A DNA stretch of 64,000 bases from NCBI GenBank assembly GCA_025526935.1, contig JAHLKD010000018.1, forward strand, positions 186,001 through 250,000, in the 5' to 3' direction. The notes under the pieces are model-generated. The model was not told the origin of the DNA, searched no databases, and worked only from the letters and a program-made list of their open reading frames with translations. Source of the stretch: Cladochytrium replicatum (lineage: Eukaryota > Chytridiomycota > Chytridiomycetes > Cladochytriales > Cladochytriaceae). Shown here in pieces: positions 1 to 64,000 of this stretch (position 1 is its first letter; each line of letters opens with the position of its first letter). The translations under genes and the position numbers were made by a program.

Positions 1-739
1 GCACGGAAAAAGAAGATTTATTAGGAACTTACCGTTCGTGGGTTTGAACCCACAAAGTTCGCTTTAGTTAGGACAATTTAGTTTGCTTGTTGCTGATTCA
101 TCTGAAGCTGGTTAGTTTCTGTCAATCTTACACTGATTTGTTTATTTGTGTACTTCCGTTCAATATCTCATAGTTAGCTTAGTGTTAGGAATTATCAAAA
201 TACCCATGTTATTCTTCCGCGGTGCCATCAACGGTTTCCACGCTTTGGATATCCGATGGTTAGATGAATCGGTTTTCAGTAGAGGTGGTCGGAGTTTAGG
301 CACGAGGGCGTTCAATTGATTTGATCAGTGTGGGTCCGATTTCCCTGGTTGAACATGATCAGCAATGATCAGATGCAAACGTACATTATCAGCACCCTAG
401 TATAAAGTGGTGGCTCACTGGCTGTCTCACAAATAGTCGCCAAGGAATCGAAATTGACCTAGGTTTTAGGATTATGTCACCACGGCAATGCGGAAAGAAG
501 AGACAAGATTCCCTTGACTCAGTTTCGTGTATTTATTTTGTCTTTGTTCCGCAGAGGACCATTTTAACCGTTGGATTCACCATCTGTATCTCTCTCCAGC
601 AACCACATATTCCATGTTTTTTATGGAAACCTTCGTACCAGCTCATCATTCATTGCATAAATAGCAATAGCTCAATCTAATCTCTATCATACACACAAAG
701 TAACCGCCTCGAGATTGCCCGTTGAGCAAGTTCACGACT
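1..739. other. left-edge stretch without a supported gene
   Basis: No reading frame here shows family resemblance or coding-like splicing. A 68-codon frame at 474-680 has no recognisable motif and is probably chance. A short near-palindrome, GTGGGTTTGAACCCAC, lies near position 38. The stretch is downstream (3') of the protease gene on the minus strand and may hold its terminator and part of a neighbour lying outside the window. Confidence 0.5.
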
Positions 740-2204
740 TCAAAGCTTTGCAATCTTCAACGTGGACACGCCCTCAGAGAACAATCCGAAAAGCAAAGAA
801 GTGCCCTTGTTTCCTCCATGCCCGCTGATTGTTCCGATCATCGATATCGGGGCTAATGCAAACGGAATGTTAGACGATAACAACCCAAAACAACGCTCCA
901 TCAGCCCCACCTCGCTTTCCTCGCGAGTCTGAACTGACCAATTTGAAAACAGGTCCACCACTGTCAAAACTTTAGTGATGGGATGACTTAAGTGAACACA
1001 AGACATGAACCTGTCACCGCTGAATGAGGCTTGCGAACCGTCGGGCGTTTCGGCGACGGACAGATACGCACAAAACGAGCCAGTGAAGCATCGATATGAC
1101 CATACGCTTGTAACTGTCAACCCGCATTTCCCACCACTCGTTGAACCAGATCGACAGAGTTTCTCTCCAAGTGAAACGTAGCTCCATCCTTTGATGGACC
1201 TCTGATATGCTCCGTTTATTGGGCCATCCCATATGGAGCTTGCGAGTGAATTAGCATCGATGAGCATGAGATCAATATCCTCCTTCTTCGTGACAACTCT
1301 CCCGATAAGACTTTTTGCTTGAAATCGATTATCATTTGAGCTGATCAATCAGTACCATACTTACTGTTCACTGTCCAGGTGTTTGGAGATCCAGAACACA
1401 AGAAGAACTGCGTACCGATGTCTCCGCAATGACCTGCTGTCAAAATATACTTCGATTTCTTGGTCATCGACAGTCGAACGGGAAACCCAGAAGAGCACCT
1501 CAGACTTTTTGGGTTCATTAGTAGTGGTACTCGATAAACACGCTTAATCGGTACCTTTTGGAACAAATAGCGATTCCACCCTCATACGGCTTTGCATCAT
1601 TGTATCTTTGAGTGGAGGTTGGCGCATCTTCGAATTTAATGGTATAGTCAATCCCATCCAATGCAACATCTAGCGCTTCCATGATCGATGAAGGATCATT
1701 GTTTGGTGAAGCACCATCGGCGATTGATGAGCTGCCCGTTTCATTTGCTGCTGTGTTGATTTCTGCAGCAGACAGGATATCCAGTCCGGATGGTCTGATA
1801 TCTACCCCCATCAGAGAATTTTTTGGGGATGCGAGAGTTTTAGAGATCTTTCCGACTCTTTCCTTGAGCTCTTCAAGTGAATACTTTGATTCATTTATAA
1901 CGACTGTTACTTTCGCATCCTGAATGACTTTGCGAAGTTTTTGGCATAGATCTTCACCCTTCTTCCAGTACAGTATGACTGATCGAGATGTGATCTCTGT
2001 TCCCGAAAAGCCCTTCATGCACTCCGGGGTGCTATAAGAAGCTTCCTGAAGCTTAGAGCCCATGTCCGAAAATATCTCCTGTTCTTTAAATTCTGCGATT
2101 GTTTGAGCGTCGAATTGCATCTTGTCGCTTTCACGGGGTGCGGCGATCGCGCTCGATAACATCCAGCTGAGCATGATTGATATGAGAAAGATTTGGGGTT
2201 CCAT
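740..2204 (-). CDS. secreted trypsin-fold serine protease, streptogrisin/alpha-lytic type (S1)
   Basis: Predicted exons 2204-1555, 1504-1365, 1317-1011, 960-911 and 852-740 give 419 residues. Residues 1-22 form a signal peptide (hydrophobic ISIMLSWMLSS, then A-I-A-A). About 170 residues follow that resemble the propeptide of alpha-lytic/streptogrisin proteases, and then the protease fold. The triad is visible: His242 in TAGHCG, Asp279 in DIDLMLI, Ser366 in GDSGGPVF. The CRSGSTSGGKCG loop is the disulfide-bearing signature of streptogrisins. The Ser codon appears only after removing a 50-bp intron (961-1010). I chose the ATG at 2204 because it starts the signal peptide. Family knowledge: such enzymes are secreted, self-process and degrade protein. 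Substrate and host role are unknown. Confidence 0.85.
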
Positions 2205-2866
2205 TTTGTTGATTAGCCGATGTGATCTGGTATCCAGGCGGATGAAAGGCGGGAGACAGCGGAGCCGCGAACTGCGCCATAGCAGTGGGTAATCAACAGT
2301 CGATGTGCTGCGGATAGGAAGCGTTTTCGAGACACAGGAAAGAGAATATTTAGAGTCACGCGGATATCTTTCATGCCATAGTGAACAATCAATAGAAGCA
2401 CATCTCTGAATTCTGCACATCGGCTCATCACAGCGAAGATCTGGAAACATTGAACATCAATTCTTCAAATCGCTTGTTTCAAACGAAGTAACGCCTTTCG
2501 TTTAAGATCAAGCGTTACCCAGATGAGCAACCTCGATCACCCTTCGTTTCCAGCATTTTGATGACGTTCTCCCAACAACCATTTTGCTCAGCCACAAACT
2601 GTGAAGTTGGAATCTCAAGCTGTTGAGGTTTGCATTCAGTTGGCTAATGAATGCAGCGTTGTTGTTGCAGTCGTGAACTGTGCCAGTATATACTCGCAAT
2701 CATATATATCCGAACCGATCTCGCTCCAGCATCAACATAGTCAGAACCCTCATTGTCGCAATTGTTTGCGTTTTGGAGCCTCTTACCTTAAAACATCCCA
2801 CCACCACGTTTAGACCGTTGAAGTGAAGAATTGGCATTCGTCCCTCTCTCACAATTGTAGATTCCA
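2205..2866. other. intergenic between protease and GOS1 (divergent)
   Basis: This 660-bp stretch separates two divergently transcribed genes and probably holds both promoters. Short frames of 60-100 codons occur on both strands but lack motifs or plausible splice partners. No repeat or RNA gene was seen. Confidence 0.5.
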
Positions 2867-3992
2867 ATGGCATCCTCGTCTTCTTCCACCGCGTCACCAA
2901 CAAACTCATATCCGCGCAATATGTTACAGCACTCTACAGTAAACACTCTGGGCACCTCAGCCGTAAACCCTACGTCCACTCTTCCGAACTGGGACATGTT
3001 GCGAAAGCAAGCGCGTACTCTGGAGAACGAAGTGGAGCAGCGTCTCGTGTCATATTCTCGCCTATCGAGGAGTTCAGTCACCGGTGCAGCGGATTACGTT
3101 GCTTTGAACATGAATGGTGGGGGCTCGAGCTCAATGGGACCCAGCGGATCCGCGAGCGCCGAAGCTGCAGAGCTGGAAATTGAAGAGCTGCTCAAAAAGG
3201 TGTGCCATCTGCTTGGTGCGAGTATTTAGAGCTTACTCAGTGTCGGGCGCTGCTAGCTTACGACGGTAGTGAATGCAATGGGTGCATGTCTGGAGAATGT
3301 TCCGCTCTCTGTGCCCACAAACCCGTCAATGATGCACATGCTACAACGGCATCGCGACATTCTTTACGACTATTCGAAGGAATTTAAGAAGAACAAGGTA
3401 CAGGAGGAACGTTGGAATGCTATCCGGTGCTGAATTTTCCCAATTAATTTGTAGGGCAAGTTTGCAGAGGCGAGAGAACATGCGGAGCTATTGAGCTCCA
3501 TCCACGATGACATTAGGTTTGTCTCAATGCGTTTCGGGGTCCATTTGGGTTCATGTGATACCTTCTAGTTCATACAAGGCGGGAATGGGTGTGAACTCGA
3601 CCGATTACCTTCTGACCGAACGTGGGCGGATAGATAATTCGCACAAACTTACCGATATGGTTCTCGAGTACATTCCGAATATATTGCAGATTGAACTTGT
3701 GTACTGATGCATTTCCTGATCAGGCAAGCGTATGACACAAGAGATGCACTGGAAAAGCAAAGGAACACCCTCTTTGGCAGTAGAGGTCGAATGGGTAGCA
3801 TCCTTGGTGAGTGTCTGCGCATATCGAGAGTGATAAGTTGGCCTGATAAGATGTTGCCAAACCAAAGGACGATTTCCTGCACTCAACAGCGTAATTGGAC
3901 GGATCGGAAGCCGGAAACGGCGTGAAACCATGATCATGGCTGGTGTTATTACTTTCTGTTTAATTGTGTTCATCTGGCTTGTATGGAGATGA
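2867..3992 (+). CDS. GOS1: Golgi SNARE Gos1/GOS28 (GOSR1)
   Basis: Six exons (2867-3199, 3257-3397, 3455-3516, 3569-3667, 3724-3806, 3868-3992) join in frame to 280 residues, the usual size for the family. The N-terminal motif WDMLRKQARTLENEVE is typical. The middle carries HMLQRHRDILYDYSKEFKK, characteristic of GOS28. The SNARE segment runs from RIDNSHKLTDMVLEQAYDT to GRFPALNSVIGRI. A single C-terminal membrane anchor (MAGVITFCLIVFIWLVW) ends at the TGA at 3990. The protein is a Qb-SNARE acting in ER-Golgi and intra-Golgi vesicle fusion. The N-terminal 25 residues are Ser/Thr-rich. Introns are 52-61 bp and every junction keeps phase, so the model is firm. Confidence 0.93.
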
Positions 3993-4090
3993 TGATATTG
4001 TCAAATGTTAACACTGATATCTTTCACCAGCTGCGCCATACCATTGTTTGATGGAATCCCCATAGGGCCATCGCAGCAAAGATTTGTAAG

Positions 4091-4754
4091 GCGTGGGCAA
4101 TACTATCTGCACGGAACTGCACCGGAACATTTTTCGGACGTGGTCGGATCAGGTAGCTCATTCAGCTCAACAATCAAAAAAATGGACTGATTTTTCGCTC
4201 AAAGGTCTGGAGCATGTATTCGAATCAGTATCATCCTCAGCGGAGCACTGTAGGAGGAGAAAAGTGAATTTAAATGACCTGAGAGTCGCGATGAGCAATA
4301 TCGAGCTGGAAACATTCGAATTGTTTTTAAGACGACCGACCGTTTTGCGGGTAGGGAACCACTATCCACTTTTAGATCTTGTTTTTAGTTGATTGATGGT
4401 GTCTTAAGGTGTTCCGAAAACACTCAGGACTATGAATCATTTCGGGCCCGAAAATGCAGATGAAGTCCAACTTTTTCGATTCCCGTTTTTTCCGTTCGAA
4501 GGACCCATTGACGTTTCCCCACCACAAATTCCTCCATGGCTTCCCTTTTCCTACACGCCACACTTACAGATGGACTCCGGTAAAGGTGACGAGCTGAAAG
4601 GTAATTCTGTGTTGATAGTGGCCATTCCCAGGTTGCAAAAGCGGGAAAAGAAGATAGTCGTGCGGCGCGGGAACAGAAGTTGATGCAGATGGAGTGGAAC
4701 GTGCGGGACTCCTTGCCAAAAAGGAGGTCCAGGATGTTGTTGGATTACCGCTGA
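4091..4754 (+). CDS. candidate histone-fold protein (TAF3/TAF8-like?), exon ends uncertain
   Basis: Coding-like segments lie at about 4091-4345, 4395-4600 and 4642-4754 (stop TGA 4752). The first contains an amphipathic helix followed by CRRRKVNLNDLRVAMS, which reads like the alpha2-L2-alpha3 region of a histone fold. The second contains PPQIPPWLP, recalling the Pro-rich stretch after the histone fold of TFIID subunits TAF3/TAF8. The third is a basic tail ending RRSRMLLDYR. The acceptor before 4642 (phase 1) is convincing; the donor could be 4580, 4586 or 4601. I could not join the first two segments in frame, so the start and one junction are open. Assignment to TFIID is inference. A CENP-S-like or unrelated small protein is possible. 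Confidence 0.4.
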
Positions 4755-4992
4755 ACTTACGGGATCCGCCCAAAATTTTGATATTCTTCAGCATCTCGAA
4801 GTGTCACGGAATCATATTAATCGTGTTGATGCTTGTTTGGCTCAAACTGGCGTATGAGGTTTTAAGTTATTATAAATCGAAAAATTGAAGGGTATCCTGG
4901 CGTGAGAGGTAGCTTGTTTGATTGACTGTACACCAAAATCAAACGACAAACTTTTTCTTCCGAGCAGTCACCCGATACTACACAGGTTAATG

Positions 4993-6422
4993 TTAGCTAC
5001 AATTCAGTAAACCTTTGTTTACAAAACACACCACAGTCACGTAAGCTTCACAAGCCGCCAACGCATCAAAGAAACTTAGGCTGAACTGTTTGAGTTCCTC
5101 CGCTGAGGCGGTCGTGGGAGTTCCGTTGTTCATGCCAGCTGCAAACAGCGGCATGATGGCCGTCTGTCCGTCTTGCATATGAATCCGGGAAAGCTGTCCC
5201 AATTCTCCGTCCCAGCCGATTGGAATTGTTTTGCGGATCACTTGGATATCGGTGTACGCGTTACTTGCTTCAACGTAGTGCGAAACTTTGCTTGCTGTTA
5301 TAAACGCTGCTCGTGAGTTCCGAAGTTGAGTTTTTGTGCAACGGCACCACGTACCAACACGCCAATCAACACCCCCGAAATCGACTGCGGTCAGCGCAGC
5401 AATTGCATGAGAAAGGGACGGATTGTTTGCATCGAAACTCGGCGATGGATCAACCTGAGGGAAAAAACTCAATGGTAAAGCATGAATTTACTCAACCAGT
5501 CCACAAACCTCAACCAGGTCAAGAATGCCCCCAGGTTTTAGAATCCTGGTGAACTCACGGATGGTCTGCGTCCATTCTGCCTCGGGAGTGATGAAGAGAT
5601 TTGCCTGTTCATGAACTATCAAGAGACTGTTTAGTTCCTTCAGCATCCTGAGTTTGTACGTATCTCTCACTGTAATCGAAAACGTTTGGTTTAACTAGCA
5701 ACAAATTCTCAGTGGTTGATGTCATTGTTGGCATTATTACGTTAACTTACACGGGATCCTGCAGAAAGAATCAGTCTCAACGATTCGTGTTTTCTTGCTT
5801 CCAAACATAATCTGGGTGTCCGACCATAATCCGAAGGTCAAATCCTGAATGCACGGCAAACAGGTTAGAAAGCGCAATCCCATTTTTCCAACCATAAACA
5901 CTCACCAGCCCAAAGAACTGTGATTCAGGAAACTCCTGCTCCATCTCAGCGATCCAGATTCCTGTCGCCGCACTAGTAAAGGCCCTCAGCGATGTATCGC
6001 CGGTTATGTTGTTCTTACATACCCCGCGTCCAGAACAGTGATCCCAGATCTCAGATCTTCTTCTGTGACGCCCATGTAATTAATTTTGAACAATTTCTTC
6101 AAGAGTACATGCTGTTGCATCGTAAATCTACATCCATGCGAAACTGACTTTATCTTTCGAAAAAAATTGTCGGTGCGAAAATGATCAGCGAAGAATCACG
6201 ACGATCGAGCGCGCTGTTCACACATACCGTGGATGGATGGAAGTACTTGAGGAGCGCATCATTTTGATTCGGGGTTCGATTCCCATCACCACCACCATTG
6301 CTACTCGCTTTGGACGGAGCGAAACTGGTAGCAGAACCTGAGTCTGAATCAGGTGTGTTTCGCCGGGATTGTCCAGATCCTCGCCGTCGATGGGTTCGAA
6401 GAGTGTCGAGACTGTTCCCCAT
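4993..6422 (-). CDS. SAM-dependent methyltransferase, LaeA/UMTA-like (intact copy)
   Basis: Seven exons (6422-6228, 6147-6023, 5972-5906, 5844-5753, 5626-5509, 5454-5355, 5294-4993) give 332 residues with all phases consistent. After a Ser/Gly-rich 65-residue N-terminus comes MQQHVLLKKLFKINYMG, then class I motif I, VLDAGAATGIW, whose Gly codon spans an intron. QEFPESQFFGLD (motif II region) follows, then IREFTRILKPGGILDLVE (post-motif/beta5 region) at about residues 182-199. The C-terminal part contains IPIGWDGELGQLSRIHMQDG, as in fungal UMTA proteins. Members of this class methylate small molecules or act as LaeA-like regulators of secondary metabolism; which applies is not shown. Two decayed relatives lie upstream at 6.8-8.2 and 10.3-11.3 kb on the same strand. 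Confidence 0.85.
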
Positions 6423-6779
6423 TTCGAGCTTCTACTTGTCAGGGACCGGTGCAACACAATAACTGAGCCCCAAGATGCCGCTTTCCACACATTTCAAAAA
6501 TTTTGTGGTGTTGTAAGTTTACCATGTGGACATTCCATTTAATAAGAGTTTTAATACAAAAAATTGAGAACCAAACCGGGGATCTTATTATTCAAATTTT
6601 GGGCTTTTACATGAGCTAATAAGGTTTAAATTACAAAAATGGGAGGTGCTTCATCTCGTTTCCCTGGCGTTGAAATATTTAAATGCTTGTACTGTCCTTG
6701 GGAACTCTTCCTTGTCCATCGAATATTATTGGTGGTGCTTCTTCCGTGCGGTTACCCGAAACTAGCAATGTGTTCAGCG

Positions 6780-8186
6780 TCAAACAAAATGGACAAATAA
6801 TTGTGGGCTTATCGTTAAAATGTGTCCCTGGGAAACTGCGCAAGCGTCGAAAAACGCACCGCTGAACTGACTAAAATCCGGCGATGCGTTTGACGGGGTT
6901 CCGTTTTTCATTGCGGCTGCAAGAACTGGCATAATAGCAATCTGTGCACTTTCCATGTGAATGCGACAAAGTTGTCCCAACTCTCCGTCCCAGCCGATTG
7001 GAATTGTTCGACGAATGACCTGGATGTCCGTGTAGTCGTTGCTTGCTTCAACATATTGAGCAATTTTGCTCGCTGTATAGTGACATGCACGTCATTCCGG
7101 ACTGAAGCTGGAGAAGAAATCTGGCTAAGGAACGTACCGACACGCCAATCAACACCTCCGAACCCGATAGCGGCTTGGGCAGCGAGGGTGTGAATCAAGA
7201 ATGGAGGATCAAAACTGGGAATTGGATCAACCTGAGGTATTTGACCGTTAAGCTTTAACTAGTGTCGACTGGACAAAGATCACAAACCTCTACAAGATCC
7301 AGAATTCCACCCGGTTTTAGGACGCTTGTAAACTCACGGATGGTCTGCGGCCACTCGACCTCTGGGGTAATCAAGAGGTTTGCCTGTTCGTGGACTGTCG
7401 ATCGGAACGGTTAGATCAATAAAGTGGGGGCATCGAAAGAGATTTCAGTAGCGTAATCAAAAAGGTTTGGTTTGACTTTGCGCAGGAACATGAATGAAGG
7501 GCTGATATTGTGATCGTAGTATACTTACACGGAATCCTGAAGAAGGAATCCGTCTCGACTATTCTTGCCCTTTTGTTTCCAAACGTTAACTGCGTGTCGG
7601 ACCACACTCCGAATGTTAGATCCTTGAACAATTTTTAGCTGGATCGACATCGGATCGGATATGAGAAATACTAGTCCGAAGAACTGCGATTCGGGGAACT
7701 CCTGCTCCATCTCAGAAATCCGGATCCCTGTTGCAGCGCTGGAATTTGCATTTCGGTACTTGTTCGACATTGCTGAGAATTTCATACCATGCATCCAGAA
7801 CTCTGATTGCGGATCGAAGGACTTGCTCCGAAACCCCATAGGAGTACATGCTGCTGCATTGTAAATCGGCAAACATCCGAAACTTCCTTGACCTTTTTAA
7901 TCATTTCGGCGGTGTCCTACATGAGAAATAGATCACGACGACTTCTCTTTTACGTACAGCAGATGGGTGAAAGTATCTCAGGAGTGGATCGCCCTGCGGT
8001 GGAGTTGCACTAAATATTCCATCTCCCCTACTGCTTCCACTGCTGGCTTTTGACGCAGCAGGACTGGTTGAGTGGGAAGAGTTGATTTTGGGTCGCCGAG
8101 GACTTGTCGGAATCGACTGGGTAGCGCCGGGACAATCCCGATCCTCCACCTCGGTGAGTACGAAGTGTGTCGAGAGTGTTCCCCAT
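6780..8186 (-). pseudogene. decayed second copy of the LaeA/UMTA-like methyltransferase
   Basis: The copy is co-linear with the intact gene: start MGNTLDTLRTHRGGGSG, exon end HPSA, then VLDACAATGIRISEMEQEFP, LTFGVWSDTQLTFGNKRAR, IREFTSVLKPGGILDLVE, and a C-terminus with IPIGWDGELGQLCRIHMES ending at 6780. Three breaks are visible relative to the intact copy. A frame change in exon 1 leads the ATG frame into a TAG. A net 26-base loss occurs between the MQQHVLL and VLDA motifs. About 11 bases are missing at the start of the exon before HEQANLL. The motif I glycine is Cys (VLDAC). Unusual splicing cannot be excluded, but no combination I tried restores one frame. Confidence 0.7.
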
Positions 8187-8619
8187 GTTCAACACAACAT
8201 CAACGAGCCCCAGCGATGTGAACGAACATATCGAAAATTTTGTTCTAGCACTTGTGATTGGTTTTATGGCACGACTAGTTGAATTTTATCAGATCAATGT
8301 TCCAACTATTCTCTGTGGAGAGAAATCGACCGTCAAATTGTGTGTTCTATTTTATTCAAAAACTAGATGAGTTGAGAACCCTTTCATTTACTGCCTGAAG
8401 GACACCCGAAAAGTTTCGGCATGCAGAAAACCTTATGGAGGAGAGATATTGATGTGATTGGGGCTGTTGAGAGTTTGAAGCCAAAAAGTCTTGCATGAAA
8501 TTGGGAATCAGCAAAGTTAGCCACAAAGGATAGGCACAATAACATTACACGAGGAGTGGATACCAAGCATTTCCAGCAATATGAGATTTGGAAGTGTAAC
8601 TGTGGTCGCGACGATGAGG
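8187..8619. other. gap between methyltransferase copy 2 and INO80 remnant
   Basis: No supported gene. The minus-strand frame at 8384-8566 has no motif. This is where the missing N-terminal two thirds of INO80 would be expected if the downstream remnant were complete; nothing of it is visible. Confidence 0.45.
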
Positions 8620-10310
<1,691 letters not shown>

Positions 10311-10339
10311 TGTTGATAGCAGTGTGGAGTGGCAAGCTC

Positions 10340-11262
10340 GAGTGTTGTTCCTGGACTTCAATATTGTTACAAACTCTTTGATTGCCTGAGGCCAGAGTGG
10401 TATTGGGGTGATTGAAAATTGAGAACCCTCGTAGACAAACAAAAATTTAGAAGATCTGTCAGAAATGAAAGTGGAACAAACCGTAATCAAACATGTTGTC
10501 CTCATCAAAATAGTCAACGTCAACTTTCGTTGTAGTTCTGAAATATTAGAACCTACAAGCCAGGTTGGCAAACGATGGACTCTCAAGAATCGGTATTGTC
10601 CGAGTATTAGAACCTACAAGCCAGGTTGGCAAACGATGGACTCTCAAGAATCGGTATTGTCCGAGTTGCCCTCATCGTCTGCTCATCTGGCCATAAATTC
10701 ATGTGAAATCTCTTTTCGTAGTTTTAAGTGAACCAAGCATTCAATCGGAAAGTTTACAGAGATACCATGGCAAAAAATTTGAGGCAGGAAATTCACGCTC
10801 CATTTCAAAAAACCAGCTTGCTGAAGTCACACTAAAATCGATGAGTGTCCTGATATGTGGTTGGCAACAACAAAGGTATTCCGCATGTAGAGCCTTCATT
10901 CCAGCTTTCAACGCGGCAGCTGGAACCCATAAACTTGGTGTGAAATAGCTGCTTGAGGAGATAGTTCAGTTGGGCGTTCATTCGCGCAGCATTGACCGTT
11001 CCATGCCGGAAACGTGGGATTGTTATTGCGTCCGCTTTCGAGCGGATGGCATCTGCAGTGGATAGAATGCACTCGGCACAGAGTCGGCGGTCGAGCTTGA
11101 GGACGTAGGCGATGCTGAGCGTTCCAGTCCTCTCAGGCTGTTTCCCGTATTATCGACAACGGCAAATTTGGGTTGCTCGCTGTCACGTGTCTGGACGGCA
11201 CTGAAACGTGAATCCGAAGTGCTTTCTTTTTGACTGTCGCCTCTTCTTATATTCCTAGCCAA
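10340..11262 (-). pseudogene. third, most degraded methyltransferase copy
   Basis: Minus-strand scraps match the intact methyltransferase in order. A Ser-rich N-terminus lies at 11262-11023. LKQLFHTKFMGSS (about 10940) aligns with LKKLFKINYMG. FFEMEREFPASNF (about 10790) aligns with IAEMEQEFPESQF. SITPIPLWPQAIKEFVTILK (about 10390) aligns with the IREFTRILKPGG region. The glycine-rich SAM motif is lost, the pieces lie in different frames, and no C-terminal domain follows because the INO80 remnant begins there. A perfect 61-bp tandem duplication (10544-10665) lies inside it. Confidence 0.55.
10544..10665. repeat. perfect 61-bp tandem duplication
   Basis: The 61 bases from 10544 to 10604, starting TATTAGAACCTACAAGCC, are repeated without a visible change at 10605-10665. 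Such identity points to a recent slippage or unequal exchange, or to an assembly duplication. It lies in the degraded methyltransferase copy and so has no coding consequence. Confidence 0.9.
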
Positions 11263-11535
11263 TTCGGTATTTGTTATATTTGAAGAGGTCGATAAATCTT
11301 AGGGGAAACAGTATAGACAGAACAACCCAAAGAAATCATATACAGCCAGTGTATCTGAGCACCAGGTTCCTTTTTCCACTATGCAGATAGAAGGGATAAT
11401 TTCATGTTCTTGCAAACCGCAATTATGGGACTACAATGTAAATAACTAGATCAATGGAGAGGAAAGTTTCTGGTACGCTTGGAAAGGAGTAAAGAAAAGG
11501 GAAGAGCTCTTGAAGAGAAATGGAGTTCAGAAATT
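11263..11535. other. short gap 3' of the seven-helix gene
   Basis: The stretch contains the region just downstream of the stop codon of the minus-strand membrane protein and upstream of the degraded methyltransferase copy. No gene or repeat was recognised. Confidence 0.4.
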
Positions 11536-13120
11536 TTAAGGCTGCGGTCTGTTTGTGCCCCCATCAATATTCTCGGCTGCTTCGTCATCGTCTTCGTCTT
11601 CGTTGAGATGGTAGCCTTGCACAGAGTTGGGTTGTGTTGAAATGTGCGTAGTTGCATGGCCCACGACCGCACTGAATGCGACCATAAGGAAAGCACAAAT
11701 GGCGATGTGCACACCGACAGCTGTCGTGGAAAGGAACTCCAGCACAGCTGAGTATTTTTCGAAAATGGATGGAAGTATTCGTGGTGCAAGGTTGATGAAG
11801 ATAAGAGAGAGATCGACAAGGAGCAGCGCCGACAGAAGGAGGATCGGCGTTGCCCGGGCCGGGACCGTTCCAAGCGAATGTGTCGAATGCTTGGTGTGAG
11901 GGCGCTGGGGGGCCCCGCGTGACGGGGCCAGTGACGGTGTATTTGCGATCGAAGGAAGCGGAGTGGTCGATGCGCTGGGTGCTTGAAGTGATCGCGATGA
12001 TCGCACGTTGTGAAGATGGTGATAATTGGATGGTCCAACGGCCGAGTACGAGTTTGGCCTGTTGTAATGATTGTCTTGTATGGTTTCGCTTCGTCCGAAT
12101 GGATCAGTAGGCAAAGGAGGGTGTTGCCCCTTGATACTGGGGTTCTACAATCACACCTTGTTAAGATCACTCCACAGGTAATCGTTCAGTGTCACTTACC
12201 TCAGTTCCTACGAGCGTAAACTCTGTCTCTGACTCGGACACTGCTCCATGACGATTGCTCAAAAGCACTCCATCCTTGTGACGAAGATCTGTCTGTCGAA
12301 CCACGGATGCATTTTGGATTGGAGCAGCGCGATCGAGCACTCCGAAGGCGACTCTGCACAGCAAAATCGAGATCGTGTCGTCGAATACAAGAACGAAGGC
12401 AGTTTGAGCCGAACGGAAAATCATGACCAGCATCATTTCCAATTCGGAATACGGGGGCGGGTGGATCTGCACAATGACAATGCTGGAGAGTGTCAAGATG
12501 TACAGAATCGTGCCGGTGGCGATCGTTATCGCTCTTGAAACGTTCGACAGGAAGCGAAGACTGGAGCGATACATTGCCCATCGTCCAACGGCTAGCAAGA
12601 AATATCTAACAGAAAAAATGAGTGGGTGAGATGAAAAGAAAAGCATGTGGAGACAGACGTACATATAAACTAACAAAGCACAGTTGCAAGTAGGATTTCA
12701 TCGACCGTTTAGAACCAATGAAATCAAGCACTGTTAACAGCGTTACTTACGTGAGAAGTGTGCCAACACAACGCAGGATAAATCGAGCACTGATAAGATG
12801 GATCGAGCAAAGTCCCCAGACTTCCACACAAATGGTCGAAAGTCGGCAGATTTGGAGAGATCTTCAGGGAAGAAAAAGAGGATTTCGACGTATCTTGCTG
12901 CATGTAAAAGATTTGCAACAAAGATCAACGAGAAGGCAAGTGTAGCGGATCGTTTGAAATTTGATATGGTGGTGCCAGTGCGCCTGCGACTTGACACGTT
13001 GATCAGCATCCGAATCCAAACGACGGCAAATAGGAGAAAGCATCCAAGGGATAGGGCGGCTATCCCCAACTGTATGACGATTTCGACGGTCGGTAAGCCC
13101 GCTAATGGAATGGCTGCCAT
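11536..13120 (-). CDS. seven-helix integral membrane protein, orphan
   Basis: Exons 13120-12751, 12591-12200 and 12144-11536 join to 456 residues with consistent phases; introns are 159 and 55 bp. Hydrophobic segments: LGIAALSLGCFLLFAVVWI (TM1), LAFSLIFVANLLHAARYV (TM2), SILSVLDLSCVVLAHF (TM3), ITIATGTILYILTLSSIVIV (TM4), MLVMIFRSAQTAFVLVF (TM5), ILLLSALLLVDLSLIFINL (TM6) and TAVGVHIAICAFLMVAFSAV (TM7). A long Ser/Pro-rich loop of about 110 residues separates TM5 and TM6. The tail is acidic (NEDEDDDEAAE). The topology resembles a GPCR-type receptor, but I see no diagnostic family motif, so ligand and signalling role are unknown. The start ATG begins directly ahead of TM1. Confidence 0.75.
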
Positions 13121-13680
13121 CGCGGGTTGTTTTTTTGTGATTTCGGAAAAGGTGATCTGATGATGACGGATTCGTTGGAGTGGGGGGAAGAAAGAGAGGA
13201 CGGAGATATAAAGGAGAAGAGTCTTTCAGGATCCCTGACCCAGCCGAGAAATGTGGACGGATGTGGTGTTGGCTTGGTGTGAAAAACAAGCCAAACAATC
13301 CCAGGGGTGAAAGTGTGACTGTTGATCCTAATTTAACGTGGGAGTGGAGAATTTATGCACATCCGATTCGGCATTCGGCATTTCTCACGGGTGACTGCGA
13401 ACCACAACTTCATTGGTGGGAGATATGGTGGCACGGTGGAACAACTTTAAAAAAAGACAAAAAAAACAACAGCCCATCAGCCATCAGTGTACTAATGAAA
13501 GTCAGTCTAAAGCGAATAGCACGACAAAAATCACATGGTATCTCGAAGAATCCCAAAATGGAAAAGTTAGTCAACATAGATGCATTCATCTCGCAAAAAA
13601 ACAGAAAAAATAAGCCAAAAGTAACAGCAATGGAGAGAACAACCCAAAAAAAAGTAATAAAAAGTAGCTTTCCGGTACTC
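13121..13680. other. gap between kinesin 3' end and membrane-protein 5' end
   Basis: A plus-strand frame of 169 codons (13180-13689) exists, but it is Lys/Asn-rich low-complexity sequence across an A-rich stretch and shows no motif. The region most likely holds the 3' UTR of the minus-strand kinesin gene (T-rich in its sense) and the promoter of the membrane protein. Confidence 0.5.
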
Positions 13681-16600
13681 TCACTTTGATGGAGGAGCGG
13701 TCGGGCCACGGGAGCTGGATGTGTTTGCCAAGGCGACACGTTGCCCGGCAGGCACTCTTGGCACAGGCATCGATCGAGGACGGTCACTTGAGACTGCAGC
13801 CTCTTCTACCACTTCAGCAACAGAAGGCGGTTTTCCGTCGGCACTCAACAAGATCGGGGCCATGATCGCCACTGGCGAGACGGAGGGTGATGGATGCGGG
13901 AGCGCAATTGGAGACGCCAAGTTTGGCATCAAGTTGCGTTGCACGGACGCACCCAAGTTTTGGTTGGAAGATGGCGCAGAGAGACTCTTTCCAGATTTTC
14001 CTGGTGGTGGCGGTGGGAGCGGTTGCTGAGGCGGCGGGTGTGTAAATGCCCACGGGTAGATGGCGACTGCCGCCGGCACAACTTGAGGGTATGCAATCTT
14101 GCCGTTGGGAAGCTGAAGGAATGATGGAGGTGTTGAAGGTCCACCGAATGTGGTGAAATCGAACGAGTTTGGAATTCCAGGCTCTGATCCCGCATCTGAG
14201 AAAAAGTCATAGTCACTCGTCGCTGAGCGAATGGACGAACGTGACGATGCAACGGACGCAGCTCCAGCAACCCCTCCCGACCGACCAGATGCGACTGATG
14301 CTGACGCAACGGAACGCATCATCCTCTTAGCTGCGGCGGAGAGCTCGAGCTTCTCCACACGCTTCAGCAGTTCCTCAATAACCTTGTCCCGTGTCTCCGA
14401 AAGTGCTGAAACATTCTCTGCATGCAGTTTGACTTCCCAATTCTGGGAAGTTACCCTTTCGAGTTCTTCTCGGGCTTGTTGAAGCCTTATCTCGAGCTCT
14501 GCAATCGTCTCCTCCTGGGTTTGCTGAATTGCAGTCGCAAATGAAAGCTCTGAAACGAGAGCAAGCGTGTCACGCTCCGGAGTTTCAAACTCTGTCTGGC
14601 TTCCGATATCCCTCAAAAGAACAAACTCTTCCAACAGCTCACCGACTTGGCCACTGTCAACCATCGGTGAATCTGCGCTCGTCGCGCCAATCACCGTGGG
14701 GCTCACGGATCTAGCGAGCTCCTCTGAAACTTCTTCAAGCTCTTGCTGCATCATGATATTCTCTTGATCAAGCGAAGTCAAGTGATCCCGGACACGGTCT
14801 CTCTCTTCTTCGAGCAGTGCCATCTCTCGCTGAAGATCCTCATTGGCAGCCTGTAGATCCAACACTTTCTGCTCCAATTCTTGCACTTGACGCGCTGTGG
14901 TGCTGATCGCCTGTTGCATGTAAGAGTCTCGAGCACGAAGGCGTGCTTCAGTGTCCTTCACTCTCTTCTCAAGCACGCGCGCCTTCTCTTCGTTCTCTTC
15001 GGACCTCGCAGCAGACTCAAGCACCTCTGGCACAGCCAAACGTGCCTGCAACAGCGACTGCGTAAGGTGGTAATCGATTGTTAGCTGGCCCAGCTGTCGG
15101 TAAAGCTCTGCGTTCTCGATCGAACTACTCTGCAGAGTTTGGCTCGAAGATGATGCAGGGAACTCTACACTAGCATGACGTCCAACACCAGGCTGGCTTG
15201 GACCTAGAAGACAATGTTTAAGCAAACTTTCAGAGCACGAGTAAAATACTCTCACCTTGAATATCGCGGCTGCGAGTGGACAAAACCTCGTCCTTCTCTC
15301 GCGACCTTTGATCCATTTGAACGGGATCGGCGTAGGTGGTAGACGATGCCATCGACATGGTCCTAGTGCGTTCCGATGTCGCACCAAGCTCTCTGGGAGC
15401 AGACTGAAGGTACGTTGTCGTGATAGCCTGGTACTCGGTCGATCGTTCAGTCGCTGCTCTCACAAGAACTGAAATCTGATCTGACAACTCCCGGATTTTG
15501 TCATCCTTGCTTCGAACAGATTCCTCGAACTTCTTTTCTGCAAGACGGACCTTCTCTTGGAGGTCACGGACAACGTGGTGATGAACTGCGTCTTTCTTCT
15601 CAGCTTCCATCTTCGCCGTCGCCAACACATCGGCCATTTTACGTTCGGACAAGGTGACATCAGCCCGAAGCCTTTCAACTTCCGCCCGGAGTGACACCAA
15701 TTCTCGATCTCTTGCTCCAAGCTTGTCGGCTGCATCTGCGCTCCCCCTCGTTAGAGTCGAATACCCAGATTCCAGCTCGACAATGCGAGTTTCATTGCTT
15801 TTGATCTGATACTGAAGCAATTCCACTGTGTGCCTGTGTTCCACGGACTCCTGCTCCTTTTCGCGAACAGCCATTTCAATTGCTGCTTTATGCTTCTCAA
15901 CTTCAGCGAGCAGTTCATCTCTCAACCGACCAGCTTCTGCCTTCGCGGCTTCCACATCGCGGTCTCGCTTCGACACTTCGACCGCCATCTCATCCACCTG
16001 ATGCACTTTCGATTTCACATCAGCATCGGCAAGCAAGATTCGCTCTTTCAGCTCGGCCACTTCTTTTGCACGATCCGATCTTTCCAATTCGACTGCACGC
16101 TCCGCTGCGACCTTTTGCTGAGCTAGCTCCTCAACTCGTGCTCGCATACGCTCAACCGCTACTATGTCATCTTGCTTCTCTCGCTTCAAATCCGCCAGCT
16201 CCCACCGCATTCGGCCATGGTCAGCCTCCAGACTCGACACATGCTTTTTAAGAGTGTCCTTCAAATCGCTGACCTCTTGACGTCGCACGGTTTCAGCTTC
16301 TGCCGTCGCAGCTTGCAACAGGTGATGGTCCAACACCTCTTGATGCAAACGAGCTCCTAACCCAAACTCATCAAGTTCCACAACGCGTTCCTCCACACGT
16401 TGCACCACGATTTGCAGAGATTGCGAGAGATGGTGGTCTAACAACTCCTGATGGTATTTGATCTTCATCGACTCACCATCAACGCGGGACTCCATGGCTT
16501 CAGCTTTCAGCGTTTCCGCTTCTCCCTTCTGTGCAGCGGCCGCCTCAGACGCGAATGAGAGCATGAGGTGATGATCGATCAGCTCTTGATGATACCGGGA

Positions 16601-19600
16601 GTCTGTGACAACAGATGTTTCATCTTTCACTTCACCAGTCATTCTTGGGAACGATAGTGCCCAGTGCAAATCTACGACACCCTGATGCACCGCTGCCCTC
16701 AATCGCTCCAGCTCGCGTTCCCTCTGCCCAACCATCTCCACTAAAATCTGGGTAGTTTCCTCCCTCTCCCTCTCCGACTCGTCTAGCATCATACGCGCCT
16801 CCTCCAGCTCACCCTGAATCGCCTCAGCGTAAGCCTTCTGTTCTCGATTCGACTCCATGATCCTCTCCACTTCCCCGCGCGCGTTCGCCAGATCCTGAGT
16901 TAAACCTTCAACCTTCTCGTCCTTCTGCTGCATTTCGTCGCCGAGTTTCTCGGCGTCACTCAACGCAGCTGCAAGCCGAGCTTCCAAATCCAAAATTAAA
17001 GACTCGTAGATCTCCAAGGGTGCAGCGGGCGTGTCGTTCGCAACCCCACCAAGAGGAACATTCCAATCCTCGTTATCCTCGCTACCCATTTCCATAATGT
17101 CCTCCTCAATCGATGCGGGTAAAGGAAGCGCGGCTTGCCGTTTTTGGATGATCACAAGAGATGCCTTATACCTGGTCTTCAGCTCGGACATCTGCTCTTT
17201 TACCACCTCCACTTTCGCATTCAGCCGAATCGCATCTTCAGCCGCATACGATTCCGCCAAGTGCTGATCGATCAACAGCTGGTGCGCTTTGACGAACAGA
17301 CGGGTGTATTCCCGGGATGCACCAATCTCAAATGCGTGCAGCCTGGATAGTGCATCGTCACGAGCGGACTCCGCTTCTGTCAGTGAGTACTCCAAGCTCG
17401 CGGATTGATCCATTAACTCGCCCTCTCTCATCTCCGCATTGCGGACCTGATCAACAAGCACATCGATCTGGTCCCGCAATTGTTCAATCTGCTCACTCAA
17501 CCTCCGCGCTTCGTCGTTCGCGATCTCCAACAGCTCCTCCTTGTCCTGGATAGTCTCATTCAGCGACAGCAGCTCGTCGCGATGTCCCTGAATTGACACT
17601 TCCATCTCAGTCATCTGTTCTTCTGCCGTTTGGTATGCCCGATTGACTGACTGCAAACGGCTCTGAAGATCGTTGGTCTCTGCAATCAAGGAGATCTGCT
17701 TCTGTGTCATTGTTGAAATGGTCCGCTCCAACTCCCCAACGAGACCGCGATGTGTTTGCTCCAGCTCTTCCCGCTCGCTCTGAGCCGTTCTTCGATAATC
17801 ATTAAGCGTTCGTTCGTGCAGCTCAGCCAACGATTGCTCCGCTCCATCTCTTCGAAGACGCTCATTATCAAGCTCTTTGACTAAGTTCTGAACTTTGTAG
17901 CTGTGCTCCTTAACCAGTGCTTCCAGCTTCGAGGTCAGCTCCTCGACGTTGGCCACAAGCCTGTCGTTACTCGCGTTGGCCTCCTTAAGCATCGTCTCAC
18001 GATCTTCTCCTTCCTGCTCAAGCATCGAAACTCTCGCAGCAAGCTCACGCCTCTTGATCTGAAGCTGCTCGTGCTGAAGTTCCAACTCGGTCAGTGAGTG
18101 CTCCAACTTGCGGCGGTCTTGCTCGAGCTGTGTCTTCTCTTCGATAAGTCGATCAATCAGCTTTTGCCGGCCCTCGGCCACCGTCGACTCTTGTGAAGCA
18201 AGCTCCCCAGCGACAGCCTCCATGTCCGCGATTCGCTTCTCCAGCATCGCAATCTCTTCCTCGGCTTCACGTTTCAAAGCCATCGCCTCGCCTTCGTACT
18301 CCTGCGCTGCACGTGCGGCATCGTTTCGGACACGCTCAAGCTCAACCGTCATGGTGTGAACTTCCTCTCGCAACCGCGCCTCAGTCGCAGACGCTTCAGA
18401 CAGCAAACGGTCAAGCTTCTCTTCAAAAGTCGCTTTCACGGTTGCCTTCTGCTTCTCCCGGTCCTCAACTGTTGCAGTAAGCCTCTCGACTTCTTCCCGC
18501 TTAGTCTGGATCTCCATGTCGGCGCGCACCAATGCCGCAGCCTTCTGCTTCAAAACTTCATCAAGTCGCATAGCGGACTCCATCGTGATCTGCTGGATCG
18601 ACGCTTCCATCGTCTCACGCATTCGTTCCTTGTCCGCCTTATGGTCGAGCTCTTTCCTCAACATGTCCTCTTTCATACGTGCAAGATCAGCTCGAAGCTC
18701 CTGGAGCTCAGCTGTCGATCGCTCACCAAGCGCCGCACGCTCTCTAGCAAGCTCTCCGAGCTGTGCCTGGCTATCCGCATGGTCTGCTCGTGCTCGCTCA
18801 AGCCGAGATTGCAGCTCCTCCGCCAAGAGCTTTGCCTCTTCCTGCTCCCGCTCATGGCGGCTCCGCATCTCCTTAACAACTCGGTTGTGCTCCGATGTTC
18901 GCTTCTCGATCTCGCGACGTGCCTGATGAAGGTCCTCCTCCTGCATCACGAGTGCGGCATCTTTCTCCTCAAGCTGGATGTTGAGCTGCTGAATCTTTTC
19001 ACGCAACTCTCGCTCGACGGTCTCAAGCCGTGCGCGCATCGTTTCGACCTGGCCTCTCTGTTCCTTGGAGAGATTGTCGAGCTTCCCACGGTGCTCGGAA
19101 CGCGCTCGCTCCATCTCCTCATTGTGCACCAGCACGCGACGCTCCATTTCTTCAGCGAGGTCTCGTTTTTCTCGCTCCACACGTGCAATCTTCAGCTCGG
19201 CCTCGTGCATTGCAAGCCTGTTCTCAGAAGCAGCGTCATCAGCGCGTCGAACTGCCTCCGCGAATTCCAACGTTCGCTCTTCGAGGCGTCGTCGCAGGTC
19301 TTTGATGTCCCGCTCGTACCGCGTCGTCGCATCAGTGTACCGCACCCTTGCGGCTTCAAGGTCTTCGAGCGATCGCTGATGCGCCGCAGTAGCTTGCTCA
19401 TGTCGTGCTGCAGCCTCAGCTAGCTCAGCTTCATACTGCCTCACTCGTTTCTCAAATCCGGACGTGTTCGCTCGACCCAGTGACACAGCATCCGAGTGCT
19501 GACGAGATACATCGTCCAGCTTTGAACGAAGTTCTTCAATCGTCGCTTCGTGCTGGGCTCTCGTGGCAGCGTACGCAGCGCTACTCGCCTCCGCATCCGC

Positions 19601-22600
19601 AACAGCCTTGGTGTACTCCTCGGAGACTTGGTCAAGAAGTGCTGTCAGTTCCGCAGCTTTAGCTTGCTGCTCGCGCAACGCCTGCGCATGCTTCCTTGCA
19701 GCCTCTTCCGATGCCGCAACGGCACGCTCATACGCATCCCTCTGCGCGTGCACGTCCTTGGTAAGCCGGTTCTTCATCAACTCAGAAGCGGCTCTATCGT
19801 GCTCACCACGGTTGCGTTCTTCAGCAAGCATCTGCTCCAACTCTCGGAGCTGGGCTCCCAAACTCGACTCCGTGGACGATGCAGTGCTCCGCTCGCGTTT
19901 TGCACGCGCGATTTCATCGGATAGCCTCTGCTTCGTTTCGTCAAGCTCAGCCAAAAGTTTCGCCTCATTGCCTTCTGCAGCTTTCCTCTCGCGCTCTCCA
20001 CGTTGCTGCTCAGCCGCGAGCTTCCCACGCACGCTCGCAAGATCAGCCATAAGCTGCTCTTCGGTTGACGCCAAACTACTTCGGAGTACTTCTGCATTTT
20101 CGCGCTCAGACCCGAGCCGCTGCTCAAGTTCGCCAAGTTTGGCAAGCAACGACGCTTCAGTCGCAGCCGCAGCAGCCATGTTTCGCTCCGATCGCTGTCT
20201 CTCAGAATTGAGCTCCTCCTCGATGTCTCGGATACGTCCAGTCATCCGCTCTTGCATCTCATTTGAAGCGACCCGATCACGATCACCACATTCCTGCTCA
20301 GCCAAGAGCATCACCTCTGTCTTCTGGAGCTCGGCATTTAGTTGCGCTTGAGTCAATTCAGCGGCCTTCCGATCTCTCTCTCGGCGGTCAGTTTCGTCGG
20401 CCAGCTTGCCCTCCACTTCGAGCAGCAAATCGTTCAACTGTTCTTCCATCGCGTCAGCCGCTTCCTTGGCAAGTTGCCCGCGAGTTATCTCGGCTTCAAG
20501 ACTCGCCTCAACACTCTTTTTCTGCTCAAGTAATTGCGCCTCCCTCGTGCTGGCATTGCTTCGGTTCCGTTGTCCAGTTGCAATCTCCTCCTCAAGCTTC
20601 CTCTGGATCTCAGACAGTTGAGCAACCAGCTCCGCTTTCTTTTCAGCAGCTGCTTTCTGGTCTTGTTCACGGTGCAAAGTTTCAGCTTCAAGCTTGCTCT
20701 TCACTTCTCGAAGCTGACTTTGCAGAGAAGTTTGGATATCGACATCAGCACTGTGCTCACGCTCCGCACGCGCTTTTTCGTCTGCAAGCTCCTTACGTGT
20801 TTTCTCCAATTCTGTGGCAAGGCCAGCTTCTGTGGCCGAAGCTGTGTCGCGATCGCGCTTGCTCCTTTCTATCTCACTACGCAACGACGCTTTGAGTTCG
20901 TGGAGTTCGCCTTCGAGTTTGCCAGTTGCTGCTTCTGACGCCCTTCGGTCCTGCTCACCACGGGCCTTTTCAGAGGCAAGTCGGTCCTGAACCTCTCGAA
21001 GTTCTGCCCGCAATTTCTCCTCCGTCGCTGCGGCATTCGCTCTGTTCCGAGAACCACGATCCTTCTCAGCTGCAAGACGCTCCTCGATCTCTCGAGCTTT
21101 CTCATGCAAAGCAGCTTCAGTTGCGGCAGCCGACTCGCGATCACGCACACCGCGCTCCCGCTCGCCTGAAAGTTCCCTCTCAATATCTGCGATCCTCGTG
21201 CTCATCTGCTTCTCAAGCTCGACAGCCGCAACACGGTCCTTCTCACCACGTGCTCGCTCCTCGCTAAGCTTCGACTCTACGTCCCTGATCGACCTCTCAA
21301 GCTCATTGACTGTCTCAGCCGCAACCCTCCTGTCCTTCTCCCCTTGCGCTTTCTCAGCTACGAGCATCCCCTCGACACTCCGAAGTTGTCCGAGGTACCC
21401 TTCAGCAACCTTTCTCTCCATCTCTTTCTGCTCTTCCATAGTCACACGAAGCGCCTCCATACGATCTTTCAGATCCAACATACGTTGCTCGTATACCTCG
21501 CCCTCGGCAATGCGTTTCTGCTCGACTTCCATTGTGAAGGTCGCTTGGAGCTGGTTGTTCACGGCCATTTGTCCCAACTCGCGCTCCCGATCGCGTAGGA
21601 ATTCCTCGAGCGCACTAGCGTGGGAGGCGTGTGCCTGTCGCTCGCGTTCAGACGCTTCCTCGAGCGCGGCGAGATCGTCGCGCAGAGTCGCGATGACATG
21701 TGTGTGTTCCTCAATCGATCGCTGGAGGGCATCTACAGTCTCTTGGTTCGCGACAGCGTCGTTTTGATGGAGTGACATCGTGTAGTGGTAATCGGCGAGC
21801 TGTTGAGAGTACATGTGGAGGACGGAGTCCAGGCGAGCTTCGATTTCGGCCTTTTGGGTTTTAAGATGAAGGTTGGTGCCTTTGAGTTTGCTGATTAAGA
21901 GCTGGTCGGCTACGCCTTCGGCGACTGCAGAATGGTAGTCGATGAGGGTTTGGTTTGCGTACTGCTGGAAAGCAAGTGCTGCATTCTCGGCCTCAACAGC
22001 TCGAGATTCAGATTCTATCCGATATGTCAAGATTAGCAACAAAAAAACGCAACATGATTTCAGGTATTCACCATATTTGACCCGCCTCAACTCGTCCTGG
22101 ACGCTAATAAGTATTAGCTTCATCTTTTCGACTTTGGCGTGGTCCTCAATTGTGTTTGATTTCACATTGTTCTTGATCTGTCGAGCACGCGCTGCATACC
22201 GCAAAGTACTCAACGTCTCGAACAAGTCGTCGTGCGCCGGAGAAACACACGCGATCATGAGTGTTTGGCTTCAGAGACAAAGAAAATTAATGATGCAACA
22301 ATGACCACAACCCGTAATCTAACTAACCTATTTCCACCCAGTGAATCTTTAAGGATTCGGGTGAGCTTTGAATTTCTGTACGGAATATGCACTTCCTGCG
22401 GTGGCTGCGAGAGTGCCGCAATCTTGGCTTTCATCGACATTCCCGATCCACCTTCTTCTTTCTCATGGTTGGGAGCAGCCATATCCCTATCGGCCAGTGC
22501 AGAGATAACTTTGCCAAGTGCCAACAGTCCACCGTTGATCGAAATTCCTTCCTTTTGCCTGTCTCCAGTCGCGTTCGTTCTCTTGAGACGTTCAGAGCCA

Positions 22601-24175
22601 GCAAGATCGACGAAATGGAATTTGGAGAGGGAAGTCACAGTGCGCACAATATGACGCGCTTCTGGCATATGTGTCACGTCAACAGTAAGGGGGACATAGT
22701 GCTTCTGTTGGTACAGGTGGAGGGTGAGGATTGCGTGAGATCGGGAAGACTGTTCGTTCATGACGGTCGAGGAGGTTCGACGAAGTGTTGAGCCCTTATT
22801 CAGGTACCTATACGAATAGCGTTAGTATCAGCTCATTATTCTTTGAGAAATTGGCCTGACTTTAGCACATCGTCGACAGTTGTACATGCTTTCTCCTCTA
22901 GACCAGCAACATAAATTGAACCATCCTTCGCGTCTCGGATCATGATTCCTTTCTCTCCATGAGAACCGGTTGATTTCGGCTTTTTTCGTTGCACTGCATT
23001 CTTGGCTGCAAACGATCCGTTCCACTCGGGCAACTTTGGCGCGGCTCCTGGCGTCGGCTCCTCTGGTGCAGGCGGATCTGCAAGCAAGTCGACTAGATCT
23101 TCATTGTACAACTCCAAGAACGAGATCTTCACTGCGTAGGTCATGTACAGGTTTGCGGTGGGATCGTCCGAGAGCCGGCGATTTCGGTTAAGCGTTTCGA
23201 AGATATATCTCGCTGCCCGTGGGATAATACCAAGTTTTGCACGGAGAGACGAGTCCGTAGACGGGAGCGTCATTGCTGAGGAAGTCTCTGCAGAGCCCAT
23301 TGTAAATGTCTTTCCCGATCCGGTCTGTCAAAACGAAAAAAGTTAGCGCGGAATTACGGGTTGAGAGTTATATGCACTCCACATACCTGACCGTAAGCCA
23401 GGACAGTTGCGTTGAAACCATTGAGGAACTTTTCGATCAATGGTCGAGTACACTCGAACAAATCGTCCTGCGAGGCATCGTCATTATATACATGGTCGAA
23501 TGTGAACGCCTGGTACTCTTTCCGTGCTGTAGCGCCGGGAATCGCAGATGCACTTCCACCAAAGAACGTGTCTGGGGTAGGCATCGCCAGAATTGGGGAC
23601 GGAGGTGGAGAGGAACCAGCCTCAGCTGGCGTGGCTACACCATCAGCATCAGCAGCTGCTACGGGAGCCTCTTTGTCTTTTGCAGCAGCTCCAGGGACGA
23701 CCGGGTCCCTCGCAACAGCCTCGACAATGGTCACAGTAGTCGGGTCTGTCGGGTCCACACGAACCGCAAGTTTCGAATGACGGGCAACCTCCCCAGAGGA
23801 GAGGGGCCTAATACGAAGGGCAACCTGTACAGAGCTGGATAGATGAGGATTTGCAGGCGGGACTGGACCTTTCAAGGCGGCATGTGAGGGAGTTGGCGAT
23901 ATTGCAGCGGAGTACTCAGAAGTTGGCGATTGTGGCTCCGATGGTGGCACAGGAGAGGAGAGAGCGGAGGAGACTACAGACTCAGCAATACTCAGCTTTC
24001 GTGCGTAGAGTGGTTGTGAAGATGATGGGACGGTTGGTGCTGATGATAAAGGTTTTGTTGTAGCGGTAGTCCGAGTGGGCAGACCAGACCTTGCAGTCGA
24101 GCGAGTCGGCGTAGGGATGGACACGCTCACAGCAGGCGAAGCTGTCCGCCGCGACGACACGGACGGTTTCATCAT
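13681..24175 (-). CDS. giant kinesin-4-like motor with 2.5-kilo-residue coiled coil
   Basis: Exons 24175-23387, 23324-22861, 22807-22328, 22268-22072, 22014-15256 and 15203-13681 give 3403 residues. After a Ser/Pro-rich 110-residue leader comes the motor: P-loop GQTGSGKT (about 262-269), switch [10 protein letters not shown] (435-443) and switch II DLAGSE (485-490). [19 protein letters not shown] is typical of the kinesin-4 group (KIF4/KIF21/KIF27). Two low-complexity insertions occur inside the motor. Residues 645 to about 3150 are nearly continuous coiled coil. They include 17 exact-length 32-residue repeats (860-1403) and a recurring H-Q-x-L-[IL]-D-x-H-L motif. The C-terminus is Ser/Pro-rich and unstructured. 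The length is two to three times usual kinesin-4 size. Expected role: a plus-end microtubule motor or scaffold; cargo unknown. The 57-bp intron at 22015-22071 is in frame and could be retained. Confidence 0.92.
19736..21367 (-). repeat. 17 tandem 96-bp (32-residue) coding repeats in the kinesin
   Basis: Reading down the minus strand from 21367, the protein divides without gaps into 17 units of exactly 32 residues. Typical units begin [20 protein letters not shown] and [20 protein letters not shown]. The pattern is roughly [RKES]-L-x-x-E-x-x-R-[GS]-x-[RK]-[DN]-R-x-[AS]-x-A-x-T-E-x-x-L-x-x-x-L-x-E-[IV]-[ER]. 32 equals three heptads plus one hendecad, which would keep a coiled coil continuous. 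The DNA copies have diverged, so the array is old rather than a recent expansion. Confidence 0.9.
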
Positions 24176-24438
24176 TTCCAGAGGTTCGGGTGTTAGCCCA
24201 CGCGGGTCGTTGAGGGTTCAATGAGACGAGAGCAATATTATTGCAATTATTTTGTTAATAATAATACTAGTAAAAATAATACTATAATACTACGATTCTA
24301 TAATACCACATCAGCACTTCAACTCCACGCAACTATCCATGCCATTAAAAACACAAACCCCACATGTCCATCTCAAGTACATTTTTATCCCTTTTAACTG
24401 GAGTGCAAGCCACACCTGCTTTTCTGGCACTTCTTCCC
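24176..24438. promoter_or_regulatory. AT-rich bidirectional promoter, kinesin / Mak21
   Basis: The 263 bp between two divergent start codons contains a very AT-rich core (24237-24310, runs of TAATAATAATACTAG type) unlike the coding flanks. It is the only space for both promoters. No specific factor site is claimed. If the upstream ATG at 24364 were used for Mak21 the gap would be 188 bp. Confidence 0.55.
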
Positions 24439-27400
24439 ATGGCGAGGAAAACCAAACCGAATCAAAGTTCACGTAAAAATGGACCATCACAGACTAACCA
24501 GATGCATGCATCACTCGCATCGGAAATAGCGGCTCTCGGTGGTAACCCGGACTCGGATTTGTCGCTCATCGAGGACGTGCTCGACGACTCGAACGACGAA
24601 ATGGACAACGATGTTACCACCACTCCTTCTGATCAGGTACCTGAACAACTTTCCATCTTCTTTGAGTCTCCCTGAATCACATTCTTCCAGAAAGCACTCG
24701 TTGCGGACCTCGAGAAGTTTATGAAAGGAACCTTGAAATTGGATCCGAAACGCTCGGTGGTTCCAGATGCAGAGGAAGAGTCTGAAGTCGAAGAACATGA
24801 TGAGCAAGAGGATTATGATGAAGTAGACGAGGATGGGGATGAGGAGCCGGACGTGGACGATGACGATGAAGAACTCGACGAACTGACCGAAAACTTACCG
24901 TCAGACAAATCGACTGAAGATTCGAAGCCAATGCTTGCATCGCTTATTGGAAACACCACTCCATTACCCGCATCGATCGCTTCTCGCTACATAGTCCCTC
25001 CAAATCCGCAATGGCACACAATCACCCTCCCAAAACTCTCTCCGCAAACAAAGATTCCTTCCCCTGCCGATGTATCGAAAATCCATACCCGTGCCTCGAC
25101 ACTCCACGAAGCAGATACAACAGCCCATGCCAAGCACAAACGCATGTCGCATTCCGACCGTGCTTTCGTTTCGACTGTACTGAAATCGGGTACGGTGACC
25201 GATAAAGTGTCAGCTCTCACTCTCCTCATCCAAGACTCGCCACTCCACAATCTTCCCTACCTGCGTACCAACTTGTTGAACAACATGGCTCGCAAAAAGT
25301 CAAGGAGAGAAACACTACTGGCTGTAGACGCTACTGTGGACTTGTTTGTTGGAACAATCTTGCCAGATAGAAAGCTCAAGTAAGGACACTGGGTATGCTT
25401 GGTTCATTGGGATGTAAACCGATTCGCACTTTAAGATACTTCCGTGATCAGCCCCTGAACGCACCGAATGTCACAGATCAACACCTAGTCGTATGGTTCT
25501 ACGAGGATTCCATCAAAAACACATACTTTGAGTTCATCCAACTTCTGGAGGTATGCCACAAACTGACTAACCTCTATCTATCGCCTCATCTATTCTTCTC
25601 TCCAGGAGCTTTCCAAAGACCCGCTCCTTTTCGTCAAATCCAAAGCTCTCTCACACATCTCCACCCTCCTCTCCTCCAAACCCGAGCAAGAGCATAACCT
25701 CCTATCCCTCCTCCTCAACAAGGTCGGCGACACTGACCGCAAAATCGCTTCCAAGACCGTCTACCTCCTCCAAACCCTCCTTACCGCACACCCCTCCATG
25801 GCCCTCGTCGTCATCCGCGAAACCGAGCGTCTCCTCTTCCGCAACAACGTCGCCACACGCGCGCAGTACTACGCCGTAACTTTCTTGAACCAGATCGTGT
25901 TGACGAAGAAGGACGCAGAGGTTGCGACCCGGCTTGTGGAGGTGTACTTTGGCCTCTTTGAAATGCTGGTGAGGCGGATGAGGGAGGGGGAGGGAAAAGG
26001 CGAGGAGAAGAAGGAGAAGAAGGCACGTTGGAGAGATCGTGGCAAGGATGCGAAGGGCGGCGGGAAGAGAGGGAAGAAGGCGAAGGGCAACAAACCCAAT
26101 CCGAAGAAGACAAAGGAGGACGGGGTCGTTGTTGACGGTCTCGATGCCAAAATGCTTGGCGCGCTTCTTACTGGTGTGAACCGTGCATTCCCTTACGCGA
26201 CCATCGACGACACGGTGTAAGTTCCCATCAAATATCTTTTGACAATTCAACTCATTTTCGCAGTTTCGACCAGCACATGAACACTCTCTTCACTATTACC
26301 CACATTTCCAATTTTTCAACCGCAATCCACGCCCTCACTCTCATCTTCTCGGTCCAATCCTCCCGCTCATCCCTCTCCGACCGCTTCTACCGCACCCTCT
26401 ACTCGACCCTCTTCGACCCTCGCCTCCCCTCTTCCTCGAAGCACGCGCAGTACCTCAACCTTCTCTACCGGTCCCTCCGCGCCGACGTACGTAGACAACG
26501 TGTCGCGGCGTTCGTAAAGCGCATCGTGCAGTTCTGCGCGGGTTTGGCCACGGACGTTGGGATCGTTTGTGCGTGCTTGTTTATGATTGGAGAGCTACTC
26601 AAGGAGCGAGCGGAGGTTCGTGCGCTCGTTGAGATTGGAGATACTGGAGTGGACGAGGAAGAGAGGTTTGTTGATGCAGATAAAGCCGAGGAGGAGGGTG
26701 CGAAGAGGAAAAGGGATCATGACGAAGGGGACGGCAAGGACGAACGTGATGGTTATGAAGCAAAGGCAAACACTGACTCTTACGACGGCCGGAAACGCGA
26801 TCCGTTGTATGTGAATGCTGATAAATCCTGTCTGTGGGAGCTGGTGCGTTGTCATATAGGCTCCCAACCCCCATCCCCTGAGACTCTTTACCTAGATCGC
26901 ATTCGCTTCACACTACCACCCGACAATCTCTCTCTACGCCCGCACCATCCTCTCCAGCTCCCCAATCGCAGCTCCTCGCAACGGTTCCTACGACCCTCTC
27001 CAGAACCACACTCTCATGCGCTTCCTGGAGCGCTTCGTGTACAAGAAGCCCAAGCGCGTCACGAGCGCATACAAGGGCGCGTCACTCATGCAGGCTAAAC
27101 ACGATGGTGGCGGCGCGGCGGAAGATGGGTTGCTTGTCGGCGGAAGACGTCGTCGTGGCGTGGTCGTGGTCGAGGAGGACGGCAGAGTCATCAGGGATCT
27201 TGGAGGTGGTGTGCCCGTCAACGAGGCAGCATCAAGGAAGAAAGACGGAGATATTCCTGTTGATGAGGTAGGATGAGAGTTTTGCTATTGAAGTGCATTT
27301 GGCTTACAAACGTGCTTCATCCATGAAGCTGTTTTTCTACCAATATTTCCGAGAGCGGAATGCGAAGAAACCGCTTTCGCGCAAGAAATCTGGCGAAGGG

Positions 27401-28081
27401 GAAGACGGCGACATAGACGACGACGTTGCGGACGGAGACGGCGGAAGCGATTTCGACGAAGACGAGGTTTGGAAGGCAATGTGGAAGAGCGCTGGTATCA
27501 AGGTGGATGAACCTGAAAGGGAAGACGAAGATGACGAACTGGGCGAAGAGTTCATGAAAGGGATGGATAGCGCTGAAGACGCTGAAGACATAGATGGAGA
27601 CGCAATTAGCGATGAAAATGAAGATGAGACGGAGATGGGTGCGATGAACGACGTTGGCTGGGACGAAGACGGGGACATGGAAGATGAGGACCTGGACGAA
27701 GAAGGTGACATGGGCATGGAGATGATGGGGTCCGAAGAGGGATCCGATGACGACATGGAGCTGATGATTCAAGCATCCGACGATGAATCCGAGAAGGAGA
27801 AGGAGAAGAAGGAAGATGCACCGAAGCGAGGATCAAAGCTTGCGCGAGTGATGGCGGAGCGAGCAAAGAAGCTCGGGTACAAAGGCGAGTTCTTTGGAAG
27901 CGGCGACATGATGTTTGCAGACGCGGACGAGTTTGAGAAATTGATGGGACCGGATGAGCAGAACGGATCGGATGGTGAGTTGGCGGACATTAAGCAGAGG
28001 AAGTGGAAGGGGAAAGGGAACAAAGGGAAGAGGAACGAAGGAGAGAACCAAGGAAGGAGGAAGCGGAGAAAGATGATGTGA
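24439..28081 (+). CDS. MAK21: ribosome biogenesis factor Mak21/Noc1 (CEBPZ, CBF domain)
   Basis: Seven exons (24439-24636, 24691-25379, 25436-25550, 25606-26216, 26264-26843, 26896-27267, 27329-28081) give 1105 residues; all phases agree. An acidic N-terminal region is followed by the HEAT-like Noc core: LKYFRDQPL, HLVVWFYEDSIKNTYFEFI and RAQYYAVTFLNQIVL. The CBF/Mak21 signature reads LWELIAFASHYHPTISLYAR, then FLERFVYKKPKR and VDELFFYQYFRERN. The C-terminal 250 residues are strongly acidic then basic (KKLGYKGEFFGSGDMM, GKGNKGKR), as in yeast Mak21. Noc1 binds Noc2 and accompanies early 60S pre-ribosomes in the nucleolus. I preferred the ATG at 24439 (MARKTKPNQ, basic start) to the in-frame ATG at 24364, which would add 25 residues. 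Confidence 0.93.
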
Positions 28082-28192
28082 GAGAATTTGAACATCGGGC
28101 TTTTGTGGCGAAAATGTTTTTCTAGTGATGTATTACTGCAATGAAATGGTGTATTCGTCTGGTTCACCGAATTCAGGTCCGGAACAGCTTTG

Positions 28193-28414
28193 CTAGACCT
28201 TCCGTGTTGACTTTGAGCTGTTTCCTGGCAGTTCGTTCGATGCCGCCTCTTGTTCGTGTCGTTCGAAGCACTCCTTGAATTCGCGCATTGCATCTTTGCA
28301 CGCCCTCCAGTCCTTCGTTTCAAAGTGGCAGTCTAGCAACTTCATGTGCTGCTCGTAGCACCCGCTCCTCTTGATTCTGCTGTCATACTCGTCCTCGTCT
28401 TCGTTGCCATGCAT
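28193..28414 (-). CDS. COA4: COA4/Cmc3-type twin CX9C mitochondrial protein
   Basis: A single-exon 73-residue protein contains two CX9C motifs: CYEQHMKLLDC and CKDAMREFKEC, joined by HFETKDWRA. The ETKDWRxC linker and the short acidic N-terminus match cytochrome oxidase assembly factor 4. Such proteins are imported into the mitochondrial intermembrane space by Mia40 and support copper/complex IV assembly. The gene is tail-to-tail with Mak21 (stops 111 bp apart) and head-to-head with the BRF2-like gene. A further 5' exon cannot be excluded but is not needed. Confidence 0.85.
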   Translation of the reverse strand: MHGNEDEDEYDSRIKRSGCYEQHMKLLDCHFETKDWRACKDAMREFKECFERHEQEAASNELPGNSSKSTRKV

Positions 28415-28460
28415 CGAATCTATTTGGCCGGTGGCTTAGTGATCGGCTTCTTATAGCAAA
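28415..28460. promoter_or_regulatory. 46-bp divergent intergenic promoter, COA4 / BRF2-like
   Basis: Only 46 bp separate the two start codons, so both UTRs and core promoters must overlap this stretch or extend into the opposite gene. It includes CTTATAGC and GGTGGCTTAGTGATCGGC; no known element is asserted. Confidence 0.5.
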
Positions 28461-29941
28461 ATGTCCAAGCCACTTGTTTTTCTAGCAATGTCAAAGTGCT
28501 GCCAAAATCCTAGTCTCGCCGATGCGGAATTGGACGACATCGGCGCAGACGAGCTGCTGCCCCTGTGCGCAAACTGCGGCTCGCTGTGGACGCTCCCTTT
28601 TCCTCGCCGTAACAATACTAGCGGCAGTCACGTCTCAACCCTGACGTTTGCAGACCATGACCTTTCGTCCAATCTTCCCATCTTCAAACTGCATCACCAA
28701 CGTCAAATCGGACTTGATGTAAAGCTATCATAGTATTTTGTTACAGCTTATTAATGAGTAATGCTCTTTCCTTCCAGACTCCCTCACTCATGCGCTTGCA
28801 CGCTGCCCTCAAAGCACTGAACGCGATATCATTGTGTGATCGAATCCTCGAGCTTCTCCAGTCCCTCCTATCCGATGAACGCCTTCCCTTCTTACACTCC
28901 ACACTTCCCCCAACACAGGGCCGCCTCAACCTCCTCACCTCTGTCTGTATCTACCACGCCATCCGTGAACGATCCCTCCCAAATACCCTTGAGGATATCT
29001 GTTCCGCGCTCACAGTCACTCCAGTCCAATTCACATCCCACATCCTCTCCCTACGACCGTATCTACCTACTCTTCCATCCCATGATCCCGAGATCTACAT
29101 ACCCAAAGTGCTACATGCGATGGACCCCACTGCAGAACCTTTGGAGAACCGAAAGCGCGAGAATCTCGCCTTGCGATTCCTCAAACTCGCACGAGTCGCG
29201 TACGCGCACGTCGGACGGCGTCCCGCGATCGTTGGCGCAGCTGCCGCGATACTTGGCTTCGAAGCGCACCAGGGCGTGCGCGCACCGATGTATTTCTACG
29301 AGAGAGCGGCTTCGGTCGCAAAAGCAAATTTGAAAACATTGCGCGGTCGACACGACGAGCTGCTGGAAGTGTTTGTGGTTGCCGCGAGCGCGCTGCCGTG
29401 GGGGACGGACATCACTCTCGCGAATGTATACCGTTACATGGAAGACTTCTCGAAATATGTGGTGGTTCCAGAAGCTCGAGAAGGGAACGCGTCATTACAA
29501 CCTCCGTCGTTTGTTAAGAGTGTTCAAATGCGGGAAGAAAGAGAATCATTGATTCGGTTGGCGCGGCAGAGCGTACAGCAAAGAGAGAGTGGTGGTGAGA
29601 GCATGGAGGTCCCGAAGCTGAAAGTGGTGAGATTGCTTTTGGAACGCGGATGGAGCGACGAAAGAATCGTGGGAACAAAGCACCTTCCCACCTTGGAGGA
29701 TCTAGAGTTTGTCGACGACGATGATGATGACAGGTTTGGCCCAACTTCTGACGACGAGGAGGTTGAGGAGAACCACGACGATATGCGTTGGGATGAGCCC
29801 TGTGAAGATGGAGATTTTGGGTACCAAAATGGAGACGAATGGGATGATGATGAATATGTGGATGATGAGGAAAGGAGATTGACTGAGTTGCTAAGCGGGA
29901 AAAATATTGGCAGACCAGCAAAGCGTGTCAAACTACGATGA
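28461..29941 (+). CDS. TFIIB-related factor, BRF2-like (Pol III TFIIIB subunit)
   Basis: Two exons (28461-28718, 28778-29941) give 473 residues. The N-terminus has a probable zinc ribbon (Cys13, Cys14, then Cys36-A-N-Cys39-G), odd in that the first pair is not a clean CX2C. Two cyclin-like repeats follow: repeat 1 around RLNLLTSVCIYHAIRERSLP, repeat 2 around RPAIVGAAAAILGFEAHQGV. The last 130 residues are acidic (DDDDDDRFGPTSDDEE) with a basic end (PAKRVKLR). Fold order and length fit TFIIB/BRF2. Family role: bridging TBP and RNA polymerase III at promoters. BRF2 versus another TFIIB paralogue is not settled from sequence alone. Confidence 0.72.
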
Positions 29942-30009
29942 GAATATCACACATTCACGTATTCATACAAAATACTATTCATACAAAATACTTGCATGCT
30001 TTCGTCACT

Positions 30010-31553
30010 TCATAATATCGCCATGGTGGTTCTGTCCTCAAAGATCCACCATCCGCCCATCGATATCCCACTCTGCCACCGAAAATCCACACACTGACAC
30101 CTCCCAATGTTGTGGAGGAGGTCATAAAAGGGCGAGTTCGGCTGAATGGCGCTCTGGTAAAGTCGAGCGAGCGCACACGCTGAAGCATTACCGTTTCCGG
30201 CTGGTATCGCAGCGTGTCGGACACGGAGATGATTGAAGAACGTTTTTTAAAGATGAGAATGCGTCAGATGAGATCCATTGTGGGGGGGCATAGTGGAGAT
30301 AGAACGACTCACCGGATTGCCAGAGGATTGAGGCTAGGAGTGACGGGTAATGACCCTCCATCTGCGTCCGCATCAAAGAGATTGAGCGGAACCTCGGGTC
30401 CCTCGTAACAGATGTTGCGGCTGTGGAGCTCTACTCATCGGCACTCTGCGTGCCCTTGAACTGAGTCACTGCACGTTTCGCGTTTGGACCTGCTCTCGGT
30501 GGAGCAAATCGCACCATGGTGGGCATCTCCCTGAACTTCATCAAGATAGCCTCTCGCTCACGTCCTACGCTTGCAAGCCTCGATACTTCGCCGACCGGTA
30601 TACCGAAAACATTTGATCGGAGACACCAACGGGTTTCAGTACACGCTCCGAAGCCAGCTAAACAAATCCGCTGCACGGTTGGGAATGGAGATGGAGTCTT
30701 AGGATGTTCAGGTAAAGTAACGTTTCCATACTGCAGTGCGATTTTCTCACCCACGAGGCCGACAAGCCATCCGAAAGATATTGTGCGATATCCCCAGGCT
30801 TTTGGTTGTGTGTTTTCATCACCATCCGGATCCCCCACTGGCCCAAAACCTTCCATTAGCTTGCTCATCGCCTCGCAGTCGAGGATTGAGAACGCGTCCC
30901 TTGCGTACTCTGCATAGGCCGCCGCATTCTGGAGACCTACTTTGTGCGCGAGGATATGTGCGATCGTTCTCTTTTCTTTCCTCGCTTTTGCCTGACCCGT
31001 TCATTCGCGCGGAAAACTCGGGCCAGGACTTCTGAACGGGATGGGCGTAGCTAATGAGGCGATCTTCGGGGAACCGGGTACGGCTGTCGTTGATGAGCCA
31101 GCGTATTGCGGAAGCTTCAGCCGTTTTCGCAGCAGAAAAACACACCGAGAAAATACTGTTGGGTTCTACGGGTCGAGGATCGTGCGTTCCAAGCATCCCG
31201 GCAGTGGACTTCCGTGGCGGATAACAGAAAACTTTAGACCAAGAATACGCCGTCGTCGATCATGCTCTCCACCACATCGTAAAGATAGACATGAATTTTC
31301 GCAACCAGTTCGTCTTCCCCATCCTTTTTCGCACCGGCAGGGTCTTGAAGAAGTTTGCCGTACTTGGATATCTCTCCCTGGACTGTTTTCGAGTAGTGCT
31401 TTGCAAATGGCATCATCATCTCAATGTACAACACCGTGTTTCTTGGAAGTTCTCGTAGATGGTTTCTATCGACGGAACGCCGAGCTTTGCGCATATGGTT
31501 GCCTTTGTGACGTCGATGGGACCTTCGGGTACTGCTATCTTTGACTTGGCCAT
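30010..31553 (-). pseudogene. unrecognised conserved-looking gene with several apparent frameshifts
   Basis: It starts MAKSKIAVPEGPIDVTKAT (ATG 31551-31553); a good 50-bp intron (31383-31432) joins this to QGEISKYGKLLQDP. Coding-like blocks then follow in changing frames: STAGMLGTHDPRPVEPN (about 31195), ISYAHPVQKSWPEFSARMN (about 31040), GQAKARKEKRTIAHILAHK (about 30985) and WGYRTISFGWLVGLVGEK (about 30780). VELHSRNICYEGPEVPL lies at about 30420, and the end is MGGWWIFEDRTTMAIL with a TGA at 30010. Single-base shifts are needed after ARMN and at SADE/VELH, and the first junction would need a 31-bp intron. No family recognised. It could be a young pseudogene, or intact if the bases are wrong. 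Confidence 0.5.
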
Positions 31554-31800
31554 CCTGCTGTGCGTTTTATCCCTTGACTAAAATTTCTGGTCTGCTTAAG
31601 AAAACAAAACGAACATGTGATGATTAGGTCCCATTTGAAATAGCTGATTATTATCTATGTTTCATTCCCTTTAACAACTACAAAGAAAACTGAAACACAA
31701 AAGCGGATGAAGCCTCCTCAGATTGGTAAGAAGTGCGGAGTGTGGGAGGGTATGCAAGAAAAATAACTTTAACCTCAGTGGAAGCACGTATTCCGTAAAC

Positions 31801-32796
31801 CTAAATCGCGTATGGTTTAGCCAGGTGCTGAAGTACTTCCTTCCACGCCAGCCTACTTTGCTCATGAACCTCCATCTCATGCTTTTTGTACGCATTTAGC
31901 TCCTCACGGATGTGAACTTTCATGCTAGGAGTGAGTTTCCGGAACGTCGCATTCGAGTCTGGCTTCCGATTGTACTCGGACTTCCTGAACGTAGTCACGA
32001 CCTCAACTGTTTCATTGAACTCGAGTGCCCTCCGCACAATCGGGTTGTCCTCATTCGGCCGATCACGAAGTTTGTGGTCGAGGGAAAGCTCCAACTGAGC
32101 ACGCTTGAGGCGTTCCTGGGTCGCTGCGAGTGATGGATCGATGTCGGTTGCTGGAAAAGACACAACAGATGTTCAACAATTTGCAAACCATCATTGCGGA
32201 GAAAAGTTTTCCTAACCTTTGAGAATGTTCACACCCTCAAGTTCTGACTTTTCGGGCCGACGTTTCAAGCACGACTTCAGCTTGGCCGAGCGCTCGTCAA
32301 AATTGATGCTCTTCTCAAGTCCCGCCGCAGACTGATCGATAGATTCACTACTGTCCACTAACATCACATATCGAAAAAAATGGTTTCAGCAAAGCTTTTC
32401 AGGAGAAACGGTTGCTTTTTCGACCATGAAAACCCACCTCTCAAAATGTTTCTCAACTTCAAGTCGACCTTCGAAGGACGTCGAGCAAGTTTTCGATTCA
32501 AAGCCTCGTTCGCTTTTTCTTTTTCCAACGCTATTTTCGCTTGGATAATCGATGGCGAAACGTTCAGCTCGTCCTCTTTCGATTTCGTGGTCCCATAAGT
32601 GTTGTTTCACACGGCAACCACTGCAACGTTACCTCTCAAGATGTTTCTTTGCACAAGGTCGTCGCGCTCCGTCCTCTTCGATAGCATCTTTCCAAGCTCT
32701 ATTAAAACAGAATCCACTTAGGAGCTGTTTTGGTTCTGCCAAGCACGTCCACGTCTTACCGAGCACCTTTTCCTGCAAACCCTGCGTCTCGGCCAT
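31801..32796 (-). CDS. RPEL-repeat, Phactr-like G-actin-binding protein
   Basis: Exons 32796-32760, 32698-32633, 32575-32438, 32357-32217 and 32150-31801 give 243 residues, all junctions phase 1. Three clear RPEL motifs: LSKRTERDDLVQRNILR (18-34), LARRPSKVDLKLRNILR (about 64-80) and LKRRPEKSELEGVNILK (about 111-127). A fourth, LRDRPNEDNPIVRRALEF, runs straight into ETVEVVTTFRKSEYNRKPD and LTPSMKVHIREELNAYKKHE. That order (last RPEL, then FNExVEV and a helix with EMEVHE) is the Phactr C-terminus, which in animals also binds PP1. The hydrophobic RVxF-like end is replaced by a short WKEVLQHLAKPYAI tail. Expected role: sensing or buffering monomeric actin. RPEL exon borders fall between repeats. 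Confidence 0.85.
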
Positions 32797-33344
32797 GCTT
32801 TCCCTACTTCCTTTCGCCTTTTTGCCCTTGGATTTGTGAATAGGCGCTGTCCGGCAACGAAAGAAGTTCGAACGACTTTTGGGTGGTGTACGACTCCGAT
32901 CCAGCTTCCTACGATGCCCTGGTGTTGTTGGCCTTGCTCTGTAGGAATGGGAAAGCAATCACGGAAGTCCAAGAATAGTACATAGGCTTATTATATCACA
33001 TTCTGCCGGATCAGCTGGTTTTTTGTTACATCGAAAGTCTGTTAATACAATTAATTAGCAGTTGAAGAATCGACTGGAGCATCGGCACTGTCATCGGATC
33101 ACACCAAATGGGATATAGCTACACTCGGTGAAGCGTCAGCAACATCGGATGCAAACAAGCAGGACATCTTGCAAAACATAGACAAAGCATAAACTAAAGC
33201 TTTTAGACGGACTGAGCAAACCAACATTACACGCAACGCCGCGAACTAAGAATGAACTATTGAAATTATCGATTATTTTGGGAGAACGGAAAAATAGGAA
33301 GCTTGAGAGTCACTGAAACCAACATTGAACCGTCCATTCAGGGA
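32797..33344. other. intergenic between arrestin-SH3 3' end and RPEL gene 5' end
   Basis: Basic open frames directly upstream of the RPEL start could extend that protein (GKKAKGSRES before the chosen Met), but no ATG with better context is visible. 33000-33344 is AT-rich and holds no recognised gene. Confidence 0.4.
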
Positions 33345-36300
33345 TCATTGCCCATCGCCTAACGGGGGACTGGGGCGACCGCGAAGATCAAACTCAGAGG
33401 GCAACTGCCCCTCTTGAGCAGGGGGGGCGGCGAGCGGGATGGGAAGAGAAGCGTTCTCGGATTTTTCAAGCGCCGAACGTGTTTGTGGGCCAAAGCCTAC
33501 TGCAGCGGCTGCAATAGCGTCCACCAGATCGTTTAGCTGAGCAGGATTTACTGTTTGCGCACGCACCACCACTGTCGGTGCTGAAGGAGTGCTAATGATG
33601 GAAGGTCCTCGCTCCATCCTGGGACTTTCCGTCTCTTCTTCGAGCGAGTTCAGTGGATTAGTGAGCGCTTGGCGGAGGAGTGCACGTCGGCGGATGTACT
33701 CTGGCCCGCTGATCTCGCATGTCTCGAGCAACCGGTCAAGATAAGCTTCGCCGAATTGGAGAGCAGATGCGACACCACCATCCGCCGATGACCTGCGAGT
33801 CGGACTCCCTCCGCTTCCAGACGAGCTCATGGTTCTCGTTCGATTCTGCCCCGCGTTAACAAGGCTTTCCGCACTGGGACCATACGGACCAATCTGCGTT
33901 GGAGGCGAATTCGAATACTGCCGCTCTCGGAAGCTTCCATGGATAGTCGTCCTAGGGCTCGGGGATGAAGAAGTCAACGTTCCAGGAGAGCTTCCAGTGG
34001 CATTTGTAGCAGCAGCGGATGTGCCAGCCGATTTGCTGGTCGGATTGGCTCGAGGAATTGCCGGTGCGGCATAGGTTGTGGCGGTATCACGTCGGCCAGA
34101 ATCATCCATTTTCGCCTGTTCTTCGGTGAGCGACGGTTCCGGCAGAGTTGTAGCGGGCGGGTCAGACCAACCACCGCTTCGGCTAGAACGCATATCTGTA
34201 TCGATTCCGTATCTTTTTGCCAAATGTTGCTTTTCAGCCGCGGCTCTGTCGTCGGACGACGTTTCTCCAATGGAGAAGGTCCTATGCTGCAACTTGCTAT
34301 CGTGCACGACATAGGCTGTAATAGAATTTATGGGGAATGCTCCAGTTCGACCATTTGTCTCGTTTAAACCGAAAGCCCAACCATCACCAAAGAAGTTGCT
34401 TAAGAAGTTCAAAATCAGTAATTTTCTTCACTGAAATGATGTGGTAACATACTTCACTGCAACAACGTCATTGACTGACAAAGGAATTTCATCTGGTTTG
34501 GTGGGTGTGTATGCGACAATGACGATATGCTTCTCCTCGACAGAAAGCTGCTCGTAAATTGGCAACTCTTCGTCATTTTGTGTTCCTCCTTCCATGCCAT
34601 CAGAATTCCTGATTTGTCGGCCAGCCGAGTTTTCAAAGTAATCGGAGCTTATCTCAGGGTCGATATCCGCAGCCATTTTGATGTACTCCTGATGACGGGC
34701 ATTGATCTCCGCCTTGATCGTTGCCAGCTCCGAAGACCCACCTTCAGAGTTTTGAGCAAGTAGTAAGTTTGTGTATGTGTCACGAACGGTGTCCGTAAGT
34801 TCAAGGCCATAAGCAGGCTGTTCCATATCATCCAAAAGCTGTCGCAACGTGAGGGGATCCAGCTCACCAATATTCGATTGGCTGACACCAAATATTGAGA
34901 GCCGGTTCAGCTGGTCTTCAGTTAGCGCTCCATATTCAATCTGGGGAGTGGGCACCGTAAACGTGATCGACTCCTGCATAGCTTGTTGGAACTGTTGCTC
35001 TTCGGACAAATTGGTCTCCTTCATTGATCGTTGCAGTGCCGCAATAAACTCCGGGTCTTCGTTCCCACCCTTAGCGGGTGCAGGTTCCGACCAGTCATTT
35101 CTTCCATCAGTCAGAACTGATGAACTTCCATGTGATTGTGAAGCCAATTCAGAGGCAGTGATCGCTCGCTTCACCGCATCCTCTTCGTCGAGGACACCGT
35201 TGAGCTCCGCGGCACGTCTTTCCGCCTGTCGATGCTCCGAGTTTCCAGTGTCGTGTGCCTGCGCGTTGAGTAGGAGCTCCGCGTTCTCGTTCAAAAGCTT
35301 CTCGCATGCTGCAATGGTTGCAGGCATAACGACACAAGGGAAAATAAGCTCCAATGCTCCAGCGTTCCGGAAAGTCACATTCATCACGACAGAATGCGAG
35401 ATCGAAAGCGAGCCCCACTTTCCTGAGGGATTGAGCCCCAGCACGGTGGCCTGCCCCGAGAATTTGCCCGCTGGCCAAAGGGGAGCTTTGAATCGGACCT
35501 TTGTGAGTTTCTCCCAAGTATGGATCGCGCTTTGTTCCTGCGAGAAGTTCCATGTGAACACGCTCTTGTTCAATTCTGTCGGGGGGAGCATTTGAAACGT
35601 AGGGCCACCAAATACGACATCCTCCATGAGGTCAACTTTCAGTCCGACCACTTGCGCGTCAGACTTGGCATGCTCAAGATCACGGTGAAGGAACTGATAT
35701 GTTATTTCCCAAATTTCACCGGCAACCAGCACCCTCGGAACAGATACCGTAAATCTCACCTGTTTCACATGCGTCAGGAAAATAAAAGAATAAACAGCAA
35801 ATTCCTTACCCCCTCCTGCGTAGTATCAGCAACCGTATGCCATCCCTCCATGCCACTCGCATACAACGCCAACACTGCAGGATCGAACCTAAAGATTCGT
35901 ATTGGGTGTGAAATTTCCAGCGGGGCGGTAATATTCTCTTGCTTCAACACGACCAACAGCCGATACTGCAGACGGCACCAACGCCTCAAACGCTCCACAG
36001 AAAAGCTGGGAGGCACTTCGTTGTTCTTATCCACAAAGACAGTAAATGCGATGATCAACTGTCGTTTTCCCGGAATAACGAGAGGTGGCTTAAGATGCAT
36101 TACCGTCTCCCCTGACGCTCCCTGCGTTAACGACGGCGAAACTACTGTGTTGAGGTTGGACAGATACGCCACGATACTCGGCATTCCCATCCCCCCACCG
36201 ACACCGATAACATTTGGATTAACCGCCTGCGCTTTTTTGGGAACCAGAAAGTCGTAGATTGGTTTGTTAATGTCCAGGGTCACAGACTCCTCCGTAATTG

Positions 36301-36548
36301 GTCGATTTTCAACTTCTGCAATCTCTTTCATGGTTCCAATTAGTCTCGCATCGATGCTCATTATAACCTTTGGATTTGATTCCTGCACAAATCATGAGCA
36401 ATGCACTCCAAGATACAAAACAGAACATACTGGATTGGTGATTGTAAGGAGCCCCTCCACAGCAAAGGGTCCGAGCCCTATATGAAGAGTTCAGTTCAGG
36501 ATTTATATTACCAAAATCAAGCAAGAATGGACGGACCAGGATACCCAT
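33345..36548 (-). CDS. arrestin-fold protein with two UIMs and an SH3 domain
   Basis: Exons 36548-36512, 36477-36431, 36382-35810, 35759-34453 and 34398-33345 give 1005 residues in one frame. Residues 1 to about 390 read as an arrestin fold: MGILVRPFLLDFGLGPFAVE, then beta-rich segments with HLKPPLVIPGKRQLIIAF, FTVSVPRVLVAGEIWEITY and GKWGSLSISHSVVMNV. Two ubiquitin-interacting motifs follow: EDPEFIAALQRSMKE (about 453-467) and EEQQFQQAMQESI (about 472-486). An SH3 domain lies at about 630-690, with VAYTPTKPDEIPLSVNDVVA, GDGWAFGLNETNGRTGAFP and INSI. The last 300 residues are Ser/Pro-rich with a short helix (YLDRLLETCEISGPEYIRRR). No PPxY is evident, unlike yeast ARTs. Likely an endocytic cargo adaptor reading ubiquitin and proline-rich ligands; this is inference. 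Confidence 0.82.
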
Positions 36549-37652
36549 GCAAGTATCGAGTCGGAACCGTTAGGTCGATCGAAAGTGGTTTCACATTGCT
36601 CCACGGATTGAGTCCACGCAGCAGCCCTCCCACGCCCTCTTTTACTTGAGCGACAGCCTTTCCCTTGTCCATTCAGAGATACTTCTTTCAGCCCGCCCCG
36701 GATACACCTGGGAAGGTTATCTTAACTTTAATAATAACCGGGTCAGCCACACGTATATTCGTTTGTATTGGAGGGATGGAAGGGCCGATGGACACATTCT
36801 GAGAACAAGAAAACAAAACCATTAAAGCTGGAGCCCTCGCGAAAAGAAAACCAAAGAAATTCTGAGAAGTCAATATCAAATAAAAGAGGGGTGACCCTCA
36901 AAACAACTCCAACGGACAAGGGCAAAGCAGTGGCTCAACGACATTACAATGGCAGTAACAGAAAAACAGTCCATATAAAAGGGACTGTGTTTGATGAGGA
37001 AGGGGAGGTATATTGGCGTAAACGCCTCGTCCCTTTTGAGAAAATAAAGAAAAGTAACGAAAACAACAGTGAAAAGCCAAGTTATGTTAGTGGGAGTCAA
37101 GCGTAAAAACTTCAACTGAAGTCAGGCTGCTAAGAAGGAAGAAACATGACAAGTTTTGACTGAAAGAGGGGAGTAAAAAAAAAAACTACATACTGAAATA
37201 AACGCAAGAAATAACGACTAGTTCTCACACACGGCTGGAGAATGGGTGCGAACACTGCTGCTGCAGAGGAAGGAAAGAAGAACGCCATACGACGAAGAAG
37301 TTCGAACAATCGTATGCCATCAATCGAGGAATGCTCAAAGGTCATACAATAAGTCCTTGAGAATATGGAGTCCAAAAAGAGACAGGTTGAGGTTATGGGG
37401 AGCGCCAAGAAGAAAATTGAGCAAATGAATTTCTCGCGACTTCCATTCTCTAGTGCAAAATCGAATCAAAAACGAAGTGAGGAACCAGGGATAAGGATCC
37501 CCACGTTGGGGATATTGAGACTGAAATAAAGGAAAAGAAAAGAGGAAAGTGAGGAAATAACTGTTGCGACTCACGTTTTTGGGGGGTTTTAAATTTGGAG
37601 GAGCGCCAATGTTTGACGTACTAAAACAAAATGGCATCCTTGAGGCAGCCCA
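36549..37652. other. 1.1-kb intergenic stretch, strongly purine-biased
   Basis: Between the arrestin-SH3 start and the zinc-finger stop. From about 36780 to 37580 the plus strand is dominated by A and G (AAGGAAGAAAC, GGAAAGAAGAACG). Frames here are Lys/Glu-rich and without motif. Being downstream of a minus-strand gene, it may be a pyrimidine-rich 3' UTR. Confidence 0.5.
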
Positions 37653-39676
37653 TTATCTTCCCTTCCGTGTGTGCGACCTAACTTTCGGTTCTAACTCGCC
37701 CGGCGGTACTGGCAAGGTCTGGGAGTTCTCCTCAAGCCCTTCTGGTGCAGGTAACCAGGGGAAGTTCACCATCGACAGTCTCGGACCATCAGGAGTGGCA
37801 GTGGTTTCATATTCGAAGGTGTAATGATCTTCGTTCGGCGGAGCACCATCCATGGATTGTGACGTTTGGTGTAATGAACCTTCCCCGATGTCAAGCGAAC
37901 CATGCACTTCGAATCTCGTCGTTGCACGTACCGGCAGACGACTCGATTTATCAGGGTGGTGCTTCTCCATGTGATACTTCAGCCCACCAGCATTCTTATA
38001 GCGCTTTCCACAATCGGCTTCCTCGCATACAAACGGACGGTGCTCAAAGCCCCGTTTCTTCAAGTACTCAAGGTGCATCTCCGCGGCTTCTTTGTCCGCC
38101 ATCGACCTCTCAACAAGTTTCTCAGCCATTTCTTGGATGTTTCGTATTCTCGGCGAGTTTGATGACGAGCTCGAAGTTGCCGACTCACTAAAAATGTCCA
38201 AATCTGCCCCGCCATCCCGCGAATGTGCCAGAACCCCGCTTTTGGCAATCTCCTCCATCGCCCTCGAATGATCTAGGACAATGTGCCCATGGGTGAGGTG
38301 GTACTTCAACCCATTTTGGTTGCGGTAAACCTTTGAGCAGATCAAGCACGAAAATATTCGCTCTCCGGTCGTTGGATCCACTTGATAGTAAGGCGAGTTT
38401 CGCTTTGATGCTGCCCTCAATCCACGAAGCTTACGCTTCAACTGCTGATCGGCCGTGAGGCCACTGGTTGCCTTCTTTCGCCCTCGTTTTTTCGCAAGCT
38501 TTGAAGGAGGCGGAGGAGATGATGAGTTGGAGACCGAAGTGCTGGATGCAAAGTCTGATTCGACCGAGGGTTCCCGTGATGTTTCCGACTTTGGCGTGAT
38601 ATAAGATGGGTTGACGTCTTCTGTAAGTTCTCCAAGTTCCGCCGCTTCAGCTGCTAGTGGTCGCCATGAAAAAAGAGGGTCGCCTTCTTGCGGCGTTGAA
38701 ACAATCCCCATTGGAGACATGCTCGACAGAGATTGATTAGAAACCGATGAGATACTCCCCTTCCTTGACGATGCTGGAAGGGCGGGCCAGTTGTACGGAG
38801 GAATCGTAGGCATGGTTGTCGGCGAATGCTGCGAGAGGCCCGGGGTAGGAGACCCAATCTCAAACTGTGGAACATTCAGACGAAATACGCCTCCCGGCAG
38901 ATTCGAGCCCATAGCTGGTGCTGGAACATGATCGGCACGCATGTGAACGCTTTTTGCCAGCTTTAGCATGGAAGTTTGAGATCCCTCGTTCATCTCCGAT
39001 GATGCGAAAGTATGTTGAGACTGACCCGTGACGTTAAGCGCGGTTCCAGGGTCGAAGACGTACATTGGAGACGAATAAGCCGAGGATATCTGAGGAGAAA
39101 GGAGTGCATTATTTGCTGGCGTCAGCCTGTCGTCCCAATCCGTGGAGTTGGCCGGATGAGACGATAGTCGATTAAATGCTATCTGGTGTCCCTCATCAAC
39201 TGATCCGAATCCAGAAAAGGAGGGGATCATTCGTAAAGGACTGACAAAGGCAGGCTGTTGGATTATTCCCGGAGAACCAACAGTTACGTTCACTGTTGGA
39301 GTATTGGCAAGCGATTGGTTGTTCATGAGAAGTACAGGCTGGGGTCGCAAGAGAACGAACTGATTGGTTGAATATTGATGAGCGGCAGGTTGGAGTGTAC
39401 TCATGTTAGGGACGAACAGGTAATTTCCAGGTATGTGGTGGTGGTGGTGGTTGGCAATCTGCACAGGTGATTGAGCGGCAGAGGAAGTGATATAATGGTG
39501 TGGAGTCCTACACAAATCGGTAAGTTGTGACAGAGAAAATGATGTGGTTTAGCTTACAGATCTGTATGATACAAGAGAGCAGGAGGGCTGGGTTGGGTTG
39601 TCTGAAATTGAGATTGCTGATGATGGCCATCTGACTCAATTGGTTTCTCCAAAGGATCGTGTGCCAGCTTGATCAT
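37653..39676 (-). CDS. C2H2 zinc-finger transcription factor, Sfp1/JAZF1 type
   Basis: Exons 39676-39558 and 39507-37653 join (phase 2) to 657 residues. Residues 1 to about 380 are His/Gln/Ser/Pro-rich with no fold. A basic stretch, LAKKRGRKKATSGLTADQQL, precedes finger 1, CLICSKVYRNQNGLKYHLTH (about 424-443). After an 80-residue Ser-rich linker comes finger 2, CEEADCGKRYKNAGGLKYHM (about 531-555). The spaced pair with N-[QA]-[NG]-G-L-K-Y-H is the hallmark of fungal Sfp1 and animal JAZF1. Sfp1 controls ribosomal protein and growth genes in yeast; the same job here is inference. The ATG at 39676 is chosen because the upstream exon fits the splice phase. The C-terminus is acidic-proline rich. 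Confidence 0.83.
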
Positions 39677-40856
39677 CCTTTCTTAAGCAGCAGACGGGAT
39701 TCGACCACATTCCTTGAACTAGTTCAATCGGAACGCTTTGGGCAAAAGCTAAGCTTGGGTCCTCAAAACTTGGCTATGAGGTAATCGACCAGCACAGTTG
39801 GCGTATGGATGCGATGCAGAGAAGGATCGCTCAAATCATAGCGGGCCACCAATGGGAAAAGCTTTGTTGCGAGCGGAACAATCTTATTCTTGTGCGCCGG
39901 AGTGTAAAAGGGGAACAGTCGTGCGTCGGGGCGTGTTGTCCGACGTGGCTCATACAGGTGTAACCCCGGGCCGTCCACATCAGTGGGTTGCATTTCAACA
40001 AATTACAATCACAGGGTCTGGGTGTGATTTGTGGTAGATGGGATCGGGTTGTGAGGTTCAACCTATGCCCTGTGATACGGACGAATCATTTTACAATGGA
40101 CACCGACATGGCAACGACGGACCAATAGATCTAAGTAAGATCTCTCTTTGTGGTGGTATGTGTGTGTGTGCATGATGTGGTCCGTGATGTGAGGGATGAC
40201 TGTACCTGGTATGGGTGCAACCAATCAATTGCTAATGGCTATTTTCTTACGGTTGGTTGCTATCTTGTGTGCTCGCTACAGTATTTAGCCACACAAAGGT
40301 GGAATACGGGCTTTGAACTTATTAGACGACGAATCGTTCTCGCCCCTCTCCTTCCCTAGGATAAAGATGTAGGATAAAGATGGCTCGCCTCCGGGGCACA
40401 CCCCGAAATAGACAAAAAAAATAACAATAAAATTAGACAATGAAATACAAAAAAAGCATGACTTTCTACTGGAGAGAGAGATGTCACGAAAAAAGGAACG
40501 TACTGGATGCGACTATATGTCATCCAAAATCAGTAGGCAGGTGAACAGACATTTTTGGTAGATCAATACTGAGAGTGATGAGTTTCGAATGTGTGTGGAT
40601 GTTTTCGAGTGTGAGTTGGATTATGTGCGTTATAGGACTTTCTTACTACAGTCACTTCAACAACCATACACATAACACACTATCTGGGTCCATTAACCAA
40701 ATGTACCCGATCCGAAAGCCGGGTTTTCAGGGGAATTTGACGGGTCAGATCCAGGTCGGGTATCTGGTCCAGAAGCAAACCCTTTTAGGTTCAAGATTCA
40801 GACCCAAAGAAAATCCAATGTGATAAGAAAGCTGAAAGGAAGCTATAGTTCTTTCT
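39677..40856. other. gap between zinc-finger gene and repeat region
   Basis: This is the upstream region of the zinc-finger gene followed by sequence without a gene. At 40700-40800 there is GGGTC/GACCC-rich sequence (GACGGGTCAGATCCAGGTCGGG) related to the inverted-repeat element at 42448-42602. Short frames carry no motif. Confidence 0.45.
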
Positions 40857-41125
40857 GTCCACCGGACACTTTCCAAGAAGACACAATATATGTTTTGTAT
40901 CAAACAACTTCCATCACCACAAGCTGTACTTTCTGTCCACCCGGACACTTTCCAAGAAGTCACAACAGAATTCTGTAACAAACAATTTTTACCGCAACAG
41001 ACAGCGAGAGCTGTGCTTTCTGTCCACCTGGACACTGTCAAGAAGTTACAACGGAAGTACTGTAACAAACAATTTCTACCACGACAGACCTTGAGAGTTA
41101 TGCTTTCTGTCCACCCGGACACTTC
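40857..41125. repeat. tandem array A, about 87-bp units with GTCCACCCGGACAC core
   Basis: TTTCTGTCCACC.GGACAC occurs at 40857, 40935, 41022 and 41109, spaced 78, 87 and 87 bases. The sequence between cores is also similar (CAAGAAGT.ACAAC, CTGTAACAAACAATTT.TACC). The core is partly self-complementary (GTCC..GGAC). The same core recurs in array B at 44608-45055. Confidence 0.85.
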
Positions 41126-42095
41126 AAGCTGTAACTTTCAAGCCACTCAACAACAAAAAATTGATGCCCCCTTTGTTTAACCAAAGCATAAGGCAGCATC
41201 CGACGCAAGCCAAACTGACTTCTCAGAATGCATCAGAGCTTCCTGCCGACTTAAGTTTTGCTGACTCTTTAGTGCAACAGGAGCCAGCAGCTGGATTGGT
41301 TCAACCATCAATGCTTTCTTCAGTTGCAGATGTTGATAGCATTTTGGACTATAGAGGTGGTTGAGGCGGCATAGCAAAGCATTACTATAAGGTTGATAAT
41401 GGACTGAGAACGTGTTTGGTAGCGAAATGCAAGTGGAGCCAGGAAGTCACCAGGCCGCTTGGACTGTTGGACACTGTCCTCAAGGGACAACAAGCATTGA
41501 ATTTTGGCTTGCTGGAGAAGGAATGTTAAAAACCAAGGGCTTCCCCTAGCAGCGGTAGGGCGTTTTAGCTGTACTGTAGCTAGCACAACAGCTCCAGGTT
41601 CCGTCTCTTGGCCCGGTTGAATATGGGGTAATGACAAAGCAAAATTCCCTTGCTGCACACAAGCACTCTGTGGCTAATACAAATCAAGGCTAGGATTGCC
41701 TAACCAGGAAGACTGTGGTGTGTGAGAGTTTGGTTTGTTCCACTGTCTCAAGGAACCAGCCACTCTCACACCTGCACTAAATATTCCCACACAGAAATTC
41801 GCACGCCCAAACATGAAAAACAATGACAATAAACAGCATGACTGCCCAAAACATAAATCAAGCAATAGCATAAAAAGCTCTCAAGCCCAAGAGAAAAAAC
41901 CTATTGTGCAAAATAATGGCTAAGCCCCCCAAGGATACACAGAATTTTAACAAGGAGCAAGACTTTGTGTTCAATCCAGATGTCGTGTGGTGGTCAATTT
42001 TGGACTGGATTGCTGCAGACAATCAGGCTTTTACTATAGTGGAGAACAAGTTCCTTGTCAGCATGCTGAAGACTTTTCACCCAAACTATACTTCT

Positions 42096-42441
42096 TTCAC
42101 CAAAAGGATAGCCATACGATGGAGCTGCTGCAGGCTAACCAATGCAAGGGAGCTGGTTGGAGAACTGGTTCGTTGGACCTTGGGAATTCTACCTATCCCC
42201 TTGATAGCCGACGAGATACTTCTTGGGCTGCCTGTTGATGTTGGCACTGCAGGTGTAGCCGCTTCTGAATGACCAGCCTGTCGTTTCAGAGCAGCAAGCT
42301 CTCCCTCTATGGCAGTCACACGTGATTTCTATTGTGAAATCTCCTGGGACGCCGTCTGCTTCTCCCTTTCCATTGCAGCAGTGATCTCCCTGAACCTTGG
42401 TAGCTCTTCGTGCTCCCTGTGCCAAATCAATGCACCCACTA
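42096..42441 (-). pseudogene. truncated second copy of the coiled-coil ORF
   Basis: This segment matches 43299-43645 in the same orientation at roughly 88-90 % by eye (shared CTTTCACCAAAAGGATAGCC at one end). The copy has small frame-changing differences and stops abruptly at 42441, where the GGGTC-rich inverted-repeat element begins. It therefore cannot encode the full protein. Confidence 0.75.
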
Positions 42442-42447
42442 AGGTTC

Positions 42448-42602
42448 GGCGGGTCCAGGTCGGGTCCGGGTTTCAGTGGCGACCCGCACCAAACCCTTTG
42501 GGTCGGGTCGTGTTTGTCTGGGGACCCGCCGGGTCACTGACGGGTACAAAGCAAATACCCGGACCCGAAGTGGTTGAAACCCGTACCCGACCCTGACCCG
42601 CC
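42448..42602. mobile_element. GGGTC-rich inverted-repeat (MITE-like) element
   Basis: The left arm 42448-42475 (GGCGGGTCCAGGTCGGGTCC...) and the right arm 42575-42602 are inverted copies over 28 bp with about 25 matches. The interior is also rich in GGGTCGGG and GACCCG. Total length is 155 bp without coding capacity. A related fragment lies at about 40700-40800. No clear target-site duplication was identified. Confidence 0.6.
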
Positions 42603-43189
42603 GGGTTTTTGCTGCCCAGGAGAGGATTGATTGAATTTAGAGTTAGACCACGGATATTTACATGAACACTTTGTGTCTGTGTGGACAGTGTGTATTTTAG
42701 AAACACTATCGTAAAAAGAAACAAAACTCCACTGAACAATCACAAGTTGATAGGTGGAACAGCCCAAATCAGCTTCTGTATCTGGTTCATATTGTCAGAG
42801 TCCCATCCACCACTGGTTACGTCCTTCGCCAACCCAGTCCTGATGAACCGATCAATGTCATCATTTGAAAGCATGAAATCCTTGGCTAAACCTGTCTTCC
42901 AAGGTTTCCAATCCACCTCAGGGAGCGTTATGGACGAAAGATGCCCGATGTATGCCGTCCAGAACCTTAGCCACTCAGAAGGATATGCATCCACTAATGC
43001 CCTGAACATGCGATAGATAGTGGCAGACGTACTTAGCGAATTATTGTGCCGTATCCAGTTTCCGAGCAAAATGTGCACCCTAAGAAGAGTAAGGCTGCTC
43101 CGAGCACTGCTACTTGAAGTTGATATTCGGCTTGAGCGGTTGTCTGATTCAACAAATATGGGCTGTAAAAACTCATTTCGGGAGAGGAC

Positions 43190-44122
43190 TTAGTAGTTTA
43201 CGTTGACGTACTTGATTGATGGTGGAAGAGACGGCAATTTAAGGTCATAAATAACCTCATTGATCTTATGCATCTGGAAGCAGATACCCTGGATGACCTC
43301 TTTCACCAAAAGGATAGCCGTACGACGGTGCTGCTGCAGGCTAAGCAATGCAAGGGAACTCGTTGGAGAACTGGTTCGATGTACCTTCGGAATTCTACCA
43401 ATCCCCTTGATAGCCGACGATATGCTTATTGGGCCGCCTGTTGATGTTGGCGCCGCAGGTGCTGCAGCTTCTGAATGACCAGCCTGTCGTTTCAGAGCAG
43501 CAAGCTCTCCCTCCAGGGCGGTCCCACGTGATTTCCATTGTGAAATCTCCTGGGAAGTTGCCTGCTTCTCCCTTTCCATTGCAGCGGTGATCTCCCTGAA
43601 TCTTGCTAGCTCTTCGTGCTCGCCGTGCTGAATCAATGCACCCGCCCTGCCCAATTCATCAATGAGAGCCTTCTCTTGCACTTCTGCTGCGATGCGGGTC
43701 CTTCTCTCGTTCATTGCAGTCTCTTCAAGATCTTTTGTCATGTTCAACAGTCGTTCTGACTGTTTGAGGACCTGTTTTGTCCTTTCACGGTCCTCATCTG
43801 CTCGTTTGATGGTCGCTTGGAACTCGTCAACCTTTGCAGTGACAGGCATTCCTCTGTAAATGCCGTACTTGTGTCCCTGCCGCCTGTAAAAGTCCAGAAA
43901 TGTTGTTTCCTTCTGAAAGGAAGAGCTTTTCAAGCACTCCATACGATAGGCATTTGCTGCTGTCATGAACTCCGTTTGTCTACTGCATGCATCGTGAATT
44001 TCTTTCAGGGCTTGACAAACTAGCTTGCTGTCAGAGTTGTGTCGGTCGATCAACCCTTGAAAAGCAAATCTTGGGCTGCATTCATCATGATTTGTTTGAC
44101 AGTTGCTGATGAAGTGCTCCAA
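43190..44122 (-). CDS. coiled-coil ORF of a repeated element, function unknown
   Basis: About 310 codons are open from the KASRHSYNLEHFISNCQTNH region to NVNY at 43190. The first 100 residues are mixed, with Cys and aromatic residues (CSPRFAFQGLIDRH, FLDFYRRQGHKYGIYRGMPV). A coiled coil follows (KRADEDRERTKQVLKQSERL, ELARFREITAAMEREKQATS), then a Ser/Pro stretch and a hydrophobic C-terminus. No ATG opens the frame at 44122, so an upstream exon is expected. The 44515-44165 frame (MPQTSKKRAIQQSK..., basic then acidic) is a candidate, but I could not find an in-frame splice. A partial copy at 42096-42441 and flanking tandem arrays suggest a mobile or amplified unit. Confidence 0.45.
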   Translation of the reverse strand: MEHFISNCQTNHDECSPRFAFQGLIDRHNSDSKLVCQALKEIHDACSRQTEFMTAANAYRMECLKSSSFQKETTFLDFYRRQGHKYGIYRGMPVTAKVDEFQATIKRADEDRERTKQVLKQSERLLNMTKDLEETAMNERRTRIAAEVQEKALIDELGRAGALIQHGEHEELARFREITAAMEREKQATSQEISQWKSRGTALEGELAALKRQAGHSEAAAPAAPTSTGGPISISSAIKGIGRIPKVHRTSSPTSSLALLSLQQHRRTAILLVKEVIQGICFQMHKINEVIYDLKLPSLPPSIKYVNVNY

Positions 44123-44607
44123 GTTGTAGCTGTGCCTGCTTGCTTTGAATTTTCAATACCAAAGTCATATGTCTGAAGCAGGACAGAGGCTGTCGGTGAG
44201 TAAATAGTCAGTATCCCCTTTAGTACCACGTCGCGCCGGTTTGTTTGAAGGAGCAGTCAATTCGACATCTGTCGATTTGACATCTAGTGTTTCTGCTCCT
44301 TCCACTTCAGAACCCGATCCCAGAGTTGTTTCAGGTCCAGTCACCAAGTCTGCACTTGGTTCTCTTTCAGCTGATGTTTTGGATTGTTGTATAGCTCGCT
44401 TCTTTGAAGTTTGAGGCATGGTGTTGGTAATGTTTGTCATGGGAAGATACTGGCCCAGCATATTTGCCAGAATGTTTACGGAACGTATGATATAACACTT
44501 CCCTAACACTAGCAAGTCTTATACCTATAGTTTTCTACCCAATATGACAATACGCTAGGGAAGAAACGGTCTACCCAGACACAGTGTCACGCAGTCTCCC
44601 AGATTAT

Positions 44608-45055
44608 GTCCACCCAGATACTTTCTCAACTCCTTGGCCGCACTTCAGTGATCTCCATCAAGTACAACGAACCTCTCTACAAATACTATTAGGAGAAGAA
44701 TACAGCTAACGTCTCTACAAATAATACTAGCAAAAGGGTTCTGTCTACCTGGGCACTTTCTCAACTCATTGACGATACTTCAGTAATCTCCGCCAAATAC
44801 AACTAACCTCCCTACAAATGCAACTAGCAATAGGATTTTGTCCACACAGACACTTTCTCAACTCATTGACAGTACTTCAGTAATCTCCACCAAATTAAAC
44901 AAACCTCTCTATCAATATTACTAGCAATCCGACTCTGTCCACCAGGACACTTTCTCAACACCTTGACCGTACTTCAGTGCTCTCTACCCAATACAACTAT
45001 CCTCTCTATCAATCCTTTTACCAATAGGATTCTGTCCACGCGGACACTTTCTCTC
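44608..45055. repeat. tandem array B, about 97-bp units with GTCCACC.GGACAC core
   Basis: The core GTCCAC..G.ACACTTTCTC starts at 44608, 44743, 44840, 44937 and 45033, the last four spaced 97, 97 and 96 bases. The rest of the unit is shared too (CTTCAGTAATCTCC.CCAA, AACCTCTCTA, TAGCAATAGGATT). The core is the same as in array A, but the unit body differs. Confidence 0.87.
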
Positions 45056-45189
45056 TCCTGGACGGTTCTTCAAACAGATGAACACTCAAAACAACAATAA
45101 TATTCAAATCATTGGGTTATCATTAGTTGCTTCCACCCCTCAGACCACATCAAAATCCTAGTCAAAATTATGCACCCTTGCAAAATCCT

Positions 45190-46300
45190 CACAAAAACCA
45201 CTTTTAAATCCTTCTAATCACTTTTGAACGGTTCTTCAGCACTCAATTGATGCAGCCAGTCATAGCGGCACATCAACGCATTTATTGTTCTTGGAGCAAG
45301 GCGATTACGAGTTGCAGGTACGAAATCAACCCCGGCTGAAAAATTTTGTTCAACTGGAGTGTTTGTTGCTGGTATACCTAAATAGTGCATTGCCATCTGG
45401 CCTAGGGCCGGAAAGTTCACACTTCGAACGGTCTTCCACCAGTCATAATATTGATAAGCTTCCCATCAGAATCAATGCTGCAGAGTACCGGTGTATTTCC
45501 AGAAACATCAGCACCACTGTTCTTGGTTTTCTGTGTCTTGTATGATTCCTCCCAGACTTTCCACAGTGGTGACAGGATCCCTTCCTACAACTTTCTCCCA
45601 ACCCTTTGAAAAAATAATATTGATCCTTAAAACAATGATCGAGTACCGTAGCAACCGCTAAACACAGGCTCTTAGTGATTGAGTAATATACTCCCAGCTT
45701 GTTTAGTCCATTGCTTTGCTGAAAGTTTCATCCGATTCTGCTCTAGGTCCTCCAGTTGATTGATAAGTGTTGAATTATAAGTTTTCTTCATGAAAGTTTT
45801 GTTTAGGAGAAAAGAACTTGCAGTGCAAAAGATATTACCGACTGTGAGTTTAACAGAACGTGATGGAAACTTGATGGAATGTGCAGGATTTTATGTTGGG
45901 GAAAGTTCTAGCACTTTGGATTGATTTAAAAGCGGAGCTCATGCCGCTCAATACACTTGAAGATCTTCCGCTCAATCCTCCATTCTCCAAAACCCAACAA
46001 TAAGATCGTTGTAAAATGGAACAACAAGCAGAAGTGTTGGATATCTAGACCCTTGATTGCCTTCGATACAATCTCGAAAACACTCAAACCATCCCGGATC
46101 TTCTGTAGGACCTCCCATTGCTTTGCATTTATTGACCAATCTTTCAAAGAATCTTCAAACCAGCATATTTTGTCCATTGCCTCTCGTAGCTGTAAGGCTC
46201 GTTTGACCAAAAAGAATGTGCTATTCCAGCGAGTTGTCACATCGATAATTGGTAATATTGTTTTCAGGCTACAAGAACGTGAGCAGGAAACCACCCAGGT
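45190..46300 (-). mobile_element. dead hAT-family transposase
   Basis: Minus-strand pieces in hAT order: DVTTRWNSTFFLVKRALQLR (about 46235) with KQWEVLQKIRDGLSVFEIVS; SITKSLCLAVATVLDHCFKD (about 45655). WWKTV..., then FPALGQMAMHYLGIPATNTP and VEQNFSAGVDF...RNRLAP...INALMCRYDWL (45420-45214) follow. The last block is the hAT dimerisation domain. Stops and frame changes separate the pieces. The N-terminal BED finger is missing, as the oxidoreductase gene begins at 46484. No terminal inverted repeats were recognised. Confidence 0.8.
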
Positions 46301-46483
46301 TTGACGCCGTGAAGATCCACATGCAAGCTTGGAGCCTTACTTGCTGGTGCGACCCACTAGAACCCGAGCGCGGCGACGTATTTTATTCATTTATATTTCT
46401 GGAAAGGTTCATTCTCTTTTTCAAACTGTGCAACTTCGAAAATTTTCCAAGGAGAGGCACGCGACAAGGAGCTGAAACTCACA

Positions 46484-47891
46484 ATGAAAGGCTACAGCAT
46501 CAACCACTGGCTGAAGGGAATTGAAGAGTTGAAGGTGGTCGACTTACCTGCGCCAAAGTGTCCTGCCAATGGGATCTTGTGTGAGGTAACAATTCGTCTC
46601 AAAACCATTCATCTATCCGGCTCTAAAAGTGTGGAGAATCAGGTGAAAGCAATTGGTTTGAATTTCTTCGACATTCTTCTTGTCAAAGGGCAGTACCAGT
46701 CAAAGCCGCCGTTCCCTTTCACGCCGGGAGCAGAGGTAGGAACGTCCACTGTATCACGTCATCCATCCTAAAAGCTTGTCTCTGTGTCCCAGTTCGCTGG
46801 TGTGATTGTCGAAGTCGGACCGCAGGCCAAGGGATTCAAAGTCGGCGACAAGGTTTTCGGAACTGACGCGCAGGGATTGAATGCCTATGCAGAGCTGGTA
46901 TGAACAACTGTTTTGGCAATCTACCAGGTACATTTTTCATACTAACACATTCACACAGATTCCCGTGCCTTTGAGCAGCAGCTTTGTCTTCAAAATCCCC
47001 GAAGGCATGTCATTCAGCGAAGCATGTGCCATTGTAAGTCCCGCCCTTCTTTCTCCACAATCGGCCTTAAATTTTTGTTTTTACAAGCCGATGATCTACC
47101 CGACCTCTTACACGGCTGTGTACCAAAGAGCCTTGCTGCAGTCAAACGAAACGATTCTGGTTCACGCAGCGGCCGGCGGTGTCGGAATCACCGCAGTGCA
47201 GTTTGCAAAGGCCATCGGAGCAACCGTGATCGCCACCGCTTCATCCGACGAGAAGCTTGAGATTTGCAAGCGCGAAGGAGCTGACTACATCATCAACTAC
47301 AAGACGGAGAAGAACTGGGCGGCCAAGGTTAATGAGATCACGAAAGCTCTCGTGAAGGCGGGGAAGAAGAGATGGGTTGGCGCGGATGTCGTGTACGATC
47401 CCGTCGGTTTGATCAATGAGAGCACAAAATGCATCGCTTGGAACGGGAGACTCCTCGTCGTTGGTTTCGCCGTACGTGCTAATTTATATAGTTTGGCGAT
47501 TTGGTGATATTATGTTCGTTTTATAGGGTGGAAAGATTGAAAATGTCCCCGCCAACCGTTTGCTTCTGAAAGGTGCATCGTTGGTTGGGGTATACTGGGG
47601 TGGCACAACGGTTCAGCAGCAGGAGCGAGTTGTGGAAACTTGGAAGGTTCGCGATTTGTGCAAATGTTGCCATAATGTGATTGAATTGTGTTTGCCATGT
47701 AGGGCTGTTTGGACCTTTTCACAAAGGTCAACCCTGCGACATCGAAGGTGTTCCGTCCGATCATTTTTACAGATGAGTCCTACGTTGGTCTTGAAAGTAT
47801 TCCGCGCGCACTTGCCGCACTGGGCGAAAGGAAGACTTACGGAAAGGTGGTTGTCGAACTGCCCAATACTTCTGCTGCTGCTAAGCTGTAG
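46484..47891 (+). CDS. quinone oxidoreductase / zeta-crystallin-like MDR enzyme
   Basis: Seven exons (46484-46585, 46643-46735, 46793-46897, 46959-47033, 47088-47471, 47527-47646, 47703-47891), nearly all phase 0, give 355 residues. GroES-like half: IGLNFFDILLVKGQYQSKPP, FPFTPGAEFAGVIVEVG, GFKVGDKVFGT. Rossmann half: ILVHAAAGGVGITAVQFAKA (NADPH-binding AAGGVG), VIATASSDEKLEICKREGAD, DVVYDPVGL, GRLLVVGFAGGKIENVPANR and YGKVVVELP at the end. No structural zinc-binding Cys cluster is seen, as in QOR/CRYZ and 2-haloacrylate reductase-like enzymes. Expected reaction: NADPH-dependent reduction of quinones or activated alkenes; substrate unknown. It is tail-to-tail with the SelO gene, 130 bp between stops. 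Confidence 0.92.
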
Positions 47892-48021
47892 ATGTTTGCA
47901 TTCGGGAACCTTTAACTCTTCGGGGGGGCGTTAACATGTGTTGGTGCTTCGCTATGCGATTTGTACAAATAAGAGCATAAAAGCCCATTGCACCAATTCT
48001 TCCTTCGTCAAACTTTAGCAC

Positions 48022-50361
<2,340 letters not shown>

Positions 50362-50606
50362 CGTTTGCGCAATAAATCCCGCAGGTAGCGGAAAAATAGA
50401 GTTTTGATGGGATTGAAGCCACACGAAGTTGGCGGTTGTTCATCCAGCTTATTGTGGTTTGGTGCATGTCTCGGCCCTGGCGTGGCCTGCATTGCAACCT
50501 CCGAAGAAGAAAATTATCTCCAGGAATCCCTATCTTTGCCAGTGGAACTTTGCGGGGTGTGGACTGAACATCATTTGTGCTGCGAACCAATCAAGCCAGC
50601 ACTCGC

Positions 50607-52793
50607 ATGCACACAGGTTCTCTGCGATCAGCTACTGGATCTCGATCCTCGCCAATAGCGCAAAATCGCTCGGAAGAAGATTCACCGCCGCAAAAGCGTA
50701 CCCCCATCTTCCCACCGCCGCGGGCTGAGCAGAGGTCGGGCGTACAACAACGTGATTATTCAGACGACGAAGGAGACGAAATGGCAGAGAGGCCCTCCCA
50801 GCCTACGGCTGCAGTCAACCGCATCATCGAGAAGATTGGAATGGGAACATATCAATGGAAGCTGTTCTATCTCTGCGGCGCGGGCTGGTTTGTTGACAAC
50901 TTGACGATGCAAGCTTTGGCAACGGTGCTTCCTGAAGTACAGAAAGATTTTGGAATATCAGACGAGTTTGCGGGCCTCGGTGTGTCGTAAGCGCAACTTT
51001 TCTTCTTGAGTTCTCTCTCTGAAACGCCCGCTACTTGGTTTAGATCAGCATTCGTAGGCATGATCTTTGGGGCGAGTATATGGGGAGCACTTAGCGACGT
51101 GATCGGCCGCAAACCCGCTTTTAACACAACTCTTTTCATTACCAGTGCTTGTGTCACAATTGCGACCTTTGCACCTTCATTCCCGATTCTGTGTTTGTGT
51201 TTCGCGCTTCTCGGAAGCGGTGTCGGTGGAAATCTACCCGTTGATGGGGCGATCTTCCTGGAGTTTGTTCCTAAGTCATCTCAAAACCTCCTCACACTGC
51301 TCTCACTCTTCTGGCCTGTCGGACAGCTGGTAACATCGATCCTTGGATGGCAGCTCATCCCTCGCCTTCCAGCCTGCTCCGCACCTCCAAACTCAGCTTC
51401 AGCTTCTCTTGAAATATCGCTATCATTATCACACCTCCATCTCCTGTTTGCCCGACTCATGCAGGCTGATAACACGGAAAACAATTCAACAGCCTCGTGT
51501 CTTCCATCGACCTTGGCAACCAGGGGATGGCGTCAGCTTCTGCTTTCTCTTGGATTTATCACCTTTCTCTTGTTCTTTGCTCGATTCTGTCTGTTTCGCA
51601 TGGAAGAGAGCCCCAAATTTCTGATGCAACACGGCCGGCGCACAGAAGCCGCCGCGGTACTGAACCGTGTTGCTCGTGCGAACGGGTCGCAGCTTTTATT
51701 CACTGTTGAGGATCTTGCCGCCACGTATGAGGAAGACGATTCTCTCGCTAGACGGAGGGAGAATTATGTTCAAGTGGAATCAGCTAATCCATTGATGGGT
51801 ACCGATGACCTCGATGATGGTCGTCCTAGAAACGAGAGAGGATATGCTCGAGTAGGGAATGGGGATGATGATGAGTTAGACTCTGCAAGCGTTTCGAATA
51901 GCCAGCGTCCCCATCAGAGGGAGCGGAGAAAGTGGACATCGAACTTACACGAGATGGTTCCAGCCCGTTTACAACCTTTGTTTGGGCATCGAATGCTTCA
52001 GTAAGTCTTGTCTTTTGGCAATACATGTTTATTGATTCTGTGTTCACTTAGAACAACCGTATTGGTGTGGATGATTTGGATGTTGGTGTCTGTCGGGTAC
52101 ACCATGTTTAATTCTTGGCTGCCCAAAATGCTGAGGTTCCAAAAGTCTGTTGTGTTCTTGCATCATTGTTTGACCAAATTGTAGTGAATCGGCTGGAAGA
52201 GATACTCCTCAAATCGACGTGGCATACAGAAACTATCTTCTTATTTCGTTGGCTGCTCTACCAGGCTCGGTGGCGGCCATGTACCTGGTCGAGCTGCCAA
52301 TGCTGGGCCGGCGAGGAACAATGGCACTATCCACGTTTGGGACCGCGGGATGCATGTTCCTCTTCACAGTCGCTCGAGAAAGTGATTCCGGTCGCTTAGC
52401 TGCGGGATGTCTTGCATCGTTATTGCAGAACATTATGTATGGAGGTGAGTACATTAAATTCTAACCGTTTAAAGAAAAGCGGGCTGATTTATCTCCATCG
52501 TAGTCATCTATTCGTACACGCCAGAGGTTTTCAATTCCAAGGTACGTAAATTTTTGAGAGTTTAATAGATGTGGTTTACAAAGATATTTGCTGTCCACTA
52601 GGTGCGAGGTACCGCAACTGGGGTTGCTTCGGCACTTGGTCGTATCGTTGGTGCTGCGGCACCGCTGCTCTCTGGTCTGCTGTATTCGCTCAGCCGTTCC
52701 CTTCCATTGTTTGTGGCATCCACCGTTTTGGTCCTGGCAGGTTTCTGTATGGTATCATTGCCTATCGAGACGAGAGGACTGGAAGCGTTGTAG
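50607..52793 (+). CDS. SVOP/SV2-like major facilitator transporter
   Basis: Exons 50607-50986, 51044-52000, 52052-52135, 52185-52444, 52504-52541 and 52602-52793 give 636 residues. A 60-residue polar N-terminus is followed by KLFYLCGAGWFVDNLTMQAL (TM1). MFS motif A reads GALSDVIGRKPAF, and LGSGVGGNLPVDGAIFLEFV is the SVOP/SV2 TM4 signature. A Ser-rich extracellular-type loop interrupts TM5/TM6 (CLPSTLATRGWRQ). A long polar loop of about 120 residues precedes TM7 (TTVLVWMIWMLVSVGYTMF). ELPMLGRRGTMAL is the second motif A, and VRGTATGVASALGRIVGAAA and LPIETRGLEAL close it. Substrate unknown; relatives carry organic ions, sugars or nucleotides. The ATG at 50607 lies 245 bp from the divergent SelO start. 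Confidence 0.88.
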
Positions 52794-52968
52794 GAAATAT
52801 TTCCACTTGATGTTTGCGACTGAGTGCGGTCATTTGGTAATTTCATTATTTATCATTGTCGAACGCAATAAAAAGGCGTCATGAAAGCAGAAGCGCAAAG
52901 GAGGGAAACAAGACCATGCTGTTCATTGTTTTGCACTGAAGAGCTGAAAAAAAAATTAAAGGGTCAAT

Positions 52969-54133
52969 TCAGTAGTGCTCCTTTAAGATGTCCTGCGTGA
53001 ACTTTTCAAATGTCAGGCCGGTTTCCGCATCAAGAACGTAATCAACAGAGGGCTGCATGAAGACCGCAAAAGTGTTGCGAGCAAGGACTTGGGATGGTGC
53101 TCCCCGAACCAAGTGCGGAGTGGCCTTGAAGACATTCTTCGTGGAAACAGAAGAAGCCTGGCCAATCTGGAAGGCAAGGCAGTCCTTCGGGATGTTGATT
53201 TTGTAGTACACACCATCGTGGTGGAGAACATAGAGTCCCGAGTTTTCAATGTCGGGATGACTCAGCACCTCTTTTAATTCCAGATCGCTGTCCACGACGT
53301 ACATCGCGCTAGTGAGACCTGTCAACATGCTGTGGTCGACATGCAAGCCGCTGAACAATGGGGAGAACTGTCAGTTGCAAGCTCAATGGATCCACTTATA
53401 GTGCTTACCACCAGGAATCCATGGACTTTTGATCATTCAGTTCGGCTTCAGAAAAAGGAAAATAATGCAGAAGACGAGCCTTGTTTGTCTTGGACAACTT
53501 TATGGCGTTCGAGAAGAAGTCAAGAGGGAGCGTGCTCGAGTCCTTCGTGATGGAGTCCAACTGTTGGGCCACCAAGTAGCCGACATCGCAAATTAGCTGT
53601 CCTAAGTTCATGAAGGCATCATGAAATCCCGGAAGCTCGGCGTCTGTGGGCCACACGTTCTTAGCGCTAATGTGTTGTCAGCAGTGGTAGAACTCCAACA
53701 ATATCACACTTGCTTGTATACCCATATGATGCAGATTCACTCTCGAGACCTGGGTCGTCGAAGTTCGGGTTGTTGTAGTAGCTACCTTTTTGAGTGTCTG
53801 GCTTTCCGTTCATAATCTCCTTCCCATGCGACCACCCAAAGCTGAAAGACGACTGCGGATGTTCCAGGCGGAGCCGTACTTCTTCAGGCAGATGAGCCAC
53901 CAGCCTTTCACCTTATTAGCATCTAATGTTGAAAGAGGTGTTTCCTGTCCTTACGAGGCGTAAGGCAGGAGTGCTTTACGTTTCTCGACGAATGTGGGCA
54001 CATTTTTCACAATGCAAACGCCGAGGGCATCCAGTCCTGATCCAAACGCTTCCAGCATGAGATCACGGAGGTCCTTTCCATTCTTCAGATCCTCGTAGTC
54101 GAGCACAATAGGACTGGCAACTTTTGAAGTCAT
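52969..54133 (-). CDS. 2-oxoglutarate/Fe(II) dioxygenase, isopenicillin-N-synthase-like
   Basis: Exons 54133-53955, 53904-53710, 53666-53409 and 53350-52969 (all phase 2) give 337 residues. The N-terminal DIOX_N-like part has LDYEDLKNGKDLRDLMLEAF and SFSFGWSHGKE. SNAKNVWPTDAELPGFHDAF is followed by the jelly-roll core. The iron triad is visible: WCGLHVDHSMLTGL gives His-x-Asp, and ATPHLVRG gives the distal His about 60 residues later. RNTFAVFMQP would supply the 2OG-binding Arg. The catalytic core exon joins only with the acceptor at 53350; the nearer AG at 53375 breaks the frame. Substrate unknown. Similar stand-alone proteins are widespread in algae and fungi without assigned metabolites. 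Confidence 0.85.
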
Positions 54134-54540
54134 TTTGGCAGAACAAGTTTTCGCGTCATGTGCCAAGTTATGGGATTCTGATCTGGGGCAAACAAACAAA
54201 ACAGATCGAGCTCAGGATGGAGAATCGTTGCTAACCATGCATGCGTTCAGCATATGTGCCATGGATATAAAGGGCGAGCAGCAGCTGTATCACTGTAATT
54301 AAGTTACACTGAATCGATCAAAACGATAGCTCGGTCAAAGCCTATGCGCAACATCTTGAATCGCTTGATTCAAATGGGGGAATTCGAAGAAGTTATATTC
54401 GGGTGACAAAGTCATACTAGATGAAGGGTTTCCATTAATTTACACATGCAAAGTAATAAATCGATTGGTAAGACTTCGAAAACTAGCCACTTTGAATTCC
54501 CACTTCAAAATGCAATCGATTATGTGAAACTCAGACAACC
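54134..54540. other. gap between oxygenase 5' end and PPIP5K remnant
   Basis: Promoter space of the minus-strand oxygenase. No frames with motif and no repeats recognised. Confidence 0.4.
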
Positions 54541-55990
54541 TTACTGTTGTGAACGATTCCCCCCAGCGAGTCCTTCTTGACCGTCACCTTGTTATGCGTG
54601 TTTTTGGATGCGCAGGGGATTTTGCCTTCTCGCTGACTGATGAAAATTGTGAGGGTTCCGGAGCTTGGAGAAGATGTGTACGATCGGTTCTCCCGTGCTG
54701 CACCTGGGCTAGATTTATCGCCGAAGAGTTTTCCCTTGATGAAAGCTGAAACACGTAGATCACGATACCATTTGAGGTGTTCACAAACCCATTTGTAGAA
54801 AAGCCAGCATCAGGGAAAGATCACAGCATATCGTTTTACTACCCAAAATCATCTGCGGAAGGATTTCGGAGACTGTTCAGAAAGGTAGGAGTGGCCGCAG
54901 ATTCAGCCGAACTACTTTCTAAAAATTAACATCTTCAAAGTTTCCAGGCAGAAGCAAGTGAGATACGGTCAGGAACATCTTTCATCTATGAGGAGTTCAT
55001 GGACGTGGACAACGCGGAAGATGTAAAAGTTTACACCATCGGTTCATCTGAAGTGAGTTAGTTCGTAATCTCTGAAGGTCAGAAATGCTAAGCCAGTTGA
55101 AGCCAGGTCCCACTTTCATGGACGGAATCGACGCCGTAATGCTGACGGAAAGGAAGTTCGTTACATCACTCCACTTACGCCTGAAGAAAAGGAAATTGCG
55201 CTGAAAGCTACAGAAGCGTTTGGTCAAGATGTTTGTGGCTTCGATCTTCTGCGTTCGAACGGAAAAAGCTACGTAGGCGATGTGAACGGTTGCGTTTAGT
55301 CAATGGAAATGAAGGGTATTACGACAAATGTGCGGCAATTCTGCCCGAGACGTTCCAACGAGAAGCAAAGCTTCGATCTCAGCATCCGGAAAATTGAAAA
55401 TACCTCCTCGGGAACTTAGTTTTGAGCGCCAGTGGAAGCTTAAACATTTTTTGTGCAACTTGAGACATGGAGACCGAAATCCAAAACAGAAGATGAAGGT
55501 AGGCATTTATATTGATTTGTTTCGGACTATACTAAAAAAGGTAGCAGTTATTTCAACTTCAGGAATTTCGCTTTCCTGGATCTTCTAAGCGGAAGCACGT
55601 CAGAAGTGATTCTGAAAGGCAGTACCACGCTCAAGTCCGTGGTGGCTGCAGTGCAATCGGCCGCATCAGAAAACTTGGACGAGCAAATCTCTGGACCAGG
55701 TTTCCAGGATTCTGAATGCAAAATGTGACCTGGCTGGACCCACAAAGTACAAGTGAAGCCAAAAATTAAGAAATCAGGAGGCACGCCGCTTTGCAGCAAG
55801 TCCGAATCTGGACGATGCTTCCTCTCATCAAGTCTGAACAAGGCAGACTCGTAACACAAAAAAGATACAAAACATAGATTATGGCAACAATAATAACAGT
55901 CCGGCCAATTCGTTCTTTTCGAGTACCAAACCATTCGGAAGTTGGTCCTTCACGGTGTGGACCTGATTACAACAACTCAAAGAGCGCTGC
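54541..55990 (+). pseudogene. decayed PPIP5K/Vip1 (inositol pyrophosphate kinase) remnant
   Basis: Plus-strand pieces follow PPIP5K order. NDSPQRVLLDRHLVMRV (about 54550) sits at the start of the ATP-grasp kinase. NPFVEKPASGKDHSISFYYP (about 54785) is followed by [29 protein letters not shown] (about 54988) and [20 protein letters not shown] (about 55135) come next, then [20 protein letters not shown] with DVNG (about 55215-55290). YYDKCAAILPETFQREAKL (about 55318) and a FLDLL/TTLKSVV...KVQVKP piece toward 55760 close it. DVNGW is broken by a missing base that leads to TAG at 55298. TRKSPVVDG has become an unrelated string. The N-terminal and most of the phosphatase domain are absent. The enzyme would make InsP7/InsP8; this copy cannot. 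Confidence 0.78.
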
Positions 55991-56617
55991 ATGTTTTGGT
56001 TATTTCGAAACTAACATCAACCAGCGGCTGGAAGCCGTTCATCTCAGTCAAATATGGTAATGTTATGTCAAAAAGGAAACGACCATCCATACAATTGCAT
56101 TTAGTATGAGTTAAGATGTATTCAAACTGTGCATGCAAGGTCATAAGGTAAACCAGCAAATGGTGATTCCGTAAAATATACTCAGTGATGTTTAAGACAC
56201 AGAACTTAGTGATTAATCTGATCACGATTGTGACTGGATATTTGACTGGGACAAACCACTTGCGGAACATGGGGTTGGTACTTGTGTTTCCGATCCTGGA
56301 CTTGATTGAGATACTAATTTTCCCCCAACAAAGTGAATGAAACGGAAATCAGCACGTTCAATCAATCTGCGTACGACACATATAAAGACAAACCGGAAAT
56401 AAAGTAGCAGTTTTGATCAAAAATCCAGCGGCCAATTTGTACCTCAACGATGCTGGACGTATCTATTGCCATGAGGAGTTCAGGCGTTTGTTGAAGAGGA
56501 AAAGAGGTTCACTCGATAAAAGAGCAGGGAACGCCTGAATTCAGAAAATCGATCATACGAAGGAGTTGAAATGTTCATCCATAATTTTTCAACACAACAC
56601 AGAGGCACCTTTGCTCG
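55991..56617. other. gap between two remnants
   Basis: No supported gene. A 97-codon minus-strand frame (56270-55977) lacks motifs. It may contain further eroded PPIP5K sequence that I cannot recognise. Confidence 0.35.
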
Positions 56618-58960
56618 TCACGGCACAGACAAATACTGGCGTACCGCTGTTCCATCCACGGGCAGCAATGATCCGGGGTTAAACATGAGATCCACAATAA
56701 CAGTTATATCTGGAAGTTGATCTATCATTTCTGTCACTCCGGCGAGCCCCCCACCGGCAGATGCTTTTGGCACTTCGACAGCAGATTTTCGCTTTCCTTT
56801 GTCAGAGCTCGATAATGTATTCACCGGGTCCGCCTGCTGTGTACTCTTCCCAAGAGATCCTTCTGATCCCGCCTGACTAAAAGACTTGGTAAGGGCAGGG
56901 GTCGGACCGTGACAAAAGAAAACGTTCCAACGCAAGTCCAAGACATTCCATGCCCTACCATAGTCTCCTCGTGCCAATATGACCGGTCCCAGGCGCAGGT
57001 AGTCACACACAACTTTAAACAGCAATGCACGATGGTTGAATGTGCCGTGAATGATTAAGCCATTCGGGATTACAATTCTATTCAGCTTAATCTTCAAGTC
57101 AGTGATGTTGAACTTGTAAGGAAAGTTGGGCAAACTCTCAGGGGAATGAACTACTCCCCCCATCGATTCAGACACGATTTGAGCGATTTGTCGAATCAAT
57201 TACTTTGGTTGTGCGCGAAGATGAGTATAGGAAGTGATGAGGTTTCCTGCCCTCTGAAGAAGCTCGGTCATTTTTGGATCACACCGAGTCAACCTTTAGA
57301 ATTTCCCGCTTTTTGCCGACAGCTCGCTGAGAGAGGTCAGATAGTGAAGGAAACAAAAGCTTTCTCGCCCAACTGTGATCACGGGATGTCCCCAAGGCGG
57401 ATCCGAGATCACAGAATGTGCTTGTTATGTAGTTCTCTCCATCCAAGCACTTCCGCAACCAATACTTCGCAGAAAGATCTGTGTTTAGGCATGTATTTTA
57501 TGAAAAAAAGGTGAGTTTAAAACATACTTCAGCATATTTTCCAATGCTTCTTTCCGGAACTTCGTTGCCTTCTTGGCATGGTCAACCGAAAGTTCTATGT
57601 GCGCCTCAAGTTCACCGACTTTGCTCGCGATGATAGCATTGGCCTCTTAAATGTTCAATTTACAATCAAACAGTTGGCCTGGTCGCACAATCACTTAATC
57701 GCACTGCATGGCACACATCGCCCGATTTACCAGATTTGTCAAATATTTTAATGTGATCTTCTTCAGCCAGTAAAGACTGATTATCTGTTAATCGAACAGT
57801 CAAACTTGCCAAGTTGGATGAGCCTAGCTGTTGCCAAACACGCTACGCTCAGAATATTCTGTTCCATTTTTATCAAAGCATTAATTTAATGGTTGATTGA
57901 CTGCACCGCATTTCAACATTTCCGCCCGAATCGTGGCTGTTAATTAGGTTAGTACCAAATCAGACCACCAGCACTTTTGCCCAGTCTTCAGATAATTTTG
58001 CCACGCATTCTGCAGTGTTGATGAAAACGCAGGGATCTTCATGAGAGAGTAGCTTTGTAATGGATGGCACGCCTTCGTATGCTCGTATTTTACTTCGAAG
58101 CTTCACTGATATACATTATCGTTTATCCAAATTGTTCATTGACGCATGTGTGGCAAATACCATTGCCCGGGAGTCTAGAAAGTGGGAAAACGGATTCCCT
58201 GCAGACGCTTGTATCGTCATGTCAAATGAGACGAACCAAAATCCCAATAATGCCGAGTTTGTATTCATTCTGATTTATCGCTAACACAGATTCGAACCTT
58301 TCATTTTCATTGAAAATCACCTACCATCATGAGCCTTATTCGCATTTGCTGTCGCACTGATAACCCCAGCATCGCCGCTGTTCAACATGCTGGCGAGCAC
58401 AGGTTGTGCACCTGAATCCCTGAAGTACACTTGATTCCTGTCTAAACAAGATTTTAGTGATGATCTTAAGTTTTCATGATACCTACGAACCATTTCTGGC
58501 CGCTGCAAAAGCAGCATGCGCTGCACATTGTTTCGTCCGGTTATCTTCCAACTGAAGGAGCTTTACCAGAGGCGAAATCCCTCCCATATCATGAAAGATG
58601 CTACATGTCTCCTCTAGATGGAAAGTTCAGTTAAACAAAATTGACGGACAGATTTCCGAGCCGTACTATCTTGCAGACAGTTCCTTGGAACGCAATTCCG
58701 GCATAATTTCCGCTTAAACAAGTAGCTTCACAAGCTGACGAAATCACAGGCTGATCCATGCTGGAGGTCGTTTTTGTCATGAAATCAATGAGAGTTGCGG
58801 CACCGATTTCCGCATCAAGACAAATTTCAGGGAGCGTTCTAACAACGAGCCCTCTGATACGAGAATGATCTCTGAAGGAGATAACTCGGAAAGCGTCTGT
58901 TCACTTCAAAGCTCAGCGGACCACAACTCCTCTGATCCTGATGTTGTTCCCTCATTCGGG
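56618..58960 (-). pseudogene. ARMC3-like gene (ARM repeats + EDR1 domain), probably eroded
   Basis: The last 193 codons (57199-56618) match the EDR1/CTR1 N-terminal domain: RQIAQIVSESMGGVV, IVIPNGLIIHGTFNHRALLF, LGPVILARGDYGRAWNVL and VIVDLMFNPGSLLP. Upstream pieces continue it: LSAKYWLRKCLDGENYI (about 57470) and NAIIASKVGELEAHIELSVD (about 57630). ARM-repeat segments are NQVYFRDSGAQPVLASMLNS (about 58420) and LEDNRTKQCAAHAAFAAA (about 58540). ARM plus EDR1 in one protein is the architecture of animal/protist ARMC3, linked to flagella. The joint between the two ARM pieces is out of frame by one base, and I could not join the EDR1 exons cleanly. I lean to a pseudogene; a gene with missed introns is possible. 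Confidence 0.5.
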
Positions 58961-58964
58961 AGCA

Positions 58965-60980
58965 CTTTAAAAGGAAAGGATCCAGCGAGAGTGTGCGTCA
59001 GCCCTGAATGAGATAGAGGAGCTCGAGTGCAGATTTCTTCAGGATGCTTATGATACCTTTTTCCAAGACTGCGAGACAACTCGAACAAGGCAACTGCCCA
59101 GGGCACAAGAAGCCACTCTCTGTCATCATTTGGAGAAAGAAATAGCAGAAGAAGCAGGAATGTTGCTCCCACTACTCTCGATGGGATGCCCACATTTGGG
59201 GAGAACGTTCCGGTGCCTCCGGACTTGGAAACGATGCAGTGGAAGGTTTTTGGAGGACTTTAAGAAGAGCAGAAGTGCATGAGATACCTCTTGAAGATTC
59301 AGCTGTATCAAAAAGGCACTTTGATCGATTGCAAGAAGGACTTGGCGTTGAAGATATTGGACGTCCAACGGATGTTTCTTTAGAGATTTGTGATCCAATA
59401 ATTGGACATAGTCGAACCATTTCTGATCCTCCGGTAGGTTTCGATCCCTTATCCTGACGTTTCTTATACATTCCATAGCCGAGACGGTTTAGAAACGGAC
59501 ACAATCGACAGCGTTCATCCGAGCCTTAAAACAATGTCTTCGTTCAGGATCTCGACGGCGATGGTAAATAAGCTGAATGATGTATGAGTTCAGAATCAAG
59601 CACCGTGGCTGAAACAACAGGATTAGATGCAAAAACTATTTTCTCCTTCAAATGCCTCCTCATATCTTACCCCCTCACACAATAGAGCGCGCTCAGCGAA
59701 CTTCGTCCAAATAACACGAAAACGGACCGCACCGGGAAGACGACTTCAAATTACTGAAGTGGGGCCTAAAGATGGAAATCGACAGCTCAAAGGCGTATGG
59801 AGCAAGAACTAGCAACGAGAGAAGCTAATTTGCGACTGATGTTGAAGCACCAATTTCGAGCAAATCCGGTTCCAGCATCTTCTCTTAGTCCTCGGTCAGT
59901 AGTAAGTTGAACTCTTTTTTGTTCCTCATAGCTGCACAATAGATACGCAGAAGTTATGAGGAAAATGGGCAACAGAGGTAGGCCAGAGCCCAACGAATTG
60001 CAATGCTGCAAGCTAATTGCAAACCATTTTCATTTCACAAACGGGCAAAGAGTGGAGAAGTGCGAGCTTGTAGATGCAGGGTGAGCCCTTAAAACTCACC
60101 AAAACAAGTATGGAATCAAATGAATTTAAAATAGACCAAGATTGCCGGGGTTACAGAGGATGCTTTGGTTAGTTTCAAGAGGGAGCGAGAGGAGCAGAAA
60201 GATCCCGGCAAAAACACTTAGGCCAAAGCAGACTGGTGTTGACTCTACGGAGAGTGGTCGTCCGACGTAGCCAACTGATCCAAGGTGTGAACCTAGCTTT
60301 AAGATGGAACCATTTTAAATTGATAAACGTTCAGAAAATGAGAACGAAAAGGACTAACCGATGAGCATAATTTCGACCGAAGATAAACTATCTTGTCCCA
60401 CCGTTCCATCAACGTCATGATGACTTTCAAAGGCAACATGAAACTAAGAAAACACTGAAGCCAGCACAAAGTATGTGGAGGACGGGTGTACGTGTTAAAG
60501 CTTATTTATGTTGCAAGACCCAAACCTTTTGCCGGCATCGACCTTCATCACCGAAATCGAGACGGGTCAATGCTTCATAAGCTAGCAGTGGAAGAACAGG
60601 AAAGAGCAAGAGGCAATATCCCAGCGAGCACTGAACAGTGTTCCAATACCCAGAGTTTATGTGCGTCCCCCCATTAGCTGATTCTTCCCCTCACAGACAA
60701 AATCTAATTGCCCACCAGTCGATCAAGCCAAAGCCTACGAACGCGTCAAACCTGAAGGCTCAACAGATACATGCTCAAATACAAGCATGGAAAGCAAAGG
60801 AGGAAGAAGGAGTCGAAAAGTCTTTCGAGGCAAGTTAAAGCAAGGCAGCTTTCGCTGAGAATACAAAACCGCATCAGGGCGAACATGACTTCAAAGTTTT
60901 ATGAGTGTGTTGAAAAGGCACAAAGTTTGAAGACCATTCAAACTCAAAATGAGGAAATGGGGCCGATTATAAGCTGAAGC
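58965..60980 (+). pseudogene. eroded plus-strand gene, Glu/Lys-rich, unrecognised
   Basis: Coding-like blocks occur in changing frames: LNEIEELECRFLQDAYDTFF (about 59008) with LEKEIAEEAGMLLPLL; LRRAEVHEIPLEDSAVSKRH (about 59262) to ICDPIIGHSRTISDPP. EQELATREANLRLMLKHQFR...ANPVPASSLSP lies at about 59800 and RNRDGSMLHKLAVEEQERAR at about 60565. QQIHAQIQAWKAKEEE and IQNRIRANMTSKFYECVEKA lie at about 60765-60930. Stops (for example after GLEEE-type and FVIQ-type strings) separate them. The basic-helix plus RANPVP-like style recalls ciliary TPX2/FAM161-type proteins, but this is only a weak impression. Confidence 0.35.
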
Positions 60981-60984
60981 TGTA

Positions 60985-62201
60985 CAAGATGAAAGAATGA
61001 CTAGAATCACGACCTGTCTTTTCGAGCAAGACTCGCAGGGCTGCTTGACACAAAGGTATATTTTGAGATTGATTATACGATTGACCAGCCCTTACTACTC
61101 GATCTATTCGTGTAAGGTGCAAACCAAAGCCATCAAGCGAATCATTCATGCTTATGGGTTGGAAATGAGCTTATAGTTGGCTAATGGTTTGTTTTACTTT
61201 TTCATTCACCGTATGTCGATTCGTCAACCTCCTTAATGATCGTCTCCATCCGTGTCCTTTAAGTCATTTGGTTCTGTCTCAAGATCAGTTTTCTTCTCAT
61301 ACCTCACACACTGCTTCTTACACCTTCAATAGACTTAATAACATCGAGCCTCATGCTTTTGCATCTATCCAAGGTCCCTGTCACCTGTTTAACGAACGAG
61401 GATCCCATACATAATTATGACTTGTCTTGACATTACTACATGCATCTTTCACCTTCATCTAGCAGTCGCTTCACCTGAAAAGCATGTTTAACAAATTTCC
61501 GAACTTATAATCCTCCAAACGTCTTTCATTCTTTGAACGATAACTTCATCCACATTTGGTAGATCTTCTGTCCCCGTCATCGGCGCGGGCAGTTACGTGT
61601 GTTAATCTTGGCTGACGGACTGTGGTCCACTTAGTTCCTCCCGAGATCTTCTCATGATCAACATGAGAAGGCTTCCAACTCCTAAGACCTTGGATAGCCT
61701 CCCGTTAATCAAGTAGGAGCGTCGTGATCGTTAGAAACAGGCACTTTCCAAAAAACTGAAATGTTCTATTCCAGTGAAATTGGCAACATAGCATACACTT
61801 CGGATACGATATTTGATATTCTAAATATTAACATAATTTATTAAACTGCTCAAGACCGACCTTAAATCATAATGTCCTCCTGTAACCAATATACCCATAT
61901 TTATATCTATTCGATAAATATTATACCGATGCCGAAGTACTGCTTTATAATATAGATATATATTATGTAGTAGTGTGCTCCAAGTAAACTTGTAGACAGG
62001 TTCTTGATCTATTATTGTTAAACTGAAAGCAGTAACTCATTTCTTTTTTATTAGCCTCAGTGAGGTCTTGGTTTGTTTCTAAGAGGACAGAAACAATACC
62101 GGGATTACTTATGCTCCCCTTCAAGTTGGTCATGATATTAATCCCTCCTCATCGCCAAGGAAATTTTAATATTGAACTAAGTTCACAAAATCAAAGCATG
62201 A
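60985..62201. other. 1.2-kb AT-rich stretch without a gene
   Basis: From about 61750 to 62050 the sequence is very AT-rich (TTATAATATAGATATATATTATG near 61945). Short frames only. It lies 3' of the UspA gene. No RNA gene, satellite or inverted repeat was recognised. Confidence 0.5.
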
Positions 62202-62846
62202 TCAGTTTGGCTTTACAATAATGACATTTGCGTTGCAGTTCTGAACCAGATGAGTCGACACTGATCCCAAAAATGCTCTGGAAAACAATGATGGTAAGAT
62301 CAGCAATCGTGGGTTGAAAGGCGTGGTACCGCTTCACAGCGCCAACACCTCTGCTTCCAACAATGACCGTGGAAGAGGGGCTAGCCTCTGCGTATCTGGT
62401 GATGACTTCCCTGGGGTCGCCTCGTTCAATTTTCACAGAAACGACGATACCTTCGATCTTTTGGGTGATGAGATGAGAGCTGGAGTAATTTGCGGCCATT
62501 TCGTAGAAGATTCGCCTACGAGCATGGTTAGTTTGTGAGTCACATTCGTTTAGAGAAAAGTCTGAAAAATACGTCAAAGTGTTCTCCATTTCGCGCAATG
62601 TGTCGTCCGACAGCTTTTCAACGCCGGTGGGAGAGTTTGCGCCACCAATCTCCAATTTCTTCGACGCATGGACCAGAGTGATGTTATCACCAGAACGAAT
62701 GTGGTTCGCCAGAGCCCATGCAGCCACTGACGGGGATCACTCTCTGTGATTTATGTATTTTTGTATCGTTAATAAGTACCAGCGCTTGTCTTTAGACCTT
62801 CCGAAGTGTAGTTCTCAATTCCAATAACGATCTTGCGTGAATCCAT
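62202..62846 (-). CDS. UspA-type universal stress protein
   Basis: Exons 62846-62798, 62726-62573, 62515-62330 and 62277-62202 give 154 residues, the normal single-domain size. It begins MDSRKIVIGIENYTSE (beta1), then AAWALANHIRSGDNITLVHA, VSVKIERGDPREVITRYAE, and the ATP-binding signature G-S-R-G-V-G-A-V-K-R-A-F-L-G-S (G-x2-G-x9-G-S). It ends HLVQNCNANVIIVKPN. The signature is complete only if introns at 62516-62572 and 62278-62329 are removed, which supports those joins. Expected: a cytosolic ATP-binding stress protein of unknown partner. The second intron (57 bp) is in frame. Confidence 0.9.
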
Positions 62847-63039
62847 GATTGATTGGGATGCTTGGACACGAAGCTCAGAAGTGTGACGCGACTCATTTTT
62901 TGTTGCTAATTTCACGCAGACTCACCAAGAAACCCACAGTCCTACTTAGCAAGAAGTAGCTGTAACATCTCCTTGCATCGAATTTTTCTTACTATAACCT
63001 CTGCACTGAACTGCAGACCACCGGCTCAGCCGTATCAGT

Positions 63040-64000
63040 ATGGCCAACAGTCAACCACCTGCAAAAAAGCAAGAGCTGACTCCAAAGCAAAAGACTGTCG
63101 GATTCAATCCTGTAGTGAGTACATTTCGCGAGCATTGGTGCTGTGTTAGCTGATCAAGTGTAATCTCAGGCTGGTACTGCTTCAACAAGCGCTTCGTCAA
63201 CAGAAAATAGGTAATACCGGTTTCCCCTTTTCAACAACCGTAATAACTGTGCGCTTCAAGAAAATCACGACTTCAAGGGTGGACCGACGACGTAGCTTTA
63301 TCACAAAAGTTTTCGATTGAAGAGCTGCACCTCTCCTCTGCTTCCACAAGCTCCGCTTCCATGTCCACGTCGCCGGGAGCCCAACCGACTCCTCTAAAAC
63401 GTGGAAATCGCTTTGGAGGGCAATCGCGATCCCCAACTAGAGCATCGTATGACGACAGATTGTTTATGGACATTGAGAACCGACCGATCGCAGCCGATGA
63501 GGATCAAAGTCAGATTGCCGAGGGGGAGGCGACGTCTAGCGAGAACAAACAAAAGGGAAAGCAACCGCAAACAATTGCTGATTTATCTGGGAAGCATAAG
63601 GGTGATAAACAAAAAGTGAAGGTTGCTGCTGCTCCACTCGGAGAGGGAGATGGACAAGAACCCCAGAAGAAGGTAGAAGGAACGATATCTCCATATGAAC
63701 CAATACTTACACAGGCTACAGTCAATGAAGGAAATGACGAAAGCGGAGCGACGCGAGCTGCAAGAGAAGCAGCGTGCAGCAAAAGCAGCGGCCAAAGCTG
63801 GAGGTCCTGGCCCTTCGGCAAGACCAAACAATGCTGGAAACGCCGAGGGAGGCAGCTCAGAGTCACCGGCCAGTTCTACGACAGGGCCTCCTTCGGTTTC
63901 ATTATCAGCATCCTCGAACACGGTTGCTACCGCACCTCGCACTGGAGCTGCAGCACAAACACAACGAGGTCGCGCCACCAAGGCGGTTACGCAATCCATT
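63040..64000 (+). CDS. GCD2: eIF2B delta subunit (Gcd2), N-terminal part, runs off the window
   Basis: Exons 63040-63114, 63170-63210, 63261-63672 and 63722-64000+ give 269 residues so far. The N-terminus is disordered and Ser/Lys-rich: GWTDDVALSQKFSIEELHLS and TPLKRGNRFGGQSRSP. EMTKAERRELQEKQRAAKAA is the conserved start of eIF2B delta, preceding its helical and Rossmann-like domains that lie beyond 64000. eIF2B delta is in the regulatory subcomplex of the guanine-nucleotide exchange factor for eIF2. The acceptor at 63721 is chosen because the AG at 63714 would put the KAERRELQE block out of frame. The identification rests mainly on that block. Confidence 0.75.

Follow-up and report, generated by a model that had tools for sequence, protein, structure and literature searches.

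A discrete 13-residue motif recurs in a giant kinesin-4-like protein of Cladochytrium replicatum and in a motorless protein with a homologous tail

Results

A giant kinesin gene with a kinesin-4-type motor

The window analysed is a stretch of 64,000 nucleotides of C. replicatum contig JAHLKD010000018.1 (positions 186,001 to 250,000). The following features of a kinesin gene were located in it.

13681..24175, minus strand: kinesin gene of 6 exons encoding 3,403 aa, hand-spliced at GT..AG sites into one open frame
23387-24175, 22861-23324, 22328-22807, 22072-22268, 15256-22014 and 13681-15203, minus strand: exons 1 to 6
22072..24175, minus strand: N-terminal region and kinesin-4-type motor (exons 1-4), with matches to Pfam PF00225 and to PDB entries
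19745..21349, minus strand: array of about 32-residue units (approximate limits, by eye)

The spliced protein matches PF00225 and contains the 16-residue motor stretch and DLAGSER, as a member of the Kinesin superfamily should. We take these motor-domain motifs, DLAGSER included, to be those named P-loop, switch I and switch II. When the motor was compared with PDB sequences, the top 7 of 151 were 7x4n, KIF4 and KIF7 entries, and the same seven headed the list when exon 3 alone was the query; 7x4n is listed only as 'Kinesin-like protein' and is presumably the kinesin-4 KLP-12. By similarity, the motor is thus placed nearer to kinesin-4 than to other families. When the exon 5 frame and exon 6 were scanned with Pfam, no WD40 match was obtained up to E=1, so the protein is not assigned to the KIF21 subfamily. 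A paralogue with the same exon structure, 89% identical, is present on contig C7.

Eight discrete copies of a 13-residue motif in the kinesin stalk and tail

A short motif had been reported along the stalk in a first-pass annotation. All eight copies claimed there were found in frame at the expected places, and they flank the 32-residue array as described, two before it and six after. They conform to x-Q-x-[LVT]-[ILVA]-D-x-H-[LYWS]-x-x-[SA]-x.

21917..21955, minus strand: motif m1, aa 664-676, the weakest copy (leave-one-out score 13.7 bits)
21770..21808, minus strand: motif m2, aa 713-725, by PSSM
17246..17284, minus strand: motif m3, aa 2221-2233, inside a long predicted helix (pLDDT about 71-74)
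16649..16687, minus strand: motif m4, aa 2420-2432, where a long predicted helix ends (pLDDT about 60)
16553..16591, minus strand: motif m5, aa 2452-2464, where a predicted helix starts (pLDDT about 50-56)
16415..16453, minus strand: motif m6, aa 2498-2510, in a predicted helix (pLDDT about 48-61)
16307..16345, minus strand: motif m7, aa 2534-2546, where a predicted helix starts (pLDDT about 52-63)
15052..15090, minus strand: motif m8, aa 2935-2947, where BLASTP homology with the motorless protein starts

Copies m1 and m2 adjoin the motor, m3-m7 lie near the stalk end and m8 heads the C-terminal tail; the array is situated between m2 and m3.

The copies are sharply separated from the remainder of the protein. 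With the full PSSM, eight windows scored at least 28.9 bits and the ninth 5.2, leaving a gap of 23.7 bits to the next best. Leave-one-out scores ranged up to 32.6 bits, and were reached by the shuffle maxima in 5 of 200 cases for m1, in 1 of 200 for m2 and in 0 of 200 for each of the other six copies. The bare pattern Q-x-x-[LIVMA]-D-x-H was observed eight times, against a mean of 0.085 and a maximum of 2 in 5,000 block shuffles. In an unseeded search, in which each 13-mer of the kinesin tail was tried as seed, the motif set was the best-separated repeat (gap of 23.6-27.0 bits for the four best registers; shuffles at most 13.5), the units of the 32-residue array being recovered as the other repeat.

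The bare pattern can arise in coil too: one additional match, EQKVLDLHAANED, lies within the TEARLRARD coil of the C7 paralogue (whose m2 breaks the bare pattern at position 5). Such a match is what would be expected if the motif were a by-product of a Glu/Leu-rich coiled coil. Against this stand the eight matches, the wide score gap and the recovery of the set without a seed, which leave that explanation a vanishingly small probability. It was rejected on discreteness and shuffles, the heptad index described below being too coarse to count.

A motorless protein pair carries further copies and shares the kinesin tail

Three further copies each (n1, n2 and n3) were found in a pair of proteins encoded on contigs C79 and C163. 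From m8 onward, the kinesin tail is homologous to these proteins (BLASTP 3e-26). Among the matches listed in the genome search, none to the kinesin motor fell on C79 or C163. Pro-rich stretches separate n1, n2 and n3. The shared tail contains the following elements.

14707..14952, minus strand: coiled coil TEARLRARD..., aa 2981-3062, common to the kinesin and the motorless proteins
14590..14613, minus strand: RDIGSQTE, aa 3094-3101, candidate LC8-type short motif

The counterpart of RDIGSQTE in the motorless proteins is RDIGIQTD. The Dynein_light family is present, with three matches.

Over the 11 distinct copies (eight kinesin, three motorless), Q2, D6 and H8 are constant and position 12 is always S or A. 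The form first proposed, H-Q-x-L-[IL]-D-x-H-L, therefore stands in its Q, D and second H, but its leading H is found in only 5 of 8 kinesin copies (6 of 11 overall). The same annotation had considered that the His/Asp pairs might form metal or pH sites. In helical metal sites the His/Asp ligands lie at i,i+3 or i,i+4. Here D6 and H8, both constant, are spaced i,i+2 and would face opposite sides of a helix, and no constant His/Asp pair has the helical spacing. H1 and H7 vary as well; H7 occurs in 5 of 11 copies, each giving His at both 7 and 8. A sensor that binds metal or titrates would make use of the invariance of D6 and H8 and of these double histidines, and the spacing argument is weaker if the motif is non-helical; the proposal nevertheless found no support and is considered very unlikely.

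The motif is constrained between paralogues

To what extent the copies are kept can be judged from the two paralogue pairs. The C7 paralogue keeps eight of eight copies. Four-fold sites differ by 41% between the two kinesins, so the pair is well diverged. Amino acid differences numbered 4/104 in the motifs and 315/2432 over the remaining tail (Fisher 0.0019), and codons changed non-synonymously versus synonymously were 4/44 in the motifs against 315/654 elsewhere in the tail (p=1.1e-4). For the motorless proteins a segment of 306 residues was compared, and no difference was seen in the motifs (0/39) against 33/267 outside (p=0.008). When both pairs were combined, the values were 4/143 and 348/2699 respectively (p=3.7e-5). 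The motif thus looks to be kept by selection, in a comparison of paralogues of one genome that serves as a weak stand-in for orthologues.

Repeat growth does occur in the kinesin stalk, as the 32-residue array demonstrates, and the copies could accordingly be remnants of an old repeat duplication without present function of their own. The excess of synonymous over non-synonymous changes in motif codons at this level of four-fold divergence and the unchanged copies of the motorless pair make this reading improbable.

Two outcomes had been named beforehand as counting against the motif, a common by-product of coiled coil and unconserved His/Asp; within this genome alone, the evidence speaks against both. 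A discrete recurring motif beyond heptads, with D and H conserved, is supported.

Structural setting of the copies

The copies had been described as lying inside a coiled coil. An AlphaFold2 model, built on an alignment of two sequences, showed helices (mean pLDDT 64, pTM 0.27). In this model m3 lies within a long predicted helix, in keeping with that description, but the linkers between m4, m5, m6 and m7 have pLDDT under 50 and appear as breaks, which makes it doubtful. Between the paralogues the m4-m5 linker differs in length by 6 residues and the m6-m7 linker by 1 and 2, the m5-m6 linker being of equal length. For m4-m7, to which the statement is confined, the model places the copies between predicted breaks and not in continuous coil.

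A crude heptad index left each of the eight copies outside the segments that it flagged. This evidence is weak, because only about a third of the tail was flagged (about 846 of some 2,540 residues) and m3 scored almost at the threshold (0.32 versus 0.33). Helix-face tests at 100 degrees gave p=0.30 for the conservation moment, an alternating 180-degree pattern being stronger, and p=0.92 for the hydrophobic moment; periodicity thus failed to demonstrate a helix and counts against a helical state. Fold comparison of the model returned helical hairpins, mainly over model residues 6-193, and was uninformative.

The motif segments might pair with each other, whether inside a dimer, through fold-back or across kinesin and motorless protein, and act as hinges or clamps at which stretches of coiled coil end. 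Copies m4, m5 and m7 are situated at predicted helix ends or starts, the long model helices (aa 2190-2430) are similar to coiled-coil hairpins in the PDB, and presence of the motif in both proteins would permit mixed assembly. In PMC4971492, an antiparallel coiled coil of the human KIF21A stalk is reported to bind and inhibit the motor. Such homotypic packing is a possibility of some weight, though on balance an unlikely one.

Search for further carriers

Pfam scans of exon 5, exon 6 and the motorless proteins gave no family above the curated cut-off, and the literature search found nothing alike; the earlier statement that no such motif is described is borne out to that extent. A strict DNA pattern had 13 matches in the genome and a control pattern 2. 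The two kinesins account for 8 of the 13, and the other 5 fall in open frames of 20-150 aa. Since this pattern recovers only 4 of the 8 copies in each kinesin and misses those of the motorless protein, other carriers may exist. A looser pattern had 68 matches versus 30 for its control; 8 were in the kinesins and 13 were identical copies of one dispersed sequence. From the remainder, four places of 300 bases each were examined: three encode the pattern without a second copy, and in one (L073) the frame filter retrieved no frame. In the best 30 of 100 kinesin-motor exon matches, each taken with flanks of about 1.5 kb, the pattern occurred only in the kinesin-4 pair, plus one match in a 46-aa frame.

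Protein searches with n1-n3 plus coil, or with m1-m2, yielded no third carrier, and scans of genome contigs and viral contigs yielded no useful relative outside this genome. A 23-residue match on the viral contigs (L051) was set aside; its long frames are phage-like by eye and hold no pattern match. A 9-residue resemblance to iron superoxide dismutase (E 0.95) was attributed to chance.

Discussion

In kinesin stalks, functional parts are difficult to spot because coiled coils resemble each other. The 13-mer described here is discrete and constrained; it marks likely points of contact on this kinesin-4 and leads to a motorless protein that shares the tail, the pair of such proteins being what is new here. 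The results suggest an attachment point present in several copies, not a by-product of coiled coil. Our preferred reading, held tentatively, is that the motif provides a very long kinesin-4 with a short, repeated module for interaction, serving multivalent docking or assembly and common to the motorless protein. Each copy would be a short, probably helical segment of which Q2, D6, H8 and S12 touch one common partner. Kinesin and motorless protein, if they use the copies in the same way, would thereby be recruited to, or cross-linked in, one assembly. This reading draws on the discreteness of the copies, their constraint within this genome, their presence in a second protein, the breaks and length changes of the m4-m5 and m6-m7 linkers and the Pro-rich stretches between n1, n2 and n3. 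Against it count the outcome of the helix-face tests, the position of m3 inside a long model helix, the constant length of the m5-m6 linker and the weakness of the heptad evidence.

A more elaborate form of this docking model, in which we have less confidence, is that an undescribed short repeat, 'HQxLIDxHL', defines a two-protein system in a flagellated eukaryote. Its members, the giant kinesin-4 and the motorless protein that shares its tail, each with several copies, would bind either one another or a common partner. The result would be a multivalent assembly of motor and scaffold, to which LC8 may be recruited as well. How this kinesin-4 is regulated, and what serves as its cargo and scaffold, become testable through a single motif with three constant residues, present in eleven distinct copies in two families of proteins. 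Should the motif prove to occur in zoosporic or other fungi at large, it would constitute a new protein-family signature.

Several known systems invite comparison. Repeated short docking motifs are familiar, for example from LC8 clients with several sites, and the present motif resembles them in being short and present in several copies in linkers. The LC8 short-motif classes given in PMC13114162 are GIQVD and KXTQT; the 13-mer differs from both, and the candidate RDIG[SI]QT[ED] sits separately in the tail. The kinesin resembles the kinesin-4 family (KIF4, KLP-12/KIF21, KIF7) in its N-terminal motor and long coiled-coil stalk; for the fungal kinesin-4 of Schizophyllum, Schcokin4, PMC8950801 gives 1,978-2,000 aa and several coiled-coil areas. 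It is unlike the family in its 3,403 aa, its eight motif copies and a tail common to a motorless protein, and neither WD40 nor another family exceeded the cut-off in the Pfam scan of its exon 5 and exon 6 frames. With the regulatory antiparallel coiled coil of KIF21A (PMC4971492), it shares a kinesin-4 stalk element outside the dimer rod; in KIF21A this is one coiled-coil domain, whereas here it is a repeated 13-mer.

The kinesin gene and its recurring motif

The source genome comprises 50.5 Mb in 198 contigs, and the window (C18:186001-250000) carries a giant kinesin gene on the minus strand. The gene runs from 24175 to 13681, and its six exons, spliced by hand, encode 3,403 aa with no internal stops. 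Pfam assigns the motor to Kinesin, and of 151 PDB sequences compared with it the seven best are 7x4n and KIF4 and KIF7 entries, all of them kinesin-4 proteins. The genome has one match to the IFT81 domain, just above its cut-off (29.5 bits vs 27.4), which suggests a flagellated lineage. Elsewhere in the window, a plus-strand frame at 28718-29941 gave a BRF2-like cyclin repeat match below the cut-off (22 bits vs 27). Two tandem repeats, one of 87 bases at 40922-41128 and one of 97 bases at 44699-45053, both contain CTGTCCACC..GACACTT. The dispersed sequence CAAAGACTGGTGGACAGTCATCT, with 13 identical copies in the genome and further variants (e.g. C7:709456, C10:249769, C13:11986), is possibly part of a mobile repeat.

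The first-pass annotation had proposed eight motif copies along the kinesin coiled coil, and all eight (m1-m8, N- to C-terminal) were found in frame where it had placed them. The pattern Q-x-x-[LIVMA]-D-x-H matched eight times in the kinesin, whereas 5,000 shuffles, with residues permuted within 50-residue blocks, averaged 0.085 matches and never gave more than 2. With a PSSM built from the copies, eight windows scored at least 28.9 bits and the ninth 5.2. Leave-one-out scores were 13.7-32.6 bits. In 5 of 200 shuffles the top score reached that of the weakest copy, m1; the score of m2 was reached in 1 of 200 and those of the other six in none. As a guard against reader bias, each 13-mer of the tail was also used as the seed of an eight-copy motif. 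Ranked by separation, this set came first: its four best registers had gaps of 27.0, 25.9, 24.0 and 23.6 bits, and others 21.0, 17.4 and 17.3; the best gap per shuffled tail was 12.3-13.5 bits (ten tails, every second seed). Ranked by leave-one-out minimum, the units of the 32-residue array in the stalk came first (16.5 vs 13.7 for the motif; shuffles at most 5.1). The motif is thus real and discrete.

Constraint in a duplicated kinesin

Contig C7 carries another kinesin gene, identical in its exon structure and part of a duplicated block. DNA identity is 84% for the gene itself and 79-82% for parts of the region downstream of it (window 8609-10347).

Duplicated block by DNA alignment
Window 8609-24173, aligned with L032 and L033 (C7:215201-235200)

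A perfect 61-base tandem repeat in two copies lies at window 10544-10666, near the stretch also duplicated on C7.

Of 3,395 aligned residues, the two proteins share 3,029, and the paralogue retains all eight motifs. Amino acid differences were fewer in the motifs (4/104) than in the flanking 30 residues (49/347; Fisher, 0.0018) or the rest of the tail (315/2,432; 0.0019). Changed codons were synonymous/non-synonymous 44/4 in the motifs vs 654/315 elsewhere (p 1.1e-4), and 41% of four-fold sites differed. The four motif differences are A/S, L/V, V/I and I/V, with none at Q2, D6, H8 or S12. In the coil of the kinesin tail marked by TEARLRARD, the paralogue (L032, C7, about 225850) has EQKVLDLHAANED in place of the window protein's sequence; this fits the bare pattern by chance, through one residue.

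A second, apparently motorless carrier

A genome search with the m4-m7 region, among the best-scoring places read, returned the two kinesins and, at E 0.03 and 0.05, two weaker hits, each of which on translation contained three more copies (n1-n3), LQRTADAHYVASF, HQLTIDHHLLISY and NQLLADHHLLLSL.

Open frames of the second carrier
L052:3409-6135, plus strand, contig C79
L053:2695-5247, minus strand, contig C163

The frames, of 914 and 851 aa, had no kinesin match in Pfam, and a genome search for the kinesin motor listed no match on C79 or C163; as far as seen, the pair is motorless. The C-terminal regions are poly-Pro and Gln-rich. In BLASTP the last kinesin exon aligned with this protein at 100 bits (E=3e-26), an alignment that opens with the motif, m8 pairing with n3, and spans the TEARLRARD coil up to LLRDIG[SI]QT[ED]; a second coil aligned at 75 bits (3e-18). 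Over this shared tail, no Pfam family exceeded its cut-off in either protein. The duplicated kinesin block and the paired motorless gene point to duplication of the genome or of a large segment, or to a hybrid.

Within a 306-residue segment, the motorless pair differed at 0/39 motif positions vs 33/267 outside (p 0.008); with both pairs pooled, the values were 4/143 vs 348/2,699 (p 3.7e-5). Q2, D6 and H8 are constant in all 11 distinct copies, position 12 is S or A in all 11, and H1 occurs in six.

The shared tail also holds an element kept between both families, RDIGIQTD in the motorless proteins.

Candidate LC8-type motif
Window 14590-14613, RDIGSQTE, kinesin tail

In the LC8 passages of PMC13114162, GIQVD and KXTQT are the two motif classes. 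Dynein_light has three matches in the genome, and the tail element is a candidate LC8-type motif, as a lead only.

Position of the copies and possible function

Judged by a rough heptad index built for the purpose, all eight copies lie outside flagged coiled-coil segments in both kinesins. This evidence is weak, since only about 846 of about 2,540 tail residues are flagged and m3, adjoining a flagged segment, is near threshold (0.32 vs 0.33). An AlphaFold2 model of aa 2190-2600, with two paralogues as input, was weak overall (pLDDT 64, pTM 0.27); it placed helices at m3-m7, m3 being inside a long helix, with breaks between m4, m5, m6 and m7 (model residues 243-260, 300-303 and 334-339). Three of four stretches with pLDDT <50 fall between these copies (241-264, 293-306, 326-345) and the fourth (81-121) between m3 and m4. 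Between paralogues, linkers measure 32 vs 38 residues for m4-m5 and 36 vs 33 for m6-m7, and 46 in both for m5-m6. Pro-rich stretches separate the copies of the motorless protein. From these features m4-m7 and n1-n3, at least, have the look of modules that lie between coils or outside them. The conservation moment at 100 degrees gave no helical face (p 0.30) and hydrophobicity no signal (p 0.92); the copies are putatively helical, from the weak model and context.

The best fit, held tentatively, is that the copies of both the kinesin and the motorless protein would dock multivalently to one common partner; it is favoured because a short constrained element occurs in multiple copies and is common to a motor and a motorless protein. 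Homotypic packing, in which the copies would pack with one another, ranks next after docking and seems somewhat less likely.

No useful relatives outside this genome turned up when prokaryote genomes and viral contigs were scanned. A published account of basidiomycete kinesins includes a kinesin-4 roughly 2,000 aa long and containing several coiled-coil areas (PMC8950801, section 3.3). That section and the accompanying passages make no mention of such a motif, and literature searches returned nothing on one; the motif of the Cladochytrium kinesin is therefore likely to be novel.
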